The notes beneath the pieces are model-generated. The model was not told the DNA's origin and did not search any database. It saw only the letters and a list, made by a program, of their open reading frames with translations. 62,301 nucleotides of DNA from an uncultured Archangium sp. (GTDB taxonomy: Bacteria > Myxococcota > Myxococcia > Myxococcales > Myxococcaceae): positions 1 through 62,301 of the forward strand of contig CAIVGN010000144.1 in the NCBI GenBank assembly GCA_903905455.1, written 5' to 3'. Both the position numbers and the translations under genes were made by a program. This document shows, one piece after another, positions 1 through 62,301 of the stretch. Position 1 is the stretch's first letter. Each line of letters starts with the position of its first letter.

Positions 1-1104
1 GCGCCGGAAGCTGACCACGGCGGACAGGCCCTCGAGGCCCAGGGGCACGTCGACGCGGGCCTTGGCGGTGAGCGCCGAGACGTCGACGATCACCTTCACC
101 TTCCTGGTGTCGCCGCGCACGTAGCGCACGTCGAGCACGCCGGAGAGCGCGGGCTCGTAGCGGGCCGGCGCCGCGCCTGCGTAGAAGTCGGCCGAGTCGA
201 TGAGCAGCGGGTTGACGATGCTGGCGAAGCCGCCGAGGTGGTAGGGGTTCGAAAGCGGGACGCCGTCGATGAAGACGATGGTCTCGTCGGGCCCGCCGCC
301 GCGCACGAAGAAGTTGGCGAGCAGGTCGGGATCGGCCGCCACGCCGGGCAGCTGCTGCACCACGCGCGCGATGTCCTCCAGGGCGCCGGGGGTGCGATCG
401 ATGTCCGCCCGGGTGAGGGAGAAGCGGCTGACCTGCGGCGAACGATCGGCGTCGGGCACCGAGGCGAGCAGGCGGCTGCCCTCCACGCGCGTCTCGAAGC
501 CGCGGCTCTTCACCAGGCCGTAGCGCACCGTGGTGGTCTGGCCGCCGCGGAAGATCTCGGGGAAGCCCTTGAGCGCGTAGCCCTCACGCTCCACCGTCAC
601 CCACGACTCGTCGGCAGGCAGCGCGTCGAGGGTCAGCGAGAAGCGGCCGTTGGCGTCGGTGCGCGCGTCGTGGCCCACGAGGCTCACGGTGGCGCCGCCC
701 AGCGCCTCGCCGAGTTCGCCCACCACCTCGCCGGCGAGCGTCCACGGGAGCACCGGGGGTACGAAGTCGACGGACAGCTCGATGATCGACGGCGCCGGCA
801 CGCCGTCCACCCGCGCGGGCGTCAGGGTGCAGGAAGCCAGGGAGGCGAGGGCGGCGGCGTCGAAGGCCGGGCCCGGCGACGAGATCACCTTCTGCTCGGT
901 GATGCCCGCGTCGGCGTCGAGGGTGATGCGCAGCGCGACGGCGGCGTGGATGCCGCTGCTGCGCTCAGAGGCCGGGTACTGGGGCGCACCCTCGCAGTGC
1001 GCCGAGGGCGGCTCGATGACGGGGCCCGCGTCAGGCGCAGGAAAGCCCCCGTCACCGACGGTCGCCTGGCCCAGAACGCTGGCGACCAGCAGCCCGAGCA
1101 GCAT
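1..1104 (-). CDS. TonB-dependent receptor, N-terminal part (cut by window edge)
   Basis: Outer-membrane receptor for TonB-driven uptake; only the first 368 codons are present and the frame is open to the window edge. Residues 1-14 look like a short signal peptide. Residues about 36-115 resemble the C-terminal domain of TonB itself (a helix rich in Ala followed by SCTLTPARVDGVP), residues 121-197 resemble a carboxypeptidase-regulatory beta-sandwich, and residues 228-330 form the plug with VRGGGPDE and FIDGVPLSNPYH. The beta-barrel would lie outside. The ATG sits 3 bases after the stop of the upstream lipoprotein gene, so they are probably co-transcribed. A TonB-like domain fused in front of a receptor plug is unusual outside myxobacteria. 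Substrate unknown. Confidence 0.85.
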   Translation of the reverse strand, partial: MLLGLLVASVLGQATVGDGGFPAPDAGPVIEPPSAHCEGAPQYPASERSSGIHAAVALRITLDADAGITEQKVISSPGPAFDAAALASLASCTLTPARVDGVPAPSIIELSVDFVPPVLPWTLAGEVVGELGEALGGATVSLVGHDARTDANGRFSLTLDALPADESWVTVEREGYALKGFPEIFRGGQTTTVRYGLVKSRGFETRVEGSRLLASVPDADRSPQVSRFSLTRADIDRTPGALEDIARVVQQLPGVAADPDLLANFFVRGGGPDETIVFIDGVPLSNPYHLGGFASIVNPLLIDSADFYAGAAPARYEPALSGVLDVRYVRGDTRKVKVIVDVSALTAKARVDVPLGLEGLSAVVSFRR

Positions 1105-1107
1105 CGC

Positions 1108-1437
1108 TCAGGGCGACGGCGGAGGAGGCGGCGGCGGCGGGGTGTCGCTGCCACCACCGGGGGGCGGCATCACGTTGGGCTGGCCGCTGACGTTCGCGCC
1201 TTCGATCTCCGAGATGCGCACCGCGCCGGTCTCGCGCGAGTAGGTGTAGACCGCGCGCCGCCCACAGGCCTGCGCCAGGTACTGCGCGCCGGACTTGTTG
1301 AGCGTCGAGAGGTGCACCTGGCCCTCGGAGCAGGTCAGGTCCTGCGAGGCCTGACGGCGGATGTACTTGTTCTTGTTACCCCCACAACCCACGGCGAAGA
1401 GCGAGAGCGCAATGAGCGCTGCGATGCGAGTCCACAC
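1108..1437 (-). CDS. small lipoprotein with proline-rich tail
   Basis: A 109-residue predicted lipoprotein of unknown function. The N-terminus is a lipoprotein signal (hydrophobic stretch ending LSLFAVGC, Cys18 the likely lipidated residue), followed by a Gly/Asn/Lys-rich linker. The mature part has two further cysteines (Cys36 and Cys58) and no domain I recognise. The C-terminus ends in a run of eight prolines, which could span part of the periplasm or bind a partner. The GTG start at 1437 is supported by a GGGAGG ribosome binding site seven bases upstream. It lies directly ahead of the TonB-dependent receptor gene, so it may be an accessory lipoprotein of that receptor; that role is inferred from position only. 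Confidence 0.7.
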   Translation of the reverse strand: MWTRIAALIALSLFAVGCGGNKNKYIRRQASQDLTCSEGQVHLSTLNKSGAQYLAQACGRRAVYTYSRETGAVRISEIEGANVSGQPNVMPPPGGGSDTPPPPPPPPSP

Positions 1438-1522
1438 GGTGACGCCTCCCTGAAGAATGACCGGAGCCTATGTAGCAAATGTGGCTGCACGGCGAAGCGC
1501 CACACGCTACGAGCCTCCGGCC

Positions 1523-3037
1523 ATGACGCAGCTCATCACCTTCGACGGTCAGCGCCTCAAGTTGGAAGACGTAACGGCGCTGTCCCGCCAGGAGGCGAAG
1601 GGGCAGCTGTCGACGGACGCCCGGTTCCTCGCGCGCATCGAGGCAGGCGCAGCCCACGTGGCGCGCACGCTCGCCGAGAAGGGGGTCATCTACGGGGTGA
1701 CCACCGGCTACGGCGACTCGGTGACCACGCCGGTGCCGGCCGACCTGGTGCCGGAGCTCGGCCACCACCTCTTCACCTACCACGGCGTGGGCCTGGGCCC
1801 GGCGTTCAGCCCGGTGGAGACGCGGGCCATCCTCGCGGCCCGGTTGCAGTCGCTCTCGCAGGGCCTCTCGGGCGTGAGCGTGTCGATGCTGCGGCAGCTC
1901 GAGCTGTTGCTCAAGGACGACCTGCTCCCGGTGATCCCCCAGGAAGGATCGGTCGGGGCGAGCGGCGATCTGACGCCCCTGTCGTACGTGGCGGCGGTGC
2001 TGTGCGGCGAGCGTGACGTCTTCGTCGACGGCCGGCGCCGGCCCACGGCGGAGGTCTTCGCCGAGCGCGGCATCACCCCCATTCGCCTCAAGCCCAAGGA
2101 GGGCCTGGCGATCATGAACGGCACCGCGGTGATGACCGGCCTGGCGTGCCTGGCCTACGAGCGCGCCGAGCGGCTCTCGTACCTGAGCGCGCAGCTCACC
2201 GCCCTGGCGTCCGCGGCCATGGGGGGCAACCCGCACCACTTCGACGAGCAGCTCTTCCTCGCCAAGCCGCACCTGGGCCAGCAGCGCGCCGCGGGGTGGA
2301 TCCGCAAGACCCTCGAGGGCTCGGAGCGCGGGGAGTCGCGCCTGCAGGACCGGTACTCGATCCGCTGCGCGCCGCACGTCATCGGCGTGGTGGAAGACAC
2401 CCTGCCCTTCCTGCGCTCGCTCATCGAGAACGAGCTCAACTCGGCCAACGACAATCCGCTGATCGACCCGGACACCGGGCACATCATGCACGGCGGGCAC
2501 TTCTACGGCGGCCACGTGGCGCTCGCGATGGACACGCTGAAGAACGTGATCGCCAACCTCGCGGACCTGATGGACCGGCAGATCGCCCTGCTCGTGGACG
2601 CGCGCTACAGCCACGGGCTCCCGGCGAACCTCTCGGGCGCCACCGGCCACCGCGCGGCCATCAGCCACGGGCTCAAGGCGCTGCAGATCGGCGCGTCGGC
2701 GTGGACCGCGGAGGCCCTCAAGCTGACCATGCCCGCCTCGGTGTTCTCGCGTTCCACCGAGTGTCACAACCAGGACAAGGTGAGCCTGGGCACCATCGCC
2801 GCGCGAGATGCCCTGCGGGTGCTGGAGCTGACCGAGCAGGTGGCGGCGGCGCACGTGGTGACCACCCGGCAGGCGGTGTTCTTGAAGGCGCGCTCCGGGG
2901 CGAAGGTGCCGGCGGCCGTGCTGCGCTTCGCCGAGTCGGTGGGCATCGAGCCGTTGATCGAAGACCGCATGCTCGAGCCGGAGCTGCGCGGGCTCTTGAC
3001 GCGCATGCACACCCTTGGGCGGCCCGCGGAACAGTGA
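1523..3037 (+). CDS. aromatic amino acid ammonia-lyase (HAL/TAL/PAL family)
   Basis: Cytosolic lyase that removes ammonia from histidine, tyrosine or phenylalanine using the self-formed MIO cofactor. The MIO triad Ala-Ser-Gly is present in GSVGASGDLTPLSY, and other family motifs follow: YGVTTGYG near the N-terminus, NGTAVMTG, NSANDNPLID, GLPANLSG and QDKVSLGT. At 504 residues it has the usual bacterial length. The motif usually written RCxPQ reads RCAPH here, and the selectivity loop reads HHLFTYHG, so the substrate cannot be assigned from sequence. Lyases of this type occur in aryl-polyene and flexirubin clusters, where they can supply an aryl starter acid; the pigment operon at 4105-9443 supports that role. 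I chose the ATG at 1523 over upstream codons because homology starts near MTQLITFDG. Confidence 0.9.
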   Translation: MTQLITFDGQRLKLEDVTALSRQEAKGQLSTDARFLARIEAGAAHVARTLAEKGVIYGVTTGYGDSVTTPVPADLVPELGHHLFTYHGVGLGPAFSPVETRAILAARLQSLSQGLSGVSVSMLRQLELLLKDDLLPVIPQEGSVGASGDLTPLSYVAAVLCGERDVFVDGRRRPTAEVFAERGITPIRLKPKEGLAIMNGTAVMTGLACLAYERAERLSYLSAQLTALASAAMGGNPHHFDEQLFLAKPHLGQQRAAGWIRKTLEGSERGESRLQDRYSIRCAPHVIGVVEDTLPFLRSLIENELNSANDNPLIDPDTGHIMHGGHFYGGHVALAMDTLKNVIANLADLMDRQIALLVDARYSHGLPANLSGATGHRAAISHGLKALQIGASAWTAEALKLTMPASVFSRSTECHNQDKVSLGTIAARDALRVLELTEQVAAAHVVTTRQAVFLKARSGAKVPAAVLRFAESVGIEPLIEDRMLEPELRGLLTRMHTLGRPAEQ

Positions 3038-3050
3038 GTAGGGTCGGGGC

Positions 3051-3548
3051 GTGCTCTCTCTGACCCTGGTCGCAGTGCTCGCTGGCATCGGTGCGCCCCA
3101 GGGCGTGCACCTCGTCGACGCACCGGTGTTGATGACCGAAGCGCCGGTGTCCGTGGCCCAGCTGCAGGTCGATCTCGACGCGCTCAAGCGCCTGCGCCCC
3201 AGCCTCGGCGGCGGCGTGGCGCTGGTGATCGTCGGGGGCTCGGGGGCGCTGCTGGGCGGGCTCTTCGTCGCCCTCGCGTTGTCCTTCGGGAGCGTGGCGA
3301 GCTCGGTGCTCCCCCTCCTGGTGCTGGGCGTGGTGGGCCTCGCCATCGGGTTGCCGCTGGCGGTGATCGGCACCTGGCTGTTGATCAACAGGGTCGAGGA
3401 GCGCGGTCGCATCGACGCGCTCAGCGCCACCTTGAGGGTGCAGTTGCTGGAGCAGCGCGCGCGGGAACAGCGGCAGCCGTTCTCGCTGCCCGCGCTCCCG
3501 CCGCAGGTGCTGGGGCCGTTGCCCGACCTGGTGCTCGCCAGGTTCTGA
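3051..3548 (+). CDS. small membrane protein of unknown function
   Basis: A 165-residue protein I do not recognise. It starts with GTG 13 bases after the ammonia-lyase stop, so the two genes are probably one transcript. Residues 1-16 are a possible signal peptide. Residues about 55-80 and 86-110 are strongly hydrophobic and form two membrane helices (VALVIVGGSGALLGGLFVAL and the later LPLLVLGVVGLAIGLPLAV). A charged, Arg/Gln-rich segment follows (about 115-140), probably helical, and then a proline-rich tail. The stop codon is only six bases from the end of the convergent CBS-domain gene, leaving no room for a separate terminator. Linkage to pigment synthesis is positional only. Confidence 0.65.
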   Translation: MLSLTLVAVLAGIGAPQGVHLVDAPVLMTEAPVSVAQLQVDLDALKRLRPSLGGGVALVIVGGSGALLGGLFVALALSFGSVASSVLPLLVLGVVGLAIGLPLAVIGTWLLINRVEERGRIDALSATLRVQLLEQRAREQRQPFSLPALPPQVLGPLPDLVLARF

Positions 3549-3554
3549 CGCGGG

Positions 3555-3992
3555 CTACGCCTTCTTCACCTTCTTCGCCTTCGGTGCGGGCTTCGCTTTG
3601 CCATCGCCGAGCAGCTCGGCCAGGCAGCGCATGCCGTCGGTGGTGGTGAAGACGCCGACGACCTTGTCGCGCTCGAGCACCACCGCGCTGCCGAGCTTCT
3701 TCTCGGCCATGAGCCTGGCCACTTCGCGCACCGGGGTGGCGGGCGCCACCGTCCACGGCACCTGGGTCATCGCGTCTTCCACGAGGATGCAGGAGGGATC
3801 GAGCTCGGAGATGGAGCTGATCATCTGCACGTCGCGATCGCTGACCACCCCCACCAGCGCGCCGCCCTCGAGCACCGGGAGGTGCCGGATCTTGTGCTTC
3901 TTCATCAGCTTCGCGGCGTCGGCCAGCGAGAGGGTCACGCCGATGGTGTGAGGACTGCGGGTCATCAGGTCGCGGACGAGGAGAGGAGCCAT
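3555..3992 (-). CDS. CBS-domain-pair protein
   Basis: A 145-residue protein made of two CBS domains and a lysine-rich tail (KPAPKAKKVKKA). CBS pairs bind adenine nucleotides or related ligands and act as regulatory modules. The first repeat starts at LVRDLMTRSPHTIGV and ends near LVGVVSDRDV; the second starts at VEDAMTQVPWTV and ends near VVGVFTTTDGM. No catalytic domain is attached, so it probably acts on a partner protein. I chose the ATG at 3992, which has AGGA upstream at good spacing, rather than an in-frame start ten codons earlier. It is separated from the pigment operon by 112 bases and may be read from the same promoter. Confidence 0.85.
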   Translation of the reverse strand: MAPLLVRDLMTRSPHTIGVTLSLADAAKLMKKHKIRHLPVLEGGALVGVVSDRDVQMISSISELDPSCILVEDAMTQVPWTVAPATPVREVARLMAEKKLGSAVVLERDKVVGVFTTTDGMRCLAELLGDGKAKPAPKAKKVKKA

Positions 3993-4104
3993 GACTTCCT
4001 GACGCAGCAAGAGCAGCGCCACGCGATCCCCCTCAAAGCAGGGGACGGCTCCGCAAAAGGTGCAGCGGCTGCGAGACGCAGGCGAAAGCGCTGCGGCTCC
4101 GGGT

Positions 4105-5334
4105 TCAGGCCCAGCGACGGAAGATGAGCGAGGTGTTGATGCCGCCGAAGGCGAAGTTGTTGGTCATCACGAACTCGGTGTCGATGGCCCTGCCCTCGCC
4201 GCGCACGTAGTCGAGGGGCGCGCACTTCGGGTCGATGGTCTCGAGGTTGAGCGTGGGGCACACCCACTGCTCGCGCTGCATCTCGATGCTCATCCACGCC
4301 TCCAGCGCGCCGCAGGCCCCCAGGGTGTGGCCCATGTAGCTCTTGAGGCTGCTGATGGGCATGCGCTCGCCGAAGACGGCGTTGGTGGCGGCGGTCTCGG
4401 CGACGTCACCCTGGGCAGTCGCGGTGCCGTGGGCGTTGACGTAGCCGATGGCCTCGGGGGGCAGCTTGGCGTCTTCCAGCGACAGCCGCATGGCCTGGGC
4501 CATGGTGACGCTGTTGGGGTTGGTGACGTGGGTGCCGTCGCTGTTGGTGCCGAAGCCGATCAGCTCCGCGAGGATGGTCGCACCCCGGGCCTTCGCGTGC
4601 TCCAGCTCCTCGAGGACGAAGGTACAGGCGCCTTCACCGAGCACCAGCCCGTCGCGGTTGGCGTCGAAGGGCCGCGGGGTGCGCCTGGGCAGCTCGTTGG
4701 TGGTGCTGGTGGCGAAGAGCGTGTCGAAGACGGCCACCTGGGTGGCGTCGAACTCTTCCGCGCCGCCGGCCAGCATGGCGAGCTGCGCGCCCGAACGAAT
4801 GGCCTCGTAGGCGTAGCCAATGCCCGCACTGCCCGAGGTGCAGGCGCTGGAGGTGGTGATGATGCGCCCGGTGAGGCCGAAGTAGACGCCGATGTTCACC
4901 GGCGCGGTGTGCGACATCATCTTGATGTACGTGGTGGCGTTGATGCCCTCGGTGGTCTTGTTGAGGAGCATGCGGCCGAAGTCGCCGATGTTCTTGGGCG
5001 AGCCCGACGAGCTGCCGTACGAGACGCCGACCTTGCCGCTCTTGAGCACCGGGTCGCCGAAGAGCCCGGACTGGCGCAGGGCGATCTCGCTGGCGCGGGT
5101 GGCCATGAGCGCGACCTTGCCCATGCCGCGGGTGGCCTTGCGGTTGTAGGCCTTCTCGTCGAGCACGAAGGGCATCACCGGGGCGCCGAGCCGGGTGAGC
5201 ATGCCTTCGTACTGGCCGAGCGATTCGATGACCTCGACGGCGTTCTCCTGGGCCTTGAGGCGCGCGAAGACGGTCGGCCAGTCGTGGCCCAGCGGGCTCA
5301 ACGCTCCAATTCCTGTCACCACCACCCGTCGCAT
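4105..5334 (-). CDS. beta-ketoacyl-ACP synthase, aryl-polyene type (KS1)
   Basis: Condensing enzyme of the FabF-like KAS family, 409 residues, that would extend an acyl chain on ACP by two carbons. The catalytic triad is intact: Cys165 in SSACTSGS, His302 in NAHGTATAQGD and His336 in KSYMGHTLGACG. It is the last gene of the operon that begins at 9443; its ATG overlaps the stop of the ketoreductase as ATGA, which indicates translational coupling. Aryl-polyene clusters usually encode more than one ketosynthase, and this protein together with KS2, the ketoreductase and the dehydratase forms one elongation cycle. It has a full Cys-His-His triad, so it is not an obvious chain-length-factor subunit. 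Confidence 0.9.
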   Translation of the reverse strand: MRRVVVTGIGALSPLGHDWPTVFARLKAQENAVEVIESLGQYEGMLTRLGAPVMPFVLDEKAYNRKATRGMGKVALMATRASEIALRQSGLFGDPVLKSGKVGVSYGSSSGSPKNIGDFGRMLLNKTTEGINATTYIKMMSHTAPVNIGVYFGLTGRIITTSSACTSGSAGIGYAYEAIRSGAQLAMLAGGAEEFDATQVAVFDTLFATSTTNELPRRTPRPFDANRDGLVLGEGACTFVLEELEHAKARGATILAELIGFGTNSDGTHVTNPNSVTMAQAMRLSLEDAKLPPEAIGYVNAHGTATAQGDVAETAATNAVFGERMPISSLKSYMGHTLGACGALEAWMSIEMQREQWVCPTLNLETIDPKCAPLDYVRGEGRAIDTEFVMTNNFAFGGINTSLIFRRWA

Positions 5335-6059
5335 CAGCCCAGCCCCCCGTTCACGGAAATCACCTGGCGCGTCACATACGACGCTTCGGGGGACAGGAGG
5401 AAGGCCACTGCAGCGGCGACCTCTTCCGGCCGGCCCAGGCGGCGGGCGGGGATGAGCTCGAGGGCGTGCTTGACGACCTCCTCGGAGACCATCTCGGTCT
5501 CGATGAGGCCGGGGGCGACGCAGTTGACGGTGATCTCCCGCTTGGCGAGCTCGAGGGCCAGGGCCTTGGTGGCGCCGATGATGCCGGCCTTGGCGGCGCT
5601 GTAGTTGACCTGGCCGCGGTTGCCGAGCACCCCGGAGACGGAGCTGATGGTGACGATGCGGCCGGGCTTGCGGCGCTGCACCAGGGGCATCACCAGCGGC
5701 TGGAGCACGTTGTAGAAGGCGTCGAGGTTGGTGTGGATGACGCTGTCCCAGTCCTCGCCGGTCATCGCGGGGAACGCGGTGTCGCGCGCGATGCCCGCGT
5801 TGCACACCACGCCGTAATAGGTGCCGTGGGCCTCGAGGTCGGCCTCGAGGGCCGCCCGGGCCGCGGCGCGATCTCCCACGTCGAAGGTGAGCAGGCGGGT
5901 GCTGCGACCCATCGCGGTGATCTCCGCCATCACGGCGCGGGCCTCGTCGACGCGCGAGCGGCAATGCACCACCACGTCGAAGCCGTCGCGGGCGGCGCGC
6001 AGGGCGATGGCGCGGCCGATGCCCCGGCTGGAGCCGGTCACGAAAACGGTGTCACTCAT
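5334..6059 (-). CDS. 3-oxoacyl-ACP reductase, SDR family (FabG-like)
   Basis: NADPH-dependent ketoreductase of the short-chain dehydrogenase family, 241 residues. The nucleotide-binding motif is TGSSRGIG (residues 8-15), followed by NAG at 87-89, the catalytic Asn111, Ser in TISSVSG (139-142), Tyr153 and Lys157 in YSAAK. The C-terminal segment SYVTRQVISVNGG is typical of FabG proteins. It reduces the beta-keto group made by the ketosynthases. Its start overlaps the dehydratase gene by eight bases and its stop overlaps KS1, so all are made from one message. The pigment role is inferred from context; the reaction follows from the family. Confidence 0.92.
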   Translation of the reverse strand: MSDTVFVTGSSRGIGRAIALRAARDGFDVVVHCRSRVDEARAVMAEITAMGRSTRLLTFDVGDRAAARAALEADLEAHGTYYGVVCNAGIARDTAFPAMTGEDWDSVIHTNLDAFYNVLQPLVMPLVQRRKPGRIVTISSVSGVLGNRGQVNYSAAKAGIIGATKALALELAKREITVNCVAPGLIETEMVSEEVVKHALELIPARRLGRPEEVAAAVAFLLSPEASYVTRQVISVNGGLG

Positions 6060-6513
6060 TGGTGAGCCCCTGCAGGTAGTCGTCGATGTTCGGCGGTTGA
6101 AAGGCGTTCAAGTGGGCCGTGGCCACCACCGCGCCGTCGAGGTGAATGGCGCAGGAGAAGACGGCGAGCCCGTTCTCGGCCACCAGCTCCTGGCGGGCTT
6201 CGATCTCCAGCCGGGACCCATGCGGGAAGACCGGCCGGCTGCACTCGTAGCGGCGGGTGCCCAGCAGGAAGCCCAGGCGCACGGGCTCACGGGCCTCGAG
6301 ACGACGCAGGCCGGCCCAGGCGGCCACGGTCTGGGCCATGAGCTCGATGCCCACAAAGCCCGGCAGCCCCTCGTCGGTGACGAACAGGCCCTCGCGGCGC
6401 ACGGTCGCCTCGACGCGCACCGACTCCGGGTCGTCGGCGAGCAGGCGGTCGATGAGCAACATGCTCGCCCGGTGGGGGACCAGCTCGGAGATCGGGCCGT
6501 CGAAGGACTTCAC
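6052..6513 (-). CDS. 3-hydroxyacyl-ACP dehydratase, hotdog fold (ApeP-like)
   Basis: A 153-residue single hotdog-fold dehydratase that would remove water from the beta-hydroxyacyl-ACP to leave the trans double bond that gives aryl polyenes their colour. The expected catalytic residues are His14 in LVPHRASMLLIDRLL and Glu57 in GIELMAQTVAAWAG. The best start is the GTG at 6513, five bases after the stop of KS2; an ATG 17 codons upstream would add a low-complexity Pro/Ser stretch and lie inside KS2. Close relatives are the dehydratases that sit next to the ketosynthases in aryl-polyene clusters, so I prefer that over FabZ of housekeeping fatty acid synthesis. Confidence 0.85.
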   Translation of the reverse strand: MKSFDGPISELVPHRASMLLIDRLLADDPESVRVEATVRREGLFVTDEGLPGFVGIELMAQTVAAWAGLRRLEAREPVRLGFLLGTRRYECSRPVFPHGSRLEIEARQELVAENGLAVFSCAIHLDGAVVATAHLNAFQPPNIDDYLQGLTNE

Positions 6514-6517
6514 GTCA

Positions 6518-7687
6518 TCAGCTCCGCGCGAAGGCGAGGGAGGCGTTGCTGCCGCCGAAGGCAAAGGAGTTGCTGAGGATGGCCCGGGGAGCGCCCACCT
6601 GCCCCGGGGTGACCAGGCGCAGCGCCGGCAGGTCGGGGTCGAGCTCGCCGTCGAACCAGTGCGGAGGGAGGCGGCCGGGGGCGTCGGTGAGGGTCAACCA
6701 GCACAGCGCGGCCTCGAGCGCGCCCGCGGCGCCCAGGGTGTGGCCCGTCAGCGGCTTGGTGGAGCTCACCGGGACCTCGCGGCCGAGCACGGCCTCGACG
6801 GCGCGGCTCTCCATGGCGTCGTTCTGGGGCGTGGCCGTGCCGTGGAGGTTCACGTAGCCGATGTCGGCGGGCGCGAGCTGCGCGCGCGTCAGGGCGAGGC
6901 GCATGGCCTCGGCGGCGCCGCGACCGGTGGGCTCGGGCGAAGAGATGTGGTGCGCGTCGGACGTCTCGCCCCACCCGGCCAGGCGCACCGGGCCCCCTTC
7001 GCGGGTCATCAAGAAGAGGGCCGCGGCCTCGCCGATGTTGATGCCGTTGCGGTTGCGGCTCAGCGGGTTGCAGCGCGCGGCGCTCACCGAGTCGAGCGAG
7101 GCGAAGCCGGCGATGGTGAAGCGGCACAACGAGTCAGCCCCGCCCACGAGCACCGCGTCCACGAGGTCCGCCTCGAGCCAGCGCGCGGCCGAAGCGAGGG
7201 CCTTGGCGCTCGAGCTGCACGCGGTGGAGATGACCACCGTGGGCCCGCGCAGCCCCAGCTCGGTGGCGAGGAAGCGCGCGGAGGAAGCGAGCTCCTGTTG
7301 GCCGTAGTCGTAGCCCTCGCCGAGCGTGCCGTGCGCGACCTGGGAGGCGATGGCCAGCTCGCCCTCGCCGATGCCCGAGGTGCTGGTGCCGAGCACCACG
7401 CCCACGCGCGCGGCGCCGAAGCGGGAGATGGCCGCGTCGACCTGGGGGCGGATCTGGCCGAGGGCCAACGCCAGGAGGCCGTTGTTGCGGCTGCGCAGCA
7501 CGGTGGGGAGGTGCGCGAGCGAAGGCAGCGCGACCTGCACCCGGCCCAGGCACAGGGGCCGGTCGGCGGAGAAGAAGTCGGTGGTCTGCACGCCGCTGGG
7601 CTGCAACCCGAAGAGCCCCTCGCGCACGGCGTCAGGGCCGGTGCCCAGGGCACAGACGAGGCCGAGCTCCGAGAGGTACGCGGTCAC
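6518..7687 (-). CDS. beta-ketoacyl-ACP synthase, aryl-polyene type (KS2)
   Basis: Second condensing enzyme of the operon, 389 residues. The triad is intact: Cys157 in STACSSSAKAL, His282 in NLHGTATPQND and His316 in KPLTGHTLGAAG. It is shorter than KS1 and only distantly similar to it, matching the two diverged ketosynthases seen in aryl-polyene clusters. The GTG start at 7687 overlaps the stop of the DUF3261 gene (GTGA), so translation is probably coupled. Whether it does initiation or elongation cannot be told from the sequence. Confidence 0.88.
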   Translation of the reverse strand: MTAYLSELGLVCALGTGPDAVREGLFGLQPSGVQTTDFFSADRPLCLGRVQVALPSLAHLPTVLRSRNNGLLALALGQIRPQVDAAISRFGAARVGVVLGTSTSGIGEGELAIASQVAHGTLGEGYDYGQQELASSARFLATELGLRGPTVVISTACSSSAKALASAARWLEADLVDAVLVGGADSLCRFTIAGFASLDSVSAARCNPLSRNRNGINIGEAAALFLMTREGGPVRLAGWGETSDAHHISSPEPTGRGAAEAMRLALTRAQLAPADIGYVNLHGTATPQNDAMESRAVEAVLGREVPVSSTKPLTGHTLGAAGALEAALCWLTLTDAPGRLPPHWFDGELDPDLPALRLVTPGQVGAPRAILSNSFAFGGSNASLAFARS

Positions 7688-8226
7688 GGCGTCGCCTCGA
7701 CGGACTCGATGTCGAGCGCGTAGCCGAAGCGCTGGTGGGTGAGGTGCACGTGGGCCCAGGCGGGCGCGGTGCCCTCGTAGGTGACCTGGGCGAAGGGGGC
7801 GCCATCGAGGAGCAGCGCGCGCTGGCCCTGCCCTTCTTCGAGGGTGAAGCCGTCGCGCAGGCCGGCGCGAATGGCCGTCGCCGGCCACCACGCGAGCTGC
7901 ACGTCGCTCAAGATGCGCTCGGCGGTGACCGCGGGGGGCACGTGGGCCGAGACGTGTTGTTCGAGGGTCGTCCCGTCCCAATGCAGCGAGGCGACGGTCT
8001 GCCCGAGCGCGACGGCGGCGATGCGCACCGAGGCCGCGTCGACCTCGAGCTGGGCATCGAAGCTGCGGCGCTCTTCGCCGCGCACCACGGTGATGCGCTG
8101 GGCGAGTTGAAGCTCACGCCCGAGGGACCCCGGGCTCAAGCGGAGCGAAAACTCCGCGGGAGGCAGGACCTTCGGCGTGGTGACACAGCCGGCGAGCAGC
8201 AGCGCGAGGGCAGCGCCTAGGCGCAC
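7684..8226 (-). CDS. DUF3261 lipoprotein of aryl-polyene clusters
   Basis: A 180-residue predicted outer-membrane lipoprotein of the DUF3261 family. It begins at a GTG that overlaps the end of the flavoprotein gene by ten bases; the signal VRLGAALALLLAGC ends in a clear lipobox. The mature part contains the family pattern: a ligand-like beta segment (RITVVRGEERRSF), VASLHWDG, then ERILSDVQLAWWP and a C-terminal FGYALDIESVE. DUF3261 proteins are regular members of aryl-polyene and xanthomonadin clusters together with LolA-like carriers and are thought to help place the polyene lipid in the outer membrane; the exact role is not established. No LolA or MMPL exporter gene is found beside it. Confidence 0.8.
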   Translation of the reverse strand: MRLGAALALLLAGCVTTPKVLPPAEFSLRLSPGSLGRELQLAQRITVVRGEERRSFDAQLEVDAASVRIAAVALGQTVASLHWDGTTLEQHVSAHVPPAVTAERILSDVQLAWWPATAIRAGLRDGFTLEEGQGQRALLLDGAPFAQVTYEGTAPAWAHVHLTHQRFGYALDIESVEATP

Positions 8227-9443
8227 ACCTGCTCCAGCACCGCGATGCGCCGGCGGGGCTCGGCGACGTAGGGGTTCTTGGTGTCCCACGCGTAGCCCGC
8301 GAGGATCGAGCAGATCATCTTGCGGATCTCGGGCTGGGGCGAGGGGTGGAAGATGATCTTCTGGAAGGTGCCCGCGTACCAGGCCTCGACGAAGACGCGG
8401 AAGGCGTCGACGCCGCGGCGCAGCGGCACGGCGTACTCGGCGCTCCAGTCCACGTCTTCGCCGGACAGCTGCCGGTGGGCGCACTTCGCGGCGAGGCTCG
8501 AGGAGGTCAGCGCGATGGTCACGCCGGAGCTGAAGACCGGGTCGAGGAACTCGCCGGCGTTGCCCAGGAGCGCGTAGCCGGGGGCGCAGAGGTGCTTCAC
8601 GTTGGCCGAGTAGCCCTTGAGGGTGCGCGCCGGGGTGTCCCAGACGGCGTTGGCGAGGAGCTTGCGCAGGTTCGGGTCTTCGTTGACCAGCGTCTTGAGC
8701 TTCGTCATCTCGTCGCCCGGGTACTTCTCGAGGAACGCCGGCTCGGCCACCACGCCCAGCGAGCAGCGCCCGTCGGAGAAGGGGATGAGCCAGAACCAGA
8801 CGTCCTGGAACTCGGGGTGCACGGCCACGCGGATCTTGTTGCGATCGAAGCCGCTGCCCTGCGCGATGTGGTCTTCGATGTGCGTGAAGTACGCCTGCCG
8901 CACGGGGAACTGCGAGGGCGTCTCGAGATCCAGCAGCCGGGGCAGGAGCCGGGCAAAGCCGCTGGCGTCGAGGATGAGCTTCGTCTCGACCTGGTAGACC
9001 TCGCCCGCCTCCGAGCGCACGGTCAACTTCGGGGGACCGCTGACGTCGACGCTGAGCACCTCGTGGCGGTAGCGGATGTCCGCGCCCATGCGCTGGGCCG
9101 CGTCGGCCAGCACCTTGTCGAACTTGCCGCGCTGCACCTGGTAGGTCGAACCCCAGCCCTCGGTGAACTTGTCGCGGAAGTCGAACTGCGTGTGGCGATC
9201 CCCGCGCGAGAACGACGCGCCGTTCTTGTACTGGAAGCCAGCCTCGACGACGTCCTGCAGCATGCCGGCCTCTTCGAGGTAGGTCATGGTCTGCGGCAGG
9301 AGGCTCTCGCCGATGGAGAACCGGGGGAAGGTCTCCCGCTCGATGACCATCACCTGGTGGCCCTGCTTGCGCAGCAGCGCCGCGGCGACCGCGCCTGAGG
9401 GGCCTGCACCAGTGATCACGATTTCTGCTTGTTCGGTTCGCAT
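8217..9443 (-). CDS. flavin-dependent halogenase-like oxidoreductase
   Basis: A 408-residue FAD protein and first gene of the pigment operon. The N-terminal dinucleotide fold has GAGPSGA (12-18), followed by the GESLLPQ segment common to halogenases and geranylgeranyl-reductase-like enzymes. Two halogenase hallmarks are visible: a lysine in FQYKNGASF (Lys73), aligned by eye with the catalytic lysine, and the WxWxIP motif as WFWLIP (216-221). A second FAD motif, GNAGEFLDPVFSSGV, lies near residue 290. Such enzymes occur in xanthomonadin and flexirubin loci, where aryl heads are halogenated. A hydroxylase role cannot be excluded. The ATG at 9443 is preceded by GGGAGAG. It is transcribed divergently from the PAP2 gene, 75 bases away, where the operon promoter should lie. 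Confidence 0.82.
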   Translation of the reverse strand: MRTEQAEIVITGAGPSGAVAAALLRKQGHQVMVIERETFPRFSIGESLLPQTMTYLEEAGMLQDVVEAGFQYKNGASFSRGDRHTQFDFRDKFTEGWGSTYQVQRGKFDKVLADAAQRMGADIRYRHEVLSVDVSGPPKLTVRSEAGEVYQVETKLILDASGFARLLPRLLDLETPSQFPVRQAYFTHIEDHIAQGSGFDRNKIRVAVHPEFQDVWFWLIPFSDGRCSLGVVAEPAFLEKYPGDEMTKLKTLVNEDPNLRKLLANAVWDTPARTLKGYSANVKHLCAPGYALLGNAGEFLDPVFSSGVTIALTSSSLAAKCAHRQLSGEDVDWSAEYAVPLRRGVDAFRVFVEAWYAGTFQKIIFHPSPQPEIRKMICSILAGYAWDTKNPYVAEPRRRIAVLEQVCA

Positions 9444-9518
9444 GGGTTCTCTCCCGGGGGAAGCGCGTCTCTACACAAGGCGCGCCCTCGCTCCAAGACG
9501 CGGGTAGCCTTCTGGCAC

Positions 9519-10325
9519 ATGGTCACCTCGCTCGTCCTCGCCCTGCTCGTCAGTCAGGCAGCCCCGCACAAGTTGCGCTGGGAGCCCCGGGCCGATTTGC
9601 CGGTCACCGGGGCCCTGGTGACGGGGTGGCTGCTCTCGGAGTCGGTGTTCAAGAAGTCGCTGGCCGCGCCGGCCTGCCGGTGGTGCGAGACGAACGCCTT
9701 CGACAACACGGTGCGCAGCGTCTTCAACCCCAACCTGAGCCCCAGCCCCGACGGCCTGGCCGGGCCGAACGTCGCGAGCAACCTGGTGGGCTTCGTGGCC
9801 TTGCCGCTGAGCATGCTGGGCCTCGACGCCCTGCTCTCCTGGCGCGACGGGGTGTTCCTCGAGGCCTTCCCCGTCGACGCGCTGCTCATGGTCGAGGCCA
9901 CCTTCAGCGCGCTGGGCTTGAACCAGTTCGTGAAGTTCGCCGTGGGCCGGGGGCGGCCGTACACCGTGGGGGCGTCGCCGGAGCTGCTGGCCCAGGGGCA
10001 CGATCTCTCGGACAACAACCTCTCGTTCTTCAGCGGGCACTCCACGTTCTCGTTCGCGGCCGTGGCGAGCGCGGCGACCCTCGCCAGCCTGCGCGGGTAC
10101 CGCTACGCGTGGGTGCTGTGGGCGGTGGGCATTCCCATGGCCACTACCACGGCGATCCTCCGGCTGGCGGCGGACAAGCACTGGGCGACCGACGTGCTGC
10201 TCGGCTCAACCATCGGCCTGGCCACGGGCATCTTGATGCCCACCCTGCTGCACGGGCGGATTGGCCCCGTGGAGGCCCGCTTCACCCCCACCGGCGACGG
10301 GGTGTCGGTCTCGGGTCGCTTCTGA
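9519..10325 (+). CDS. PAP2-family membrane phosphatase
   Basis: Membrane phosphatase of the PAP2/type 2 phosphatidic acid phosphatase family, 268 residues. The three catalytic motifs are complete: K139-x6-R146-P147 in KFAVGRGRPY, SGHS at 172-175, and R215-x5-H221-x3-D225 in LRLAADKHWATDV. The N-terminal 15 residues look like a signal peptide; hydrophobic helices lie around 85-100, 118-138 and 180-210. Members remove phosphate from lipid phosphates such as undecaprenyl pyrophosphate or phosphatidylglycerophosphate on the outer face of the inner membrane. Substrate is not shown by sequence. The lspA gene follows 45 bases later in the same direction. Confidence 0.88.
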   Translation: MVTSLVLALLVSQAAPHKLRWEPRADLPVTGALVTGWLLSESVFKKSLAAPACRWCETNAFDNTVRSVFNPNLSPSPDGLAGPNVASNLVGFVALPLSMLGLDALLSWRDGVFLEAFPVDALLMVEATFSALGLNQFVKFAVGRGRPYTVGASPELLAQGHDLSDNNLSFFSGHSTFSFAAVASAATLASLRGYRYAWVLWAVGIPMATTTAILRLAADKHWATDVLLGSTIGLATGILMPTLLHGRIGPVEARFTPTGDGVSVSGRF

Positions 10326-10370
10326 TCGGCGGTAGACGTGCCGGGAACACCGTGGCAAGTGGCGGGTTCG

Positions 10371-10889
10371 ATGGTCATGCGCCGCCTCCCCGTGTTCCTT
10401 TCGGTCTTCATCGGGCAGGTCGTGCTCGATCAGTGGACCAAGCAGCTCGCCACCGCCTCGCTGAAGGGGACGCCCGCGCACTCCTGGCTGGGGGACGTCT
10501 TCCGGCTGCAGTACGCGACGAATGACGGCGCGTTCCTCTCGCTGGGCTCGAACCTGCCTCCGCAGGCGCGCTACTGGGTGCTGACCATCGGCGTGGGCGC
10601 GCTGTTGCTGGCGCTGTGCATCTACGCGCTGGGGAGCAAGAAGCTCGACCTGGTGCAGGTGGGCTCGTATTCGCTCATCGCCTCGGGCGGCTTCTCGAAC
10701 TGGATCGATCGCGCGCGCTTCGAAGGCAGCGTGGTGGACTTCATGAACATGGGCATCGGCTCGCTGCGCACCGGCGTGTTCAACGTGGCCGACCTCGCCA
10801 TCCTCGGCGGCATCGGGGTGTTGTTCGTGCAGGGCTGGCGCGAAGAGAAGAAGCAGAAGGCGCTCTCGGCGCTGGCCGAGAAGAAGTAA
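10371..10889 (+). CDS. lspA: lipoprotein signal peptidase II
   Basis: Inner-membrane aspartyl protease that cleaves the signal peptide from lipidated prolipoproteins, 172 residues. Family motifs are present: VLDQWTK in the first membrane helix, the YATNDGAFLSLG loop, GGFSNWIDR, VVDF with catalytic Asp123 and FNVADLAI with catalytic Asp141. Four membrane helices can be seen. The start is uncertain: GTG at 10338, ATG at 10371 or ATG at 10377; I use 10371 because the membrane helix begins soon after. The window encodes several lipoproteins (DUF3261, A2M, Big_2 protein) that would be substrates. Confidence 0.93.
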   Translation: MVMRRLPVFLSVFIGQVVLDQWTKQLATASLKGTPAHSWLGDVFRLQYATNDGAFLSLGSNLPPQARYWVLTIGVGALLLALCIYALGSKKLDLVQVGSYSLIASGGFSNWIDRARFEGSVVDFMNMGIGSLRTGVFNVADLAILGGIGVLFVQGWREEKKQKALSALAEKK

Positions 10890-10901
10890 CCCGCCCTCCC
10901 C

Positions 10902-13304
10902 TCACCGCCGAACGACGTACTTCACGGAGTCGATCAGCGCCCCGCTCCGGTCGCGCACCTCGAGCACGTGCGCGCCCTGGGTCGCAGGCACGCGCCCCGC
11001 GAACGGGGGCTCGAGTTCGAGCAACCGTGCCCCGTCGACGTAGACCGCGAGCGGAGCCAACGAAGGCGCGGCACGCACCCGCACCGGGATCGCCTGGTCT
11101 CCGAGGGGGAGATCCGAGATCAGCAGGAACTCGCCCCCCGACGCGGGATGCAGCACGCGGGCCTTCTCGCCCGACTCGTTGCCCAGGCAGGAGGCCGAGA
11201 GCCACGGTTCGCGGCTCAGGCCCTCGTTCTTCGCCCAGTCGTAGAAGTCGAGGCCGAGATCCGAGAGCCGCCCCTGCGCTGCCGCCAACTGGAGGCACTT
11301 CTTCTGCAACTCCGCAGACAGCGAGGCCGACAGCTCCCCGTGCATCTCGCAGCGGTGCTGGGGCGCGGTGCCGTCCATGAACAGCTCTTCCATGGCCGCG
11401 GGACAGCTCGGCCCGGCGAGGTGGCCTGAGAGCGGGCAGATGCTGGCCGAGACCAGGCCCTCCCGATTCACCAGCGGCTGCGGCGTCACCCCGTGCATCG
11501 CCCGCGTCATCACCCGCTTGAAGATCGGCCCGGCGCCGGTGATGCCCGAGACCTGGATCATCGGCGTGCCGTCGAAGTTCCCCGCCCAGACGGCGACGGT
11601 GCGCTCCTTCGTGAACCCCACCGTCCAGTTGTCGGAGTAGCCCTTCGAGGTGCCGGTCTTCGCCGCGGCCGGGAATGGGAGTCGCAGCGCGTTGTCCACG
11701 CCGAAGGCCCGGGCGCGCGCGGCGTTGTCGCTCAGGATGTGCGCGATGAGGTTGGCGGCGTGGCTTTCGGCGAAGCGGCGCGGCTTCAGCTCGCGGCGCA
11801 GGGGGAGCTCGCGACCGTCGGCGGTCCAGGCGTGGAGGATCGGGATGATCGGACGAACCAGACCTCCCCGAGAAAAGCCCGAGTACGCGCGGGCCGCTTC
11901 CCAGATGGACACCTCGCCGTTCCCCAGCGCGAGCCCCAGGCCGTAATGCTCGGCCCCGCTCTTGAGCGAATCGAAGCCCGCGCGGTGCAACACGTCGAGC
12001 GAGTTCCCCAGGCCCACGTCGTCCGCCACCCGCACCGCGGGCACGTTGTACGAGTTCGCCAACGCCTCACGTGCGCGCACCGGGCCGTGCAGGCGGCGGT
12101 CGTAGTTCTTCGGGGTGTAGGCGCCCTTGGGGGCGTTGAAGGCGGTCTCGAGATCCGGGATCACCGTCGCCGGCGTGTACCCACGCGTGAAGGCCTCGGC
12201 GTAGATGAAGGGCTTGAGCGCGGAGCCCGGCTGACGCCGCATCTGGATGCCGTCGTTCTGGCCCCCGATGGCGCCGTTGAAGAAGTCCGCCGAGCCCGCG
12301 TAGGCGAGCACCTCGCTGGTCTCGTTGTCGAGCACGAGCACCGCGGCGGAGGTCACGCGGCGCTCGGTGAGGTGAGCGATCTCTTCCGCGACCTGGGCTT
12401 CGACGTCGGGTTGCAGGTGCGGGTCGAGGGTGGTCTCGATCACCGCCGCCTGGGAGAGACCCCAGCGCTCGAGGTGCGCGGCGATGAACTCCACGAAGTG
12501 CGGGGCGCGGAAGGTGGCCGCGAAGGTCGTGAGGTCCAGCGGCTCGGCGCGGGCGGAGGCCACCAGGTCCGGGGTCGAGAGGTGCGTGTGCTCGAGGCGG
12601 TCGAGCACCCAGGAGCGACGGGCGTCGAGGCGCGCGGCCTTGCGGAAGGGATCGTAGGCCGTGGGTCCCCGCGGAAGGGACGCGAGCATCGCCGCCTGGC
12701 CCAGGGAGAGGTGCTGCGCTCGCTTGCCGAAGTAGAGCTGCGAGGCCGCTTCGAGCCCGAAGGTGTTGTTCCCGAAGGGCACCCGGTTCAGGTACTGCGT
12801 GAGGATCTCGGACTTGGAGAGGTGCGCTTCGAGGCGCAGCGCCCAGAGCGCTTCCTGGGCCTTGCCGAGGATGGTTCGCTCGCGCGGGATCAGGGCGCGG
12901 GAGAGTTGTTGGGTGATGGTCGAGCCTCCGGCGACCACGTGCCCCGCGCGGAGGTTTTGCTTGAGGGCCCGGAGGATCGAGATCGGGGAGACGCCGACGT
13001 GGGTGGGGAAGCGGTGATCTTCCGCGGCCAGGAACGCGGCTTGGACCTGGAGTGGGATTTCGGACGCGGTCAGTGGGGTCGAGCGACCGTCGGCGGTGCT
13101 CCGGAGTTCACGCAGCAGGTTGTGATCGCGATCCAGGATCTTGACCGAGGTGACCGGCCGGTAGTCCAGCAGATGCGGCGGGAGCGGCGCCGCGATGAAC
13201 GCCGCGATGGGGATCAGGGGTAGGAGAAACAGGAGGCGATAGTGGGGCCCCTCACCCCGACCCTCTCCCCTCTCGAGGGGAGAGGGAGTCTTCGGTCCCT
13301 TCAC
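10902..13304 (-). CDS. pbpC: penicillin-binding protein 1C (bifunctional, A2M-linked)
   Basis: Bifunctional peptidoglycan synthase of the PBP1C class, about 800 residues. After one membrane helix comes a GT51 glycosyltransferase (AEDHRFPTHVGVSP with the catalytic Glu, then GGSTITQQLSR), a transpeptidase with SALK in PGSALKPFIY, SYN in ANSYNVPAV and KTG in AAKTGTSKG, and a C-terminal BiPBP_C beta domain (last ~85 residues). In other Proteobacteria this gene follows the alpha-2-macroglobulin gene, as here. The only start that links to it is a GTG at 13304 overlapping the A2M stop as GTGA; translation would then run through a palindromic repeat (13248-13286), giving an odd N-terminus. A later non-AUG start is possible. 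Confidence 0.9.
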   Translation of the reverse strand: MKGPKTPSPLERGEGRGEGPHYRLLFLLPLIPIAAFIAAPLPPHLLDYRPVTSVKILDRDHNLLRELRSTADGRSTPLTASEIPLQVQAAFLAAEDHRFPTHVGVSPISILRALKQNLRAGHVVAGGSTITQQLSRALIPRERTILGKAQEALWALRLEAHLSKSEILTQYLNRVPFGNNTFGLEAASQLYFGKRAQHLSLGQAAMLASLPRGPTAYDPFRKAARLDARRSWVLDRLEHTHLSTPDLVASARAEPLDLTTFAATFRAPHFVEFIAAHLERWGLSQAAVIETTLDPHLQPDVEAQVAEEIAHLTERRVTSAAVLVLDNETSEVLAYAGSADFFNGAIGGQNDGIQMRRQPGSALKPFIYAEAFTRGYTPATVIPDLETAFNAPKGAYTPKNYDRRLHGPVRAREALANSYNVPAVRVADDVGLGNSLDVLHRAGFDSLKSGAEHYGLGLALGNGEVSIWEAARAYSGFSRGGLVRPIIPILHAWTADGRELPLRRELKPRRFAESHAANLIAHILSDNAARARAFGVDNALRLPFPAAAKTGTSKGYSDNWTVGFTKERTVAVWAGNFDGTPMIQVSGITGAGPIFKRVMTRAMHGVTPQPLVNREGLVSASICPLSGHLAGPSCPAAMEELFMDGTAPQHRCEMHGELSASLSAELQKKCLQLAAAQGRLSDLGLDFYDWAKNEGLSREPWLSASCLGNESGEKARVLHPASGGEFLLISDLPLGDQAIPVRVRAAPSLAPLAVYVDGARLLELEPPFAGRVPATQGAHVLEVRDRSGALIDSVKYVVRR
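13248..13288. repeat. palindromic REP-like element at the pbpC start
   Basis: Ten-base perfect arms CCCTCTCCCC (13261-13270) and GGGGAGAGGG (13277-13286) with loop TCTCGA, preceded by CTCACCCCGA. The plus strand reads as LTPTLSPLEGRG, a peptide signature of a palindromic repeat widespread in high-GC bacterial genomes. It lies between the A2M stop and the PBP1C membrane helix. It may act as an mRNA hairpin that limits pbpC translation. Confidence 0.75.
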
Positions 13305-16300
13305 TTCTGGGTGACCGTGGTCGGGAGCTCGACGGTGAGCGTGCCACCCTCGCTGCGTCCCCAGACTTCCGGCTCGTACATCAGCTCGCCCCGCGCGGGC
13401 TTCATCACGAAGACACCCGGGGTCGTGGCGCGCGCCACGAAGCTCGTCACGTGCACGCCGGGAGGCAGGTGGTCCGCGAAGATCACCACCCGGCTGTCGC
13501 GCATCTCCACGTGGTTGAAGGGACTCCAGAACCGGTACATCCACGGGTTCACCGGGCCTTCTTCCGCGTCACCCGACTCGCCATCCGCGCCACCCTCGGC
13601 GTCGTAGCCCATGCCCCGCTGCTCCTCGTCCGGTGAGCGCGCCAGCTTCGCGGTGGTGGCCAACGAGGTGTCGACCGGCTCGAGGCCCGCAGGCAACGGC
13701 ACTTCGAAGGCCGCCCAGTGACGCTCCTGGTTGGTCCCGATGCGCACGCGAATCCGCACCAGGTCACCCGCGTAGAACTTCGTCGACTGCCCCCCGCCCG
13801 CGTACGGCTCGAACCAGCGCTGCACGAAGAGCCCGCTGTCGAGGGACTTGGTGGGCATCTCCTTCGGCGCGTACTTGAGCAGCGCCGAGTAATAGAGGAC
13901 GCCCGCCCCTTCCTTCTTGAAGGTCAGCTTCTGGTCCGCGCCCTGCGCCTTGGCGAGGAGCTCCTTCATCGAGACCGTCTTCACCTCGGTCTTCATCGAG
14001 CGGCCCTTGAAGGCCTGGCTCATGAGCTCGCCGGTGCCCATGGCGAGGGTGGCCTTGAAGTCCGGGGTGTCCTTCTCCTTGGTGCGGATCACCTGGGTGA
14101 GGCCGATGAGCGACCACGCGGCTTCCTGGGTGCTGCGCCAGTCACCGTCACCCTGCCGCACGCCGGTGAGGTACTTCGCCATCTTCCCCACGTAGGGGTG
14201 ATCGGGCGAGATGTCGGTGAGCGCCTGCAACACCACGCCGGTGGTGCGCGTGTCGGAGTTGAACAGCGTCGCGTAGGTCTCGCTCTGCACCTCGGCAAAC
14301 GAGATGCCCTTGGGCGACTCCTTGGCGTTGTTGAGGATCTCCTGCAGCAGCGCGTTGGCCTGCTTGCGATCGCCGCCACCGACGAACATCGCGTTGGCCA
14401 GCAGCGCCTTGCTGAAGAGCGAGAGCTTGTCGCGCCGCGCGTAGAACTCGCCGTAGCTCGAGGGCTTCGGCTTCTTCATGCGCGCCAGCACGTAGCTGGC
14501 GAAGACCCGCGTCTCGTCACCGCAGTACAGCTGGGTCCAGCAGCCGCCGCAGTTCCCACCGACGACGTTGCCCAGGTACTTCTCGGCGCGGGCGAGGCGA
14601 TCGGCGGGCACTTCGAAGCCGACCTCCTTCGCGCGGGCCAGGGCCATGGTGGCGTAGGTGCTCGCCCACGGATCGCTGCACATCGAACTGGGCCAGTAAC
14701 GGAAGCTGCCGTCGCTCTCCTGCAGCGAGAGGATGCTCTTCACCGTGGAGGCGATGACCGCGTCGGGGTCCTTCTTGTCGGCCACGTCGAGCGTGGGGAA
14801 CAGGTAGGTGTTGATGAGCGCGTTCATCTCGTCGTTCGCCGCCGCCTTCTTCGGGTTGCGCGAGGGCCAGGGCACGCCGAACTGGCCGGCGATCTCGCGG
14901 AGCGCGATGAAGGGCACGAGGCGCGAGGACTGCTGCTCGAGGCACCCGTAGGGGTACTCGATGAGCTGCTGGAACCCGCGATCGAAGCCGCCCAGCGAGG
15001 TGGACGACATCGACACCGTGAGCCCGCCGAGATCCTCGTACACGTCCTTCGGAGGCACGATGCCCTCCACGCGTACGTCGGTGGTGTCGCCATAGGTGGC
15101 CACCGCGTCGGTCTCGACCGGGAGCTCGATGGGCAGCTTCTCTTCCACGCCGTCGTTGGCCCCACCGCCGCTCGCCTTGAAGCGGAACGTGGTGATGCCG
15201 GGACGCACGGCCTTGAAGCCGAAGCGCACTTCCTTCGGGTTGCCCTCGGTGATCACCACCTTCTGCTCGGCTGCGCCGGTGAGCTCTGCGCCCCCCGACA
15301 CGCTCGCGGTGACCGTCACTTCACCCGCGGAAGCGCCGTGCGAGTGCACCACCACGCCGGCCTCGAACACGTCACCGACCCGCGCGAAGCGAGGCAGCGC
15401 GGGCAACGCCATCACCGGCTTGTTGACCTGCAGGCTGGTCTCGCCGCTGCCGAAGCGATCGCTCTGCGTCACCACCACGGCCATCACCCGGAACGCGGTG
15501 AGGTTGTCGGGCAGCGGGAACGAAGTCGTCGCCACGCCGTCCTTCAGCTCGAGCGTGGGGTTGAAGAACACGGTCGTCTTGAACTGGTTGCGGAAGCCAC
15601 CACCCGAGCCGTCACCGCCACCACCACCGGCGGCCTCACCCTTCTCTCCATACGAGCGCTTGCGCACCAGGTGGAGCAGCGGCTCGCCCAGGCGCATGGA
15701 CAGCGCGCGCTCGGGGAAGATGGAGGCGATGGGATCGGGCACGGTGTACGCGGTCAGCCGCAACACGGCCTCGTCGACCACGTAGAGCGTGACCTCGCCG
15801 CTCGCGGGCTTGCCGGCGGCGTCCTTCACGTCGAGCGACACCTTGACCGTCTCGCGCGGCTGGTAGTCCTTCTTGTCCGTCTTCACGCTGACCGCGAGGC
15901 GCTTGGTCTTCTTCTCCACGTTCAGCTTCACGAGGCCGATGCGCGCGTTGGGGCGGCCGGGATCGTCACCGGTCTCGATGCCGCCGTCCTTCACGCGGGG
16001 GCGCATGATGAGCACGCCGGCGAACACGTTGGGCACCATGTCCTCGGTGATGGGCACGTCGACGGTGACCACCGAGCCCTTGAGGTCCACCAGTTGCCGC
16101 GAGAGCACGCCTTCGCGCTCGACGGTGAACATGGCCTTCGCCTCGGGGTACGGCGACTTGATGAGCACCTTGGCGATGTCACCCACGTCGTAGCTGGTCT
16201 TGTCGGTGATGAGTTCCACGCGATCGGTGTCGGTGCGCTGCCAGGCGACCCACTCGTTGCCCGTGGCGTAGACGCCGAGCGACGCGCTGTGCTGCCGCCC

Positions 16301-19279
16301 CTGCCCGTCCTTCACCGCGCCGCGCACGATGAAGAAGCCCGCGGACTCCGGCTTGAACTTGCAGGGCACCACGTCCTGGGCGCTCGTCAGTTCGCACTTC
16401 TTGACCTCGGTCTCCACCGGCTCGGAGATGGTGGAGAAGCCACCCGAGGCGTCCTTCTGCTTCACCGACTTCCACGTGCGGCTGGTGACGGTGACGGTGA
16501 CCTTCTGCCCCGCGGTGCGCTTGCCCTCGGTGTCGAGGACCAGCGACTCGAGGCCGTACTCGGTGCCCACCTGGAGGAAGTACGAGGGCGAACGCAGCCC
16601 CACGTAATAGCTCGCGGGGTGCACCATCACCTCGGTGCGGCCGGCGACCGACTGGCGGTTGACGTCGGTGACCTCGGCCTCGAAGGAGTACGTGTACGGC
16701 TTCTCACCGGGGGCCTCGGTGGTGCCGGCCATCACCTGGAGCTCGCCCTTGTTGTTGGCCTTGCCCTCGCCCGAGGCGAAGAACCCGCTCGCGGAGTGGG
16801 GGCGGTTGTCGTCCCACCACCAGGTCTCCTGGGCGAAGGTGAAGCCCGGCGCGGTGTCGGAGCTGAAGCTCGTCTCGTTGCGCTGCGACGACCACTTCAC
16901 CTGCACGTCGTTCATCGCGCCGCCGAAGAGGTAGCGCGCGAAGACCGAGGCCTCGAGGGGCTCACCGGCCACCAGCGACTTCTTCTTCGGCTCCACGTCC
17001 ACGCGGAACTGGGGCGCGCGGTATTCCTCGACGCGGAACGAGCCCGAGGTGGCGACCTCACCGCCGGCGATGCTGCCCGTGGCGTTGAGGTTGTAGTACC
17101 CGGTGGGCGCTTCCTTCCCGATGGTGGTCTTGAAGCTGAAGGTGCCGTACTTCGTGACCTTCACCTGCTCGGTGGTGACCTTCTCGCCCTTGGAGTCGGT
17201 GAGGGTGACGGTGAGCACGCTGCCCTCGGCCGGGGCGCGCAGCTCGCCGAGCACGCGGTAACGCACCACGCCCTTGGCGAAGACCTCGTCGCCGGGCTTG
17301 TAGATGCCGCGGTCGGTGAACACGAAGCTCGCCGAGTCGGGGCGCTCCCCTTCCCAGCCCTGCGAGAGGTTGAACTCGTACGGCTCCACGCCGCTGTCCC
17401 AGGTGCTCGCGGTGGCGCTGACGTCTCCGTCCTTCTGCGCGACCACGAGGGCGAAGGGCACCTCCCACTGGTAGAGCGGGGGCTTCAGCTTGAGGCCGAT
17501 GGCGCCGGGCGCGTCGACGAAGCCTTCCGCGTTCGACTTGCCCGTCCACACCTGCGTGCCGTCGGCGTCGTAGACCGCCACGTCGGCGTCGCCCACCGGC
17601 TTGCCGTCCGAGAGCCGCGTGACCCACATCAGCGACGACTTGGGCCCGAGCTTCAGGTGGGCGGCGAGATCGGTGACCTGGATGACCTGCTGGTAGCCGC
17701 GATCGGGGTGGTACTCGAGGTCCGGCGAGTTCACGTTGATCATCGCCAGGCCGGTCTTCACGCCGGCGCCGAGCACCTTGCTGAGCTGCACCGGGTGCAC
17801 GCGCGCGAGGTTGCGGGCGTAGGTGAGCTTCTCGTCTTCCTTGAAGTCGGGCGCGCGGCTGAGGGTGTTGACGTCGCTGCGGCCGTTGGTGGCCAGCGCC
17901 TTGGCGAGTTCGGGGACGGTGAGCTTCCACATGCTCACGTTGAGGGTCTTCAGGTTCGAGACCTCGACCGGCACCACGGGGGCGTCGTTGGTCTTCTCGA
18001 TCAACCCCAGCGAGCCACCGGTCACCAGGGCCGCGGAGAGGTCGGCCGTCTGCAGCGTGGCGGTGAGGCCTTCGGCGGCGGACTGCTTGAAGAAGTCACC
18101 CACGCCGGCGGCGATCTCCAGCTTGTACTGCGTGCCCGGCTTGAACTTGCCCGAGAGGATCACCGTGGGCCGGCGGTTGTTGATCTCCCACTCCGAGTCG
18201 GGGACGTTGACCGAGGCGCCTTCCCAATCCAGCTCCACGGCCGGGGTCACCTTGAGGCGCGACTTGAGCGTGTCGAGTTCGACGCCGTTGGTGGTGTTGA
18301 TCACCAGCGGGCCGTAGGGGCAGCGGTAGTCGCCTTCGCAGAAGCGCGCGCCCTCCAGCTTGAGCGGGCCATAGGTGCGGTAGGTCACGTCGGCGGCCGC
18401 GGTCATCGCCAGCGGGCCGTCCTTGCCGTGCAGCGCGGGGTCGAGGATCAGGGTCAGCGCCTGGTCGAGCGGGAGCGCGGTCTGCGGCTTGAGCGTGTAG
18501 CGGGTCTGGCGGTTGCGGTAGCCGCGCTGCTCGTCGCTCATCGGCTCGTAGGCGCGACCGGCCTTCTTGGCCTCTTCCTGCTGCGCGCGGCGCTCGTCCT
18601 CGATGGAGATCTCCTTCGTCACCTTGACGGGGATGACCGTGCCGTTGCCGATGGTGAGCTTGAGCCCGGCCTCGAGCTGCGAGGCGACGATGGGCTGGTT
18701 GAAGAGCAGCGTGAAGGTGCTCTCGGGCTTGAGCCAGCGGTCGCCGCGGGCGGGCGCGACGTCCTGCAGCTCGAGGCGGGGGGTGGTGAAGGTGTAGGTG
18801 TACGGCTGCTCGAGCTTCGCGCCGTCGAGCGCGGTGAGGCCGGCGTTCACGGTGACGGTGAAGGTGCTGGAGAAGGGCACGAGCCCCTTCGGCACGAACT
18901 CCGCCGACGCGCTGCCCAGCCAGCGCCACTCACCCTCGAGGGCGGGGCTGATGGAGGCGAAAGGCTTCGCGGCAGAATCCGCCCGCTGCGCTTCGACGGT
19001 CTCGAGGCTCTGCACGGGCCGCGAGAAGGTGACCGTGGGCCGAACTTCGCCAAATTGTTCGCCCTGGGGTCTGGCAGCCACCACCTCGAGGGCCTGACCC
19101 GCACCGGGGAGCGACTCGGGTGGGACGTTGAGCGACGGCGGTGCCGGAAGTGGTTGGAGCTGGCGGGTTCCGTCGGCACCCAGGGGATTCATCGGGTCCG
19201 TCGGCGTCTTGCCCTTGTCGGAACAGGTGCAACCCACGGCAAAGGCGAGGCACAGCGGCAACAGGCGTCGGAAGATCAA
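13301..19279 (-). CDS. bacterial alpha-2-macroglobulin lipoprotein (YfhM-like)
   Basis: A 1992-residue periplasmic lipoprotein that traps proteases. The signal ends LAFAVGC (Cys17) and is followed by a Pro-rich linker. The body consists of macroglobulin-like beta domains; the bait-like region near residue 1220 holds a Gly-rich loop (GGGGGDGSGG). The thioester motif CLEQ is intact (Cys1446 and Gln1449, in YPYGCLEQQ) in the alpha-helical thioester domain, so covalent protease capture should be possible. The gene starts at TTG 19279; the first ATG lies beyond the lipobox, so TTG is needed for export. It is followed by pbpC with overlapping stop and start. The pairing is known from other Proteobacteria and was proposed to defend against proteases when the wall is breached. 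Confidence 0.93.
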   Translation of the reverse strand: MIFRRLLPLCLAFAVGCTCSDKGKTPTDPMNPLGADGTRQLQPLPAPPSLNVPPESLPGAGQALEVVAARPQGEQFGEVRPTVTFSRPVQSLETVEAQRADSAAKPFASISPALEGEWRWLGSASAEFVPKGLVPFSSTFTVTVNAGLTALDGAKLEQPYTYTFTTPRLELQDVAPARGDRWLKPESTFTLLFNQPIVASQLEAGLKLTIGNGTVIPVKVTKEISIEDERRAQQEEAKKAGRAYEPMSDEQRGYRNRQTRYTLKPQTALPLDQALTLILDPALHGKDGPLAMTAAADVTYRTYGPLKLEGARFCEGDYRCPYGPLVINTTNGVELDTLKSRLKVTPAVELDWEGASVNVPDSEWEINNRRPTVILSGKFKPGTQYKLEIAAGVGDFFKQSAAEGLTATLQTADLSAALVTGGSLGLIEKTNDAPVVPVEVSNLKTLNVSMWKLTVPELAKALATNGRSDVNTLSRAPDFKEDEKLTYARNLARVHPVQLSKVLGAGVKTGLAMINVNSPDLEYHPDRGYQQVIQVTDLAAHLKLGPKSSLMWVTRLSDGKPVGDADVAVYDADGTQVWTGKSNAEGFVDAPGAIGLKLKPPLYQWEVPFALVVAQKDGDVSATASTWDSGVEPYEFNLSQGWEGERPDSASFVFTDRGIYKPGDEVFAKGVVRYRVLGELRAPAEGSVLTVTLTDSKGEKVTTEQVKVTKYGTFSFKTTIGKEAPTGYYNLNATGSIAGGEVATSGSFRVEEYRAPQFRVDVEPKKKSLVAGEPLEASVFARYLFGGAMNDVQVKWSSQRNETSFSSDTAPGFTFAQETWWWDDNRPHSASGFFASGEGKANNKGELQVMAGTTEAPGEKPYTYSFEAEVTDVNRQSVAGRTEVMVHPASYYVGLRSPSYFLQVGTEYGLESLVLDTEGKRTAGQKVTVTVTSRTWKSVKQKDASGGFSTISEPVETEVKKCELTSAQDVVPCKFKPESAGFFIVRGAVKDGQGRQHSASLGVYATGNEWVAWQRTDTDRVELITDKTSYDVGDIAKVLIKSPYPEAKAMFTVEREGVLSRQLVDLKGSVVTVDVPITEDMVPNVFAGVLIMRPRVKDGGIETGDDPGRPNARIGLVKLNVEKKTKRLAVSVKTDKKDYQPRETVKVSLDVKDAAGKPASGEVTLYVVDEAVLRLTAYTVPDPIASIFPERALSMRLGEPLLHLVRKRSYGEKGEAAGGGGGDGSGGGFRNQFKTTVFFNPTLELKDGVATTSFPLPDNLTAFRVMAVVVTQSDRFGSGETSLQVNKPVMALPALPRFARVGDVFEAGVVVHSHGASAGEVTVTASVSGGAELTGAAEQKVVITEGNPKEVRFGFKAVRPGITTFRFKASGGGANDGVEEKLPIELPVETDAVATYGDTTDVRVEGIVPPKDVYEDLGGLTVSMSSTSLGGFDRGFQQLIEYPYGCLEQQSSRLVPFIALREIAGQFGVPWPSRNPKKAAANDEMNALINTYLFPTLDVADKKDPDAVIASTVKSILSLQESDGSFRYWPSSMCSDPWASTYATMALARAKEVGFEVPADRLARAEKYLGNVVGGNCGGCWTQLYCGDETRVFASYVLARMKKPKPSSYGEFYARRDKLSLFSKALLANAMFVGGGDRKQANALLQEILNNAKESPKGISFAEVQSETYATLFNSDTRTTGVVLQALTDISPDHPYVGKMAKYLTGVRQGDGDWRSTQEAAWSLIGLTQVIRTKEKDTPDFKATLAMGTGELMSQAFKGRSMKTEVKTVSMKELLAKAQGADQKLTFKKEGAGVLYYSALLKYAPKEMPTKSLDSGLFVQRWFEPYAGGGQSTKFYAGDLVRIRVRIGTNQERHWAAFEVPLPAGLEPVDTSLATTAKLARSPDEEQRGMGYDAEGGADGESGDAEEGPVNPWMYRFWSPFNHVEMRDSRVVIFADHLPPGVHVTSFVARATTPGVFVMKPARGELMYEPEVWGRSEGGTLTVELPTTVTQK

Positions 19280-19448
19280 GCAGCCCCCAGAAGAGAATCG
19301 AGTCGCGGGTCTCTTAGCTGATCAACGCGGGGCGGTCGCAGAAGACCGCGCGGAGGGGGTTTCGACTCAGGCGCGGCGCATTCCGCCGGGGCAGGCACGC
19401 CGGATGCTCAGGGTGATGTCGGCCTTTCCCCTGTCCCCGGGTTTCCCC

Positions 19449-21119
19449 ATGATGAAGCGTTCGCTCCTCGTCCTCGCTGTCGGCCTCCTCGCGGCCTGCC
19501 AGCAGTCGGCTGTCCCTGCTTCGGCACTCACCTTCGAAGCGTTCACGCTGCAGAGCCCCGGGGTCACCTTTCCCACGGAATCGGTGGTGCAGCTCAAGTC
19601 CTACGGCCACTACAGCGACGGCACGCGCGTCGATCTCACCTCGCGCACGGAATGGGCGAGCTCGGTGCCCACGGTCGGCACCATCGGGCCCACGGGCATC
19701 GTGCAGTTGAGCGGCGTCGGCGCCTCGCGGTTCGAAGGGCGCTTCGAGGGTCACGTGGTGGCGGTGACGCTCTTCGCCACGGCGGCGACGCTCGAGGCGC
19801 TGGAGCTGTCGAGCGACACCGCCGGCGACCTGGCCCGCGGTGATGTGCGGCAGTTCACGGCGGTCGCGAAGTACTCGGATGGCAGCTGGCTCGACGTGAC
19901 GGCGCGGGCGACGTGGTCGGTGGACGGCAGCGTCCTCGGCTCGAGCGACCAGGCGGGCCTTGTGGTGGCCCGCGCCCAGGGTGAAGGCGTGGTGCAGGCG
20001 CGCTTCGCGGACCGGGAGATCGCCCAGCGGCTCCAGGTCACCGCGCCCCGCTTCGCCGCCTTCGACGTGGTCTTCCCCACCACCCTCATCCGCCCCGGCG
20101 ACGCGCAGCAACTGCAGGCGCGGGTGACCTACTCCGATGGCAGCGCGATCGACGTGACGGACCTCGCCACGTGGCGCTCGTCGGACCCCGCGGTCATCGA
20201 GCTGGTCGGCGCGAACGGCGCGGTGCTCTCGCATGCGGCCGGCCGGGCGCGCATCACCGCGAGCTACGACGGGTCGACGGCGTCGGTGCAGCTCGAGTCC
20301 TTCGAGCGGCAGGTGACGGGGCTCGCGTTCTCACGGGCGACGCTGCAGGTGGCGCAGGGGCTCTCGGAGCGCATGGACCTCTTCGCGGACTTCGACGACG
20401 GCAGCCGCGCGTTCGTGGGTGACCTCGCGCGCTGGAGCTCGTCGCAGCCGGCCGTGGTCGAGGTGGATCACGACACGGGCGTGGTGACCGCCATGGGCCA
20501 GGGCTCGGCGACCATCAGCGCCGCCTTCGGTGGGCTGATCGCCACCTACCAGTTCGAAGGTACGGCGCCGGTGCTGCAGTCGCTCGGCGCGAGCATCGTC
20601 GGCGGGCGCCTGGTGCTCGGCCAGTCGGCGGACTTCGTGGTGCGCGGCGTGTACTCGGACGGGGAGGTGGTGAACCTCTCGAGCGAAGTGACGCTGCAGT
20701 TCGGGCCGTGGATCGTGGCGACCCAGCTCTCGGACCGGGTGCGCGTGACGGGCGCGGACGTGGGCACGGCGCTGGTCTCGGTCGACTTCGGTGGGCAGGT
20801 GCACCAGCTCATCTTCGACGTGGCCGACGTGTTCATCGACCAGGTGGAGATCGTCGCCGTCGCCAAGCCCATCGTCACCACCGGGCCGGTCGTGGGGCAG
20901 AACCGGTTCCGCGCGATGGCCACGTACTCGGATGGCGTGGTCGCCGACGTGACCGAGCTGTGCAACTGGTGGGTCGATGACGCGAGCGCCGCGAACATCT
21001 CGGATGAGCCCGGCAGCCGCGGGTACTACGTGCGGTCGGACGGTGGCACCACGGCGGTGCGCGCGATGCTCAACGGGCAGATCGCGACGATGGTGTGGGA
21101 CTTCGCGGTTCAGCCGTGA
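19449..21119 (+). CDS. surface lipoprotein with six Big_2-like Ig repeats
   Basis: A 556-residue predicted lipoprotein. The signal MMKRSLLVLAVGLLAAC ends in a lipobox. The rest is built of about six bacterial Ig-like (Big_2) repeats of roughly 85 residues, each marked by a YSDG[T/S/E]xxD[L/V]T strand: YSDGTRVDLT, YSDGSWLDVT, YSDGSAIDVT, the diverged FDDGSRAFVG, YSDGEVVNLS and YSDGVVADVT. Such domains are found in adhesins and surface proteins; no catalytic domain is visible. The gene is divergent from A2M, with 169 bases between them for both promoters. Either of two adjacent ATGs (19449, 19452) may be used; no good ribosome binding site is visible. Confidence 0.8.
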   Translation: MMKRSLLVLAVGLLAACQQSAVPASALTFEAFTLQSPGVTFPTESVVQLKSYGHYSDGTRVDLTSRTEWASSVPTVGTIGPTGIVQLSGVGASRFEGRFEGHVVAVTLFATAATLEALELSSDTAGDLARGDVRQFTAVAKYSDGSWLDVTARATWSVDGSVLGSSDQAGLVVARAQGEGVVQARFADREIAQRLQVTAPRFAAFDVVFPTTLIRPGDAQQLQARVTYSDGSAIDVTDLATWRSSDPAVIELVGANGAVLSHAAGRARITASYDGSTASVQLESFERQVTGLAFSRATLQVAQGLSERMDLFADFDDGSRAFVGDLARWSSSQPAVVEVDHDTGVVTAMGQGSATISAAFGGLIATYQFEGTAPVLQSLGASIVGGRLVLGQSADFVVRGVYSDGEVVNLSSEVTLQFGPWIVATQLSDRVRVTGADVGTALVSVDFGGQVHQLIFDVADVFIDQVEIVAVAKPIVTTGPVVGQNRFRAMATYSDGVVADVTELCNWWVDDASAANISDEPGSRGYYVRSDGGTTAVRAMLNGQIATMVWDFAVQP

Positions 21120-21250
21120 GGTGAGTGTCGCGACGTTCCTTCTCGCAACACCTTCCCCCTCAGAGACCCGGCCCGGAGTGGTCGAGCGCTCTGGGGGGTT
21201 CTTACGTTCCCAGTGAGCGCGAACACGACACCGCGCAAACCCCTACGTGC

Positions 21251-21274
21251 GTGTGTCAGCTCGCACTGACACAC
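21251..21274. promoter_or_regulatory. perfect inverted repeat upstream of the response regulator
   Basis: Nine-base arms GTGTGTCAG (21251-21259) and CTGACACAC (21266-21274) with a six-base spacer, in the 277-base gap between the Big_2 gene and the response regulator. No T-run follows, so it is not a typical intrinsic terminator. An operator is the more likely reading. The rest of the gap (21120-21396) shows no other clear structure. Confidence 0.5.
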
Positions 21275-21396
21275 GTGCAGCCATAGCCTTCGCGCGCAGC
21301 CACGCAGTGGGGGGGCTCCACATGCCGCACGAACGTAGCAACCGCGATCGATCGCCCCCTCGAGTCTTGTCCGCAGCTCACTCGAAAGGACCGCCC

Positions 21397-21810
21397 GTGA
21401 ACGCCCCTGATGCCCGCCTGCTGCTCGTCGACGACAGCGCCCCGATGCGTCTCGTCATTCGCGATGTGCTCGCCGATCTCGGCATCACCCAGGTCGATGA
21501 GGCAGCCGATGGGATCGCGGGCATGGAGCGCTTCCGCCAGGCCCCCTACGACCTGGTGATCACCGACTGGCACATGCCCCGCTCCACCGGCCTCGAGCTG
21601 CTGCGCCGCATCCGCAGCGCCGAGTACCACCGCGACACCCCGGTGATGATGCTCACCGCCGACCAGAACGCTGCGCGCCAACTCCAAGCCCTCGACGAGG
21701 GAGCCAACAGCTTCATCACCAAGCCCTGGGTGATGCCCATGCTGGTCACCGAGGTGCTCCGCCTGATCTCCGCGAGACCCGACCTGCACGCTCACGCACC
21801 GGCCCCCTGA
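21397..21810 (+). CDS. single-domain response regulator (CheY-like)
   Basis: A 137-residue protein that is only a receiver domain. The acidic pair is Asp12-Asp13 (LLLVDDSAPMR), the phosphoacceptor Asp57 lies in VITDWHMPRSTG, the switch Thr87 in MMLTAD and Lys109 in FITKPW, so phosphorylation should be normal. The GTG start at 21397 has AAAGGA six bases upstream. The tail adds about 15 residues rich in His, Ala and Pro. No kinase or flagellar/chemosensory gene lies nearby, so its pathway is open. It ends 17 bases before the convergent DJ-1/PfpI gene. Confidence 0.88.
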   Translation: MNAPDARLLLVDDSAPMRLVIRDVLADLGITQVDEAADGIAGMERFRQAPYDLVITDWHMPRSTGLELLRRIRSAEYHRDTPVMMLTADQNAARQLQALDEGANSFITKPWVMPMLVTEVLRLISARPDLHAHAPAP

Positions 21811-21827
21811 TCGGGCCACGCCCTGGC

Positions 21828-22388
21828 TCAGTGGTGTCGCTCTGGCGAGTTCGGTCTCGCAGGCCGAGGCTGACCCCGCTGCTCCAGCCCGAGCACCTCG
21901 ACCAGCGAGGCCCCGAACTCCTTCGCGTACGAAGGTCCCGCGGCGGTGACCAGCTTCCCGTCGACCACCACGCCCTGCCGCTGGGGCTTGGCCTGGTGGC
22001 GCACCAGCTCCTCGACCTCCGAGGAGAACACCGTGGCCCGCCGCCCGGTGAGCACGCCCGCCCGCGCGAGGATCACCGGGGCGAGGCAGATGGCGCCCAG
22101 CAGCTTGTTGCCCTGGACCGTCTCGACGGCCAGCCGATGCGCCGCGGGGTCATCGAAGAGCGACCGCGCGCCGGGGCCTCCCACGAAGACCACCCCGTCG
22201 AAGCGTCCGGGGCGGATCTCCTCGAGGCCCAGCGTGGCCAGCACCGTCGAGCCGTGCACGCCGGTACACAGCCCCGCGACCTGGCTGGCAACCACCACGG
22301 TATGCCCCGCGGCCTCGAGCGCCCTGCTTGGATCGATCAACTCCTCGTCCCGAAACTCCCGCTGGGCGACCACCATCACGATGTCCAT
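21828..22388 (-). CDS. DJ-1/PfpI family protein
   Basis: A 186-residue protein of the DJ-1/PfpI (class I glutamine amidotransferase-like) superfamily. The nucleophile-elbow cysteine is Cys101 in LLGAICLAPVILARAG and the partner acidic residue is Glu15 or Glu16 in FRDEEL; the early GGPGA loop is also typical. Members act as deglycase, peptidase or chaperone-like stress proteins; the activity of this one is not decided by sequence. The ATG at 22388 has AGGAG upstream. It is the last gene of a three-gene operon with the LemA and TPM genes. Confidence 0.82.
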   Translation of the reverse strand: MDIVMVVAQREFRDEELIDPSRALEAAGHTVVVASQVAGLCTGVHGSTVLATLGLEEIRPGRFDGVVFVGGPGARSLFDDPAAHRLAVETVQGNKLLGAICLAPVILARAGVLTGRRATVFSSEVEELVRHQAKPQRQGVVVDGKLVTAAGPSYAKEFGASLVEVLGLEQRGQPRPARPNSPERHH

Positions 22389-22409
22389 GACCGGCTCCTT
22401 TGCACGAGG

Positions 22410-23093
22410 TCACCAGCGGCCCGACGCGCCGCCTCCACCTGAACGCCCGCCCCCGCCCCTGAAGCCACCACCACCGTGACGCCGCCGCCCACCGGAGAAG
22501 AACCACATCGCCCCCAGCAGCCGGAACGCGAGCCGGGGCTTGAAGATCAACAACAGCAGGAACGCGACGCCCGCCGCGATGAGCATGGCCTTCTGGGCCA
22601 CCGTGAGCGGCGGAACGTCGGTCCCTGCCGTCGGCGCGCCCCCGCCAATCGTCTGCAACACCGCATCAATGCCCGCGGTCAGCGCCCCGTCCGCGTCCCC
22701 TGACGCGAGCTTCGGCCTGATGCGCTCGTTGATGAGCCGCGCACACGTCGCGTCGGGGAGCACCGACTCCAACCCGTACCCCACCTCCAACCGGAGGCTG
22801 CGATCCTCGGCGAAGACGAAGAGCACCACCCCGTCGTCGAGGCCCGCCCGCCCCACCTTCCAGGCCTTGAAGGCCCGCTCGGCGAAGAGCTCGATGGGCT
22901 CCCCGCCGGTGGTCTTCCCGATCCACACCACGAACTGCTGACCGCTGTTGCGCGCCGCGGTCTCCAGCCGGCCATCGAGCGTCTCCCGGGTCTGCCGCGA
23001 GAGCAGCCCCGCCTCGTCGGTCAGGTAGCGCGTCGGCGCCGGCGGAGTCAGCGGCGCGACGGACAACCCGACGAGGAGCGCGAGCGTGAGCAC
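22410..23093 (-). CDS. TPM-domain membrane protein (YgcG family)
   Basis: A 227-residue protein with a signal peptide, a TPM domain (residues about 20-150; motifs RYLTDEAGLLS, IELFAERAF, DDGVVLFVFAEDR, LRLEVGYGLE), a membrane helix near 165-185 and a tail of Gly/Arg repeats (HGGGGFRGGGG). TPM/YgcG proteins are exported or membrane-anchored and usually lie beside LemA, as here. Their function is poorly defined; an acid phosphatase-like activity and a role in membrane-protein maintenance have been proposed for relatives. GTG start at 23093, nine bases after the LemA stop. Confidence 0.87.
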   Translation of the reverse strand: MLTLALLVGLSVAPLTPPAPTRYLTDEAGLLSRQTRETLDGRLETAARNSGQQFVVWIGKTTGGEPIELFAERAFKAWKVGRAGLDDGVVLFVFAEDRSLRLEVGYGLESVLPDATCARLINERIRPKLASGDADGALTAGIDAVLQTIGGGAPTAGTDVPPLTVAQKAMLIAAGVAFLLLLIFKPRLAFRLLGAMWFFSGGRRRHGGGGFRGGGGRSGGGGASGRW

Positions 23094-23102
23094 GGCGGCG
23101 CC

Positions 23103-23753
23103 CTAGAAGCGCACCGCGGGGGCCTTCTGGGCACCGGGCGCGGCCTCGAAGTACGGCTTCTCGGCGAAGCGCGCGCCGAAGCTCCGGGCCACGAACATCG
23201 ACGGGAAACGATCACGCAGGGTGTTGAAGTCCCGGGCCGCCTCGTTGAACCGCATGCGCTCCACGGTGATGCGGTTCTCCGTGCCCTCGAGCTGCGCCTG
23301 GAGATCGCGGAAGTTCGCCGTGGCCTTCAGGTCCGGGTACGCCTCGCTCACCGCCAACAAGCGTTGCAGCGAGGCCCCCAGTTGCTGTTGCGCGGCCTGG
23401 AAGCGCTCGAAGGCCTTCGGGTCTTCCAGGGCCCGGCCCAGCTCGCTGCCTGACACCTGCCCGACCTTCGCCCGCGCCTCGGTCACGTCGGTGAAGGTCT
23501 TCGCCTCGAAGGCCGCCGCGCCCTTCACCGTCTCCACGAGGTTGGGGACCAGGTCGGCGCGCCGCTGGTATGCGTTCTCGACCTGCGCCCACCGCGAGCG
23601 GACCTCCTGGTCTTCGCGGACCAGGTGGTTGTACGTGCTGGCGCCCCAGGTGACGGAGAGCAACAGCACCGCGAACGCGGTGATCAGCACGAACGGGAAG
23701 CCGGAGTAGCGCCTGCGGGAAGGGGAATGCGGCACATCGGCGGTGGTGGCCAT
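23103..23753 (-). CDS. lemA: LemA family protein
   Basis: A 216-residue membrane protein: a short cytoplasmic N-terminus, one helix at about 20-40, then a long four-helix-bundle domain facing the periplasm. The family signature is clear in NHLVREDQEVRSRWAQVENAYQRRADLVPNLV (quoted by its parts: EDQEVRSRW, RRADLVPNLVETV) and in the later TENRITVERMRFNEAARDFN. The ATG at 23753 is preceded by AGGAG. It is the first gene of the lemA-TPM-DJ-1 operon. Function in bacteria is unknown. Confidence 0.92.
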   Translation of the reverse strand: MATTADVPHSPSRRRYSGFPFVLITAFAVLLLSVTWGASTYNHLVREDQEVRSRWAQVENAYQRRADLVPNLVETVKGAAAFEAKTFTDVTEARAKVGQVSGSELGRALEDPKAFERFQAAQQQLGASLQRLLAVSEAYPDLKATANFRDLQAQLEGTENRITVERMRFNEAARDFNTLRDRFPSMFVARSFGARFAEKPYFEAAPGAQKAPAVRF

Positions 23754-23806
23754 GGCGTGGCTCCTTGTCGTGAGGACCGGGGAACCAGCAGCAAGGACGG
23801 TGCCGC

Positions 23807-24076
23807 CTACGAGTTCGGGTCGTTGCCGAGCCGCTGCTCCGCAAAGGGCTCAATCGCGGGCCGCGCATCGTGCAGATCGCGCAACGGGCAGTGCACACAA
23901 CTGAAGCCCGCCCACTCCTCGCGCACGGACACGCTGAGACAGCCTGCGTAGTGCGCGCAATACAGGCGTCGGTGTTGCGCGAGCTCGCGGTCGCTGCGCA
24001 GGGAGCCTCCCAACTTCGTGGGCGTGGGTACCAGGGAGAACGTCCGGGTCTTCGGCTGCTGCGGGAGCTTCTTCAC
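23807..24076 (-). CDS. small four-cysteine protein, unknown
   Basis: An 89-residue protein I do not recognise. The GTG start at 24076 is chosen because AGGAGG lies five bases upstream, one of the best ribosome binding sites in the window. The middle holds C-x5-C (YCAHYAGC) and C-x2-C (SCVHC) about 17 residues apart, together with two nearby histidines, a pattern that could hold a zinc ion or be redox active. There is no signal peptide or membrane helix. It lies upstream of the LemA operon (53 bases away) and could be its first gene or a separate unit. Confidence 0.6.
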   Translation of the reverse strand: MKKLPQQPKTRTFSLVPTPTKLGGSLRSDRELAQHRRLYCAHYAGCLSVSVREEWAGFSCVHCPLRDLHDARPAIEPFAEQRLGNDPNS

Positions 24077-24223
24077 TTCGTCCTCCTTCGACGCGACGGC
24101 GCCGCACAGGGCATCAGCCGCGCGGCTCCGGATCAGTACGCGCGCGCATCGGACCGGCACACGGCCGATCGACCAGGGACCCGACGGTCTTGGCGGGCCG
24201 CGCGAGTGCGCTCGCCGCCCTCG

Positions 24224-27022
24224 TCACCCTGCCCGAGAAGTGAGGACGGGCGTAGTCGGCCCTGCCCGGCGCATCACCCAGGCCCGGACCCGCCTCACGT
24301 CGAGCCAGATGCCGAAGGCGCACGAGATCAACACCGCGAGACCCAGCAGGCCGAGGAAGAACATGTCCACCGGGGGCAGGCGCGAGGCGACGTGCAGCGC
24401 CTTGCCCTGGACTCCGGCGGCGAGGGCCGCGACGGGCGTCACCCAGGTGAGCACCCGCGCGAGGAACCGCGAGGGGCGATCTCCGATGGCAGAGGCGAGG
24501 AAGAGCCGCGCCACGCCCAGCACCGAGAGCAGGCCCAGCCCCTTGGCGCCGGTGATCAACAGCTGGTCTTGCCCCGAGAGGTACCCACCCAGGGCCATCA
24601 GCCCGAAGCCGAGCCCGAACAGCCGGCCCCAGTAGGTAGCGACGGTGCGGGGGATCGAGCGGGGAATGGCCACCTGCCCCAGCGTCGCCAGCGCCCACAC
24701 GCCCCAGCGCACGAACTTCGGCAGCGGCACGTCCTTCTCCTGCGCCCAGCTGCGCATCATCTTCTCGATGATCACCCCGGCCCGCCCCATGGAGTCGACC
24801 TGGTGGGCGCGATCGAGGCCCAGATCGTAGGCCGCGCCATCGCGGAAGAACTGCAGGAGCTTCGGCTTGTCATCGAGCACCGCGAGGATCTGCGGAGGCA
24901 GCGGCGAGCCCAGCTTGAGGTGACGCTCGACGAGCCAGGGTTTGAGCATCTCGTGGACGATCTCCCCGTGCGCCCGGGCCACCGCGAGATCATCGCCGCC
25001 GAGCTGGCGAATGATGATCTCCGCCCCATCGAGGCGACCGCACAACACGTCGTGGTGCCGGCGCTGCTCTTCGAGGAAGGCCCCGAAGTGACCGAGGCTG
25101 TTGCCCGCCAGCGGTTCGGCGCGCTTCACCTTCGCGTCGTCGGGGCTGATGCGCACCACGTCGACGTTCACGGCCTCGTCGACCCCGCCGTTCCGCACGA
25201 TGGGGAAAAGCGCCATGTCGTAGTGCTCGAAGTTCTCGTAGCGCGTGCGGGCCGGGTGCGTCGCGGGAAGCGGCCCCAGCTGCGCCCAGACGTCGGTGCT
25301 GGCCTTCTTGAAGGCGTCGATCAAGACGCCGAGCCCCGCGGTGAGCGCTGCTTGCGCCTCCGTCGCGGTCTGCACCGCCAGGTGCACGAGGCTCTGTTCG
25401 CGCACCCTGGGCAGCTGGCTGGCCAGTCGCGCGAGCTCCGCGTCCGAGAGCAGGCCCGTGCGCAGGGTCGCGAGCTTCGGGCCGAGCACGCCGCGCATGT
25501 CCCGCCGCGCCTTGTACAGCGCGTCACACGCGGCCTTGACCACCTTGCGGGCCGCCGCCTCCGGAGCGCCCCCCACCTGGAGCGCGCGGAGCACGAAGCT
25601 CAGCTTGCGCAGCCGGTACTCCACGTCGGCGTCGAGCATCAGCGCGGTGTCACCGGTGGTCAGCGGGTAGCGCGCACGGATCCACAACGTCGCGAGTTCC
25701 TGGAGCACCCCCGCGTGTTCCGGCGTGGTCACCTCGACGGCGGCGCAGATGGCCCCCGACAAGGCCTCGAGCACCGTGGCGATCTTGAGCTGGTGGTACG
25801 CGCCGTAGGCCATACCGTAGCGGGCCGTCAGCTTGAGGCCGTTGCTCTCCTTCCACTCGCTGGCCGAGTAGGCCGCCTTGACGCCCGCCTCGAGCGCGTC
25901 GGCCACCGCCTGCTCGAAGGTCTGGAGCTGCGCGGCCCGCTCGTTGCGCTCGAGCACCCGCTCGAGATCCTCACGAATGGTCTCGTAGCCCGGCAAGGTC
26001 AGCGCCGCGAACACCGTGGCCGCGGCGTCGGGCTTGGTGCCCTGGAGGCGCTGCTGCCGGCCGAGATCGAACTTCTCCGGGTCGGGCTCGACGTACATCA
26101 CCGTGCGCGACACGGGCAGCGCCGACTGCCTGCGGGCGAGCTCGTCGATGGCCAACGAGAACGGCTTGTTGTCGAGCACCCCGCCGTCGATGAACGGCCG
26201 GTTCGCGTAGTCGGCGCCAGTGAAGAGCAGGCGATCGGTCCACCGCGTGGAGCCCGGGCGCGCGGGCTCGATGGACACGGCGTCGTTCCAGGTGAAGGGC
26301 TCGAAGGCCGCGGGGAACGACGACGTGCAGCGCGAGGCGAAGGCCAGCAACGGGTTCTCGGCCCGGGCGAACTCCACGGGGGCGGGGTCACCACGCGCGG
26401 TGAAGTGAAAGCGCTGCCGGTGGCGCTTCTCGCGGGCGACGGCGTTCAAGACCGGGAGGCGGATCAGCTCGCCGTGCACGTCGGTGGTGGTCACGAAGAG
26501 ATCGACGCGCGAGGGATCGTAGCGACCGGTGGTGCCCACCTCGTCCATCTGGTCGAAGGCGGCGAGCAGGCGGCGGTAGAGGTGCCCCCCGTTGAGCAGC
26601 GAGACCGGGGGCTCGTTGGGTGGCGGCGTGGTGCCCGTGGCGGCCTGCGAGTCGTTGAGCAGCTTCGCGAGGTCCCCCTCCTTCACCCAGAGATCGATGA
26701 TCGGATCGAGCGAGAGGTTGTGCGCCAGCGCCTTGGCGAGGAACACCCCGTTGATGCCACCCGCCGAGGTGCCGCTGATGATGTCGATGGTGACGCGCGT
26801 GGTGAGCACGCCGTCGCGCGAGGCGAGCTCGCGGTAGATCTCCTCGACGCCGTTGAGCTGCTTCGCGGAGAGGCCGGCCTGGTCGGGCTGGGTCATCGAG
26901 GGCGCCGTGGCGCGCACCACGCCGAGCAGTTCCCTCGCCACCCCCGCGATGTAGATGGCGAGTGAAACCCCGCCGTACATCACCACTGCCAGGCGCTTCT
27001 CTTCGTTGAAGTCGGCTTGCAC
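24224..27022 (-). CDS. patatin-like phospholipase with C-terminal membrane segments
   Basis: A 932-residue protein with an N-terminal patatin domain and a long C-terminal part (DUF3376-like). The catalytic dyad is intact: Ser86 in GTSAGGING and Asp279 in FIDGGVLDNKPF. The start contains the conserved YGGVSLAIYI segment typical of this large patatin subgroup. The last 200 residues contain several membrane helices (about 750-765, 785-800, 825-845 and 890-910), so the enzyme probably sits on the inner membrane. Expected activity is hydrolysis of phospholipid acyl esters. GTG start at 27022. A 147-base gap separates it from the small Cys protein gene. Confidence 0.88.
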   Translation of the reverse strand: MQADFNEEKRLAVVMYGGVSLAIYIAGVARELLGVVRATAPSMTQPDQAGLSAKQLNGVEEIYRELASRDGVLTTRVTIDIISGTSAGGINGVFLAKALAHNLSLDPIIDLWVKEGDLAKLLNDSQAATGTTPPPNEPPVSLLNGGHLYRRLLAAFDQMDEVGTTGRYDPSRVDLFVTTTDVHGELIRLPVLNAVAREKRHRQRFHFTARGDPAPVEFARAENPLLAFASRCTSSFPAAFEPFTWNDAVSIEPARPGSTRWTDRLLFTGADYANRPFIDGGVLDNKPFSLAIDELARRQSALPVSRTVMYVEPDPEKFDLGRQQRLQGTKPDAAATVFAALTLPGYETIREDLERVLERNERAAQLQTFEQAVADALEAGVKAAYSASEWKESNGLKLTARYGMAYGAYHQLKIATVLEALSGAICAAVEVTTPEHAGVLQELATLWIRARYPLTTGDTALMLDADVEYRLRKLSFVLRALQVGGAPEAAARKVVKAACDALYKARRDMRGVLGPKLATLRTGLLSDAELARLASQLPRVREQSLVHLAVQTATEAQAALTAGLGVLIDAFKKASTDVWAQLGPLPATHPARTRYENFEHYDMALFPIVRNGGVDEAVNVDVVRISPDDAKVKRAEPLAGNSLGHFGAFLEEQRRHHDVLCGRLDGAEIIIRQLGGDDLAVARAHGEIVHEMLKPWLVERHLKLGSPLPPQILAVLDDKPKLLQFFRDGAAYDLGLDRAHQVDSMGRAGVIIEKMMRSWAQEKDVPLPKFVRWGVWALATLGQVAIPRSIPRTVATYWGRLFGLGFGLMALGGYLSGQDQLLITGAKGLGLLSVLGVARLFLASAIGDRPSRFLARVLTWVTPVAALAAGVQGKALHVASRLPPVDMFFLGLLGLAVLISCAFGIWLDVRRVRAWVMRRAGPTTPVLTSRAG

Positions 27023-27082
27023 CTCGCGGTTTTAGCCTCATCAACCGGCGCTGCGGGCCACGACTTCGCGTAGACGGCCCTC

Positions 27083-27730
27083 ATGCCGACCCGCGAAGTC
27101 CACGCCACCGAGGGGATCGCCTGGCTCGAGGCCCAACGCTTCGGCCCGGAGGTCGCGGTGGTCACCTCGATGCCCGACAGCTCGGAGATCCCCTCGCTGG
27201 GCTTCGCCGGTTGGCGCCAGTGGTTCATCGACACCTCGGCGTTGATCTGCCGGCAGCTGAGCGATGAAGGCGTAGCCATCTTCTACCAGACCGACGTGAA
27301 GCTCGACGGCCGCTGGGTCGACAAGAGCTTCCTGGTCTCGCTCGGCGCCGAGCAGGCCGGGAGCTCCTGCCTCTGGCACAAGGTCATCTGCCGCGCGCCC
27401 GCGGGGATCATCACCTTCGGCCGCCCGGCCTACGCGCACCTGCTGTGCTTCTCGCGCACCAAGCGCCTGGAGAAGGGGCAGTCGTTCGCCGACGTGCTCC
27501 CGCGCCTGGGCGAGATGACCTGGGCCCGCGCCATGGGCCTCGAGGCCTGCGAGGCCATCGCGCAGTTCCTGGTGAAGCACACCGCGACGAAGACCGTGGT
27601 CGACCCCTTCTGTGGCGTGGGCACCATGCTCGCCGTGGCCAACCAGCACGGCCTCGACGCGGTGGGGGTGGAGCTGTCAGCCAAGCGGGCCGAGAAGGCG
27701 CGGAACCTCGTGCTGCGCCCGACCGTGTAG
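27083..27730 (+). CDS. SAM-dependent methyltransferase-like protein
   Basis: A 215-residue protein with the SAM-binding motif DPFCGVGTMLAVAN close to its C-terminus, followed by VGVELSAKRAEKARNL (motif II). A TSMPDSSEIP segment lies near the N-terminus, about 145 residues before the SAM motif; it stands where a permuted methyltransferase would carry its DPPY-like catalytic motif, but the match is weak. Motif order therefore resembles circularly permuted DNA/RNA amino-methyltransferases, though there is no target-recognition domain and no restriction gene nearby. Substrate unknown. ATG at 27083, divergent from the patatin gene. Confidence 0.7.
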   Translation: MPTREVHATEGIAWLEAQRFGPEVAVVTSMPDSSEIPSLGFAGWRQWFIDTSALICRQLSDEGVAIFYQTDVKLDGRWVDKSFLVSLGAEQAGSSCLWHKVICRAPAGIITFGRPAYAHLLCFSRTKRLEKGQSFADVLPRLGEMTWARAMGLEACEAIAQFLVKHTATKTVVDPFCGVGTMLAVANQHGLDAVGVELSAKRAEKARNLVLRPTV

Positions 27731-27739
27731 CTTCGCTGC

Positions 27740-27994
27740 ATGGGCATCCCCTGCAACGAGCATTTCATCGACGCGAGCGCGGTCTGCGTGCGGTGCGGTC
27801 GCGGCATGTGCGAGCAGTGCATCGCCGCGGAAGGGGTGTGCTCGCAGTGCCTCTCCGGCGGGGGCCCGCGCTACGTGCCACCGTCCACTGGGCTGTGGCG
27901 GTGGGTGATGATGACCTTCATCACCCTCGCGGTGTTCGCGGGCGGCTGCGCTGGCTGCGTGCACTGGCTGGGCACGTGGGACTTCCACACCTGA
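27740..27994 (+). CDS. small zinc-finger (B-box-like) membrane protein
   Basis: An 84-residue protein that starts nine bases after the methyltransferase-like gene. The first 40 residues hold a double Cys/His cluster (C5-x2-H8, C16-x2-C19, C24-x2-C27 and C34-x2-C37) resembling a B-box or related treble zinc-binding fold. Residues about 50-73 form one membrane helix (VMMTFITLAVFAGGCAGC), and the tail is short. In related proteins such a finger precedes a membrane domain, but the role is unknown. It ends two bases from the convergent VapC-like toxin gene. Confidence 0.7.
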   Translation: MGIPCNEHFIDASAVCVRCGRGMCEQCIAAEGVCSQCLSGGGPRYVPPSTGLWRWVMMTFITLAVFAGGCAGCVHWLGTWDFHT

Positions 27995-27996
27995 CG

Positions 27997-28371
27997 TCAG
28001 ACGCCCAGGACTCGCACGCTGCGGAAGTGGCGCTGGAGCGCGGTGAGATCGTCGACGTCGGAGGTGAGCACCACGTCGCCCCGCCGCGCGGCCGAGGCCA
28101 TGACGATCGCGTCGATGGTGGTCGCCGAGGGAATCGCCGCGAGGGCCTCACCCGCCAGCTTCGAGAGTGACTCGTCGAGGACCTCGAGCTCGAAGGCCGC
28201 GAGGATGTCCTCCGCCACCGCGCTTCGTCCCCGCCACCACTCGGCCACCACCGCGGCCGGCACCGTCATCCGCACGGCATCCCTCGAGGCGATGGTGACG
28301 ATCTGACGGATGCGCTGGCGACGGCGCTCGAGCGCGAAGAGCGCCCCGGTGTCGAGCGTCAACCCCGCCAT
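27997..28371 (-). CDS. PIN-domain toxin (VapC family)
   Basis: A 124-residue PIN ribonuclease. The acidic active-site residues are Asp7 (LTLDTGALFAL), Glu44 (VVAEWW), Asp87 (TTIDAIVMASA) and Asp105 (VLTSDVDDL). VapC toxins cut specific tRNAs or rRNA and are held inactive by their antitoxin. The ATG at 28371 lies 13 bases inside the end of the upstream gene, the usual arrangement of vapBC pairs. Target RNA unknown. Confidence 0.9.
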   Translation of the reverse strand: MAGLTLDTGALFALERRRQRIRQIVTIASRDAVRMTVPAAVVAEWWRGRSAVAEDILAAFELEVLDESLSKLAGEALAAIPSATTIDAIVMASAARRGDVVLTSDVDDLTALQRHFRSVRVLGV

Positions 28372-28583
28372 ATCGATCGAATCTCGGCCGCGACCTCGTC
28401 GGGCACGTCGGCGTCCTTGCCGAAGGACTTGATGAGCCGGTCTTGCGCCTCGCGCTGACGGAGCAAGCGCGTTGCCTCCGCGAGCACCGAGGAGACCGTC
28501 TCGTGCTGCTCGCGGGCACGGCGGCGCAGCCAGCGGAGATCGTCCGCGGTGACGGAGACGCTGATTTTCTGGGCGTTGGCCAT
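28359..28583 (-). CDS. VapB-type antitoxin
   Basis: A 74-residue protein. The N-terminus (KISVSVTADDLRWLRRRA) resembles a ribbon-helix-helix DNA-binding fold: a short beta strand followed by two helices. The C-terminal half is acidic and would wrap the toxin (DADVPDEVAAEIRSIWRG). It overlaps the toxin gene by 13 bases. An 18-base palindrome lies three bases before its ATG (28587-28604) and contains its ribosome binding site, so binding there would block both transcription and translation. Confidence 0.82.
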   Translation of the reverse strand: MANAQKISVSVTADDLRWLRRRAREQHETVSSVLAEATRLLRQREAQDRLIKSFGKDADVPDEVAAEIRSIWRG

Positions 28584-28586
28584 GAA

Positions 28587-28604
28587 TTGCTACCTCGGTA
28601 GCAA
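28587..28604. promoter_or_regulatory. palindromic operator of the VapBC pair
   Basis: TTGCTACC (28587-28594), TC, GGTAGCAA (28597-28604): perfect eight-base arms with a two-base centre. It is three bases upstream of the antitoxin ATG and holds its GAGG ribosome binding site. Toxin-antitoxin pairs are normally autorepressed through such sites. Confidence 0.65.
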
Positions 28605-28649
28605 GGCTGCCCACCCGGGAACTGGCGGGCCAAGACGGGGAGCGACGTT

Positions 28650-28673
28650 CCCTCACCCTTCGGGGGGCGAGGG
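28650..28673. repeat. short hairpin in the vapB-uvrA gap
   Basis: CCCTCACCC, TTCG, GGGGGCGAGGG: arms pair over most of their length with one mismatch and a stable UUCG-type loop. No T-run follows on either strand, so it is not an obvious terminator. It resembles a short palindromic repeat like the one at 13248-13288. Confidence 0.45.
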
Positions 28674-28685
28674 ATGTCTTGACCT

Positions 28686-28697
28686 GAACGCGCGTTC
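28686..28697. promoter_or_regulatory. uvrA: GAAC-N4-GTTC palindrome upstream of uvrA (candidate SOS box)
   Basis: GAACGCGCGTTC is a perfect 12-base palindrome that ends 16 bases before the uvrA ATG. It fits the GAAC-N4-GTTC LexA box known from Gram-positive bacteria. The LexA box of this lineage may be different, so the assignment is tentative. Confidence 0.45.
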
Positions 28698-28713
28698 CGG
28701 AACAAGTCGGCCC

Positions 28714-31578
<2,865 letters not shown>

Positions 31579-31584
31579 GGCCCG

Positions 31585-33141
31585 TCAGGACTTCCGGTAG
31601 TAGTCGCCGACCGTGTAGCGCCGCGCGTAGAGCCCGAAGGCCGCGGCGGCCACGAAGGCGAAGGCTGCGAAGAAGTACATCTGGGTGGCGATGACGCTCC
31701 AACCCTGGGCCTTGATGGCCGAGGTCACCCCGTCGTTCTTCACGCTCGCGTTGACCAGCAGCACCCACAGGTTGCCGATGGTCACCGAGAGGCTCCAGAA
31801 GGCCATCAGCACGCTCTTCATGCGCGCCGGAGCCTGCGAGTAGGCGAACTCCAGGCCCGTGGCCGAGACCAGCACCTCGCCGAAGGTGAGCAGCGCGTAG
31901 GGGATGATCTGCCAGAGGATGGGCAGGCTCTGCCCGCCGTCGAGCGCGAGCTGGATGGAGCCCACCACGATCCACGAGAGGCCCGAGAAGGCGATGCCCA
32001 GGCCCATGCGCCGCAGCGCCGTCGGCTCCACGCCCCGCTTCCGGAGCCCCGGGTAGAGCACCAGGTTGTTGAAGGGGATGAGCAGCATCACCAGCAGCGG
32101 GTTGAGCGCCTGCATCTGCGAGGCGGTGGTGAACCAGCCCCAGCCCGGCAGCTGCATCGACTTGGCCTGGAGGATCCACGTCGAGGCCTTCTGATCGAAC
32201 AGCGACCAGAACGGCGTCACCAGCGCGAAGAGCACCAGCACCCGCAGCACGGCCTTCACCCCGTCCACGTCCTCATCGGGGTGCTTGCCGCGCGCGTTCT
32301 CGATGCGCAGCCACACGCCCGCCCCGGCGAAGACCAGGAAGATCACCAGCGAAAGGCAGATGGTCGCCACCGGCCCCAGCGCCGGCCACAGCGCGAAGGC
32401 CGCCAGCGAGGCCACGTCACCGAGGAGGAAGAGCACCGTGCCCGCGTTGAGCCCGCCGCCCGAGAAGAGCGCGGTGCGGCACACCGAGAGGAACCCGTTG
32501 GGGTCCTTGCCCGCCGGCGCCACGTTCACGTAGCGGTTGCGCCCCGCGAAGAAGACCACCGTGCTCAGCGCCATCAAGATCGCCGGCACCCCGAAGGCCA
32601 GCCGCGCGTAGCCCGACTTGAGCAGCGGGGGGATGAGCAGCGAGGCGAAGAACGAGCCGAAGTTGATGATGAAATAGAAGGCGTCGAACACCAGCTTCGC
32701 CAGGTGCTTGTTGGTCTGGTCGAACTGGTCGCCCACGAAGGCCGACACGCACGGCTTGATGCCGCCGCTGCCCAGCGCGATGAGGAAGAGCCCGGCGTAG
32801 AAGCCCGTCTTCGACTCGATGCTGAAGGCCAGGAGCCCCTGCCCCACGCAGTACACCAGCGAGAGCCAGAAGATGGTCCGGTACTTGCCCAGGAAGCGGT
32901 CCGAGAGGAAGCCGCCCAGCAGGGGGAAGAAGTACACGCCCATCACGAAGACGTGGAAGACCTCCTTCGCCGCGGGCTGGCGGTCGGCCTCGGCCAGCGA
33001 GATGAGCAGGTAGCCCACGAGGAAGTCCGTGAGCACGTTGCGCATGCCGTAGAAGCTGAAGCGCTCGCACGCCTCGTTGCCGATGATGAAGGGGATCTGC
33101 CGCGGCATCGTGCCGGGCACCTGCGCTGCGGTGGTGCTCAT
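31585..33141 (-). CDS. proton-dependent oligopeptide transporter (POT/PTR2), copy 1
   Basis: Major-facilitator peptide:proton symporter of the inner membrane, 518 residues, with about 12-14 helices. The ExxERF proton-coupling motif is present as NEACERFSFYGMR near residue 23, and the PTR2 signature appears as GSGGIKPCVSAFVGDQF near residue 125. It is the last gene of a three-gene minus-strand group (POT2, UPF0158, POT1) with spacings of 14 and 10 bases. It takes up di- or tripeptides, which fits an organism that lives on digested prey protein; that ecological link is inference. Confidence 0.92.
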   Translation of the reverse strand: MSTTAAQVPGTMPRQIPFIIGNEACERFSFYGMRNVLTDFLVGYLLISLAEADRQPAAKEVFHVFVMGVYFFPLLGGFLSDRFLGKYRTIFWLSLVYCVGQGLLAFSIESKTGFYAGLFLIALGSGGIKPCVSAFVGDQFDQTNKHLAKLVFDAFYFIINFGSFFASLLIPPLLKSGYARLAFGVPAILMALSTVVFFAGRNRYVNVAPAGKDPNGFLSVCRTALFSGGGLNAGTVLFLLGDVASLAAFALWPALGPVATICLSLVIFLVFAGAGVWLRIENARGKHPDEDVDGVKAVLRVLVLFALVTPFWSLFDQKASTWILQAKSMQLPGWGWFTTASQMQALNPLLVMLLIPFNNLVLYPGLRKRGVEPTALRRMGLGIAFSGLSWIVVGSIQLALDGGQSLPILWQIIPYALLTFGEVLVSATGLEFAYSQAPARMKSVLMAFWSLSVTIGNLWVLLVNASVKNDGVTSAIKAQGWSVIATQMYFFAAFAFVAAAAFGLYARRYTVGDYYRKS

Positions 33142-33151
33142 GGGGGCCCCT

Positions 33152-33607
33152 TCAGGCGGCGCGCGCGCCGGCGAGCCAGCCGTGGCCGGCCAGCCACTTC
33201 GTCACGCGCTGCAGACAACGGTCCTGCCGAAATGCGTGCCAGCGCGATTGCTGCTCGGGCAGCCACGAGAGCGCTGCCTTGAAGCGCTTCTCGGGTCGCG
33301 CTGCCGACAGCGCGATTTCCAGCGACTCCTTCAACTGCGCGTCGGTCACCGAGTCGGCGAAGGTGCGCATGTCGTCGACGGAGTGCTGCGCATCTGCGGG
33401 CGGCACCACGATGAAGCGCACCGGGTCGGTCTCGATCTCGGTCGCCGTCAGCCCGTCATGATCAGCCGGCTCGTACTCACGCGTGACGAGGATCACCCCG
33501 CCCGTCTGCGAGTCGAGGTACCACTGCAGATCGGCCGCCTCCGCCTCGAAGGCGATGGTGAGCTCTTCCAGGTCGACCGCGAGGGTGCGCAGTGGCGTTT
33601 GGTTCAA
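33152..33607 (-). CDS. UPF0158 family protein
   Basis: A 151-residue soluble protein of the UPF0158 family (start of the domain: EELTIAFEAEAADLQWYLDSQTG, given here by its parts LEELTIAF and WYLDSQTGGVI). It has the family pattern of a beta segment followed by an acidic region and a helix with ESLEIALSAARPEKRFKAAL. Function unknown. The gene starts at TTG 33607, with GGAG five bases upstream, and is placed tightly between two peptide transporter genes, which suggests co-expression but not a defined role. Confidence 0.75.
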   Translation of the reverse strand: MNQTPLRTLAVDLEELTIAFEAEAADLQWYLDSQTGGVILVTREYEPADHDGLTATEIETDPVRFIVVPPADAQHSVDDMRTFADSVTDAQLKESLEIALSAARPEKRFKAALSWLPEQQSRWHAFRQDRCLQRVTKWLAGHGWLAGARAA

Positions 33608-33621
33608 GAGGGCTCCGACCT

Positions 33622-35211
33622 TCAGACCGCCGCCGCACCCTCGTCGGTGCGCACGAAGTCCTGCTCTTTGTAGAACTTCGCGTAGACGGCGAAGAGCGCC
33701 GCCGCGACCCAGATGATGGCGATGAAGAAGTAGTAGTAGGCGGAGCCGACCAGCGAATAGGTCGACAGCTCGGCCTTGGCGCCCATGGTGCCCGTCGACG
33801 CCACTGCGTTGCGCGCGGGGTCCATGATGCGCAGCCGCGAGCCCTGGATCTCGGCGACGAGGAAGGTGCCCGCGAGATCCCGGCCCTTGGTGTTCTTCAC
33901 GCCCGTCTCACCGGTGAAGTCGAGCTTCTGGCCGACGACGAACTGCGAGGCCTCGTCGAGCGTCACCCACGTCTCTGCGCCCGACTCGATGTTCGTCGCG
34001 TGCACCGGCTTGACGATCGCGAAGTTGATGGCCGCCACCAGGAAGTTGCCGAGGCTCGTCGAGAGCAGGAACAGCGCCATCACGAAGCTCTTGATGCGCA
34101 GCGGCGCCTGCTTGTACGAAAACTCGAGCGCCGTCACCGATACCAGCAACTCGGCCGCGGTGAGGATGAAGTACGCCAGGAACTGCCACCAGACCGACAC
34201 GGTGTTGCCCATCATGATCTGGTCTTCGAGCCAGCCCACCACGAGGAACGAGGTGCCCATCACCACCATGCCCGCGCCGATCTTGCGCAAGGGGGTGACT
34301 TTCACGAACTTGTTCACGAAGGGAAACACGCCGTACGAGAACACCGGGGCCAACAGCAGAATGAAGATGCCGTTGACCACCTGCACCTGCGGCGCCTTCA
34401 ACGTGAAGAGACCGAAGATCGACTTGTCCATCAGCGGCGACTGCGCCTGCAGCACGAGCGCGCCGCCGTTCGACTGGTCCCACAACATCCAGAACAGCGC
34501 GACGAAGACGTACAGCACGGCCAGGCGGCCGATCAGCCCAAGGCCCGTGGGCGAGAACACTTCTTTGACCCAGGCCTTACCCGCCGGCGGCACCTTCACG
34601 TAGCGGGCGCGACCCGCGATGAAGATCAGCGTGGCGGTGACCATCATGATCGCCGGTGCGCCGAAGGCCCACTTCGGGCCCCAGTTCGGGTTGTCGAGGA
34701 GTTCAGGGCACAGCACGATCGAGATCGACGAGCCGGCGTTGATGGCCATGTAGAACATCGAGAACGCGCGCTCGATGAGGTGCGAGTTCTTCGCGTCGAA
34801 CTGATCACCGACGTTCGTCGACACGCACGGCTTGATGCCGCCGGTGCCCAGCGCCACCAACCCGAGGCTGGCGACCAACGCGAACTCGCTGCTCCCGAAG
34901 AGGGCCAGCGACACGCAGCCCGTCGCATAGAAGATCGAAAAGACGAAGATGGTGCGGAACTTGCCCCAGAAGACGTCCGAGATGACCGCGCCCACGAGGG
35001 GGAAGAGGTACGCCGCGGTCTTGAAGAGCGCCTGCCACGCGAGCGCCTTCCCGTCGGTGAACTTCATCTGGCTGACCATGTAGGCAACCAGGATCGAGTT
35101 GATGCCGTAGAAGCAGAAGCGCTCGGCGAACTCGTTGCTGACGATGTACCAGATGCTCGAAGGCATCTTGTTGCTCGTGGCCACTTCGGGGGTCGTCGCG
35201 GGGGCTGTCAT
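33622..35211 (-). CDS. proton-dependent oligopeptide transporter (POT/PTR2), copy 2 with loop insertion
   Basis: Second POT transporter of the group, 529 residues. It has NEFAERFCFYGINS (ExxERF) near residue 25 and GTGGIKPCVSTNVGDQF. Compared with copy 1 it carries an extra hydrophilic stretch of about 80 residues (roughly 400-480: beta-rich, with QFVVGQKLDFTG and RDLAGTFLVAEIQGSRLRI) between the penultimate and last membrane helices. The segment looks like a small folded beta domain and is on the side facing the periplasm if helix count is normal. It is the first gene of the group; ATG at 35211. Confidence 0.9.
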   Translation of the reverse strand: MTAPATTPEVATSNKMPSSIWYIVSNEFAERFCFYGINSILVAYMVSQMKFTDGKALAWQALFKTAAYLFPLVGAVISDVFWGKFRTIFVFSIFYATGCVSLALFGSSEFALVASLGLVALGTGGIKPCVSTNVGDQFDAKNSHLIERAFSMFYMAINAGSSISIVLCPELLDNPNWGPKWAFGAPAIMMVTATLIFIAGRARYVKVPPAGKAWVKEVFSPTGLGLIGRLAVLYVFVALFWMLWDQSNGGALVLQAQSPLMDKSIFGLFTLKAPQVQVVNGIFILLLAPVFSYGVFPFVNKFVKVTPLRKIGAGMVVMGTSFLVVGWLEDQIMMGNTVSVWWQFLAYFILTAAELLVSVTALEFSYKQAPLRIKSFVMALFLLSTSLGNFLVAAINFAIVKPVHATNIESGAETWVTLDEASQFVVGQKLDFTGETGVKNTKGRDLAGTFLVAEIQGSRLRIMDPARNAVASTGTMGAKAELSTYSLVGSAYYYFFIAIIWVAAALFAVYAKFYKEQDFVRTDEGAAAV

Positions 35212-35259
35212 CGGTCGGGCCCCATAGCAGCGTCCCGGCCAGACGGGTAGTCACCCGAA

Positions 35260-35709
35260 CTACACTTCGTCGGAACGGGCCAGCATGCCCGCGTGGCCCA
35301 GCAGCTTGCGCTCGAGCCGTTCCATCTTGCGGGCCTCGGCCCGGACCTGGTGATCGTGCCCCAGCAGGTGCAGCAGCCCGTGGGCCAGGTACAGCGCCAG
35401 CTCGTGCTCGTAGGTCGAGTCGAAGTCCTTCGCCGCGCGCCTCGCGGTGTCGAGCGAGATGACGATGTCGCCCAGCTGCCGCGGCCCCGGCCCGGGGAAG
35501 TCACCCGCGGGGAAGGACAGCACGTCGGTCGCCGCGTCGATGCCGAAGTACTGGCGCTTGAGCTTGCGGATCGAAGGGTCGCGCACCAGGGACAGCGAGA
35601 GCTCGCAGGGCCCCAGCTTCAAGGTGGTGGCAAACGAGTGCGCCAGCGCGGTGAGGCGCGTGGCCTGGGCGGAGCGGGACGAGCAGAGGACCACCAGCTG
35701 CGGCTTCAT
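35260..35709 (-). CDS. ybeY: endoribonuclease YbeY
   Basis: Zinc-dependent endoribonuclease for 16S rRNA 3' end maturation and ribosome quality control, 149 residues. The metal site is the HGxxHxxGxDH motif as HGLLHLLGHDH (His110, His114 and His120). A further conserved segment is TDVLSFP near residue 61. Its ATG overlaps the stop of the HD-domain gene as ATGA. The ybeY/PgpH-like gene pairing is common in bacteria, with PhoH often nearby; no phoH gene is present in this window. Confidence 0.94.
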   Translation of the reverse strand: MKPQLVVLCSSRSAQATRLTALAHSFATTLKLGPCELSLSLVRDPSIRKLKRQYFGIDAATDVLSFPAGDFPGPGPRQLGDIVISLDTARRAAKDFDSTYEHELALYLAHGLLHLLGHDHQVRAEARKMERLERKLLGHAGMLARSDEV

Positions 35710-38099
35710 TTCACCACCGAGAGGGTCTTCACCACTTCGCGCTCCGGCGGCCTGCCGCCACCCACGGCCCCGGCCGGGTACTGCGGCCTCGCGTGGTAGA
35801 TGCCCTCGAGCGTGCGGGTGAAGGACTCGCCGATGAGGTGCAGGTCCTTGAGCGTCAGGTCGCACTCGTCGAGCTGCCCCTCGCTGAAGACCAGGTTGAT
35901 CATCTTCTGCACCAGGGCCCGCAGCTTGTCGGTGGTCGGCTCGGGCATCGAGCGGCTCGCCGCCTCGCAGGCGTCGGCGATCATCACCAGCGCCGTCTCG
36001 CGCGACTGCGGCCGCGGCCCCGGGTAGCGGAAGAGCGCCTCGTCGATGGGCCGGGGGTCTTCGCGGCCCTCGAGCTCCTTCTGCGCCTTGTGGAAGAAGT
36101 AGCCCACCAGCCGCGTGCCGTGGTGCTCGGGGATCGCGTTGGCCACCCGCCGCGGCAACTTGTACTCGCGGGCCATGTCCAGGCCCTCGGTCACGTGGCG
36201 CTTGATGATCACCGCGCTCATCGACGGCGCGAGCTTGTCGTGGCCGTTCTCGCCCTTCTGGTTCTCGCCGAAGTAGGCCGGGTTCCGGCCCTTGCCGATG
36301 TCGTGGTAATACGCGCAGCTGCGCGCGAGCAGCGGGTTGGCGCCGATGGCCTCGGCCGCCGACTCCACCAGCGAGCCCATGACGATGCTGTGGTGGTAGG
36401 TGCCCGGCGCGTTGAGCACCAGCTCCTTGAGCGCCGGGTGGTTCAGGTTCGCCAGCTCCAGCAGCTTCACGTCCGACGCGTAGCCGAAGACGCCTTCCAC
36501 CAGCGGGGTCAGCGCCAGCACCAGGGCGGGCAACACGAAGGCCGACGAGAGCAGCGCGAAGAGGCCGCTGATCAGCGCCTCGGTCCCGAAGCCCTTGGCC
36601 GCGGCCAGCTGCAGGAAGACCACCAGCCCGAAGCCCACCACGCCCGTGGAGAAGCCGGCGCGGAAGATGCCCGCCCGGTCCTTGGCCCGCGAGATGCGAT
36701 CGGCCGCCACCATCGAGCCCACCAGCGAGAAGAGCGAGAACGGCAGCGAGTTGCCCAGCAGCACCCCGGCCAGGGCCGAGAAGATGATCGCGAAGAACAG
36801 GGCGCTCGCCTCCGACAACACGAAGCGCACCAGCATCGCGCCCGCCGCCACCGGGAAGGCGAAGTGCAGCGCCTCGATGGGGATCGCGGGGTAGCGATCG
36901 TGCACCGCGTCGGCCACCAGCACCCAGACGTGCAGCCCGCCGAGCAACGCCGCCGCCAGCAGGCCCATGAAGGCCGCGTCGCGCCGCGAGGGGCGGAACT
37001 GGCGCAGCGCCGCGCTGAAGAAGAGCCACGCCGCCGACACCAGCAAGGCCACGATGCCCGCCCCGCCCAGCTGGAGCTGCAGCAGGTCGAGCTCGCTCAT
37101 CTGCGAGCGCAGGCCTCGGGTCACCAGCACGTGCGTCTCGTTGACCAGCTCGCCGTCGCCGAGGATCCGCTGGCCCTTCTTGATGGTCAGGCTCACCGGC
37201 TTGATGGCCTCCCAGGCGGCTTTGCGGCGCGCCTCGGTCTCCGCGATGTTCACCGTGAGGTTGGCCCGCACCTGCTTGCGCGCCAGCCGCAGCGCGGCCC
37301 GGCGCATGGCCGTGGGCGCGTCGGGCAACAGGTTGCCGGGCACCGACGAGAACCGATCGAGCTCGGTGCTCACCTCGCGCAGGTCGAACACCCCCGGCGG
37401 CGCGGTGGTCATCTCGTACTCGGTGGTGCCCCCCACGATGCGCACCGTGATGCCGTTGGTGTCGATGCGCGCCAGCTCGTCGCGCGAGGCGACGATCTTC
37501 CCCCGGTAGGCCAGCTCCACGAGGGCCATCACCGCCTGCTCCAGCTCCGGCGCGAAGCGGCCCTGGGCGAGCATCTCGAAGTCCTCCTCGTCGGGCGGCA
37601 CCGCGTGCTCTTCGAAGGCGTGCCGGCCCTCGCGCAGCCCCGCGAGGAACTCCTGCTCTTCCTTCGTCAGCGCGGTGGTCGGCTTGCGCGTCAGGTCGAT
37701 CTTCACGCCCGGCGAGCGGGCCGCCAGCTCCTGCATCGCCTCGAAGGCCGCGTGCACGCCCCGCTTCACCTTCGACTCGACCAGCGAGTCGTAGTCGAAC
37801 ACCGGCCGAACCCGGGCCCGCGCGTCCTCCCGGCGTTGCTGGGTCTTGGCCTCGTCGGGCACCTCGAAGTCGCGGCTCGCCTTGAAGCCGGCCACCGACG
37901 ACGCCCGGAACGGCCGGCCGATGTCCTCCTCCGACAGCTCGGGGATGCGCTGCCCCGAGAGCCCCGGGGTCAGCAGGAACGCCGCCGCCACCGAGACGCC
38001 CAGCAGCACCGCGCCCAACGCCAGCGGCCTGGGCACGGCCAGCCCCCGGCTCCACGCCGCGAGGCGCGAGATCGGGCTGTTGTCTGCACTACCGGCCAT
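35706..38099 (-). CDS. PgpH-like membrane HD-domain phosphodiesterase
   Basis: A 797-residue membrane protein with the 7TMR-HDED arrangement: one N-terminal helix (25-45), a periplasmic helical domain (about 60-340), seven membrane helices (about 345-530) and a cytoplasmic HD domain. The HD pair is in YYHDIGKGRNPAYF near residue 605, with further metal-ligand histidines in KRHVTEGLDMA and PEHHGT. PgpH-type proteins hydrolyse cyclic di-AMP; whether this organism makes that messenger is not shown by the window. It ends with the ybeY gene in an ATGA overlap. Confidence 0.9.
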   Translation of the reverse strand: MAGSADNSPISRLAAWSRGLAVPRPLALGAVLLGVSVAAAFLLTPGLSGQRIPELSEEDIGRPFRASSVAGFKASRDFEVPDEAKTQQRREDARARVRPVFDYDSLVESKVKRGVHAAFEAMQELAARSPGVKIDLTRKPTTALTKEEQEFLAGLREGRHAFEEHAVPPDEEDFEMLAQGRFAPELEQAVMALVELAYRGKIVASRDELARIDTNGITVRIVGGTTEYEMTTAPPGVFDLREVSTELDRFSSVPGNLLPDAPTAMRRAALRLARKQVRANLTVNIAETEARRKAAWEAIKPVSLTIKKGQRILGDGELVNETHVLVTRGLRSQMSELDLLQLQLGGAGIVALLVSAAWLFFSAALRQFRPSRRDAAFMGLLAAALLGGLHVWVLVADAVHDRYPAIPIEALHFAFPVAAGAMLVRFVLSEASALFFAIIFSALAGVLLGNSLPFSLFSLVGSMVAADRISRAKDRAGIFRAGFSTGVVGFGLVVFLQLAAAKGFGTEALISGLFALLSSAFVLPALVLALTPLVEGVFGYASDVKLLELANLNHPALKELVLNAPGTYHHSIVMGSLVESAAEAIGANPLLARSCAYYHDIGKGRNPAYFGENQKGENGHDKLAPSMSAVIIKRHVTEGLDMAREYKLPRRVANAIPEHHGTRLVGYFFHKAQKELEGREDPRPIDEALFRYPGPRPQSRETALVMIADACEAASRSMPEPTTDKLRALVQKMINLVFSEGQLDECDLTLKDLHLIGESFTRTLEGIYHARPQYPAGAVGGGRPPEREVVKTLSVVK

Positions 38100-38172
38100 G
38101 GAGGGGGCACCCTACGTCTCGGGGACCACCCGTACAAGGTGACCGAAGTACCCGGGACTGCTGGAGAAACGA

Positions 38173-38415
38173 CTAGTTGTGGGCGCCCGCGGTGCTGGTG
38201 AACAGGTAGACCTTGGAGCCCGACCGCGCGACCCCGAAGTGCTGCCGCAGGGGGCGCTTCTCGTTGGCCACGAAGGCCCGCAGCCCGGGGTACAGCGTCA
38301 TCAGCGTGGTGAGGATGTCGGCGACGTCAGACGACGCGGGCACCCCCAGCTCGATCCTCGCCCGGCCCTCGCAAGCGGCCTGCAACGTCCTGGGGATGAT
38401 CACGGTGATGTTCAT
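38173..38415 (-). CDS. MoaD/ThiS-like small protein without Gly-Gly tail
   Basis: An 80-residue beta-grasp protein of the MoaD/ThiS type (starts MNITVIIPRTLQAAC, then VADILTTLMTLYPGLRAFV). Sulfur-carrier members end in Gly-Gly, which is adenylated and thiocarboxylated. This one ends STAGAHN, so it cannot be charged the usual way and may be a non-carrier relative. No molybdopterin or thiamine genes lie nearby. Short spacers of 73 and 49 bases separate it from pgpH and truB. Confidence 0.65.
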   Translation of the reverse strand: MNITVIIPRTLQAACEGRARIELGVPASSDVADILTTLMTLYPGLRAFVANEKRPLRQHFGVARSGSKVYLFTSTAGAHN

Positions 38416-38464
38416 GGCTGACGACGCCGCGGAAGCATGCCACGGGCCCCCACGGGGCGTCGTT

Positions 38465-39340
38465 TCATTGCGCGTCGGGCAAAAGGACCCGCCGGTAGAC
38501 CAGGCGGCCCTTCACGGCATCAGCGAGCGCCAGCAGCGAGCCGTTGGGCTCGAAGACCCGCAGCAGGCCCGTCAGCGCCTCGGGCACCTCGACCACGCCG
38601 CCGTGCCGCGCGCGCGACGCCTCGGCCTCGGTGAGCTGCAACGACGGCACGTCCTTGAGCGAGTCCGACAGGCCCACCAGCCGCGGGGCGACGGCGGGAC
38701 CGAGGGCCACCACGTCCGCGAGGGGCATCGACTGGGCCAGGGTGAAGGGCCCGCTCTGGGTGCGCCGCAGGGCACAGAGGTGCGCGCCACAACCGAGCAC
38801 CTCGCCCAGGTCGGCCGCCAGGGTGCGCACGAAGAAGCCCTTGCTGCAGGTGACGGAGAGCTGCACCTCGTCGGCCGAGAAGTCGCGCAGCTTGAGCTCG
38901 TAGACGGTGACCTCGCGGGCCGACCGCTCGACCTCCAGGCCAGCGCGAGCCAGCTCATAGAGCCGCTTCCCGTCGATCTTGATCGCCGAGTACATCGGCG
39001 GCACCTGCATCACCTTGCCGCGGAACTTCTCGAAGGCCGCCTCGAGCAACTCGCGCGTCAGCGGCGGCACCGGCCGCGTCTCCAGCACCTTGCCCTCGGC
39101 GTCGAGGGTGTCGGTGGTGGCGCCCAGCTTCAGCGTGGCGTCGTAGGCCTTGGTGGCCTCGGTGATGAACTGGGCGATCTTCGTGCCGTCGCCGATGCAG
39201 ATGGGGAGCACCCCGGTGGCCATGGGGTCGAGCGTGCCGGTGTGGCCGACCTTCTTGACCCGCAGCGCGCGGCGCACGTCACGCACCACGTCGAACGAGG
39301 TGATGCCCCTGGGCTTGTCGACCACCAGCACGCCGTGCAT
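38465..39340 (-). CDS. truB: tRNA pseudouridine-55 synthase
   Basis: Converts U55 of tRNA to pseudouridine, 291 residues. The catalytic Asp38 lies in VGHTGTLDPMATGVLP; further family motifs are VPPMYSAIK and RTLAADLGEVLGCGAHL. The ATG at 39340 is chosen over an upstream TTG that would overlap rbfA; GAGG lies upstream. It closes the rimP-nusA-infB-rbfA-truB series common in Proteobacteria. Confidence 0.96.
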   Translation of the reverse strand: MHGVLVVDKPRGITSFDVVRDVRRALRVKKVGHTGTLDPMATGVLPICIGDGTKIAQFITEATKAYDATLKLGATTDTLDAEGKVLETRPVPPLTRELLEAAFEKFRGKVMQVPPMYSAIKIDGKRLYELARAGLEVERSAREVTVYELKLRDFSADEVQLSVTCSKGFFVRTLAADLGEVLGCGAHLCALRRTQSGPFTLAQSMPLADVVALGPAVAPRLVGLSDSLKDVPSLQLTEAEASRARHGGVVEVPEALTGLLRVFEPNGSLLALADAVKGRLVYRRVLLPDAQ

Positions 39341-39348
39341 GTCGCCCT

Positions 39349-39705
39349 CTACCAACCCTCTTTGGTGCGCACTTCCTTCAACAGGCGCTCGATCTTGTCG
39401 CCCTCGTCGAGCGAGGGGTCGAAGGTGAAGAACACCTCCGGCGAGATGCGCAGCTTCACCCGCTTGGTGACCTCGCGGCGCACGAAGCCCTTGGCGGCCT
39501 CGAGGCCCGCCTTGGTCTCGGCCTTCTGCTCGTCGGTGCCGATCATCGAATAGAAGACCTGCGCCACCGAGAGGTCGGGCGAGACCTTCACGCCGGTCAG
39601 GGTGATGAAGCCGATGCGGGGGTCATGAATCGAGCCGCGAATGAGCAGGTCGGCGACGGCCGCCTGGATCTCCGCCGCGACGCGGTCTGGTCGAACTGAA
39701 GCCAT
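39349..39705 (-). CDS. rbfA: 30S ribosome-binding factor
   Basis: Late 30S maturation factor and cold-shock protein with a KH-type fold, 118 residues. Recognised by the N-terminal [34 protein letters not shown] and the C-terminal [20 protein letters not shown] segments. Good ribosome binding site (AAGGAG) precedes the ATG at 39705. Six bases follow the DUF503 stop. Confidence 0.96.
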
Positions 39706-39711
39706 GTGTCG

Positions 39712-40248
39712 TTACTCCTTTTCCCACTCTCGACGATTCCGCAGGCTGCGCGCCACTGCCCGGGCGTCGTCGAGTTGAACTTCCTTCTTCTTCACCGCGC
39801 CCTTCTTGTTGGGCGCAGAAGGCGAAGGGGGCGGCAGTTGATGGGTGTGTCTGTCTTCCCACGCGCCCAGGCCCTCGGCCTCGGCCAGCGAACGTTCGCC
39901 GCGGGGAATGGTGAGCGCGGCGAACTCCCCCCCCAGGCCACCGGCCGGGGGGAACAGGTCCACGAAGGGCACCACCTCCAGCTCCTTCGAGCTGATGGGG
40001 GCGAGGTACATGTCGTCGACGTACTGGACGATCTTCTCCATCATCTCGTTGACGTGGCGGGCCTCGTTGCCCACCACCGACAGCGCGACGACGGCGCGAT
40101 TCCAGATCTCGTTGTCCTCGACCTCGGCCACGGCGACGTTGAACTTCGCCTTCACGCGATCGGTGACGCGCCGGACCACCTGGCGCTTGGCCTTCAGGGA
40201 GCTGGCAGCGGGGATGTCGAGGGTGACGCGGGCGACGCAGACGAACAT
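39712..40248 (-). CDS. DUF503 (YlxP-like) protein with charged extension
   Basis: A 178-residue protein. Residues 1-90 match DUF503/YlxP (FVCVARVTLDIPAASSLKAKRQVVRR, given by its parts VARVTLDIPAA and LKAKRQVV), a small family always found between infB and rbfA. The remaining 85 residues are a Pro/Lys/Glu-rich extension that the family usually lacks. YlxP has been linked to 30S maturation or RNA binding, without a firm activity. Its spacer to infB contains a hairpin (40305-40336). Confidence 0.82.
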   Translation of the reverse strand: MFVCVARVTLDIPAASSLKAKRQVVRRVTDRVKAKFNVAVAEVEDNEIWNRAVVALSVVGNEARHVNEMMEKIVQYVDDMYLAPISSKELEVVPFVDLFPPAGGLGGEFAALTIPRGERSLAEAEGLGAWEDRHTHQLPPPSPSAPNKKGAVKKKEVQLDDARAVARSLRNRREWEKE

Positions 40249-40304
40249 GAGGAGACTCCGCGGTTGCTGACGACGACACCGTCGGTGAGCTGACGGTGAA
40301 CCGA

Positions 40305-40336
40305 AGCCGGCTCGAGGGACCTCCCCCGAACCGGCT
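40305..40336 (-). promoter_or_regulatory. hairpin between infB and DUF503
   Basis: AGCCGG (40305-40310) pairs with CCGGCT (40331-40336), with further pairing inside around an ACCT loop at 40319-40322 and two mismatches. There is no T-run after it. It may be an RNA processing or stability element of the operon message. Confidence 0.5.
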
Positions 40337-40357
40337 CACCGGGAAGCGACGGTCACG

Positions 40358-43357
40358 TCAGTTGAGCGACGGGCGCGTCTCCTCGACCTCGTAGGCCTCG
40401 ATGACGTCGCCGGCCTGGATGTCCGAATAGCCCTCGATGCCGATACCGCACTCGTAGCCGGTGCCGACTTCCTTCACGTCGTCCTTGAAGCGCTTGAGGC
40501 TGGCGAGCTTGCCCTGGAAGACCTGCTTGTTCGCGCGCACCAGCTTGAGGATCGCCGAGCGCTTGATGACGCCCTCGGTGACCGCCGAACCGGCGATGGT
40601 GCCCAGCTTGGGCACGTTGAACAGGTTGCGGACTTCCGCGCGGCCGATCTTCTTCTCGGTGCGGATCGGGTCCAGCAAGTCCTCCATCATCTTCGTCACG
40701 CCATCCAGCAGCTCGTAGATGATGCTGAAGGTCTCCCACTTCACGCCCTTGTGCTTGGCGGCGGCCTCGGCGCCCGACTCGGGCTTGCTGTTGAAGCCGA
40801 TGACCACGGCGGCGAACGCCTCGCCGGTGCCGATGTCGGTCTCGGTCATCATGCCGACACCCTTCTGCACGATGGTGACCTTGACCTTCTTGGTCGACAG
40901 CTTCTGGATCGCGTCGGCCACGGCCTCGAGCGAACCGGAGACGTCGGCCTTGAGCACGATCTTGAGCTCCTTCTGATCCGACGCCTTCTGCTTGGCGAGG
41001 AGATCTTCGAGGGACTCGCGGCTGGTCTTGCCAGCCTCGGCCTGGCGGGCCTTCAAGATGCGGTGATCGGCGATCTGCTTGGCGGCCTTCTCGTCGGCCA
41101 CGGTGTTGATGACGTCGCCGGCGGTGGGCACGCCCGAGAGGCCGATGATCTCCGCCGAGTAGCCCGGCTTGACCTCGTCGATGAGCTCGCCACGGTCGTT
41201 GAGCATCATGCGCACGCGGCCGTAGTGGATGCCGCTGACCAGGGCGTCGCCCTTGCGCAGCGTGCCTTCCTGCACGAGCACGGTGGCGATGGGGCCGCGG
41301 CCCTTCTCGAGCCGCGCCTCGAGGATGATGCCCGCCGACGGACGGTCGGGGTTGGCCTTGAGCTCGAGCACTTCGGCCTGGAGCGCGATGTTCTCGAGCA
41401 GCAGGTCGAGGCCCATGCGGGTCTTGGCCGAAACGGGCACCATGATGACCTCGCCACCCCAGTCTTCGGAGAGCAGGCCGATGTCCGCCAGTTCCTTCTT
41501 CACGCGGTCGACGTTGGCGCCGGGGAGGTCCATCTTGTTGATGGCCACCACGATGGGCACTTCGGCCTTCAGCGCGTGCTGGATGGCTTCCTTCGTCTGG
41601 GGCATGACGCCGTCGTCGCCGGCGACCACGAGCACCACCACGTCGGTGATGTTCGCACCGCGCGCACGCATGGCGCTGAACGCGGCGTGGCCCGGGGTGT
41701 CGAGGAACGTGACGTCACCCTGCGACGACTTCACCGTGTAGGCGCCGACGTGCTGGGTGATGCCACCGGCTTCGCCTGAAGCCACGCTGGCCTTGCGGAT
41801 CGCGTCGAGGAGCGACGTCTTGCCGTGGTCGACGTGGCCCATGACGGTGACGACCGGCGGGCGGTTGATGAGGCTCTCGGGCTTGTCTTCGATGGTGGGG
41901 AGGAAGTCTTCGACCTCGAAGCCGACCTTCTTGACCGTCCACCCGTAGTCCGCCGCGAGGATGCCGGCCGTGTCGACGTCGATGGTCTGCGTCGCGGTGG
42001 TCATCTTGCCCGACTGCATCAGCTTCTTGATGATGTCGGTGGTCTTCACGCCCATGCGCTGCGACAGCTCGCTGACCGTGAGGCCTTCCTGCACCTTGAT
42101 GACCTTCTTGTCGCCGGCCATCGTGGTGATCTGGGTCTTCAGACCCTTCTTCGTCGGCTTGCGCTTCTTTCCGCGGACCGGGATCGCCGAGCGTCCGAAG
42201 ATGAGCTCCTTGATGTCGGAGGTGGTGCTCTGCTCCTTCTCCTTCTCGCGGCGCTGACCCGCGGCGCCCGGGGGCCCACGGCGATCGGCGTCCTTGCGGG
42301 CGAGGAACTCCTTCGAGCCGGGGGCCGGCGCGCCGGGCACCACCTTGAAGTCACGAACGACGCCCACGCCGCCGATGGCCTTGCGGCCCGGCGCCATCGG
42401 GTACCGGCTCGTCGAAGGCTGATTGGGCGTGACCCGCTTGATGGGGATCAGCGGGCGGCTGACGAGCACGGCCTGCGTCGCGGTGGGCACGGTGCGCACC
42501 GGGGGCGGCACGCCGGGCACGCCACCGAGCTGCGGGCGCATGCTGACGCCGGGGCCACGAACCGCGGCGATGCCCAGGCCCTGGTGCGGGCGGTGCATCG
42601 GGGGCACGGCGGCGCCCAGGGGGGCGGGCGCCGGGGCCACGGTCACCACGCCGGGGCGCGGCGCCGAGGCACGAATGATGCGGGGGGCCGAGGCCTTGAC
42701 CACCGGGATGCCACCGGCGGCGGGGGGCAGCGTGGTCACCGAGGCGACCACCGCGGGCGCCGTCACGGGCGCGGGCGTGGTGGGCGTGGCCGCGACGACG
42801 GCCGGAGCCGTCGGGGCCATCACCACGGGGGCGACGACGGCGACGGGCTCGGCGACGACGGCGGCCGCGACGGCGACGGGCGCCTCGACGACCGGGGCCG
42901 CCACCACGGGCACCTCGACGGCGGGCGCGGCGACGACCACGGGCTCCGCGACGACCGGCGCCACTTCGGCGACGGCGGGCACGTGCGCGGCGGGCGCTGC
43001 GTGGGCCACGGCGGCGTGCGTGTCGGCGGGCAACTCCACGTGCGGCTCGGCCGCGGGGGCGTGCGGCAGGTCGATCCTGGCGCCGGCCGCCACCGAGGTG
43101 GCCACCATGTTCTCGCCGACCTTGCGGCGCACCACGAAGCCCTTGGGGGCGACCGGAGCGGGCGCGGCCTTCGGCTTGCGCTTCTCGACGATTCGCTGGA
43201 CGGCGGCGATGGCCTGGTCGTCCTCGAGCGAGGACGAGTGGCTCTTCACGTCGTACCCGAGGCTCGTGAGCTCGGCGACGACCTGCTTATTGTCGAACTC
43301 AATACCGTGTTTGTCTTTGAGTTCTTTGGCGATTTCGTGGACGCGCTTCTTGGACAT
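40358..43357 (-). CDS. infB: translation initiation factor IF-2, extended
   Basis: GTPase that delivers initiator tRNA to the ribosome, 999 residues. Residues 1-55 are an IF2_N domain; residues about 60-290 are an Ala/Pro/Val-rich linker (repeats such as [14 protein letters not shown]); a second IF2_N module lies near 425. The G domain starts with GHVDHGKTS near residue 506 and includes DTPGHAAF and NKMDLP; EF-Tu-like domains 2, 3 and the C-terminal fMet-tRNA-binding domain follow. The linker makes it longer than E. coli IF-2 (890). Long linkers of this kind are usual in myxobacteria. Confidence 0.97.
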
Positions 43358-43431
43358 AGGGCGGGACTCCCCGTACTTCAGATGACGAGAGAAAGGGAAA
43401 AGGAATGGAAGGTGAACGAGCCCGTGACGCG

Positions 43432-43449
43432 GAGGCTTGAACGAGCCTC
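43432..43449. promoter_or_regulatory. hairpin in the infB leader
   Basis: GAGGCT (43432-43437), six-base loop, AGCCTC (43444-43449), in the 168-base gap between ylxR and infB. This gap is large for an operon interior and could hold an extra promoter or an RNA element. Nothing else in it is recognisable. Confidence 0.4.
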
Positions 43450-43525
43450 TCCCACGGAGTGCACGGCCTGGATGTGATCGACGACGGGCGACCGGAACGG
43501 ACAGCGAACCAAATGTTGATGAAGC

Positions 43526-43798
43526 TCAGTCAGATGGTTGCTGCAGGAAGGCCGCCTCCAGGTTGATGACATCCAGCGCTACGTTCTTCTTGAAGGCCCG
43601 CTGGAAGGCCTTCCGCTTCACGGCTGCACTCAAGCAGCCTGGACCACAGAGATACGCCCCCCTGCCAGGGGCGTCTTGTGTCCTGTCCAACAGCGGCTGG
43701 TTCTTCTCGTCGAGAACCAGCCTCCGGAGCAGGCCCTTGGCCTGCTTCTTTCCACAGCCCACGCAGGTCCGTACGGGGTGCGTGAGCTCCTTTTCCAC
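43526..43798 (-). CDS. ylxR: YlxR family RNA-binding/regulatory protein
   Basis: A 90-residue protein of the DUF448/YlxR family, which lies between nusA and infB in many bacteria. The start CVGCGKKQAKGLLRRLV and the GRGAYLCGPGCLSAAVKRK segment are diagnostic. YlxR has been reported as a nucleoid or RNA-binding regulator in some bacteria. GTG start at 43798 with AGGAG upstream. Confidence 0.93.
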   Translation of the reverse strand: MEKELTHPVRTCVGCGKKQAKGLLRRLVLDEKNQPLLDRTQDAPGRGAYLCGPGCLSAAVKRKAFQRAFKKNVALDVINLEAAFLQQPSD

Positions 43799-43838
43799 GG
43801 TTCGACTCCTGTTGATGCCACGACTGCGCGTTCGGGTG

Positions 43839-43858
43839 CCCCGCCAGAATTGGCGGGG
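43839..43858. promoter_or_regulatory. strong hairpin between nusA and ylxR
   Basis: Perfect eight-base arms CCCCGCCA (43839-43846) and TGGCGGGG (43851-43858) around a GAAT loop. It lies 15 bases after the nusA stop and has no T-run on the minus strand. It may be an RNA processing, pausing or partial termination site. Confidence 0.55.
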
Positions 43859-43873
43859 TCCCGGTCAAACGGC

Positions 43874-45547
<1,674 letters not shown>

Positions 45548-45588
45548 GGTGGTCTTTCCTCGGCCTCCGAATGGGGGCCTGTATGTGG

Positions 45589-46074
45589 TTACGGCTGAAA
45601 TTCCAGGTTCGCGCGGGCGATGTCCTTCAGCTTGATGATGAAGGGGCCCGCGCCCTCCACCTCCACCGTCACCGCGTCGCTGGACACGTTGGACAGCGTT
45701 CCGAAGAAGTTCTTGCGCGGCGGCTCGAAGAGCGGCGCGAAGGTCTTGATGCGCACCTGCTTGCCCTGCACCGCGAGGTAGTGCGCCTGCTTCTTGAGCG
45801 GGCGGTTCAGGCCCGGGCTCGAGACCTCGAGGCTGTATTCCTGGGGAATCACGTCTTCGATGTCGAGGGCCTTGTCCACCGCGTGGCTGGCCAGCGCGCA
45901 CTCGTCGATGCCCACCACCGCGCCGGGCTTGTCGATGAACAGGCGCAGCACCCACGAGCCGTGCTCGCGGACGAACTCGAGATCGAGGAGCTCGAGGCCT
46001 TCAGCCGCGATGAGCGGGCTGCAGATCTCGTTCACCTTCTCTTCGATGCTCTCTTTGCGGTTCGTCTCAGCCAC
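45589..46074 (-). CDS. rimP: ribosome maturation factor RimP
   Basis: 30S assembly factor, 161 residues, first gene of the rimP-nusA-infB operon. The family segments are LIAAEGLELLDLEFVREHGSW (in parts), RLFIDKPGAVVGIDECA, YSLEVSSPGLNRPL and KNFFGTL. The GTG at 46074 is chosen, with AGGGG upstream, because it gives the normal length. A terminator-like element (46095-46137) sits just upstream in the leader. Confidence 0.95.
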   Translation of the reverse strand: MAETNRKESIEEKVNEICSPLIAAEGLELLDLEFVREHGSWVLRLFIDKPGAVVGIDECALASHAVDKALDIEDVIPQEYSLEVSSPGLNRPLKKQAHYLAVQGKQVRIKTFAPLFEPPRKNFFGTLSNVSSDAVTVEVEGAGPFIIKLKDIARANLEFQP

Positions 46075-46094
46075 TGCGTCAACCCCTAGAAATG

Positions 46095-46137
46095 AAAAAA
46101 GCGGGCACGTCGGCCCACTTTTCGGACACCCGAAAAA
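46095..46137 (-). promoter_or_regulatory. overlapping hairpins/terminator in the rimP leader
   Basis: In the minus-strand RNA a first hairpin (UUUUCGG, GUGU, CCGAAAA; 46136-46119) shares its AAAA arm with a second hairpin (AAAAGUGGGC, CGACGU, GCCCGCUUUU; 46122-46097), which is followed by a run of six U residues at 46100-46095. The second has intrinsic terminator form, 21 bases before the rimP start. No minus-strand gene lies upstream, so this is a leader attenuator or the end of a short leader RNA. Confidence 0.65.
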
Positions 46138-46188
46138 CTGGTGAGGCCCATCTACGACACCAGCCCACCCCGTGTAAACAGCCCCACC

Positions 46189-46986
46189 ATGCGGATCGCA
46201 GCGGTTCAGATGACCAGCGGGGCAGACAAGGCAGCAAACCTCGAGGCGGCGACCCGCCTCATCCGGCAGGCCGCGGAGGCCGGCGCCCAGTTCGTGGGCG
46301 TGCCTGAGAACTTCGCGTGGATGGGCCCCGAGCCCGAGCGCAACCACAACGCCGAGACCCTCGCTGGTGAGACCCTCGCGCGGCTCGCCGAGTTGGCAAA
46401 GTCGTTGAAGATCAGCGTACTTGCAGGCTCGGTGCTCGAGCAGGGGGCGCCCGGCGGGCGGCTCTACAACACCAGCGTGCTGCTCGGGCCGGAAGGCCAG
46501 CAGCTGGGCGTGTACCGCAAGATTCACCTCTTCGACGTGGAGGTCGGAGACGGGCAGACCTACCGGGAATCGGCGGCCGTTGCGCCGGGCACCGAGGTGG
46601 TGGTGGCCGACGCGCCGCTGGGCAAGGTGGGCCTGTCGGTTTGTTACGATCTCCGGTTCCCCGAGCTCTACCGGCGCCACGCCGAGGCCGGCGCGGTGCT
46701 GCTCACGGTGCCCGCCGCCTTCACCCTGATGACCGGCAAGGATCACTGGGAGGTGCTGCTGCGCGCCCGGGCCATCGAGAACCTGGCCTACGTGCTGGCG
46801 CCCGCCCAGCAGGGCAAGCACCCGAAGGACCGCATGACCTGGGGCCACGCCATGGTGGTCGACCCGTGGGGCCTCGTGGTGGCCCGCGCGTCGGAAGGCG
46901 AAGGCTTCGCGATGGCCGAGTTCAACGCCGCGTACCTCGCCAAGGTGCGCAAGGGCCTGCCCGCGCTGAGCCACCGGAGGCTCTGA
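46189..46986 (+). CDS. carbon-nitrogen hydrolase, Nit1-like amidase
   Basis: A 265-residue nitrilase-superfamily hydrolase with its catalytic triad Glu40 (VPENFAW), Lys111 (YRKIHLFD) and Cys152 (SVCYDLRFPEL). The DLRFPELYR context and overall length match the deaminated glutathione amidase (Nit1/NitA) branch, which repairs a side product of transaminases. Other amides cannot be excluded. The ATG at 46189 is used. The gene is divergent from rimP, so both promoters lie within about 115 bases. Confidence 0.87.
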   Translation: MRIAAVQMTSGADKAANLEAATRLIRQAAEAGAQFVGVPENFAWMGPEPERNHNAETLAGETLARLAELAKSLKISVLAGSVLEQGAPGGRLYNTSVLLGPEGQQLGVYRKIHLFDVEVGDGQTYRESAAVAPGTEVVVADAPLGKVGLSVCYDLRFPELYRRHAEAGAVLLTVPAAFTLMTGKDHWEVLLRARAIENLAYVLAPAQQGKHPKDRMTWGHAMVVDPWGLVVARASEGEGFAMAEFNAAYLAKVRKGLPALSHRRL

Positions 46987-47026
46987 AGGGCTTCACCGCG
47001 TGGGCAGCGCGTTGTAGGGGTGCGCC

Positions 47027-47830
47027 ATGGGTGCCCTGCGCTTCTCCGTCGTGCTGGTGCTCGCGCTCGCCTCGGGCTGCGCGACGGCCCGGCGCGTCGA
47101 CCAGCCCGCCTTCACCCCGGAAGACCCGCGCGTCGAGCGCACCGTGGTGATCGAGCCCCTCTTCGAACTGGCCGAGCTGCAGACCTCCACGCGCACCGAG
47201 TACGCGCAGCTCAGCAGCACGCCGTACTCGATGAGCGGCTTCGGCTTCGGCATGGGCTCGCGCTTCAATGGCCCGGGCGACACCGTCGTCGTCGCCCGCG
47301 AGGTGAAGGAGAAGCCCTTCTTCGCCCGGCCCCCCACGCTGGTCGAGGTGCAGGCCCGGGTGCTGCGGGAAGTGCAGGCCCGGCGGCCCTCGTGGCGGGT
47401 GAGCTCGACCGGCGGCGCGGCGCTGCTCAAGGGTGACGTGACCGTCGTGCGCACCCTCATCCACGGCAACGAGATCGTCGCCACCGACCGCACGCTCAAG
47501 AACCTCGCCTTCGGCTTCGGGCTGCTCATCTGGCCGCTGCAGCTGGTCAACCTCTCGCCGGTCGAAGAGACGATGCGGGTCTTCGGGCTCCTCGAGCGCT
47601 TCGCCGTGGACAGCAACGGCCTGTCGATGCGCCTGGTGAAGTACCCCAGCCAGCCCGACTACGCCGTGAACCTCGCGGGCGTGAAGTCGCTGCGCCGCGA
47701 GTTCGGTCTCGACATCACCTATGAAGAAGGGCTGCTCGCCGACGAGCACCCGCGCGCTGGCGTGCTGGTCGACGGGTTCGTCGATCGCCTCGCGTCAGCG
47801 GTCATCGCCCTCGTGGAGGAAACACCGTGA
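47027..47830 (+). CDS. predicted lipoprotein of unknown function
   Basis: A 267-residue predicted lipoprotein: the signal MGALRFSVVLVLALASGC ends in a lipobox. The body has no domain I can name. Its beginning (VERTVVIEPLFELAELQTSTRTEYAQLSS in parts VVIEPLFEL, RTEYAQLS) and a stretch with repeated Gly/Phe/Ser (SGFGFGMGSRF) suggest a secreted beta-rich protein; near residue 160 lies a hydrophobic patch (AFGFGLLIWPLQLV). It overlaps the DUF971 gene by four bases (GTGA), so the two are translated together. Confidence 0.65.
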   Translation: MGALRFSVVLVLALASGCATARRVDQPAFTPEDPRVERTVVIEPLFELAELQTSTRTEYAQLSSTPYSMSGFGFGMGSRFNGPGDTVVVAREVKEKPFFARPPTLVEVQARVLREVQARRPSWRVSSTGGAALLKGDVTVVRTLIHGNEIVATDRTLKNLAFGFGLLIWPLQLVNLSPVEETMRVFGLLERFAVDSNGLSMRLVKYPSQPDYAVNLAGVKSLRREFGLDITYEEGLLADEHPRAGVLVDGFVDRLASAVIALVEETP

Positions 47831-48162
47831 GCATCTGGGATTCGGTCAAGCCTGCGAAGAAGTCCATCACCGCCAAGTCCATCGTCCTGTCCGCCGACCA
47901 GCGCGCGCTGACCATGACCTGGAGCGACGGCGCCACCACCGTGGTCGACGCGCGCAAGCTGCGCCAGTACTGCCCCTGCGCGGGCTGCGTCGAGGAGTGG
48001 AGCGGCAAGCGCACCTTCGAGGTCGAGACCATTCCCGTCGAGACCAAGATCATCGAGGTGCAGGGCGTGGGCAACTACGCGCTGATGTTCACCTTCGGCG
48101 ACCTGCACAACACCGGCATCTTCCAGTGGGACTACCTCAGGGACCTGTCGAACGTGGCCTGA
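47827..48162 (+). CDS. DUF971 family protein
   Basis: A 111-residue DUF971 protein (gamma-butyrobetaine hydroxylase-like N-terminal domain). The diagnostic segment is RQYCPCAGCVEEWSG (three cysteines in C-x-C-x2-C order) and VGNYALMFTFGDLHNTGIF. Related small proteins are often found near iron-sulfur assembly genes and may bind zinc or iron; the role is uncertain. It starts with GTG overlapping the lipoprotein stop. Its 3' end overlaps the convergent EamA gene by 26 bases. Confidence 0.85.
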   Translation: MSIWDSVKPAKKSITAKSIVLSADQRALTMTWSDGATTVVDARKLRQYCPCAGCVEEWSGKRTFEVETIPVETKIIEVQGVGNYALMFTFGDLHNTGIFQWDYLRDLSNVA

Positions 48163-49021
48163 GGCTCGGCCAGGGCACCACGCCCAGCAGCACGCCGCCC
48201 ACGCACAGCACCGCCCCGAGCAGCCCCGGGAACGTCACCGGCTCGCCCAGCCAGCCTAAGGCCAGCGTCCAGGCCACCGCGGGCACCAGCTGGGTGGTGG
48301 CGCTGCCGGCCGTCGCGCTGGTGAAGCCCATGCCGTGCGAGAAGAGCAGCTGGCCGGCGATGGAGAGCAGCCCCACGCCCAGGCAGATGCCCAGCGGCCG
48401 GCCCGCCAGCGGGACCCAGGTGGGCGCGGCGAGCGGGGCGCTCACCAGCAACCCCACCAGGCAGAACGCGAAGAAGATGGTGAAGGCGTCGGTGTCGTCG
48501 CGCAGCCGCCGGATGACGGTCATCGCCGCGCCGCCCGCCACGGCCGAGAGCACGCCGACGATGGCCCCGAGATCCGGCACCAGCGGGTGGGCGCTGTGGC
48601 CGCTGGAGAACGCCACCAGGGCCGCGCCCGAGGTCGCCACCAGCAGGCCCAGGCGCTTGATCGGCGTGGTGGTCTCCTGGAGGAACCAGGCCGCGAAGAC
48701 CGCCGCGTAGATGGGCGACGAGTAGTTGAGCACCGTGGCCGGCGCCGCGCCCAGCCGCTCGATGGCGAAGAAGTAGGTCACCACGGCCACGCCGCCGAAC
48801 AGCCCGCGCAAGCCCAGCAGGCGCCACTGCTTCAGGTTCGGCCACCGCCGCTGCCAGGCGAAGATCGCGATGCAACCCAGGAGGCCCACCGCGAAGCGCA
48901 CGGCCGCGACCTGGGCCGCCGGCACCTGGCCCGCGAGCAACCGCGTCATCACCGCCATCACCCCGAAGAAGAGCGACGACACGGCGATGATCGCGGTTCC
49001 ACTGGGGCGGGGCTTCGACAC
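48137..49021 (-). CDS. EamA-family (DMT) transporter
   Basis: Drug/metabolite transporter of the EamA type, 294 residues, with ten membrane helices in two five-helix repeats. Repeat starts are visible at TAIIAVSSLFFGVMAVMTRLL (given by its parts) and GAIVGVLSAVAGGAAMTVIRRL. The substrate cannot be read from sequence. The best start is the GTG at 49021 (VSKPRPSG); an upstream TTG would run into the divergent PEGA gene. Its stop lies 26 bases inside the 3' end of the DUF971 gene. Confidence 0.85.
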   Translation of the reverse strand: MSKPRPSGTAIIAVSSLFFGVMAVMTRLLAGQVPAAQVAAVRFAVGLLGCIAIFAWQRRWPNLKQWRLLGLRGLFGGVAVVTYFFAIERLGAAPATVLNYSSPIYAAVFAAWFLQETTTPIKRLGLLVATSGAALVAFSSGHSAHPLVPDLGAIVGVLSAVAGGAAMTVIRRLRDDTDAFTIFFAFCLVGLLVSAPLAAPTWVPLAGRPLGICLGVGLLSIAGQLLFSHGMGFTSATAGSATTQLVPAVAWTLALGWLGEPVTFPGLLGAVLCVGGVLLGVVPWPSLRPRSTGP

Positions 49022-49074
49022 GGCCGGGCAGCCATACGCGGAAGCCCCGGTGGATTCATGCAAATCGCGGCACA

Positions 49075-49650
49075 ATGGCGGCCGTGAGCGACCCTGAAGA
49101 AGACGAGCTGATGAACGGCCCCTCGCTGTCGGCCGACGGTCGGCTCGAGCAGCGCATGCAGGGCGTCGAGCCCGCCTTCGCCCCGCCCGCGGCCTTCACC
49201 CCACCCGTCGAGCCGCCGCTCGAGCTCGCCGCGCGCTCACCCCAAGCCATCGAGGCGCGGGTGCAGGTCTTCCGGGACAGCGCCCGGCCCCGCGCAGTGC
49301 CCGGCGCCCTCAAGCTCGTCGGCCTGCTGGGGCTGCTCGGCGCCGGCCTGCTCGCGGGGTTCCTCTATTTCCAGCCCCGGTTCCACGCCGAGACCCCCTT
49401 CGGGGTCACCGAGCCCTCGCTGATCGACCAGCTCAACCTGGGCGAGCCCCAGCCGCTGATCATCAGCAGCACGCCGAGCGGGGCCTCGGTGTCGATCGCC
49501 GGCCAGGTGGTGGGGCAGACGCCGTGGGCGGGCGACAACCGCTGGACCACCCAGGTGCCGGTGCGCGTCGAGCTGCCCGGCTACCAGCGCTGGGAAGGCA
49601 AACTCGAACCGGGCAAACCCCGGACCCTCGACGTGAAGCTGAAGAAGTAA
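49075..49650 (+). CDS. membrane-anchored PEGA-domain protein
   Basis: A 191-residue protein: an acidic, Pro-rich cytoplasmic part (1-75), one membrane helix (about 82-98, LVGLLGLLGAGLLAGFLYF), and an extracytoplasmic PEGA domain (about 125-191: PLIISSTPSGASVSIAGQVVGQTPW, then RVELPGYQRWEGKL). PEGA domains are surface-layer-like beta modules, often attached to kinases in myxobacteria. The kinase is absent here. UspA follows 10 bases later. Confidence 0.8.
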   Translation: MAAVSDPEEDELMNGPSLSADGRLEQRMQGVEPAFAPPAAFTPPVEPPLELAARSPQAIEARVQVFRDSARPRAVPGALKLVGLLGLLGAGLLAGFLYFQPRFHAETPFGVTEPSLIDQLNLGEPQPLIISSTPSGASVSIAGQVVGQTPWAGDNRWTTQVPVRVELPGYQRWEGKLEPGKPRTLDVKLKK

Positions 49651-49660
49651 GGTGGCCCGC

Positions 49661-50095
49661 ATGGTCCAACACATCCTGGTCGGCGTCGATGGTTCCCACC
49701 CCTCGGTCGAGGCCGCGCACTACGCGATGGGCCTGGCGGAGCAGACCCACGCCAAGCTCACGTTCGTCTTCGTGATCGAGACGCCGCAGGTCATCCCCGT
49801 GGGGCCCCTGTCGGGCTACGTGACGACCTCGGCGCCGCGCTCGCAGGAAGACGTGAAGAAGGCCGAGGCCATCGTCGAGCAGATCGCCAGGGAGAAGCCG
49901 GCCCTCGCCGTCACCACCCGCGTCGAGCTGGGCACGCCGGCCGAGGTGATGTGCGAGCTGGCGGGCCAGCTCGAGGTCGACCTCCTGGTGGTGGGCGCCC
50001 GCGGTCACAACGCGGCGCAGCGCTTCCTCATCGGCTCGGTCAGCGATCGCGTCGTGCACCACGCGCCGTGCCCCGTGCTGGTCGTGAGGCGTTGA
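49661..50095 (+). CDS. universal stress protein (UspA family)
   Basis: A 144-residue single UspA domain. The ATP-binding signature G-x2-G-x9-G-S is complete: GARGHNAAQRFLIGSVSDRVV. The N-terminus ILVGVDGSHPSVEAAHYA is typical. Such proteins bind ATP and help in stress survival. ATG at 49661 is used in place of an upstream GTG. It is followed directly by the SnoaL-like gene. Confidence 0.92.
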   Translation: MVQHILVGVDGSHPSVEAAHYAMGLAEQTHAKLTFVFVIETPQVIPVGPLSGYVTTSAPRSQEDVKKAEAIVEQIAREKPALAVTTRVELGTPAEVMCELAGQLEVDLLVVGARGHNAAQRFLIGSVSDRVVHHAPCPVLVVRR

Positions 50096-50096
50096 G

Positions 50097-50561
50097 GTGC
50101 ACCCCAACGCGCAGCTGATCACCGACTTCTACGCGGCCTTCGCGCGGCAGGACTCCGCCCCGATGCGCGCGGCCTACGCGCCGGACGCCCACTTCAGCGA
50201 CCCCGCGTTCCCCGCGCTGCACGGCCCCGCCGTCGGCGACATGTGGACCATGCTCTGCCAGCAGGCGAAGGACTTCCGCCTCGAGTTCCGCGACGTGAAG
50301 GCCGACGATCGCCAGGGCTCCGCGCACTGGGAGGCCTGGTACCTCTTCGGCGGCAAGCGCCCGGTGCACAACGTGATCGACGCGCAGTTCACCTTCGAGA
50401 ACGGCCGCATCACGCGCCACGTCGACCACTTCGACTTCTGGCGCTGGAGCCGCCAGGCGATCGGCCCCGCGGGCCTGCTGCTGGGGTGGACGCCTTTGCT
50501 CAAGCGCGCCGTAGCCAGCCGCGCCAACGCCTCGCTGGCGGCCTGGCAGAAGCGCCGCTGA
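50097..50561 (+). CDS. SnoaL-like (NTF2-fold) protein
   Basis: A 154-residue protein with an NTF2/SnoaL-like fold: LITDFYAAFARQDSAPMRAAYAPDAHFSDPAF (by parts LITDFYAAFARQD, APDAHFSDPAF), then WEAWYLFGG and ARHVDHFDFWRWSRQA-like tail. Members are small hydrolases, isomerases or ligand-binding proteins; the activity here cannot be assigned. The GTG start lies one base after the UspA stop. It ends three bases before the convergent sspB gene. Confidence 0.8.
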   Translation: MHPNAQLITDFYAAFARQDSAPMRAAYAPDAHFSDPAFPALHGPAVGDMWTMLCQQAKDFRLEFRDVKADDRQGSAHWEAWYLFGGKRPVHNVIDAQFTFENGRITRHVDHFDFWRWSRQAIGPAGLLLGWTPLLKRAVASRANASLAAWQKRR

Positions 50562-50564
50562 GGC

Positions 50565-51053
50565 TTACTTCACGACGCGCAGGTGACCACGCTTCGGGGC
50601 GGTGGGCGCGTCCTTGACGGGCTCGTCACCTTCGCCCCGCTCGATGACCACCTCGCGCAGCACGGCCCGGGCCTTCTTCTCGTCGGGCTCGGGCGAGGGC
50701 GGCAGCTGGGCCTTCTCGGTGGCGCTGTCGGCCAGCTCGGCGGGCATGTCGTCGGGGAACATCCAGAACTCGCGGGTGGTCAGCGAGGCCACCGCGTAGA
50801 GCGCCGACCACGGCACCGCGATGGTGAACCGCGAACCGCCGAACGAGAGCGTCTGGCGAATGCCCCACGGGCTGACCGCGAGATCCGGCGGGTCGAAGCG
50901 GTACGAGATGTTCAGCACGAGGTGGTGATCGCCCTTGAACTTCTCGGGCACGAGGACCCCTGGACGCCGCGCGTCGAGGTGGATCTGGGTCATGCCCTTT
51001 TCGAGGCACTCCAGCACCTGGTCCTTCTTCTCCAGCTCTTTGCGCTCGGTCAC
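50565..51053 (-). CDS. sspB: ClpXP protease specificity factor SspB
   Basis: Adaptor that tethers ssrA-tagged proteins to ClpXP, 162 residues. The substrate-binding domain has GVLVPEKFKGDHHLVLNISYRFDPPDL (by parts VLVPEKFK, LVLNISYRF) and GIRQTLSFGGSRFTIAVPWSALYAVA (by parts). A long acidic linker leads to the C-terminal tail RGHLRVVK, which matches the LRVVK ClpX-docking peptide of E. coli SspB. It is directly downstream of smpB, three bases apart, so tagging factor and degradation adaptor share a transcript. Confidence 0.9.
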   Translation of the reverse strand: MTERKELEKKDQVLECLEKGMTQIHLDARRPGVLVPEKFKGDHHLVLNISYRFDPPDLAVSPWGIRQTLSFGGSRFTIAVPWSALYAVASLTTREFWMFPDDMPAELADSATEKAQLPPSPEPDEKKARAVLREVVIERGEGDEPVKDAPTAPKRGHLRVVK

Positions 51054-51056
51054 CGC

Positions 51057-51527
51057 TCAGTGTCTCCGCATGGCGCGATCCATCTCGCGCTTCGCTTCTC
51101 GGTCCTTGATCGTGTCTCGACGATCGAGGCCCGTCTTTCCGCGACCCAGGCCCAGCCTGACCTTGGCCTTGCCGTTCTTGAAGTACAGCACCAACGGCAC
51201 GATGGAATAACCCCGCTCGGCCACCTTTGCTGCCCAGCGCTCGATCTCCACCCGGTGCAGCAGCAGCTTGCGCCGCCGAATGGGCAGATGGCTGAACACC
51301 GACGCGGGCTTGTAGGCCCCGATGTGGGCGTTGTGCAGGAACAGCTCGCCCTTCTCCGGCAGGGCGTAGGCGTCGGACAGGCTGGCCTCGCCGCCCCGCA
51401 ACGCCTTGACCTCGCTGCCCATCAACACGAGGCCTGCCTCGAGCGTGTCGTCGATTTGGTAATCGAAGCGCGCTCGGCGGTTCTCGCAGATGAGCTTTTC
51501 TTCGTTGTCGGGCTTCTTGGCGGCCAT
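51057..51527 (-). CDS. smpB: tmRNA-binding protein SmpB
   Basis: Binds tmRNA (ssrA) to rescue stalled ribosomes, 156 residues. The family motifs are ICENRRARFDYQID, EAGLVLMGSEVKALRGGEASL (by parts VLMGSEVKALR) and the Lys/Arg-rich tail RKTG-type GRGKTGLDRRDTIKDREAKREM (by parts). The C-terminus ends with helix-forming MDRAMRRH. The ATG at 51527 follows a CAGGAC site. The ssrA RNA gene itself is not nearby: the 68-base gap to panC contains only a short palindrome. Confidence 0.96.
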   Translation of the reverse strand: MAAKKPDNEEKLICENRRARFDYQIDDTLEAGLVLMGSEVKALRGGEASLSDAYALPEKGELFLHNAHIGAYKPASVFSHLPIRRRKLLLHRVEIERWAAKVAERGYSIVPLVLYFKNGKAKVRLGLGRGKTGLDRRDTIKDREAKREMDRAMRRH

Positions 51528-51583
51528 GAGGTCCTGGAGACCATCTCTGTGACAACGGCTGCCGAATGTCGAGGGCCGCGAGG

Positions 51584-51595
51584 CCCACCGGTGGG
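51584..51595. repeat. 12-base palindrome after panC
   Basis: CCCACCGGTGGG directly after the panC stop (51596-51598), in the 68-base gap before smpB. It could fold as a small hairpin at the end of the pan message. No T-run follows. Confidence 0.35.
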
Positions 51596-52456
51596 TCAGC
51601 CGAGGGTCAGCGCCACGTTGTCGATGAGCCGCGTGGTGCCCATGAAGGCGGCCACCAGCACCCGGGCCGGGCTGCCTTTCTCGAGCTGGGTGAGCTTCAC
51701 CAGCGAGCGGGCGTCGCAGATCTCCACGTAGTCTTCCCGGGCCTGCACCGCGGCCAGCTCGGCGCGGATCACCGCCACCAGCCGGGCCACGTCGGCTTCG
51801 CCCTTCGCGGCGAGGGCCTGGGCGGCGAACAGCCCCCGCGAGAGGCCCAGCGCGCGGCGGCGCTCGTCGGGGCCCAGGTAGCTGTTGCGGGAGCTCATCG
51901 CGAGGCCGTCGGGCTCGCGAATGGTGGGCATGCCCACGATCTGGGCGCCCAGCTCGAGGTCGGCGTTGAGGCGGGCGATGACCTGGAGCTGCTGGTAGTC
52001 CTTCTCCCCGAAGAGCGCGACGTCGGGCCGGAAGAGCGCCAGCAGCTTGGCGACCACCGTGGCCACCCCGCGAAAGTGCCCCGGCCGCTTCTCGCCGTCG
52101 AGGCCCTGGCTGACCTGCTCCACCAGCACCGCGGTCTGGAACCCCGGGGGGTACATCGTCGAGGGCTCGGGCATGTACACCCCGACCACGCCGGCGCTGG
52201 CGCAGCGCGCGAGATCTCCCTCGGTGTCCCTGGGGTAGGAGCTCAGGTCTTCCTTCGGCCCGAACTGCATGGGGTTGACGAAGATGCTCGCCACCACCAC
52301 GTCGGCCCGGCGGGCCCCCTCGCGCATCAGCGAGAGGTGCCCGTCGTGCAGGAAGCCCATGGTCGGGACCAACGCAATGCGCTGGCCCCGCTGCTGAACG
52401 GACCGAACCCACGCGCGCACCTCGGCGGGCGTCTTCCAGACGGTCGGGCCGCTCAT
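51596..52456 (-). CDS. panC: pantothenate synthetase
   Basis: Joins pantoate and beta-alanine with ATP, 286 residues, last step of vitamin B5 synthesis. The ATP-site HIGH-like motif is LVPTMGFLHDGHLSLM; KDYQQL and MSSRNSYL are the other family segments. It follows panB by four bases, so both are made together. ATG at 52456. Confidence 0.97.
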   Translation of the reverse strand: MSGPTVWKTPAEVRAWVRSVQQRGQRIALVPTMGFLHDGHLSLMREGARRADVVVASIFVNPMQFGPKEDLSSYPRDTEGDLARCASAGVVGVYMPEPSTMYPPGFQTAVLVEQVSQGLDGEKRPGHFRGVATVVAKLLALFRPDVALFGEKDYQQLQVIARLNADLELGAQIVGMPTIREPDGLAMSSRNSYLGPDERRRALGLSRGLFAAQALAAKGEADVARLVAVIRAELAAVQAREDYVEICDARSLVKLTQLEKGSPARVLVAAFMGTTRLIDNVALTLG

Positions 52457-52460
52457 CAGC

Positions 52461-53351
52461 TCAGACCGGCACGCCGTAGACCGCGCTCTTCTCTTCCGGC
52501 CCGCCCGGCGTGACGTCGGGGTTCGAGGCGATGAGGCGCATGTTGGCGCTGCGGAACGAGTGTTCGTCGTCGGGGAACGTGCCCTCGCGGACCTCGTCGA
52601 AGTACGCCTTGGCGGCCGCGTTCACGTCGTTGGAGAGCATCGCGTAGTGCTTGACGAACTTCGGCTTGAAGTGCGGGTTGAGCCCCAGCAGGTCGTAGCA
52701 GACGAGCACCTGGCCATCGCAGTGCTTGCCCGCACCGATGCCGATGGTGGGGATCGAGAGCCTCGAGGTGATGGTCTTCGCGAGGTCGAGCGGCACGCCC
52801 TCGAGCACCACCGCGTAGCAACCGGCCTTCTCGATGGCGACGGCGTCGTCGAGCAGCTTGCGCGCGGTGTCTTCGTCGCGGCCCTGCACCACGTAGCCGC
52901 CCATCTTGTGCACCGACTGCGGCGTGAGCCCCAGGTGCCCCATGACGGGCACCGAGGCGCGCACGATGCGCTCGATGACGTCGGCGAACTCCGCCCCGCC
53001 CTCGAGCTTCACGCTGCCCACCCCGCCCTCGGCCACCAACCGGCCCGCGTTGCGGACCGCGTCTTCGACCGAGTTCTGGTAGCTCATGAACGGCATGTCG
53101 CCGACCACGTGCGCCCGCTTGGTGCCGCGGGTGACGGCGCGCGAGTGGTAGACCATCTGGTCCATGGTCACCGGCAGGGTCGAGTCGTGACCCTGCACCA
53201 CCATGCCCAGCGAATCGCCCACGAGCAGCATGTCGGCGCCGGCTTCATCGAACAGCCGCGCGAACGTCGCATCGTAAGCAGTGACCATGCAGATCTTCTG
53301 ACCTGCGGCCTTCATCTTCTTGACGGTGTGGATGGTGACCTGGTTCTTCAC
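52461..53351 (-). CDS. panB: 3-methyl-2-oxobutanoate hydroxymethyltransferase
   Basis: First committed step of pantothenate synthesis, making ketopantoate, 296 residues. Motifs: [43 protein letters not shown] (by parts [19 protein letters not shown]), [43 protein letters not shown]. The GTG start at 53351 has AGGAGGTGA upstream, the closest to the anti-16S consensus in the window. It is the first gene of the pan pair. Confidence 0.98.
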
Positions 53352-53468
53352 GGTTCACCTCCTGGTCTGTCTACTGCGGGTGGGGCCCTGTACCTTCCGT
53401 CGCTTCGCCGCTCGTTGCCGAGTCGCCGTCGACCAGGGGTCCTTCGGGGGAGTCTTCTGACGGAGAGC

Positions 53469-54116
53469 CTATTTCCTGCTGGGCAGCGGTTGGTAGTGCA
53501 CCGTGCCCTTCTTCGTCTGGCGGATGACCTGCATCAGGTTTTCCAGGTCATCGGGGTTGTTGACGAAGTCGATGTCGGAGGTGTTGACCACCAGCAGCGG
53601 CGTGTCGGTGTAGTGGAAGAAGAAGTCGTTGTACGACTTGCACAGCGACTCCAGGTAGCTGACGTCGAACTTGCGCTCGAACTCGCGGGCGCGCTTCTTG
53701 ATGCGCCCCAGCAGCACGTCCATGCGGGCCTGGAGGTAGATGACCAGGTCGGGCTTGGTGACGCGGGGCCCCAGCGCCTCGAAGACCCGCTCGTAGAGCC
53801 CCAGCTCGTTCTCGTCCAGCGTGAGCGCGGCGAAGATCCGGTCCTTGGCGAAGAGGTAGTCGCTGACCGTGACGCTGGCGAAGAGGTCCTGCTGGAAGAG
53901 CTCCTGCTGCTGCTTGAAGCGCGAGAGCAGGAAGAACATCTGCGTCTGGAACGCGTACTTGGCGCGGTCCGAATAGAAGCTCGCGAGGAAGGGGTTCTCC
54001 TCGACGACCTCCATCACGCGGCGGGCTTGAAAGCGCTCCGCGACGATGTTCGTCAACGACGACTTCCCGACCCCGATGGGCCCCTCGACGACGATGTAGC
54101 GGTGATCCAGTTTCAT
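53469..54116 (-). CDS. deoxynucleoside kinase
   Basis: Deoxynucleoside kinase of the dNK/dGK/dCK family, 215 residues. P-loop GPIGVGKSS at residues 12-20, conserved EENPFLASFY and the DRIF/ERS-like segment with KDRIFAALTLDENE, then the ARMDVLLGRIKKRAREFE lid region (by parts). Phosphorylates deoxynucleosides for salvage. The start is ATG 54116; an upstream alternative would add an unusual Cys/Pro-rich leader. The 117-base gap to panB shows nothing clear. Confidence 0.88.
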   Translation of the reverse strand: MKLDHRYIVVEGPIGVGKSSLTNIVAERFQARRVMEVVEENPFLASFYSDRAKYAFQTQMFFLLSRFKQQQELFQQDLFASVTVSDYLFAKDRIFAALTLDENELGLYERVFEALGPRVTKPDLVIYLQARMDVLLGRIKKRAREFERKFDVSYLESLCKSYNDFFFHYTDTPLLVVNTSDIDFVNNPDDLENLMQVIRQTKKGTVHYQPLPSRK

Positions 54117-54225
54117 GCGCGCCGAGGCCGATTTTCCGGGCTGAAATTGAGGTCGCGCACAGAACCACAAGCCCACCGTTCACGCAACGGAACTCCGGAA
54201 TTGCCGAGCAAGATCAAGCCGTTCA

Positions 54226-54254
54226 TTGACCCTGCATGACACGTCACGTATGGT
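54226..54254 (+). promoter_or_regulatory. sigma-70-like promoter, probably leaderless start
   Basis: TTGACC (54226-54231), 17-base spacer, TATGGT (54249-54254). Spacing is ideal and the boxes are near-consensus for a high-GC genome. The expected start point, about seven bases further, is the ATG at 54262, so the message would be leaderless. Confidence 0.5.
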
Positions 54255-54261
54255 CACGACC

Positions 54262-54531
54262 ATGCCCATCGCGCGGGGGAAGCAGTCGAGGGTCGTTTCC
54301 CTGGAAGCGGCCCAGCAGGAAGTGGTGCCTTCCGAGCTCTCGGCGAGCCCGCTGTACGGCGTGGCCATGCTCAAGATCGCCATGGAGCTGAAGAAGACGG
54401 ACGCGCTCCCGGTGGACGAGCTGATTCACGGCGTGCTCACCCGCATGCGGCTCGACGAGACGGAGTTCCGCCGGTTCCTCGAGTCGCACGGAGGGCTTCT
54501 GCGGGCGATCGCCCAGAAGCGCTACACGTGA
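54262..54531 (+). CDS. small helical protein, unknown
   Basis: An 89-residue protein with no match that I recognise. It is mostly helical, with a core SASPLYGVAMLKIAMELKKTDALPVDELIHGVLTRM (by parts LYGVAMLKIAMELKKTD and ELIHGVLTRM) and a C-terminal ETEFRRFLESHGGLLRAIAQKRY. There is no signal or membrane helix. ATG at 54262 fits the promoter just upstream; an in-frame ATG at 54250 would lie inside the -10 box. It overlaps the next small gene (GTGA). Confidence 0.6.
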   Translation: MPIARGKQSRVVSLEAAQQEVVPSELSASPLYGVAMLKIAMELKKTDALPVDELIHGVLTRMRLDETEFRRFLESHGGLLRAIAQKRYT

Positions 54532-54701
54532 AGCAGCGACGCGTGAAGATCCCCGCCGGCGTGCTCGAGCGCGCCAAGGCCGCCGCCGAGCTGGCACCCG
54601 CGAAGAAGCCGGCCCCGCCGTCGGTGCCCCGCGCCTCGCGTCGGCCGCTGGCGCGCGAGAAGGTCATCGCCGCCCTGAAGAAGCTGCACCCGATGGACTG
54701 A
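54528..54701 (+). CDS. 57-residue basic protein, unknown
   Basis: A short gene in the space between its neighbours: GTG at 54528 overlaps the stop of the preceding gene as GTGA, and the stop at 54699-54701 lies one base before the methyltransferase GTG. The product (57 residues) is Lys/Arg/Ala/Pro-rich (RVKIPAGVLERAKAAAELAP, then RPLAREKVIAALKKLHPMD), with two likely helices joined by a Pro-rich stretch. It could bind nucleic acid or a partner encoded beside it. Coding status rests on the coupled start/stop geometry and codon pattern. Confidence 0.55.
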   Translation: MKQRRVKIPAGVLERAKAAAELAPAKKPAPPSVPRASRRPLAREKVIAALKKLHPMD

Positions 54702-54702
54702 C

Positions 54703-55491
54703 GTGGCCCTGCCGCGTCTCCAGCTCTTCGAGTTCAACGACGCCCCCTGGGCCCCCGCGGTCCTGCGCTCGACGCTCGTCGAGGCGCTCAGCCGCGCCAT
54801 TCGCTGGGGCGGCCTCGTCGAGGGCCTCGTCGATCCGCTCGCGCGCTGCCTCGAGGCGGCGGGCACTTCGCAGGTGCTCGATCTCTGCGCGGGCTCTGGC
54901 GGTCCGGCGGCGGTGCTCTCGGCGGCCATGGCGAAGCGCGGCCACGACGTGCACTTCTTGATGTCCGACCTCTACCCCGCGGTGCTCGACTGGGACGCGC
55001 TGTGCGCCAGGGCCCCGGGGCGGCTGGGCTTCGTGCCCACGCCCGTCGACGCCACGGCCATTCCCCCCGAGGTGGGTGCCGGGCGGGTGCGGGTGGTGAT
55101 CAACGCCCTGCACCACTTCCCTCCCCCGGTCGCGCGCGAGGTGCTGCGCGGCCTGTGTCGCGACGCGCCCGGCGTGTTCATCGCCGAGGGGCTGGTGCGC
55201 AGCCCGCTGGCCTTCGCCGCCATGGGGCCGGTGGGGCTCGCGTCGCTGCTCTCGACCCCGCTGCTGGCCCACGACCATCGCCTCGCGCGCACCGCGCTCA
55301 CCTGGCTGAGCCCCATCGCGCTCGCCGCCTCGGTTTGGGACGGCACGGTGAGCTCGATGCGCGCGTACCTCCCGGGCGAGCTGCGCCAGATGGTGGCCGG
55401 CCTCGAGGGGTGGACGTGGACGTCGGGTGAGTACCGCCACTCGGGCGGCTTCGGCGCGGGCTCGTGGTTCAGCGGCACGAAGGCGCGCTGA
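54703..55491 (+). CDS. SAM-dependent methyltransferase
   Basis: Class I methyltransferase, 262 residues. Motif I is VLDLCAGSGGPAAVL (residues about 60-75), followed by FLMSDLYPAVLDWD (acidic loop) and VRVVINALHHFPPPVAREVLRGL (motif IV and beyond). The fold is that of small-molecule methyltransferases (class I, type 11-like); the substrate is unknown. Hydrophobic segments near 170-185 and 205-215 are longer than usual. GTG start at 54703. It converges with ksgA, eight bases apart. Confidence 0.75.
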   Translation: MALPRLQLFEFNDAPWAPAVLRSTLVEALSRAIRWGGLVEGLVDPLARCLEAAGTSQVLDLCAGSGGPAAVLSAAMAKRGHDVHFLMSDLYPAVLDWDALCARAPGRLGFVPTPVDATAIPPEVGAGRVRVVINALHHFPPPVAREVLRGLCRDAPGVFIAEGLVRSPLAFAAMGPVGLASLLSTPLLAHDHRLARTALTWLSPIALAASVWDGTVSSMRAYLPGELRQMVAGLEGWTWTSGEYRHSGGFGAGSWFSGTKAR

Positions 55492-55499
55492 AACGACGC

Positions 55500-56315
55500 T
55501 CAGCCCAGCGCGCGTTCGATGGCGGCAAACTCTTCGACCGAGAGCGTCTCGGCGCGGCGCTGCCCGTCGATGCCGGCCTGGGCCAGCACCGGCGCCCAGT
55601 CGCTGCACAGGGCCTTGTCGCTCTTGAGCGAGTTCGAGAGCGTCTTGCGGCGCTGCGCGAAGCCGGCCTTCACCACCTTGCGGAAGCGGGCCTCGTCCTT
55701 CACCTCGGCGCGGGGCTGCGGCAACCTCGTCAGCTTGAGCACCGCGGAGTCGACCTTGGGCGGCGGGTGGAAGAAGTGCGCCGGCACCTCGAAGGCGCAC
55801 TCCACGCGGAAGCGCAGCGAGAGCATCACCGTCAACACGCCCGACTCGCGGCTGCCGGCCTCGACCGCCAGGCGATCGACGACCTCTTTCTGCAGCGTGA
55901 ACACGGCCCGGGTGACGTGGGCGGCCTGGTCCAGCACCTCGAAGAGGATGGGGCTCGAGAGGTGGTACGGGAGGTTGCCCACCACCACCACCTGGTCGGC
56001 CCCGGCGACCTTCGCGAAGTCGGTCTCGGCGGCGTTGCCCTCGACGAGGGTGAGGCCCTCGAGCTTCTGCAGGGTGAGCGCCTTGACCATGTCGCGGTCG
56101 CGTTCGACGGCGGTGACCTTGGCGCCGGTGGCCAGCAGGTAGCGGGTGAGGTGGCCCAGGCCCGGCCCCAGCTCGACGCACGCCTCGCCGGGGCGGAGCA
56201 TCGCCTCTTCTGCGATGCGCTCGAGCACCCCGTCGTCGGACAGGAAGTTCTGCCCCCAGCTGTGCTTGGGCGAGAGGCCGAGCCTCTTCAGCATTTCTCG
56301 AGGGTGATCGCTCAT
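55500..56315 (-). CDS. ksgA: 16S rRNA dimethyladenosine transferase
   Basis: Dimethylates A1518 and A1519 of 16S rRNA, 271 residues. The motifs are HSWGQNFLSDDGVL, VELGPGLGHLT (SAM motif I), VVVGNLPYHLSSPI (the NLPY catalytic segment) and FHPPPKVDSAVL. Its ATG overlaps the tsaD stop as ATGA, so the two essential RNA-modification genes are coupled. Identification is firm. Confidence 0.97.
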   Translation of the reverse strand: MSDHPREMLKRLGLSPKHSWGQNFLSDDGVLERIAEEAMLRPGEACVELGPGLGHLTRYLLATGAKVTAVERDRDMVKALTLQKLEGLTLVEGNAAETDFAKVAGADQVVVVGNLPYHLSSPILFEVLDQAAHVTRAVFTLQKEVVDRLAVEAGSRESGVLTVMLSLRFRVECAFEVPAHFFHPPPKVDSAVLKLTRLPQPRAEVKDEARFRKVVKAGFAQRRKTLSNSLKSDKALCSDWAPVLAQAGIDGQRRAETLSVEEFAAIERALG

Positions 56316-57313
56316 GACAGCCGCCAGGAAGGGTCCGAGTTGAGGGAAAGATCCGCGCGCACGCCGCGGCGGAAGGCCTCGGCGCCGGCCACCGCGATCA
56401 TCGCGCCGTTGTCGGTGCACAGGCGCTTGGGGGGAAGGTACAGCTTCATGCCCGCGTCGACCGCGCGCTCTTCGGCCAGGGCCCGCAGCCGCGAGTTCGC
56501 CGCCACGCCGCCGCAGATCACCAGCTGCGTCGCCCCGACCTTCTTCGCGCCGAGGATCAGCTTGCGGGTCAGCGCGTCGGCCACGGCCTCCTGGAACGAG
56601 GCGCACAGGTCCGCGAGCGCCTGGCCCGTGGGCACGCCGTGGAGCTGCACGTGGTTGAGCACCGCGGTCTTGAGGCCAGAGAAGCTCCAGTCGAGCACCT
56701 CGTGGCTCTTCATCGCGCGGGGAAAGGCGATGGCCTTCGGGTCGCCGGTCTGGGCGAGCGCGTCGATGGGCTGGCCGCCCGGGTATTGGAGCCCCAGCAG
56801 CCGCGCCACCTTGTCGTAGGCCTCGCCCGCCGCGTCGTCGCGCGTGGTGCCCAGGCGCCGGTACGTGCCGAAGGCGGGCACTTCGTAGAGCGAGGTGTGG
56901 CCGCCGGAGACCACCAGCCCCAGGAACGGCGGCTCGGGGGCGTCGGCCACCAGGCGGATGGCCAGGAGGTGGCCCTCGAGGTGGTTCACGCCCACCAGGG
57001 GCACGCCGGTGGCGAGCGAGAGAGACTTGGCCACCTGGAGCCCGACCAGCAGCGCGCCCTGCAGCCCGGGGCCGCTGGTGACGGCGATGACGTCGAGATC
57101 GGTGAGCGACTTGCCGGCGCGCTTGAGCGCCTCGTCGATGACCGGCATCACCTGGATGACGTGGTTGCGGCTGGCCAGCTCGGGGATCACCCCGCCCCAG
57201 CGCCGGTGAATGTCGATCTGCGTCGAGACCACGTCAGAGAGCGCGACGCGGCCGTCTTCCACGACCGCCGCCGCCGTCTCGTCACACGAGGTCTCGATGC
57301 CCAGGCACAGCAC
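56312..57313 (-). CDS. tsaD: tRNA threonylcarbamoyladenosine synthase subunit TsaD
   Basis: Transfers threonylcarbamoyl to A37 of tRNAs read by ANN codons, 333 residues. ASKHA ATPase motifs are GIETSCDETA and HLEGH with metal ligands His111 and His115; GGHTSLY, VICGGVAANSRLR and CTDNGAMIA follow. GTG start at 57313. It is coupled to ksgA downstream and nine bases after the receiver-TPR gene. Confidence 0.97.
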   Translation of the reverse strand: MLCLGIETSCDETAAAVVEDGRVALSDVVSTQIDIHRRWGGVIPELASRNHVIQVMPVIDEALKRAGKSLTDLDVIAVTSGPGLQGALLVGLQVAKSLSLATGVPLVGVNHLEGHLLAIRLVADAPEPPFLGLVVSGGHTSLYEVPAFGTYRRLGTTRDDAAGEAYDKVARLLGLQYPGGQPIDALAQTGDPKAIAFPRAMKSHEVLDWSFSGLKTAVLNHVQLHGVPTGQALADLCASFQEAVADALTRKLILGAKKVGATQLVICGGVAANSRLRALAEERAVDAGMKLYLPPKRLCTDNGAMIAVAGAEAFRRGVRADLSLNSDPSWRLS

Positions 57314-57322
57314 GACCCCGCT

Positions 57323-60097
57323 CTACGGGATCGCCTGCAGCGCCGCACGCACTTCGTCAGCCTGGGACCCGGTGGGCTTGAGCTTGAGGAACTCCCGGTA
57401 GGGGCCCTTGGCTTCGGCGTCGCGGCCCAGGTTCTGGAGGGCGATGCCCAGCGCCAACCACGCCCGCGCATTCTTCGGGTCGGCCTTGAGCCCGTCCTTG
57501 AGGAAGGGGATCGCCTCCTTGAAGCCGAGGTCGGACATCACCAACGAGATGCCCAGCCCGGTGCGCACCGCTTCGTCGTCGGGCTGCAGCTTCGCGGCCT
57601 CGCGGTAGAGCTGCACGGCCTTGCGGTACCGCTCACCGACCAGCGCGGCCTTGGCGTCATCGACCAGCTTCTGGAAGCCGGGCTCGCCACCGGTGGCCAC
57701 GGCGACACCCGCGTCCTTGAGGGCGACCACGACGGGAGCGCCGGCATCGACCACGGCCAGCACCACCGGTGCAGCGCCGGCGTCCTTCACCGCGACGACC
57801 ACCGGGGCCCCCGCGTCGATCGCCTGCGCCACGACGACGCCCGCGTCCTTCGGGGCTTCGACCGCCAGCACGGCGCCCGCGTCTTTCGGGGCCTCGACCA
57901 CGGCCGCGCCGGCGTCCACCGGGGCCTCTTCTTCACCGGCGTCGACCTCGACGGCGGCCACGAGCAGTTCGCCGGCGTCGACGATCTCCTCTTCCGGCGG
58001 CGCGCCCGCGTCGACCGGCGCGACGACCACGGTCACGCCCGCGTCGACCTCGGCCTGCGTCTCACCGCCGCCCGAGAAGAGGATGGTGCTCACGATGCCG
58101 ATGGCCAGGCCCGCGAGGATCACCAGCAGCCAGGTGCGGTTGGGGCGCAGGGGAACCGCGTTCTCGAGCGAGAGCGGCTGCGACTGCATGCCCTCGGTGT
58201 CGCTGAAGAACCCGTCTTCGAGGATGTCCTTGGGCGCGGTCTTCGGCGCGGAGACCCGCCCCAGCGGCTGCAGCTGCGGCACCGGGGTCACCGTGACGAC
58301 CGGGGCCGGCAAGGGAACGGGCGCCGGGGGCCGCGCGGTCACGGTGACCGGGGGCGGCGTGGGCGGCGTGGGCGCGGGCGTCGGAAGCGGGGCCGCCGGG
58401 GCGGTCAGCGTCTCGGACACCGGCTCGACGGGAACCTGCGCGGGCACGGGAGAAGGGGGCGACACCGGCGCGCGGGCCGGCGCGGGCGCCTGGTCCCGAC
58501 GTTCGAGGGCCGCACCACCGAAGACCGGGGGCGCACTCGCGGCCGGAGGGACGACGGGCGCCGGGGGCGCTACGACCGGCGCCGCCTGGGGCGCCGGAGA
58601 CATGCGGGGCTCGTAGCGGGCCCACCCGGAGGTGGCGCCCCACGACGAGCTCGACTCGAGGCCTTCGCCTTCGATCGACGCCCACTGGTCGAGCAACTGG
58701 CGGCGGGCGCGCTCGAGTTCCCGGGGAGGCTGCTCGACGAGGAACTGCGTCGCCGCGGCGTCGGCCGAGAGCGCAGCCGCGACGGGCGACGTGGGTTCGG
58801 GCGCGGGCGCGGGCGCCGGCACCGGGGTCGCCCCGCGCGGACGCGGCTCGAAGTGGTGCACGTCGGCCTTGGTGGTGATCGGAGCCACCTCGGGGGGCAG
58901 TTCCGGCTCGTACTCGACGGGCAGATCCACCGGCTCTTCGACGGGGAGCGCCGGCAGCTCGGGCTCGGCGGCCTGGATCTCTTCGACGACCGAGGGCAAC
59001 GCCGGAGGGGGCGCCACCACCATCGGGACCGAGGGCGGCATGACCGATGCGGGCGTGACGGACGGAGGCGCCTGCGGTTCGCCACCGGTCGGCGCGGGGC
59101 CCGTGTTGAGCCATTCTTCGATGCCGGGCTTCTTGGGCCGCTCGGCCTCGGTGGCCGGCACCCCGACCTCCTTGATCAGCCCTTCGAAGTAGAGCTTGGA
59201 GATGATCCCCAGCGCGGCGAGATCTTCGAAGTCCGAGTCGTCGACGACGCGCGAGAGGTTGCGGCGACCGTCGAACAGGCGCAGCAGCCCGTTGACCTCG
59301 TCGGGGATCTCCGCGAGCCGGTCGGAGAGCTGGCTGTAGTCGAGCTCGAAGATGGTCTCGAGGGGGGGCAACTGCTCGAGCATGCGGCCCCACTCGTCGA
59401 GGCGGCGCATGCCTTCCATCAACAGGCCCTGCGTCGAGACCTCGATGCGCTCGGGGCGATCGAGGGGCGTGAACGACACCTCGAACTTGCCCTCGAAGGT
59501 GTTGAGCATCCGGTAGAAGGCGTTTTCGCCCCGCAACCGCCCGAGCTCCGCGTCGACCACGCGGCCTTCCTTGAAGTACACGATGCCGGCGCGCTCACCG
59601 TCGATCTTGATGACGCCGGTCTTGCGACCGATCTCGAAGGTCTGCACGAGGTCGACGACGCCCATGTCGGCCAGGTTGCCGACGAAGCCGTTCTTCGTCT
59701 CCTTGCGCTCGTTGCGGTCCTTCTCCACCTTCTGGAGAATCATGCGCGCGCGGGTGACGACCTCTTTGATGTAGATGGGCTTGGTCAGGTAGTCGTCGGC
59801 GCCCTGTTCCAGGCCCTTGACCTTCGACTCGACGGCCTTCTGGTTCGTGAGGAACACGAACGGGATGTGACGAAACCGCTCGTCGCTCTTGAGGACCTTG
59901 CACAGCTCGAGGCCGTCCATCTCGGGCATGCGCGTCTCGGAGAGCACGAGATCAGGCGGGCTGATCTGCACCTTCTCGAGCGCGTCCTTGCCGTGAATCG
60001 CCGTCGTGACCTGGAAGCCGGCCTTCTTGAGGCTGACCTCCATGACGCGAAGACTCTTCGCATCGGCATCCACTAGCAGGAGGTGCTGCTTGGCCAC
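57323..60097 (-). CDS. receiver-DUF4388 protein with membrane helix and TPR tail
   Basis: A 924-residue signalling protein. Residues 1-120 are a receiver domain in which the usual phosphoacceptor Asp is Glu54 ([12 protein letters not shown]); Thr84 and Lys106 are kept. Residues about 135-290 are a DUF4388/PATAN domain ([22 protein letters not shown]). A Pro-rich linker (about 330-640) precedes a membrane helix near 660 ([18 protein letters not shown]). Behind it are tandem [VK]DAG-type repeats (about 690-800, e.g. [16 protein letters not shown]) and TPR repeats (about 815-915). The topology puts the receiver in the cytoplasm and the TPRs in the periplasm. Typical of myxobacterial motility and signalling systems; partner unknown. 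GTG start at 60097. Confidence 0.85.
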
Positions 60098-60169
60098 GGG
60101 GTTACGCCTTTCGGTGCAGGAAAACGGAGCGGATGTTTCGTCTTGCTACGCGGGGTGTCAACGTTTCCA

Positions 60170-60505
60170 ATGCACGAGATGGGTGTCGATCAGCGCAAGG
60201 AAGCCAGAGCCGCCGTGCAGGCCCGTTTTTCCGCTCGGGACGCAAGCGGGGCTGGAACGCTGACGTTCACCAGTGACGACGTCTCGACGGGGGGCGCTTT
60301 CTTGCGCTCCGACCTGTTGCTCGAGCAGGGCGAATCGCTCTCGTTGGCCTTCGAGGTGCCCGGCGAGGGCCCGGTGCAGGCCCAGGCGCGGGTGGCCTGG
60401 GTGCGTCGGTTCCCCGAGGCGGGGCAGCTGGCCGGCATGGGCGTGGAGTTCGTGGTCATGCGCGACGAGGAGCGAGCGTCGCTGGCGCGGTGGCTGAGCC
60501 GCTGA
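60170..60505 (+). CDS. PilZ-domain protein (c-di-GMP receptor)
   Basis: A 111-residue single PilZ domain. The ligand motifs are RxxxR (Arg9-Arg13 in DQRKEARAA) and DxSxxG (Asp37-Val-Ser39-Thr-Gly-Gly in SDDVSTGGAF), so c-di-GMP binding is likely. It is divergent from the receiver-DUF4388 gene, 72 bases away. ATG at 60170 is used; a second at 60179 is possible. The link with the neighbouring receiver gene suggests a shared motility or surface-signalling role, but this is inference. Confidence 0.85.
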   Translation: MHEMGVDQRKEARAAVQARFSARDASGAGTLTFTSDDVSTGGAFLRSDLLLEQGESLSLAFEVPGEGPVQAQARVAWVRRFPEAGQLAGMGVEFVVMRDEERASLARWLSR

Positions 60506-60524
60506 TCTCACGCCCTCGGGCGCT

Positions 60525-62301
60525 TCACCCGAAGAAGCCGCTGCCGCTGCTGCCCCCGCCGCCCTTGCGCGGGTCGGCGGCCTTCTTCTTGCGCATCTCG
60601 ATGAGCCGGAGTTCCTGGTTGGCCTCGAGGTGCCGGCTGTTGACGCGCACCGCCTCGCGGAAGTGTTTCTCCGCGCGGTCCATGTCGCCCTCGACGCGGG
60701 CGATCACCCCGAGCTGGTAGTGCGCGCGGTCGGAGTTGGGGTCGATGGCGAGCGCGCGCTGCATCAGCTGGCGGGCGGCGGGCCCTTCGGCCTTGCGGGT
60801 GGGGTCCATGAAGACGGCCCAGGCCTGCGCGGCGAGGCTGTTGGCGGCCTTGTCGAGGGCGTGGGCGCGCGCGAAGTGAGCCTCGGCCTGCTTGTAGTCG
60901 CGCTTCTTGAAGTGGACTTCGCCCATCTTGAAGAGGTCGCCGGCCTGCTGGGTCGGGGACGCGGGCTTCGCCTGGTTCTGTTGCCCACCGACCCAGGCGG
61001 CGCGCTTCGCGTCGTCGTACAGGGTGTCGTAGGCGTCGCGGATGCCCTCGAAGACCCCGCTCATCTTCTGCGCGAGGTGCGGCAGCGAGGGCGGCAAGCG
61101 ATCGGGGTGGAAGGTCTTGGCGAGGTTCAAGAAGGCGCTCTTGATCTGATCCTTGGTCGCGGTGGGCGTGATGCCCAGGGTCAGGAAGTGGTCCTTGCGG
61201 GAGAGCTGGGCGTGGCGCGCTTCGATCTGCGCGGCCAGCTGCTGCTCGGCGGCGCTGGGCGGGCGCGAGGGGCTGCTGGTCGCCACCAGGCCGGAGGGCG
61301 AACTGGTGACGCCCGAGGGGGAGCTGGTGATGCCCGACGGTGAGCTCGCCGGGGCGGACGCCGCGGGGTCCCGGGGCGGCATGCTCCCCATGTTCTCCAT
61401 GGCGCGGCGCAGGAGCCGCTGGCGCCGGAGCCGCGCGGCCTCGGCGGTGTCGGTTGCTTCGTTGCGTTCGAGTTCGTCGATGCGGGAAGCCATTGATCCA
61501 CCGGGGGACACCGAAAGGACTTCAGCTTCGATGAGGGGATCACCGAGCGGTTCGACAGGAGGAGACGACGAGGAAGGCCCAACGAGCGCCTCGAGGCCGG
61601 AGTCGACACGACGAAGGGCTTCTTCGAAGCTCTGTACCCCACCCGGGGCCGGCGCGCTGGCCGTTGCGGGCTGAACGAGGTTCCAGAGATCGGCGTCGTC
61701 CTGACCCTGGCCGCCCAGCTTGAGCGGCTTGCGGGCCGCAGGCGGAGGTTCGGGCGCGTAGGGAGAGACGATGTGCGGGTCGGTCTTGTCTTCGCGCCGC
61801 GCGGGGGGAGGGCCGACGTAGGTGGCCTGGCGCAGCGCGGCGTTCATCTTCTCGAGCAGTGACTGCTGTGCCTGCGGCGTGGGGGGCTGGCGCTCTGCCT
61901 CGAGGCGCGCGCGGGCGGACTGGGCCGAGGCGAGCAGTGCGGCTTCCTCTTCTTGTTCGGCGCGCAGACGAGCCGCTTCGGCGCGGCGTGCTTCCTCGGC
62001 GACGCGAGCTGCATGAGCTGCGGCGAGCAGTACGGCTTCCTCTTCTTCTTCGGCGCGGAGACGAGATTCCTCAGCGAGACGAGCGTCCTCAGCGAGACGA
62101 GCGTCCTCAGCGAGACGAGCGTCCTCGGCGAGACGGGCTTCCTCGGCGAGACGGGCTTCCTCGGCGAGACGGGCTTCCTCGGCGAGACGGGCCTCCTCGG
62201 CGAGACGGGCCTCCTCGGCGAGACGGGCTTCCTCGGCGAGACGGGCTTCCTCGGCGAGACGGGCTTCCTCGGCGAGACGGGCCTCCTCGGCGAGACGGGC
62301 C
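60525..62301 (-). CDS. J-domain/TPR protein with ARLAEE-repeat coiled coil (cut by window edge)
   Basis: The reading frame runs from the stop at 60525 to the window edge without interruption (at least 591 residues), so an apparent start at 61847 is internal. Its visible order is: a tandem of ARLAEE hexapeptides (from the edge to about 62068), an Ala/Glu/Arg-rich coil (AEEEEEAVLLAAAHAARVAEE-like, by parts), a Pro/Ser-rich region with SSPSG[I/V]T repeats, a J domain with the HPD motif in KTFHPDRLPP, then TPR repeats (DLFKMGEVHFKKRDYKQAEAHF in parts, and DRAHYQLGVIARVEG) and a Gly-rich tail. J domains stimulate DnaK/Hsp70; the HPD motif is intact. Substrate and role are unknown. Confidence 0.8.
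   Translation of the reverse strand, partial: ARLAEEARLAEEARLAEEARLAEEARLAEEARLAEEARLAEEARLAEEARLAEEARLAEDARLAEDARLAEDARLAEESRLRAEEEEEAVLLAAAHAARVAEEARRAEAARLRAEQEEEAALLASAQSARARLEAERQPPTPQAQQSLLEKMNAALRQATYVGPPPARREDKTDPHIVSPYAPEPPPAARKPLKLGGQGQDDADLWNLVQPATASAPAPGGVQSFEEALRRVDSGLEALVGPSSSSPPVEPLGDPLIEAEVLSVSPGGSMASRIDELERNEATDTAEAARLRRQRLLRRAMENMGSMPPRDPAASAPASSPSGITSSPSGVTSSPSGLVATSSPSRPPSAAEQQLAAQIEARHAQLSRKDHFLTLGITPTATKDQIKSAFLNLAKTFHPDRLPPSLPHLAQKMSGVFEGIRDAYDTLYDDAKRAAWVGGQQNQAKPASPTQQAGDLFKMGEVHFKKRDYKQAEAHFARAHALDKAANSLAAQAWAVFMDPTRKAEGPAARQLMQRALAIDPNSDRAHYQLGVIARVEGDMDRAEKHFREAVRVNSRHLEANQELRLIEMRKKKAADPRKGGGGSSGSGFFG
62068..62301. repeat. 18-base tandem repeat (13 units) in the J-domain gene
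   Basis: Units of 18 bases such as TCCTCGGCGAGACGGGCT repeat about 13 times up to the window edge, encoding ARLAEE/ARLAED on the minus strand. Variation between units is at third positions mainly, and the outer units are almost identical. In-frame length means copy number can change without a frameshift. Confidence 0.9.

Follow-up and report, generated by a model that had tools for sequence, protein, structure and literature searches.

The stretch of DNA analysed here (the window, 62,301 nucleotides from an uncultured Archangium sp.) carries smpB and sspB side by side on its minus strand, at the end of a run of genes that also includes panB and panC. The features discussed below are as follows.

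53469..54176, minus strand: deoxynucleoside kinase gene (dNK), first gene of the conserved block (PF01712, 146 bits)
52461..53351, minus strand: panB, upstream on the same strand, in the conserved block (PF02548, 395 bits)
51596..52456, minus strand: panC, upstream on the same strand, in the conserved block (PF02569, 331 bits; TIGR00018)
51057..51527, minus strand: smpB, tmRNA-binding protein of 156 aa (PF01668, 181 bits; NF003843, 196 bits; TIGR00086, 173 bits)
51064..51067, minus strand: GGAG within the 3' end of smpB, a possible sspB ribosome-binding site (sequence inspection)
50565..51053, minus strand: sspB, predicted ClpXP adaptor of 162 aa, GTG start, 3 nt past the smpB stop (PF04386, 44.8 bits; profile match to 8et3 at 2.6e-13; fold match)
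50703..51053, minus strand: folded substrate-binding core of SspB, about residues 1-117 (AlphaFold pLDDT; VIA-align Z)
50568..50591, minus strand: RGHLRVVK, C-terminal tail of the ClpX-docking (XB) type (aligned with the C-terminus of E. coli SspB)

The smpB stop codon (TGA, 51059-51057) and the sspB start codon (GTG, 51053-51051) are separated by GCG, and the earlier note was thus correct in placing the two genes three bases apart. This gap of 3 nt makes co-transcription of smpB and sspB likely. The GGAG motif lies inside smpB, 10 nt ahead of the sspB GTG, and translation of the two genes may be coupled. The two genes are distant from each other in E. coli, where sspB is part of sspA-sspB. 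The SmpB protein is a member of PF01668 and passes the NCBIfam equivalog cut-offs (NF003843, 196 against 130 bits; TIGR00086, 173 against 119 bits). As the run on the same strand also holds panB, panC and probably dNK, co-transcription would not be specific to tagging and disposal, nor would it imply equal amounts of SmpB and SspB. On the other side of sspB lies a convergent SnoaL-like gene, and the ends of the two genes are only 3 nt apart (window 50561-50565), too close for a separate terminator to fit in between.

Identity, fold and tail of the SspB protein

The sspB product scored 44.8 bits against PF04386, for which the Pfam gathering cut-off is 27, but did not reach the score required by the NCBIfam SspB equivalog models, which fit narrower groups (best NF008764, 38.8 bits against 191). 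Because it passes the former and misses the latter, it is best read as a divergent member of the SspB family. A phylum profile, made from an alignment of 28 Myxococcota sequences and searched against the PDB, matched E. coli SspB (8et3) at E 2.6e-13, with a match that extends through the C-terminal LRVVK, and matched Caulobacter SspB weakly (E about 0.1). An AlphaFold model of the monomer, built with 40 related sequences, gave mean pLDDT values of 85-96 for the blocks to residue 100, with the linker and tail (residues 120-161) of low confidence or disordered. Foldseek returned significant matches to only 19 chains, all of them SspB proteins or the Agrobacterium homologue 2nys (E 4.5e-6 to 3.4e-4). 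The VIA-align Z scores were 13.5 to 1ou8, the complex of Haemophilus influenzae SspB with the tag, 12.8 to 1ox9 and 11.2-11.5 to Caulobacter SspB, whereas no unrelated chain scored above 6.9. One SspB was found in the window's own genome.

Across the alignment, most Myxococcota SspB proteins end in (R/K)GHLR(V/L/I)V(K/R) or a close variant, and the linker ahead of it varies freely. A kept tail on a variable linker is as expected of a tethered ClpX-docking peptide, to which the tail of the window protein would correspond. Misannotation as SspB was ruled out by the profile, the fold and the tail taken together, and the claim that this is a real SspB which keeps an LRVVK tail of the ClpX-docking type stands. 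In its fold (VIA-align Z 11.7-13.5), its disordered linker and its C-terminal LRVVK, the protein resembles the SspB of E. coli and H. influenzae (PF04386; 1ou8, 1ox9, 8et3), and here too the tag of the genome ends in ALAA. It differs from them in a core identity of 20-26%, in falling short of the equivalog cut-offs and in the position of its gene beside smpB. The fold is likewise that of Caulobacter crescentus SspB-alpha (2qas, 2qaz), to which, however, the match in sequence is weak.

Gene order of sspB, smpB and ssrA in Myxococcota

The order of sspB, smpB and ssrA was compared across 193 Myxococcota genomes (coded G001 and onwards, in families coded f1, f2 and onwards), where f1 is the family of the window, Myxococcaceae, as judged by named relatives. 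Within f1, smpB and sspB were adjacent in 86 of the 86 genomes in which both could be placed; four draft genomes (G126, G173, G188, G190) lack both genes. All 30 named loci, among them that of Myxococcus xanthus AM003, likewise had the two genes adjacent; the gap between them was 33 nt at the median and ranged from -4 to 109. Such recurrence, in genomes and named loci alike, ruled out chance adjacency. Beyond f1, the two genes were adjacent in f4 (2/3) and in f7 and f9 (2/4), and the pair was not seen in the other families checked, sspB and smpB lying apart in f3, f6, f8, f11, f12, f15 and most others. The pair characterizes Myxococcaceae together with a few sister families, not the phylum; the expectation that it would be conserved in Myxococcota, raised in the earlier note, held throughout Myxococcaceae and failed at the level of the phylum.

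Two loci in this comparison were unusual. In one f1 genome the sspB behind smpB is split over two frames on a single contig (G090:C1:6163550-6164061, f1/g7), which is a frameshift or a sequencing error, and the tag there is still ANDNVELALAA. A Myxococcus-like dNK-panB-panC-smpB-sspB locus was also found in a record titled Comamonas sp. KCTC 72670 (L169, BNCN01000011.1), probably a mislabelled genome.

In the window, sspB closes a longer dNK-panB-panC-smpB-sspB block. The dNK-panB-panC-smpB part is kept in f1, f4, f7, f8, f3 and f2, panC-smpB also in f16, and nearly every named Myxococcaceae locus has panC close to smpB. The link between smpB and sspB is no older than the panB-panC-smpB block. 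Because sspB ends this older block, finding the two genes adjacent throughout the family is weak evidence, and the conservation there may be a matter of operon inertia. A possible, though doubtful, account of the locus is thus that a true sspB was added to an ancient pantothenate block of which smpB was already a part, and remained there with no selection for co-expression with tagging. The proximity of panC and smpB would fit this account, as would the retention of the block in families whose sspB has another position or is divergent (f2, f3, f8), the presence of panC-smpB in f16, and the lack of linkage between sspB and smpB in most other families. What it leaves poorly explained is that sspB has come to lie not only beside smpB, in Myxococcales, but also next to ssrA in five further families, and that ssrA itself stands behind smpB in f8, a set of coincidences that chance is unlikely to have produced.

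The five families in which sspB adjoins ssrA are f5, f12, f15, f29 and f31. The two genes are on the same strand in f5 (G080, 88 bp apart) and f12 (G026, 90 bp), and divergent in f15 (G005, 129 bp), f31 (G053, 279 bp) and f29 (G057, 188 bp). In the sister family f8, ssrA fills the slot behind smpB, about 67 nt away, and in f3 (G148) it lies about 1 kb further on, past smpB. Repeated association of sspB with smpB or ssrA by chance is unlikely because random placement would, by our own estimate, bring two given genes this close in a few per ten thousand genomes or lineages, the occurrences being counted by family here.

The smpB-ssrA gene pair occurs in many bacteria (PMC4131195). The Myxococcota loci are like it in that genes of trans-translation are clustered, f8 keeping ssrA immediately after smpB within that conserved block; they are unlike it in Myxococcaceae, where the slot behind smpB holds a disposal adaptor. 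A 2014 survey of 2012 smpB neighbourhoods leaves SspB unmentioned in its text (PMC4131195), and reviews place SspB in beta-, gamma- and perhaps alpha-proteobacteria (PMC3985003) or 'only in certain proteobacteria' (PMC8138137). Our search, which covered the open literature, found no paper on a Myxococcota SspB, which is weak evidence of novelty, and no description of the sspB/ssrA linkage pattern or of the covariation of tag and adaptor set out below. The components are known, and it is their arrangement and covariation that are informative; the pairing at this locus has modest interest by itself, to which the linkage and covariation across the phylum add. SspB is widespread in Myxococcota, with lineages that have kept it, carry another type, or have reduced or lost it.

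The ssrA tag and its covariation with SspB

One good copy of the tmRNA gene was found in the window's own genome, on a contig other than that of the window (C242), and it encodes the tag ANDNVELALAA, which as added to proteins reads AANDNVELALAA, that is (A)ANDNVELALAA. The tag is not truncated, and an N-terminal ND segment precedes its ALAA; the candidate SspB-binding segment for which the earlier note had looked to the tmRNA is therefore present. In E. coli, AANDENY is needed for SspB binding and ALAA for ClpX (PMC8512704). Compared with the E. coli tag, AANDENYALAA, AANDNVELALAA is one residue longer and differs in its central residues. The Caulobacter tag has an NDN(F) element, comparable with NDNV in the tag of the window's genome. 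The genome also encodes two full-length ClpX paralogues (427 and 428 codons), each with a zinc-binding domain and an AAA+ module. A third open reading frame with a ClpX-type zinc finger was noted; the three (L199, L200 and L201) lie on contigs C115, C75 and C29.

It is highly probable that the gene behind smpB encodes a genuine SspB adaptor which binds the N-terminal half of the tag and delivers tagged proteins to ClpXP. tmRNA-SmpB would rescue stalled ribosomes by adding AANDNVELALAA, and the SspB core would bind the N-terminal half of the tag, namely ANDNV and probably also the next E/D and hydrophobic residue. The flexible linker ends in LRVVK, which would dock on the zinc-binding domain of ClpX, leaving the exposed ALAA to enter the ClpX pore. 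That this SspB binds the tag and docks on ClpX is predicted from homology and from the covariation described next; delivery of tagged proteins to ClpXP is likewise a prediction.

Among the tmRNA tags read, from about 90 genomes, those of all 35 genera that carry a Myxococcota-type SspB were 11-12 aa long, and these tags start with ANDNV except in two families (f10, ANDDV; f28, ANSDK). Tags of 9 aa, with variable N-terminal halves and a conserved LAA, were found in seven of the ten genera without a detectable SspB. In f13, where SspB was found in none of nine genomes, six genera had six different 9-aa tags (ANEPMALAA, ANNELALAA, ANNQLALAA, ADSQMPLAA, ANSEMQLAA and ANDNLALAA), and in f16, where SspB was not detected, the tag is ANENLALAA. 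The mean pairwise identity over the first five residues was 0.90 among 16 families with SspB as against 0.47 within f13, and over the last three residues it was 0.83 among the former as against 1.00 in f13. In 10,000 random draws of six SspB-bearing families, no set reached the variability of f13. Both the identities and the resampling were computed without three exceptions, G014, G004 and G034, which combine an 11-aa tag (ANDNVELALAA, ANDNAGLALAA and ANDNVELRAAA, respectively) with no detectable SspB: an unfiltered hmmsearch showed none beside smpB or ssrA in these three genomes, and whole-genome searches of G004 and G014 found none either. At the level of families the association of tag and SspB is modest, with a Fisher p of 0.009 (15/0 against 2/3 families), or 0.035 without the divergent family, each lineage being counted once and kinship uncorrected.

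Absence of SspB had also been indicated by the Pfam scan for G080 (f5), G018 (f23), G044 (f29) and G051 (f30). Long tags were noticed in genomes without a Pfam match, after which a custom profile was run, and it found a divergent SspB in each of these four and overturned their apparent absence.

The half of the tag that would bind the adaptor thus tends to stay where a normal SspB is present, and to be shortened or scrambled in most lineages without one. We consider it fairly probable that tag and SspB co-evolve as lock and key, such that SspB maintains the N-terminal half of the tag and, upon loss or divergence of SspB, this half shortens by two residues and drifts with the ClpX end fixed; the adaptor would then belong to the trans-translation gene set of the phylum, with sspB settling repeatedly near smpB or ssrA. 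An unlikely alternative is that the association reflects shared ancestry only, short tags having arisen in a few lineages from causes that have nothing to do with SspB. The 9-aa tags are indeed limited to three lineages (f13, f16 and f2), and the three SspB-less exceptions have kept 11-aa tags. However, six N-terminal halves in six genera of f13, all with an identical LAA end, speak for relaxed constraint on the adaptor half in particular, and f12, with a different type of SspB, has yet other tags.

E. coli SspB also delivers RseA to ClpXP, and one may ask whether the Myxococcota protein serves mainly such other substrates, the tag not being its principal ligand. The structure of E. coli SspB with RseA (1yfn) is among the best fold matches to the window protein, and a long tag persists in some genomes without a detectable SspB. 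We nevertheless regard this as very unlikely, given that the length and N-terminal sequence of the tag track the presence of SspB and that sspB clusters with smpB or ssrA. The states of SspB in Myxococcota, together with the tags, amount to a natural experiment from which the reason for the tag's adaptor half might be learnt.

Variant SspB proteins and tags

Family f2 is probably Anaeromyxobacteraceae, a name that we infer; every tag read from it was ANEPMALAA. A complete absence of SspB from f2 was partly rejected, as it has a divergent relative of SspB, and only this, without LRVVK (L137-L141). The relative shares with Myxococcota SspB a central PGV.LPEYL...W(G)IR..LTF.GRRFDCA.PW (E about 1e-14 to 1e-16), but has another N-terminal part and ends in RPRF.VIEGGKKD in place of LRVVK. 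It was not found beside smpB in the genomes checked. Family f2 possibly represents a re-tuned pair of tag and adaptor.

In f12, SspB is of a different type, with Pfam scores of 84-131 bits that are far above those of other Myxococcota (L010-L013, L107), and was possibly acquired horizontally; the tags of this family are ANDEPMALAA, ANDEPSLAMAA and ANDDFVAVAA. The reduced genomes of f26 (0.3-1.8 Mb) encode SspB cores without LRVVK, three of which end right past the core (L143-L146), and four of the five tags read were of the ANNN type. The Myxococcota lineages, taken with their tags, supply further combinations of tag and adaptor, which are candidates for orthogonal degradation systems.

Two single genomes with SspB have unusual tags. 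In G038 SspB is present and the tag, ANSDKEYALAAA, is atypical, which counts against the favoured reading. For G001 (f11, L114), whose genome has SspB, ARAGORN reported a tag of 28 aa, ANNDTASYVDLTTVRVANGDMGMVACAA, which is probably a misread tmRNA.
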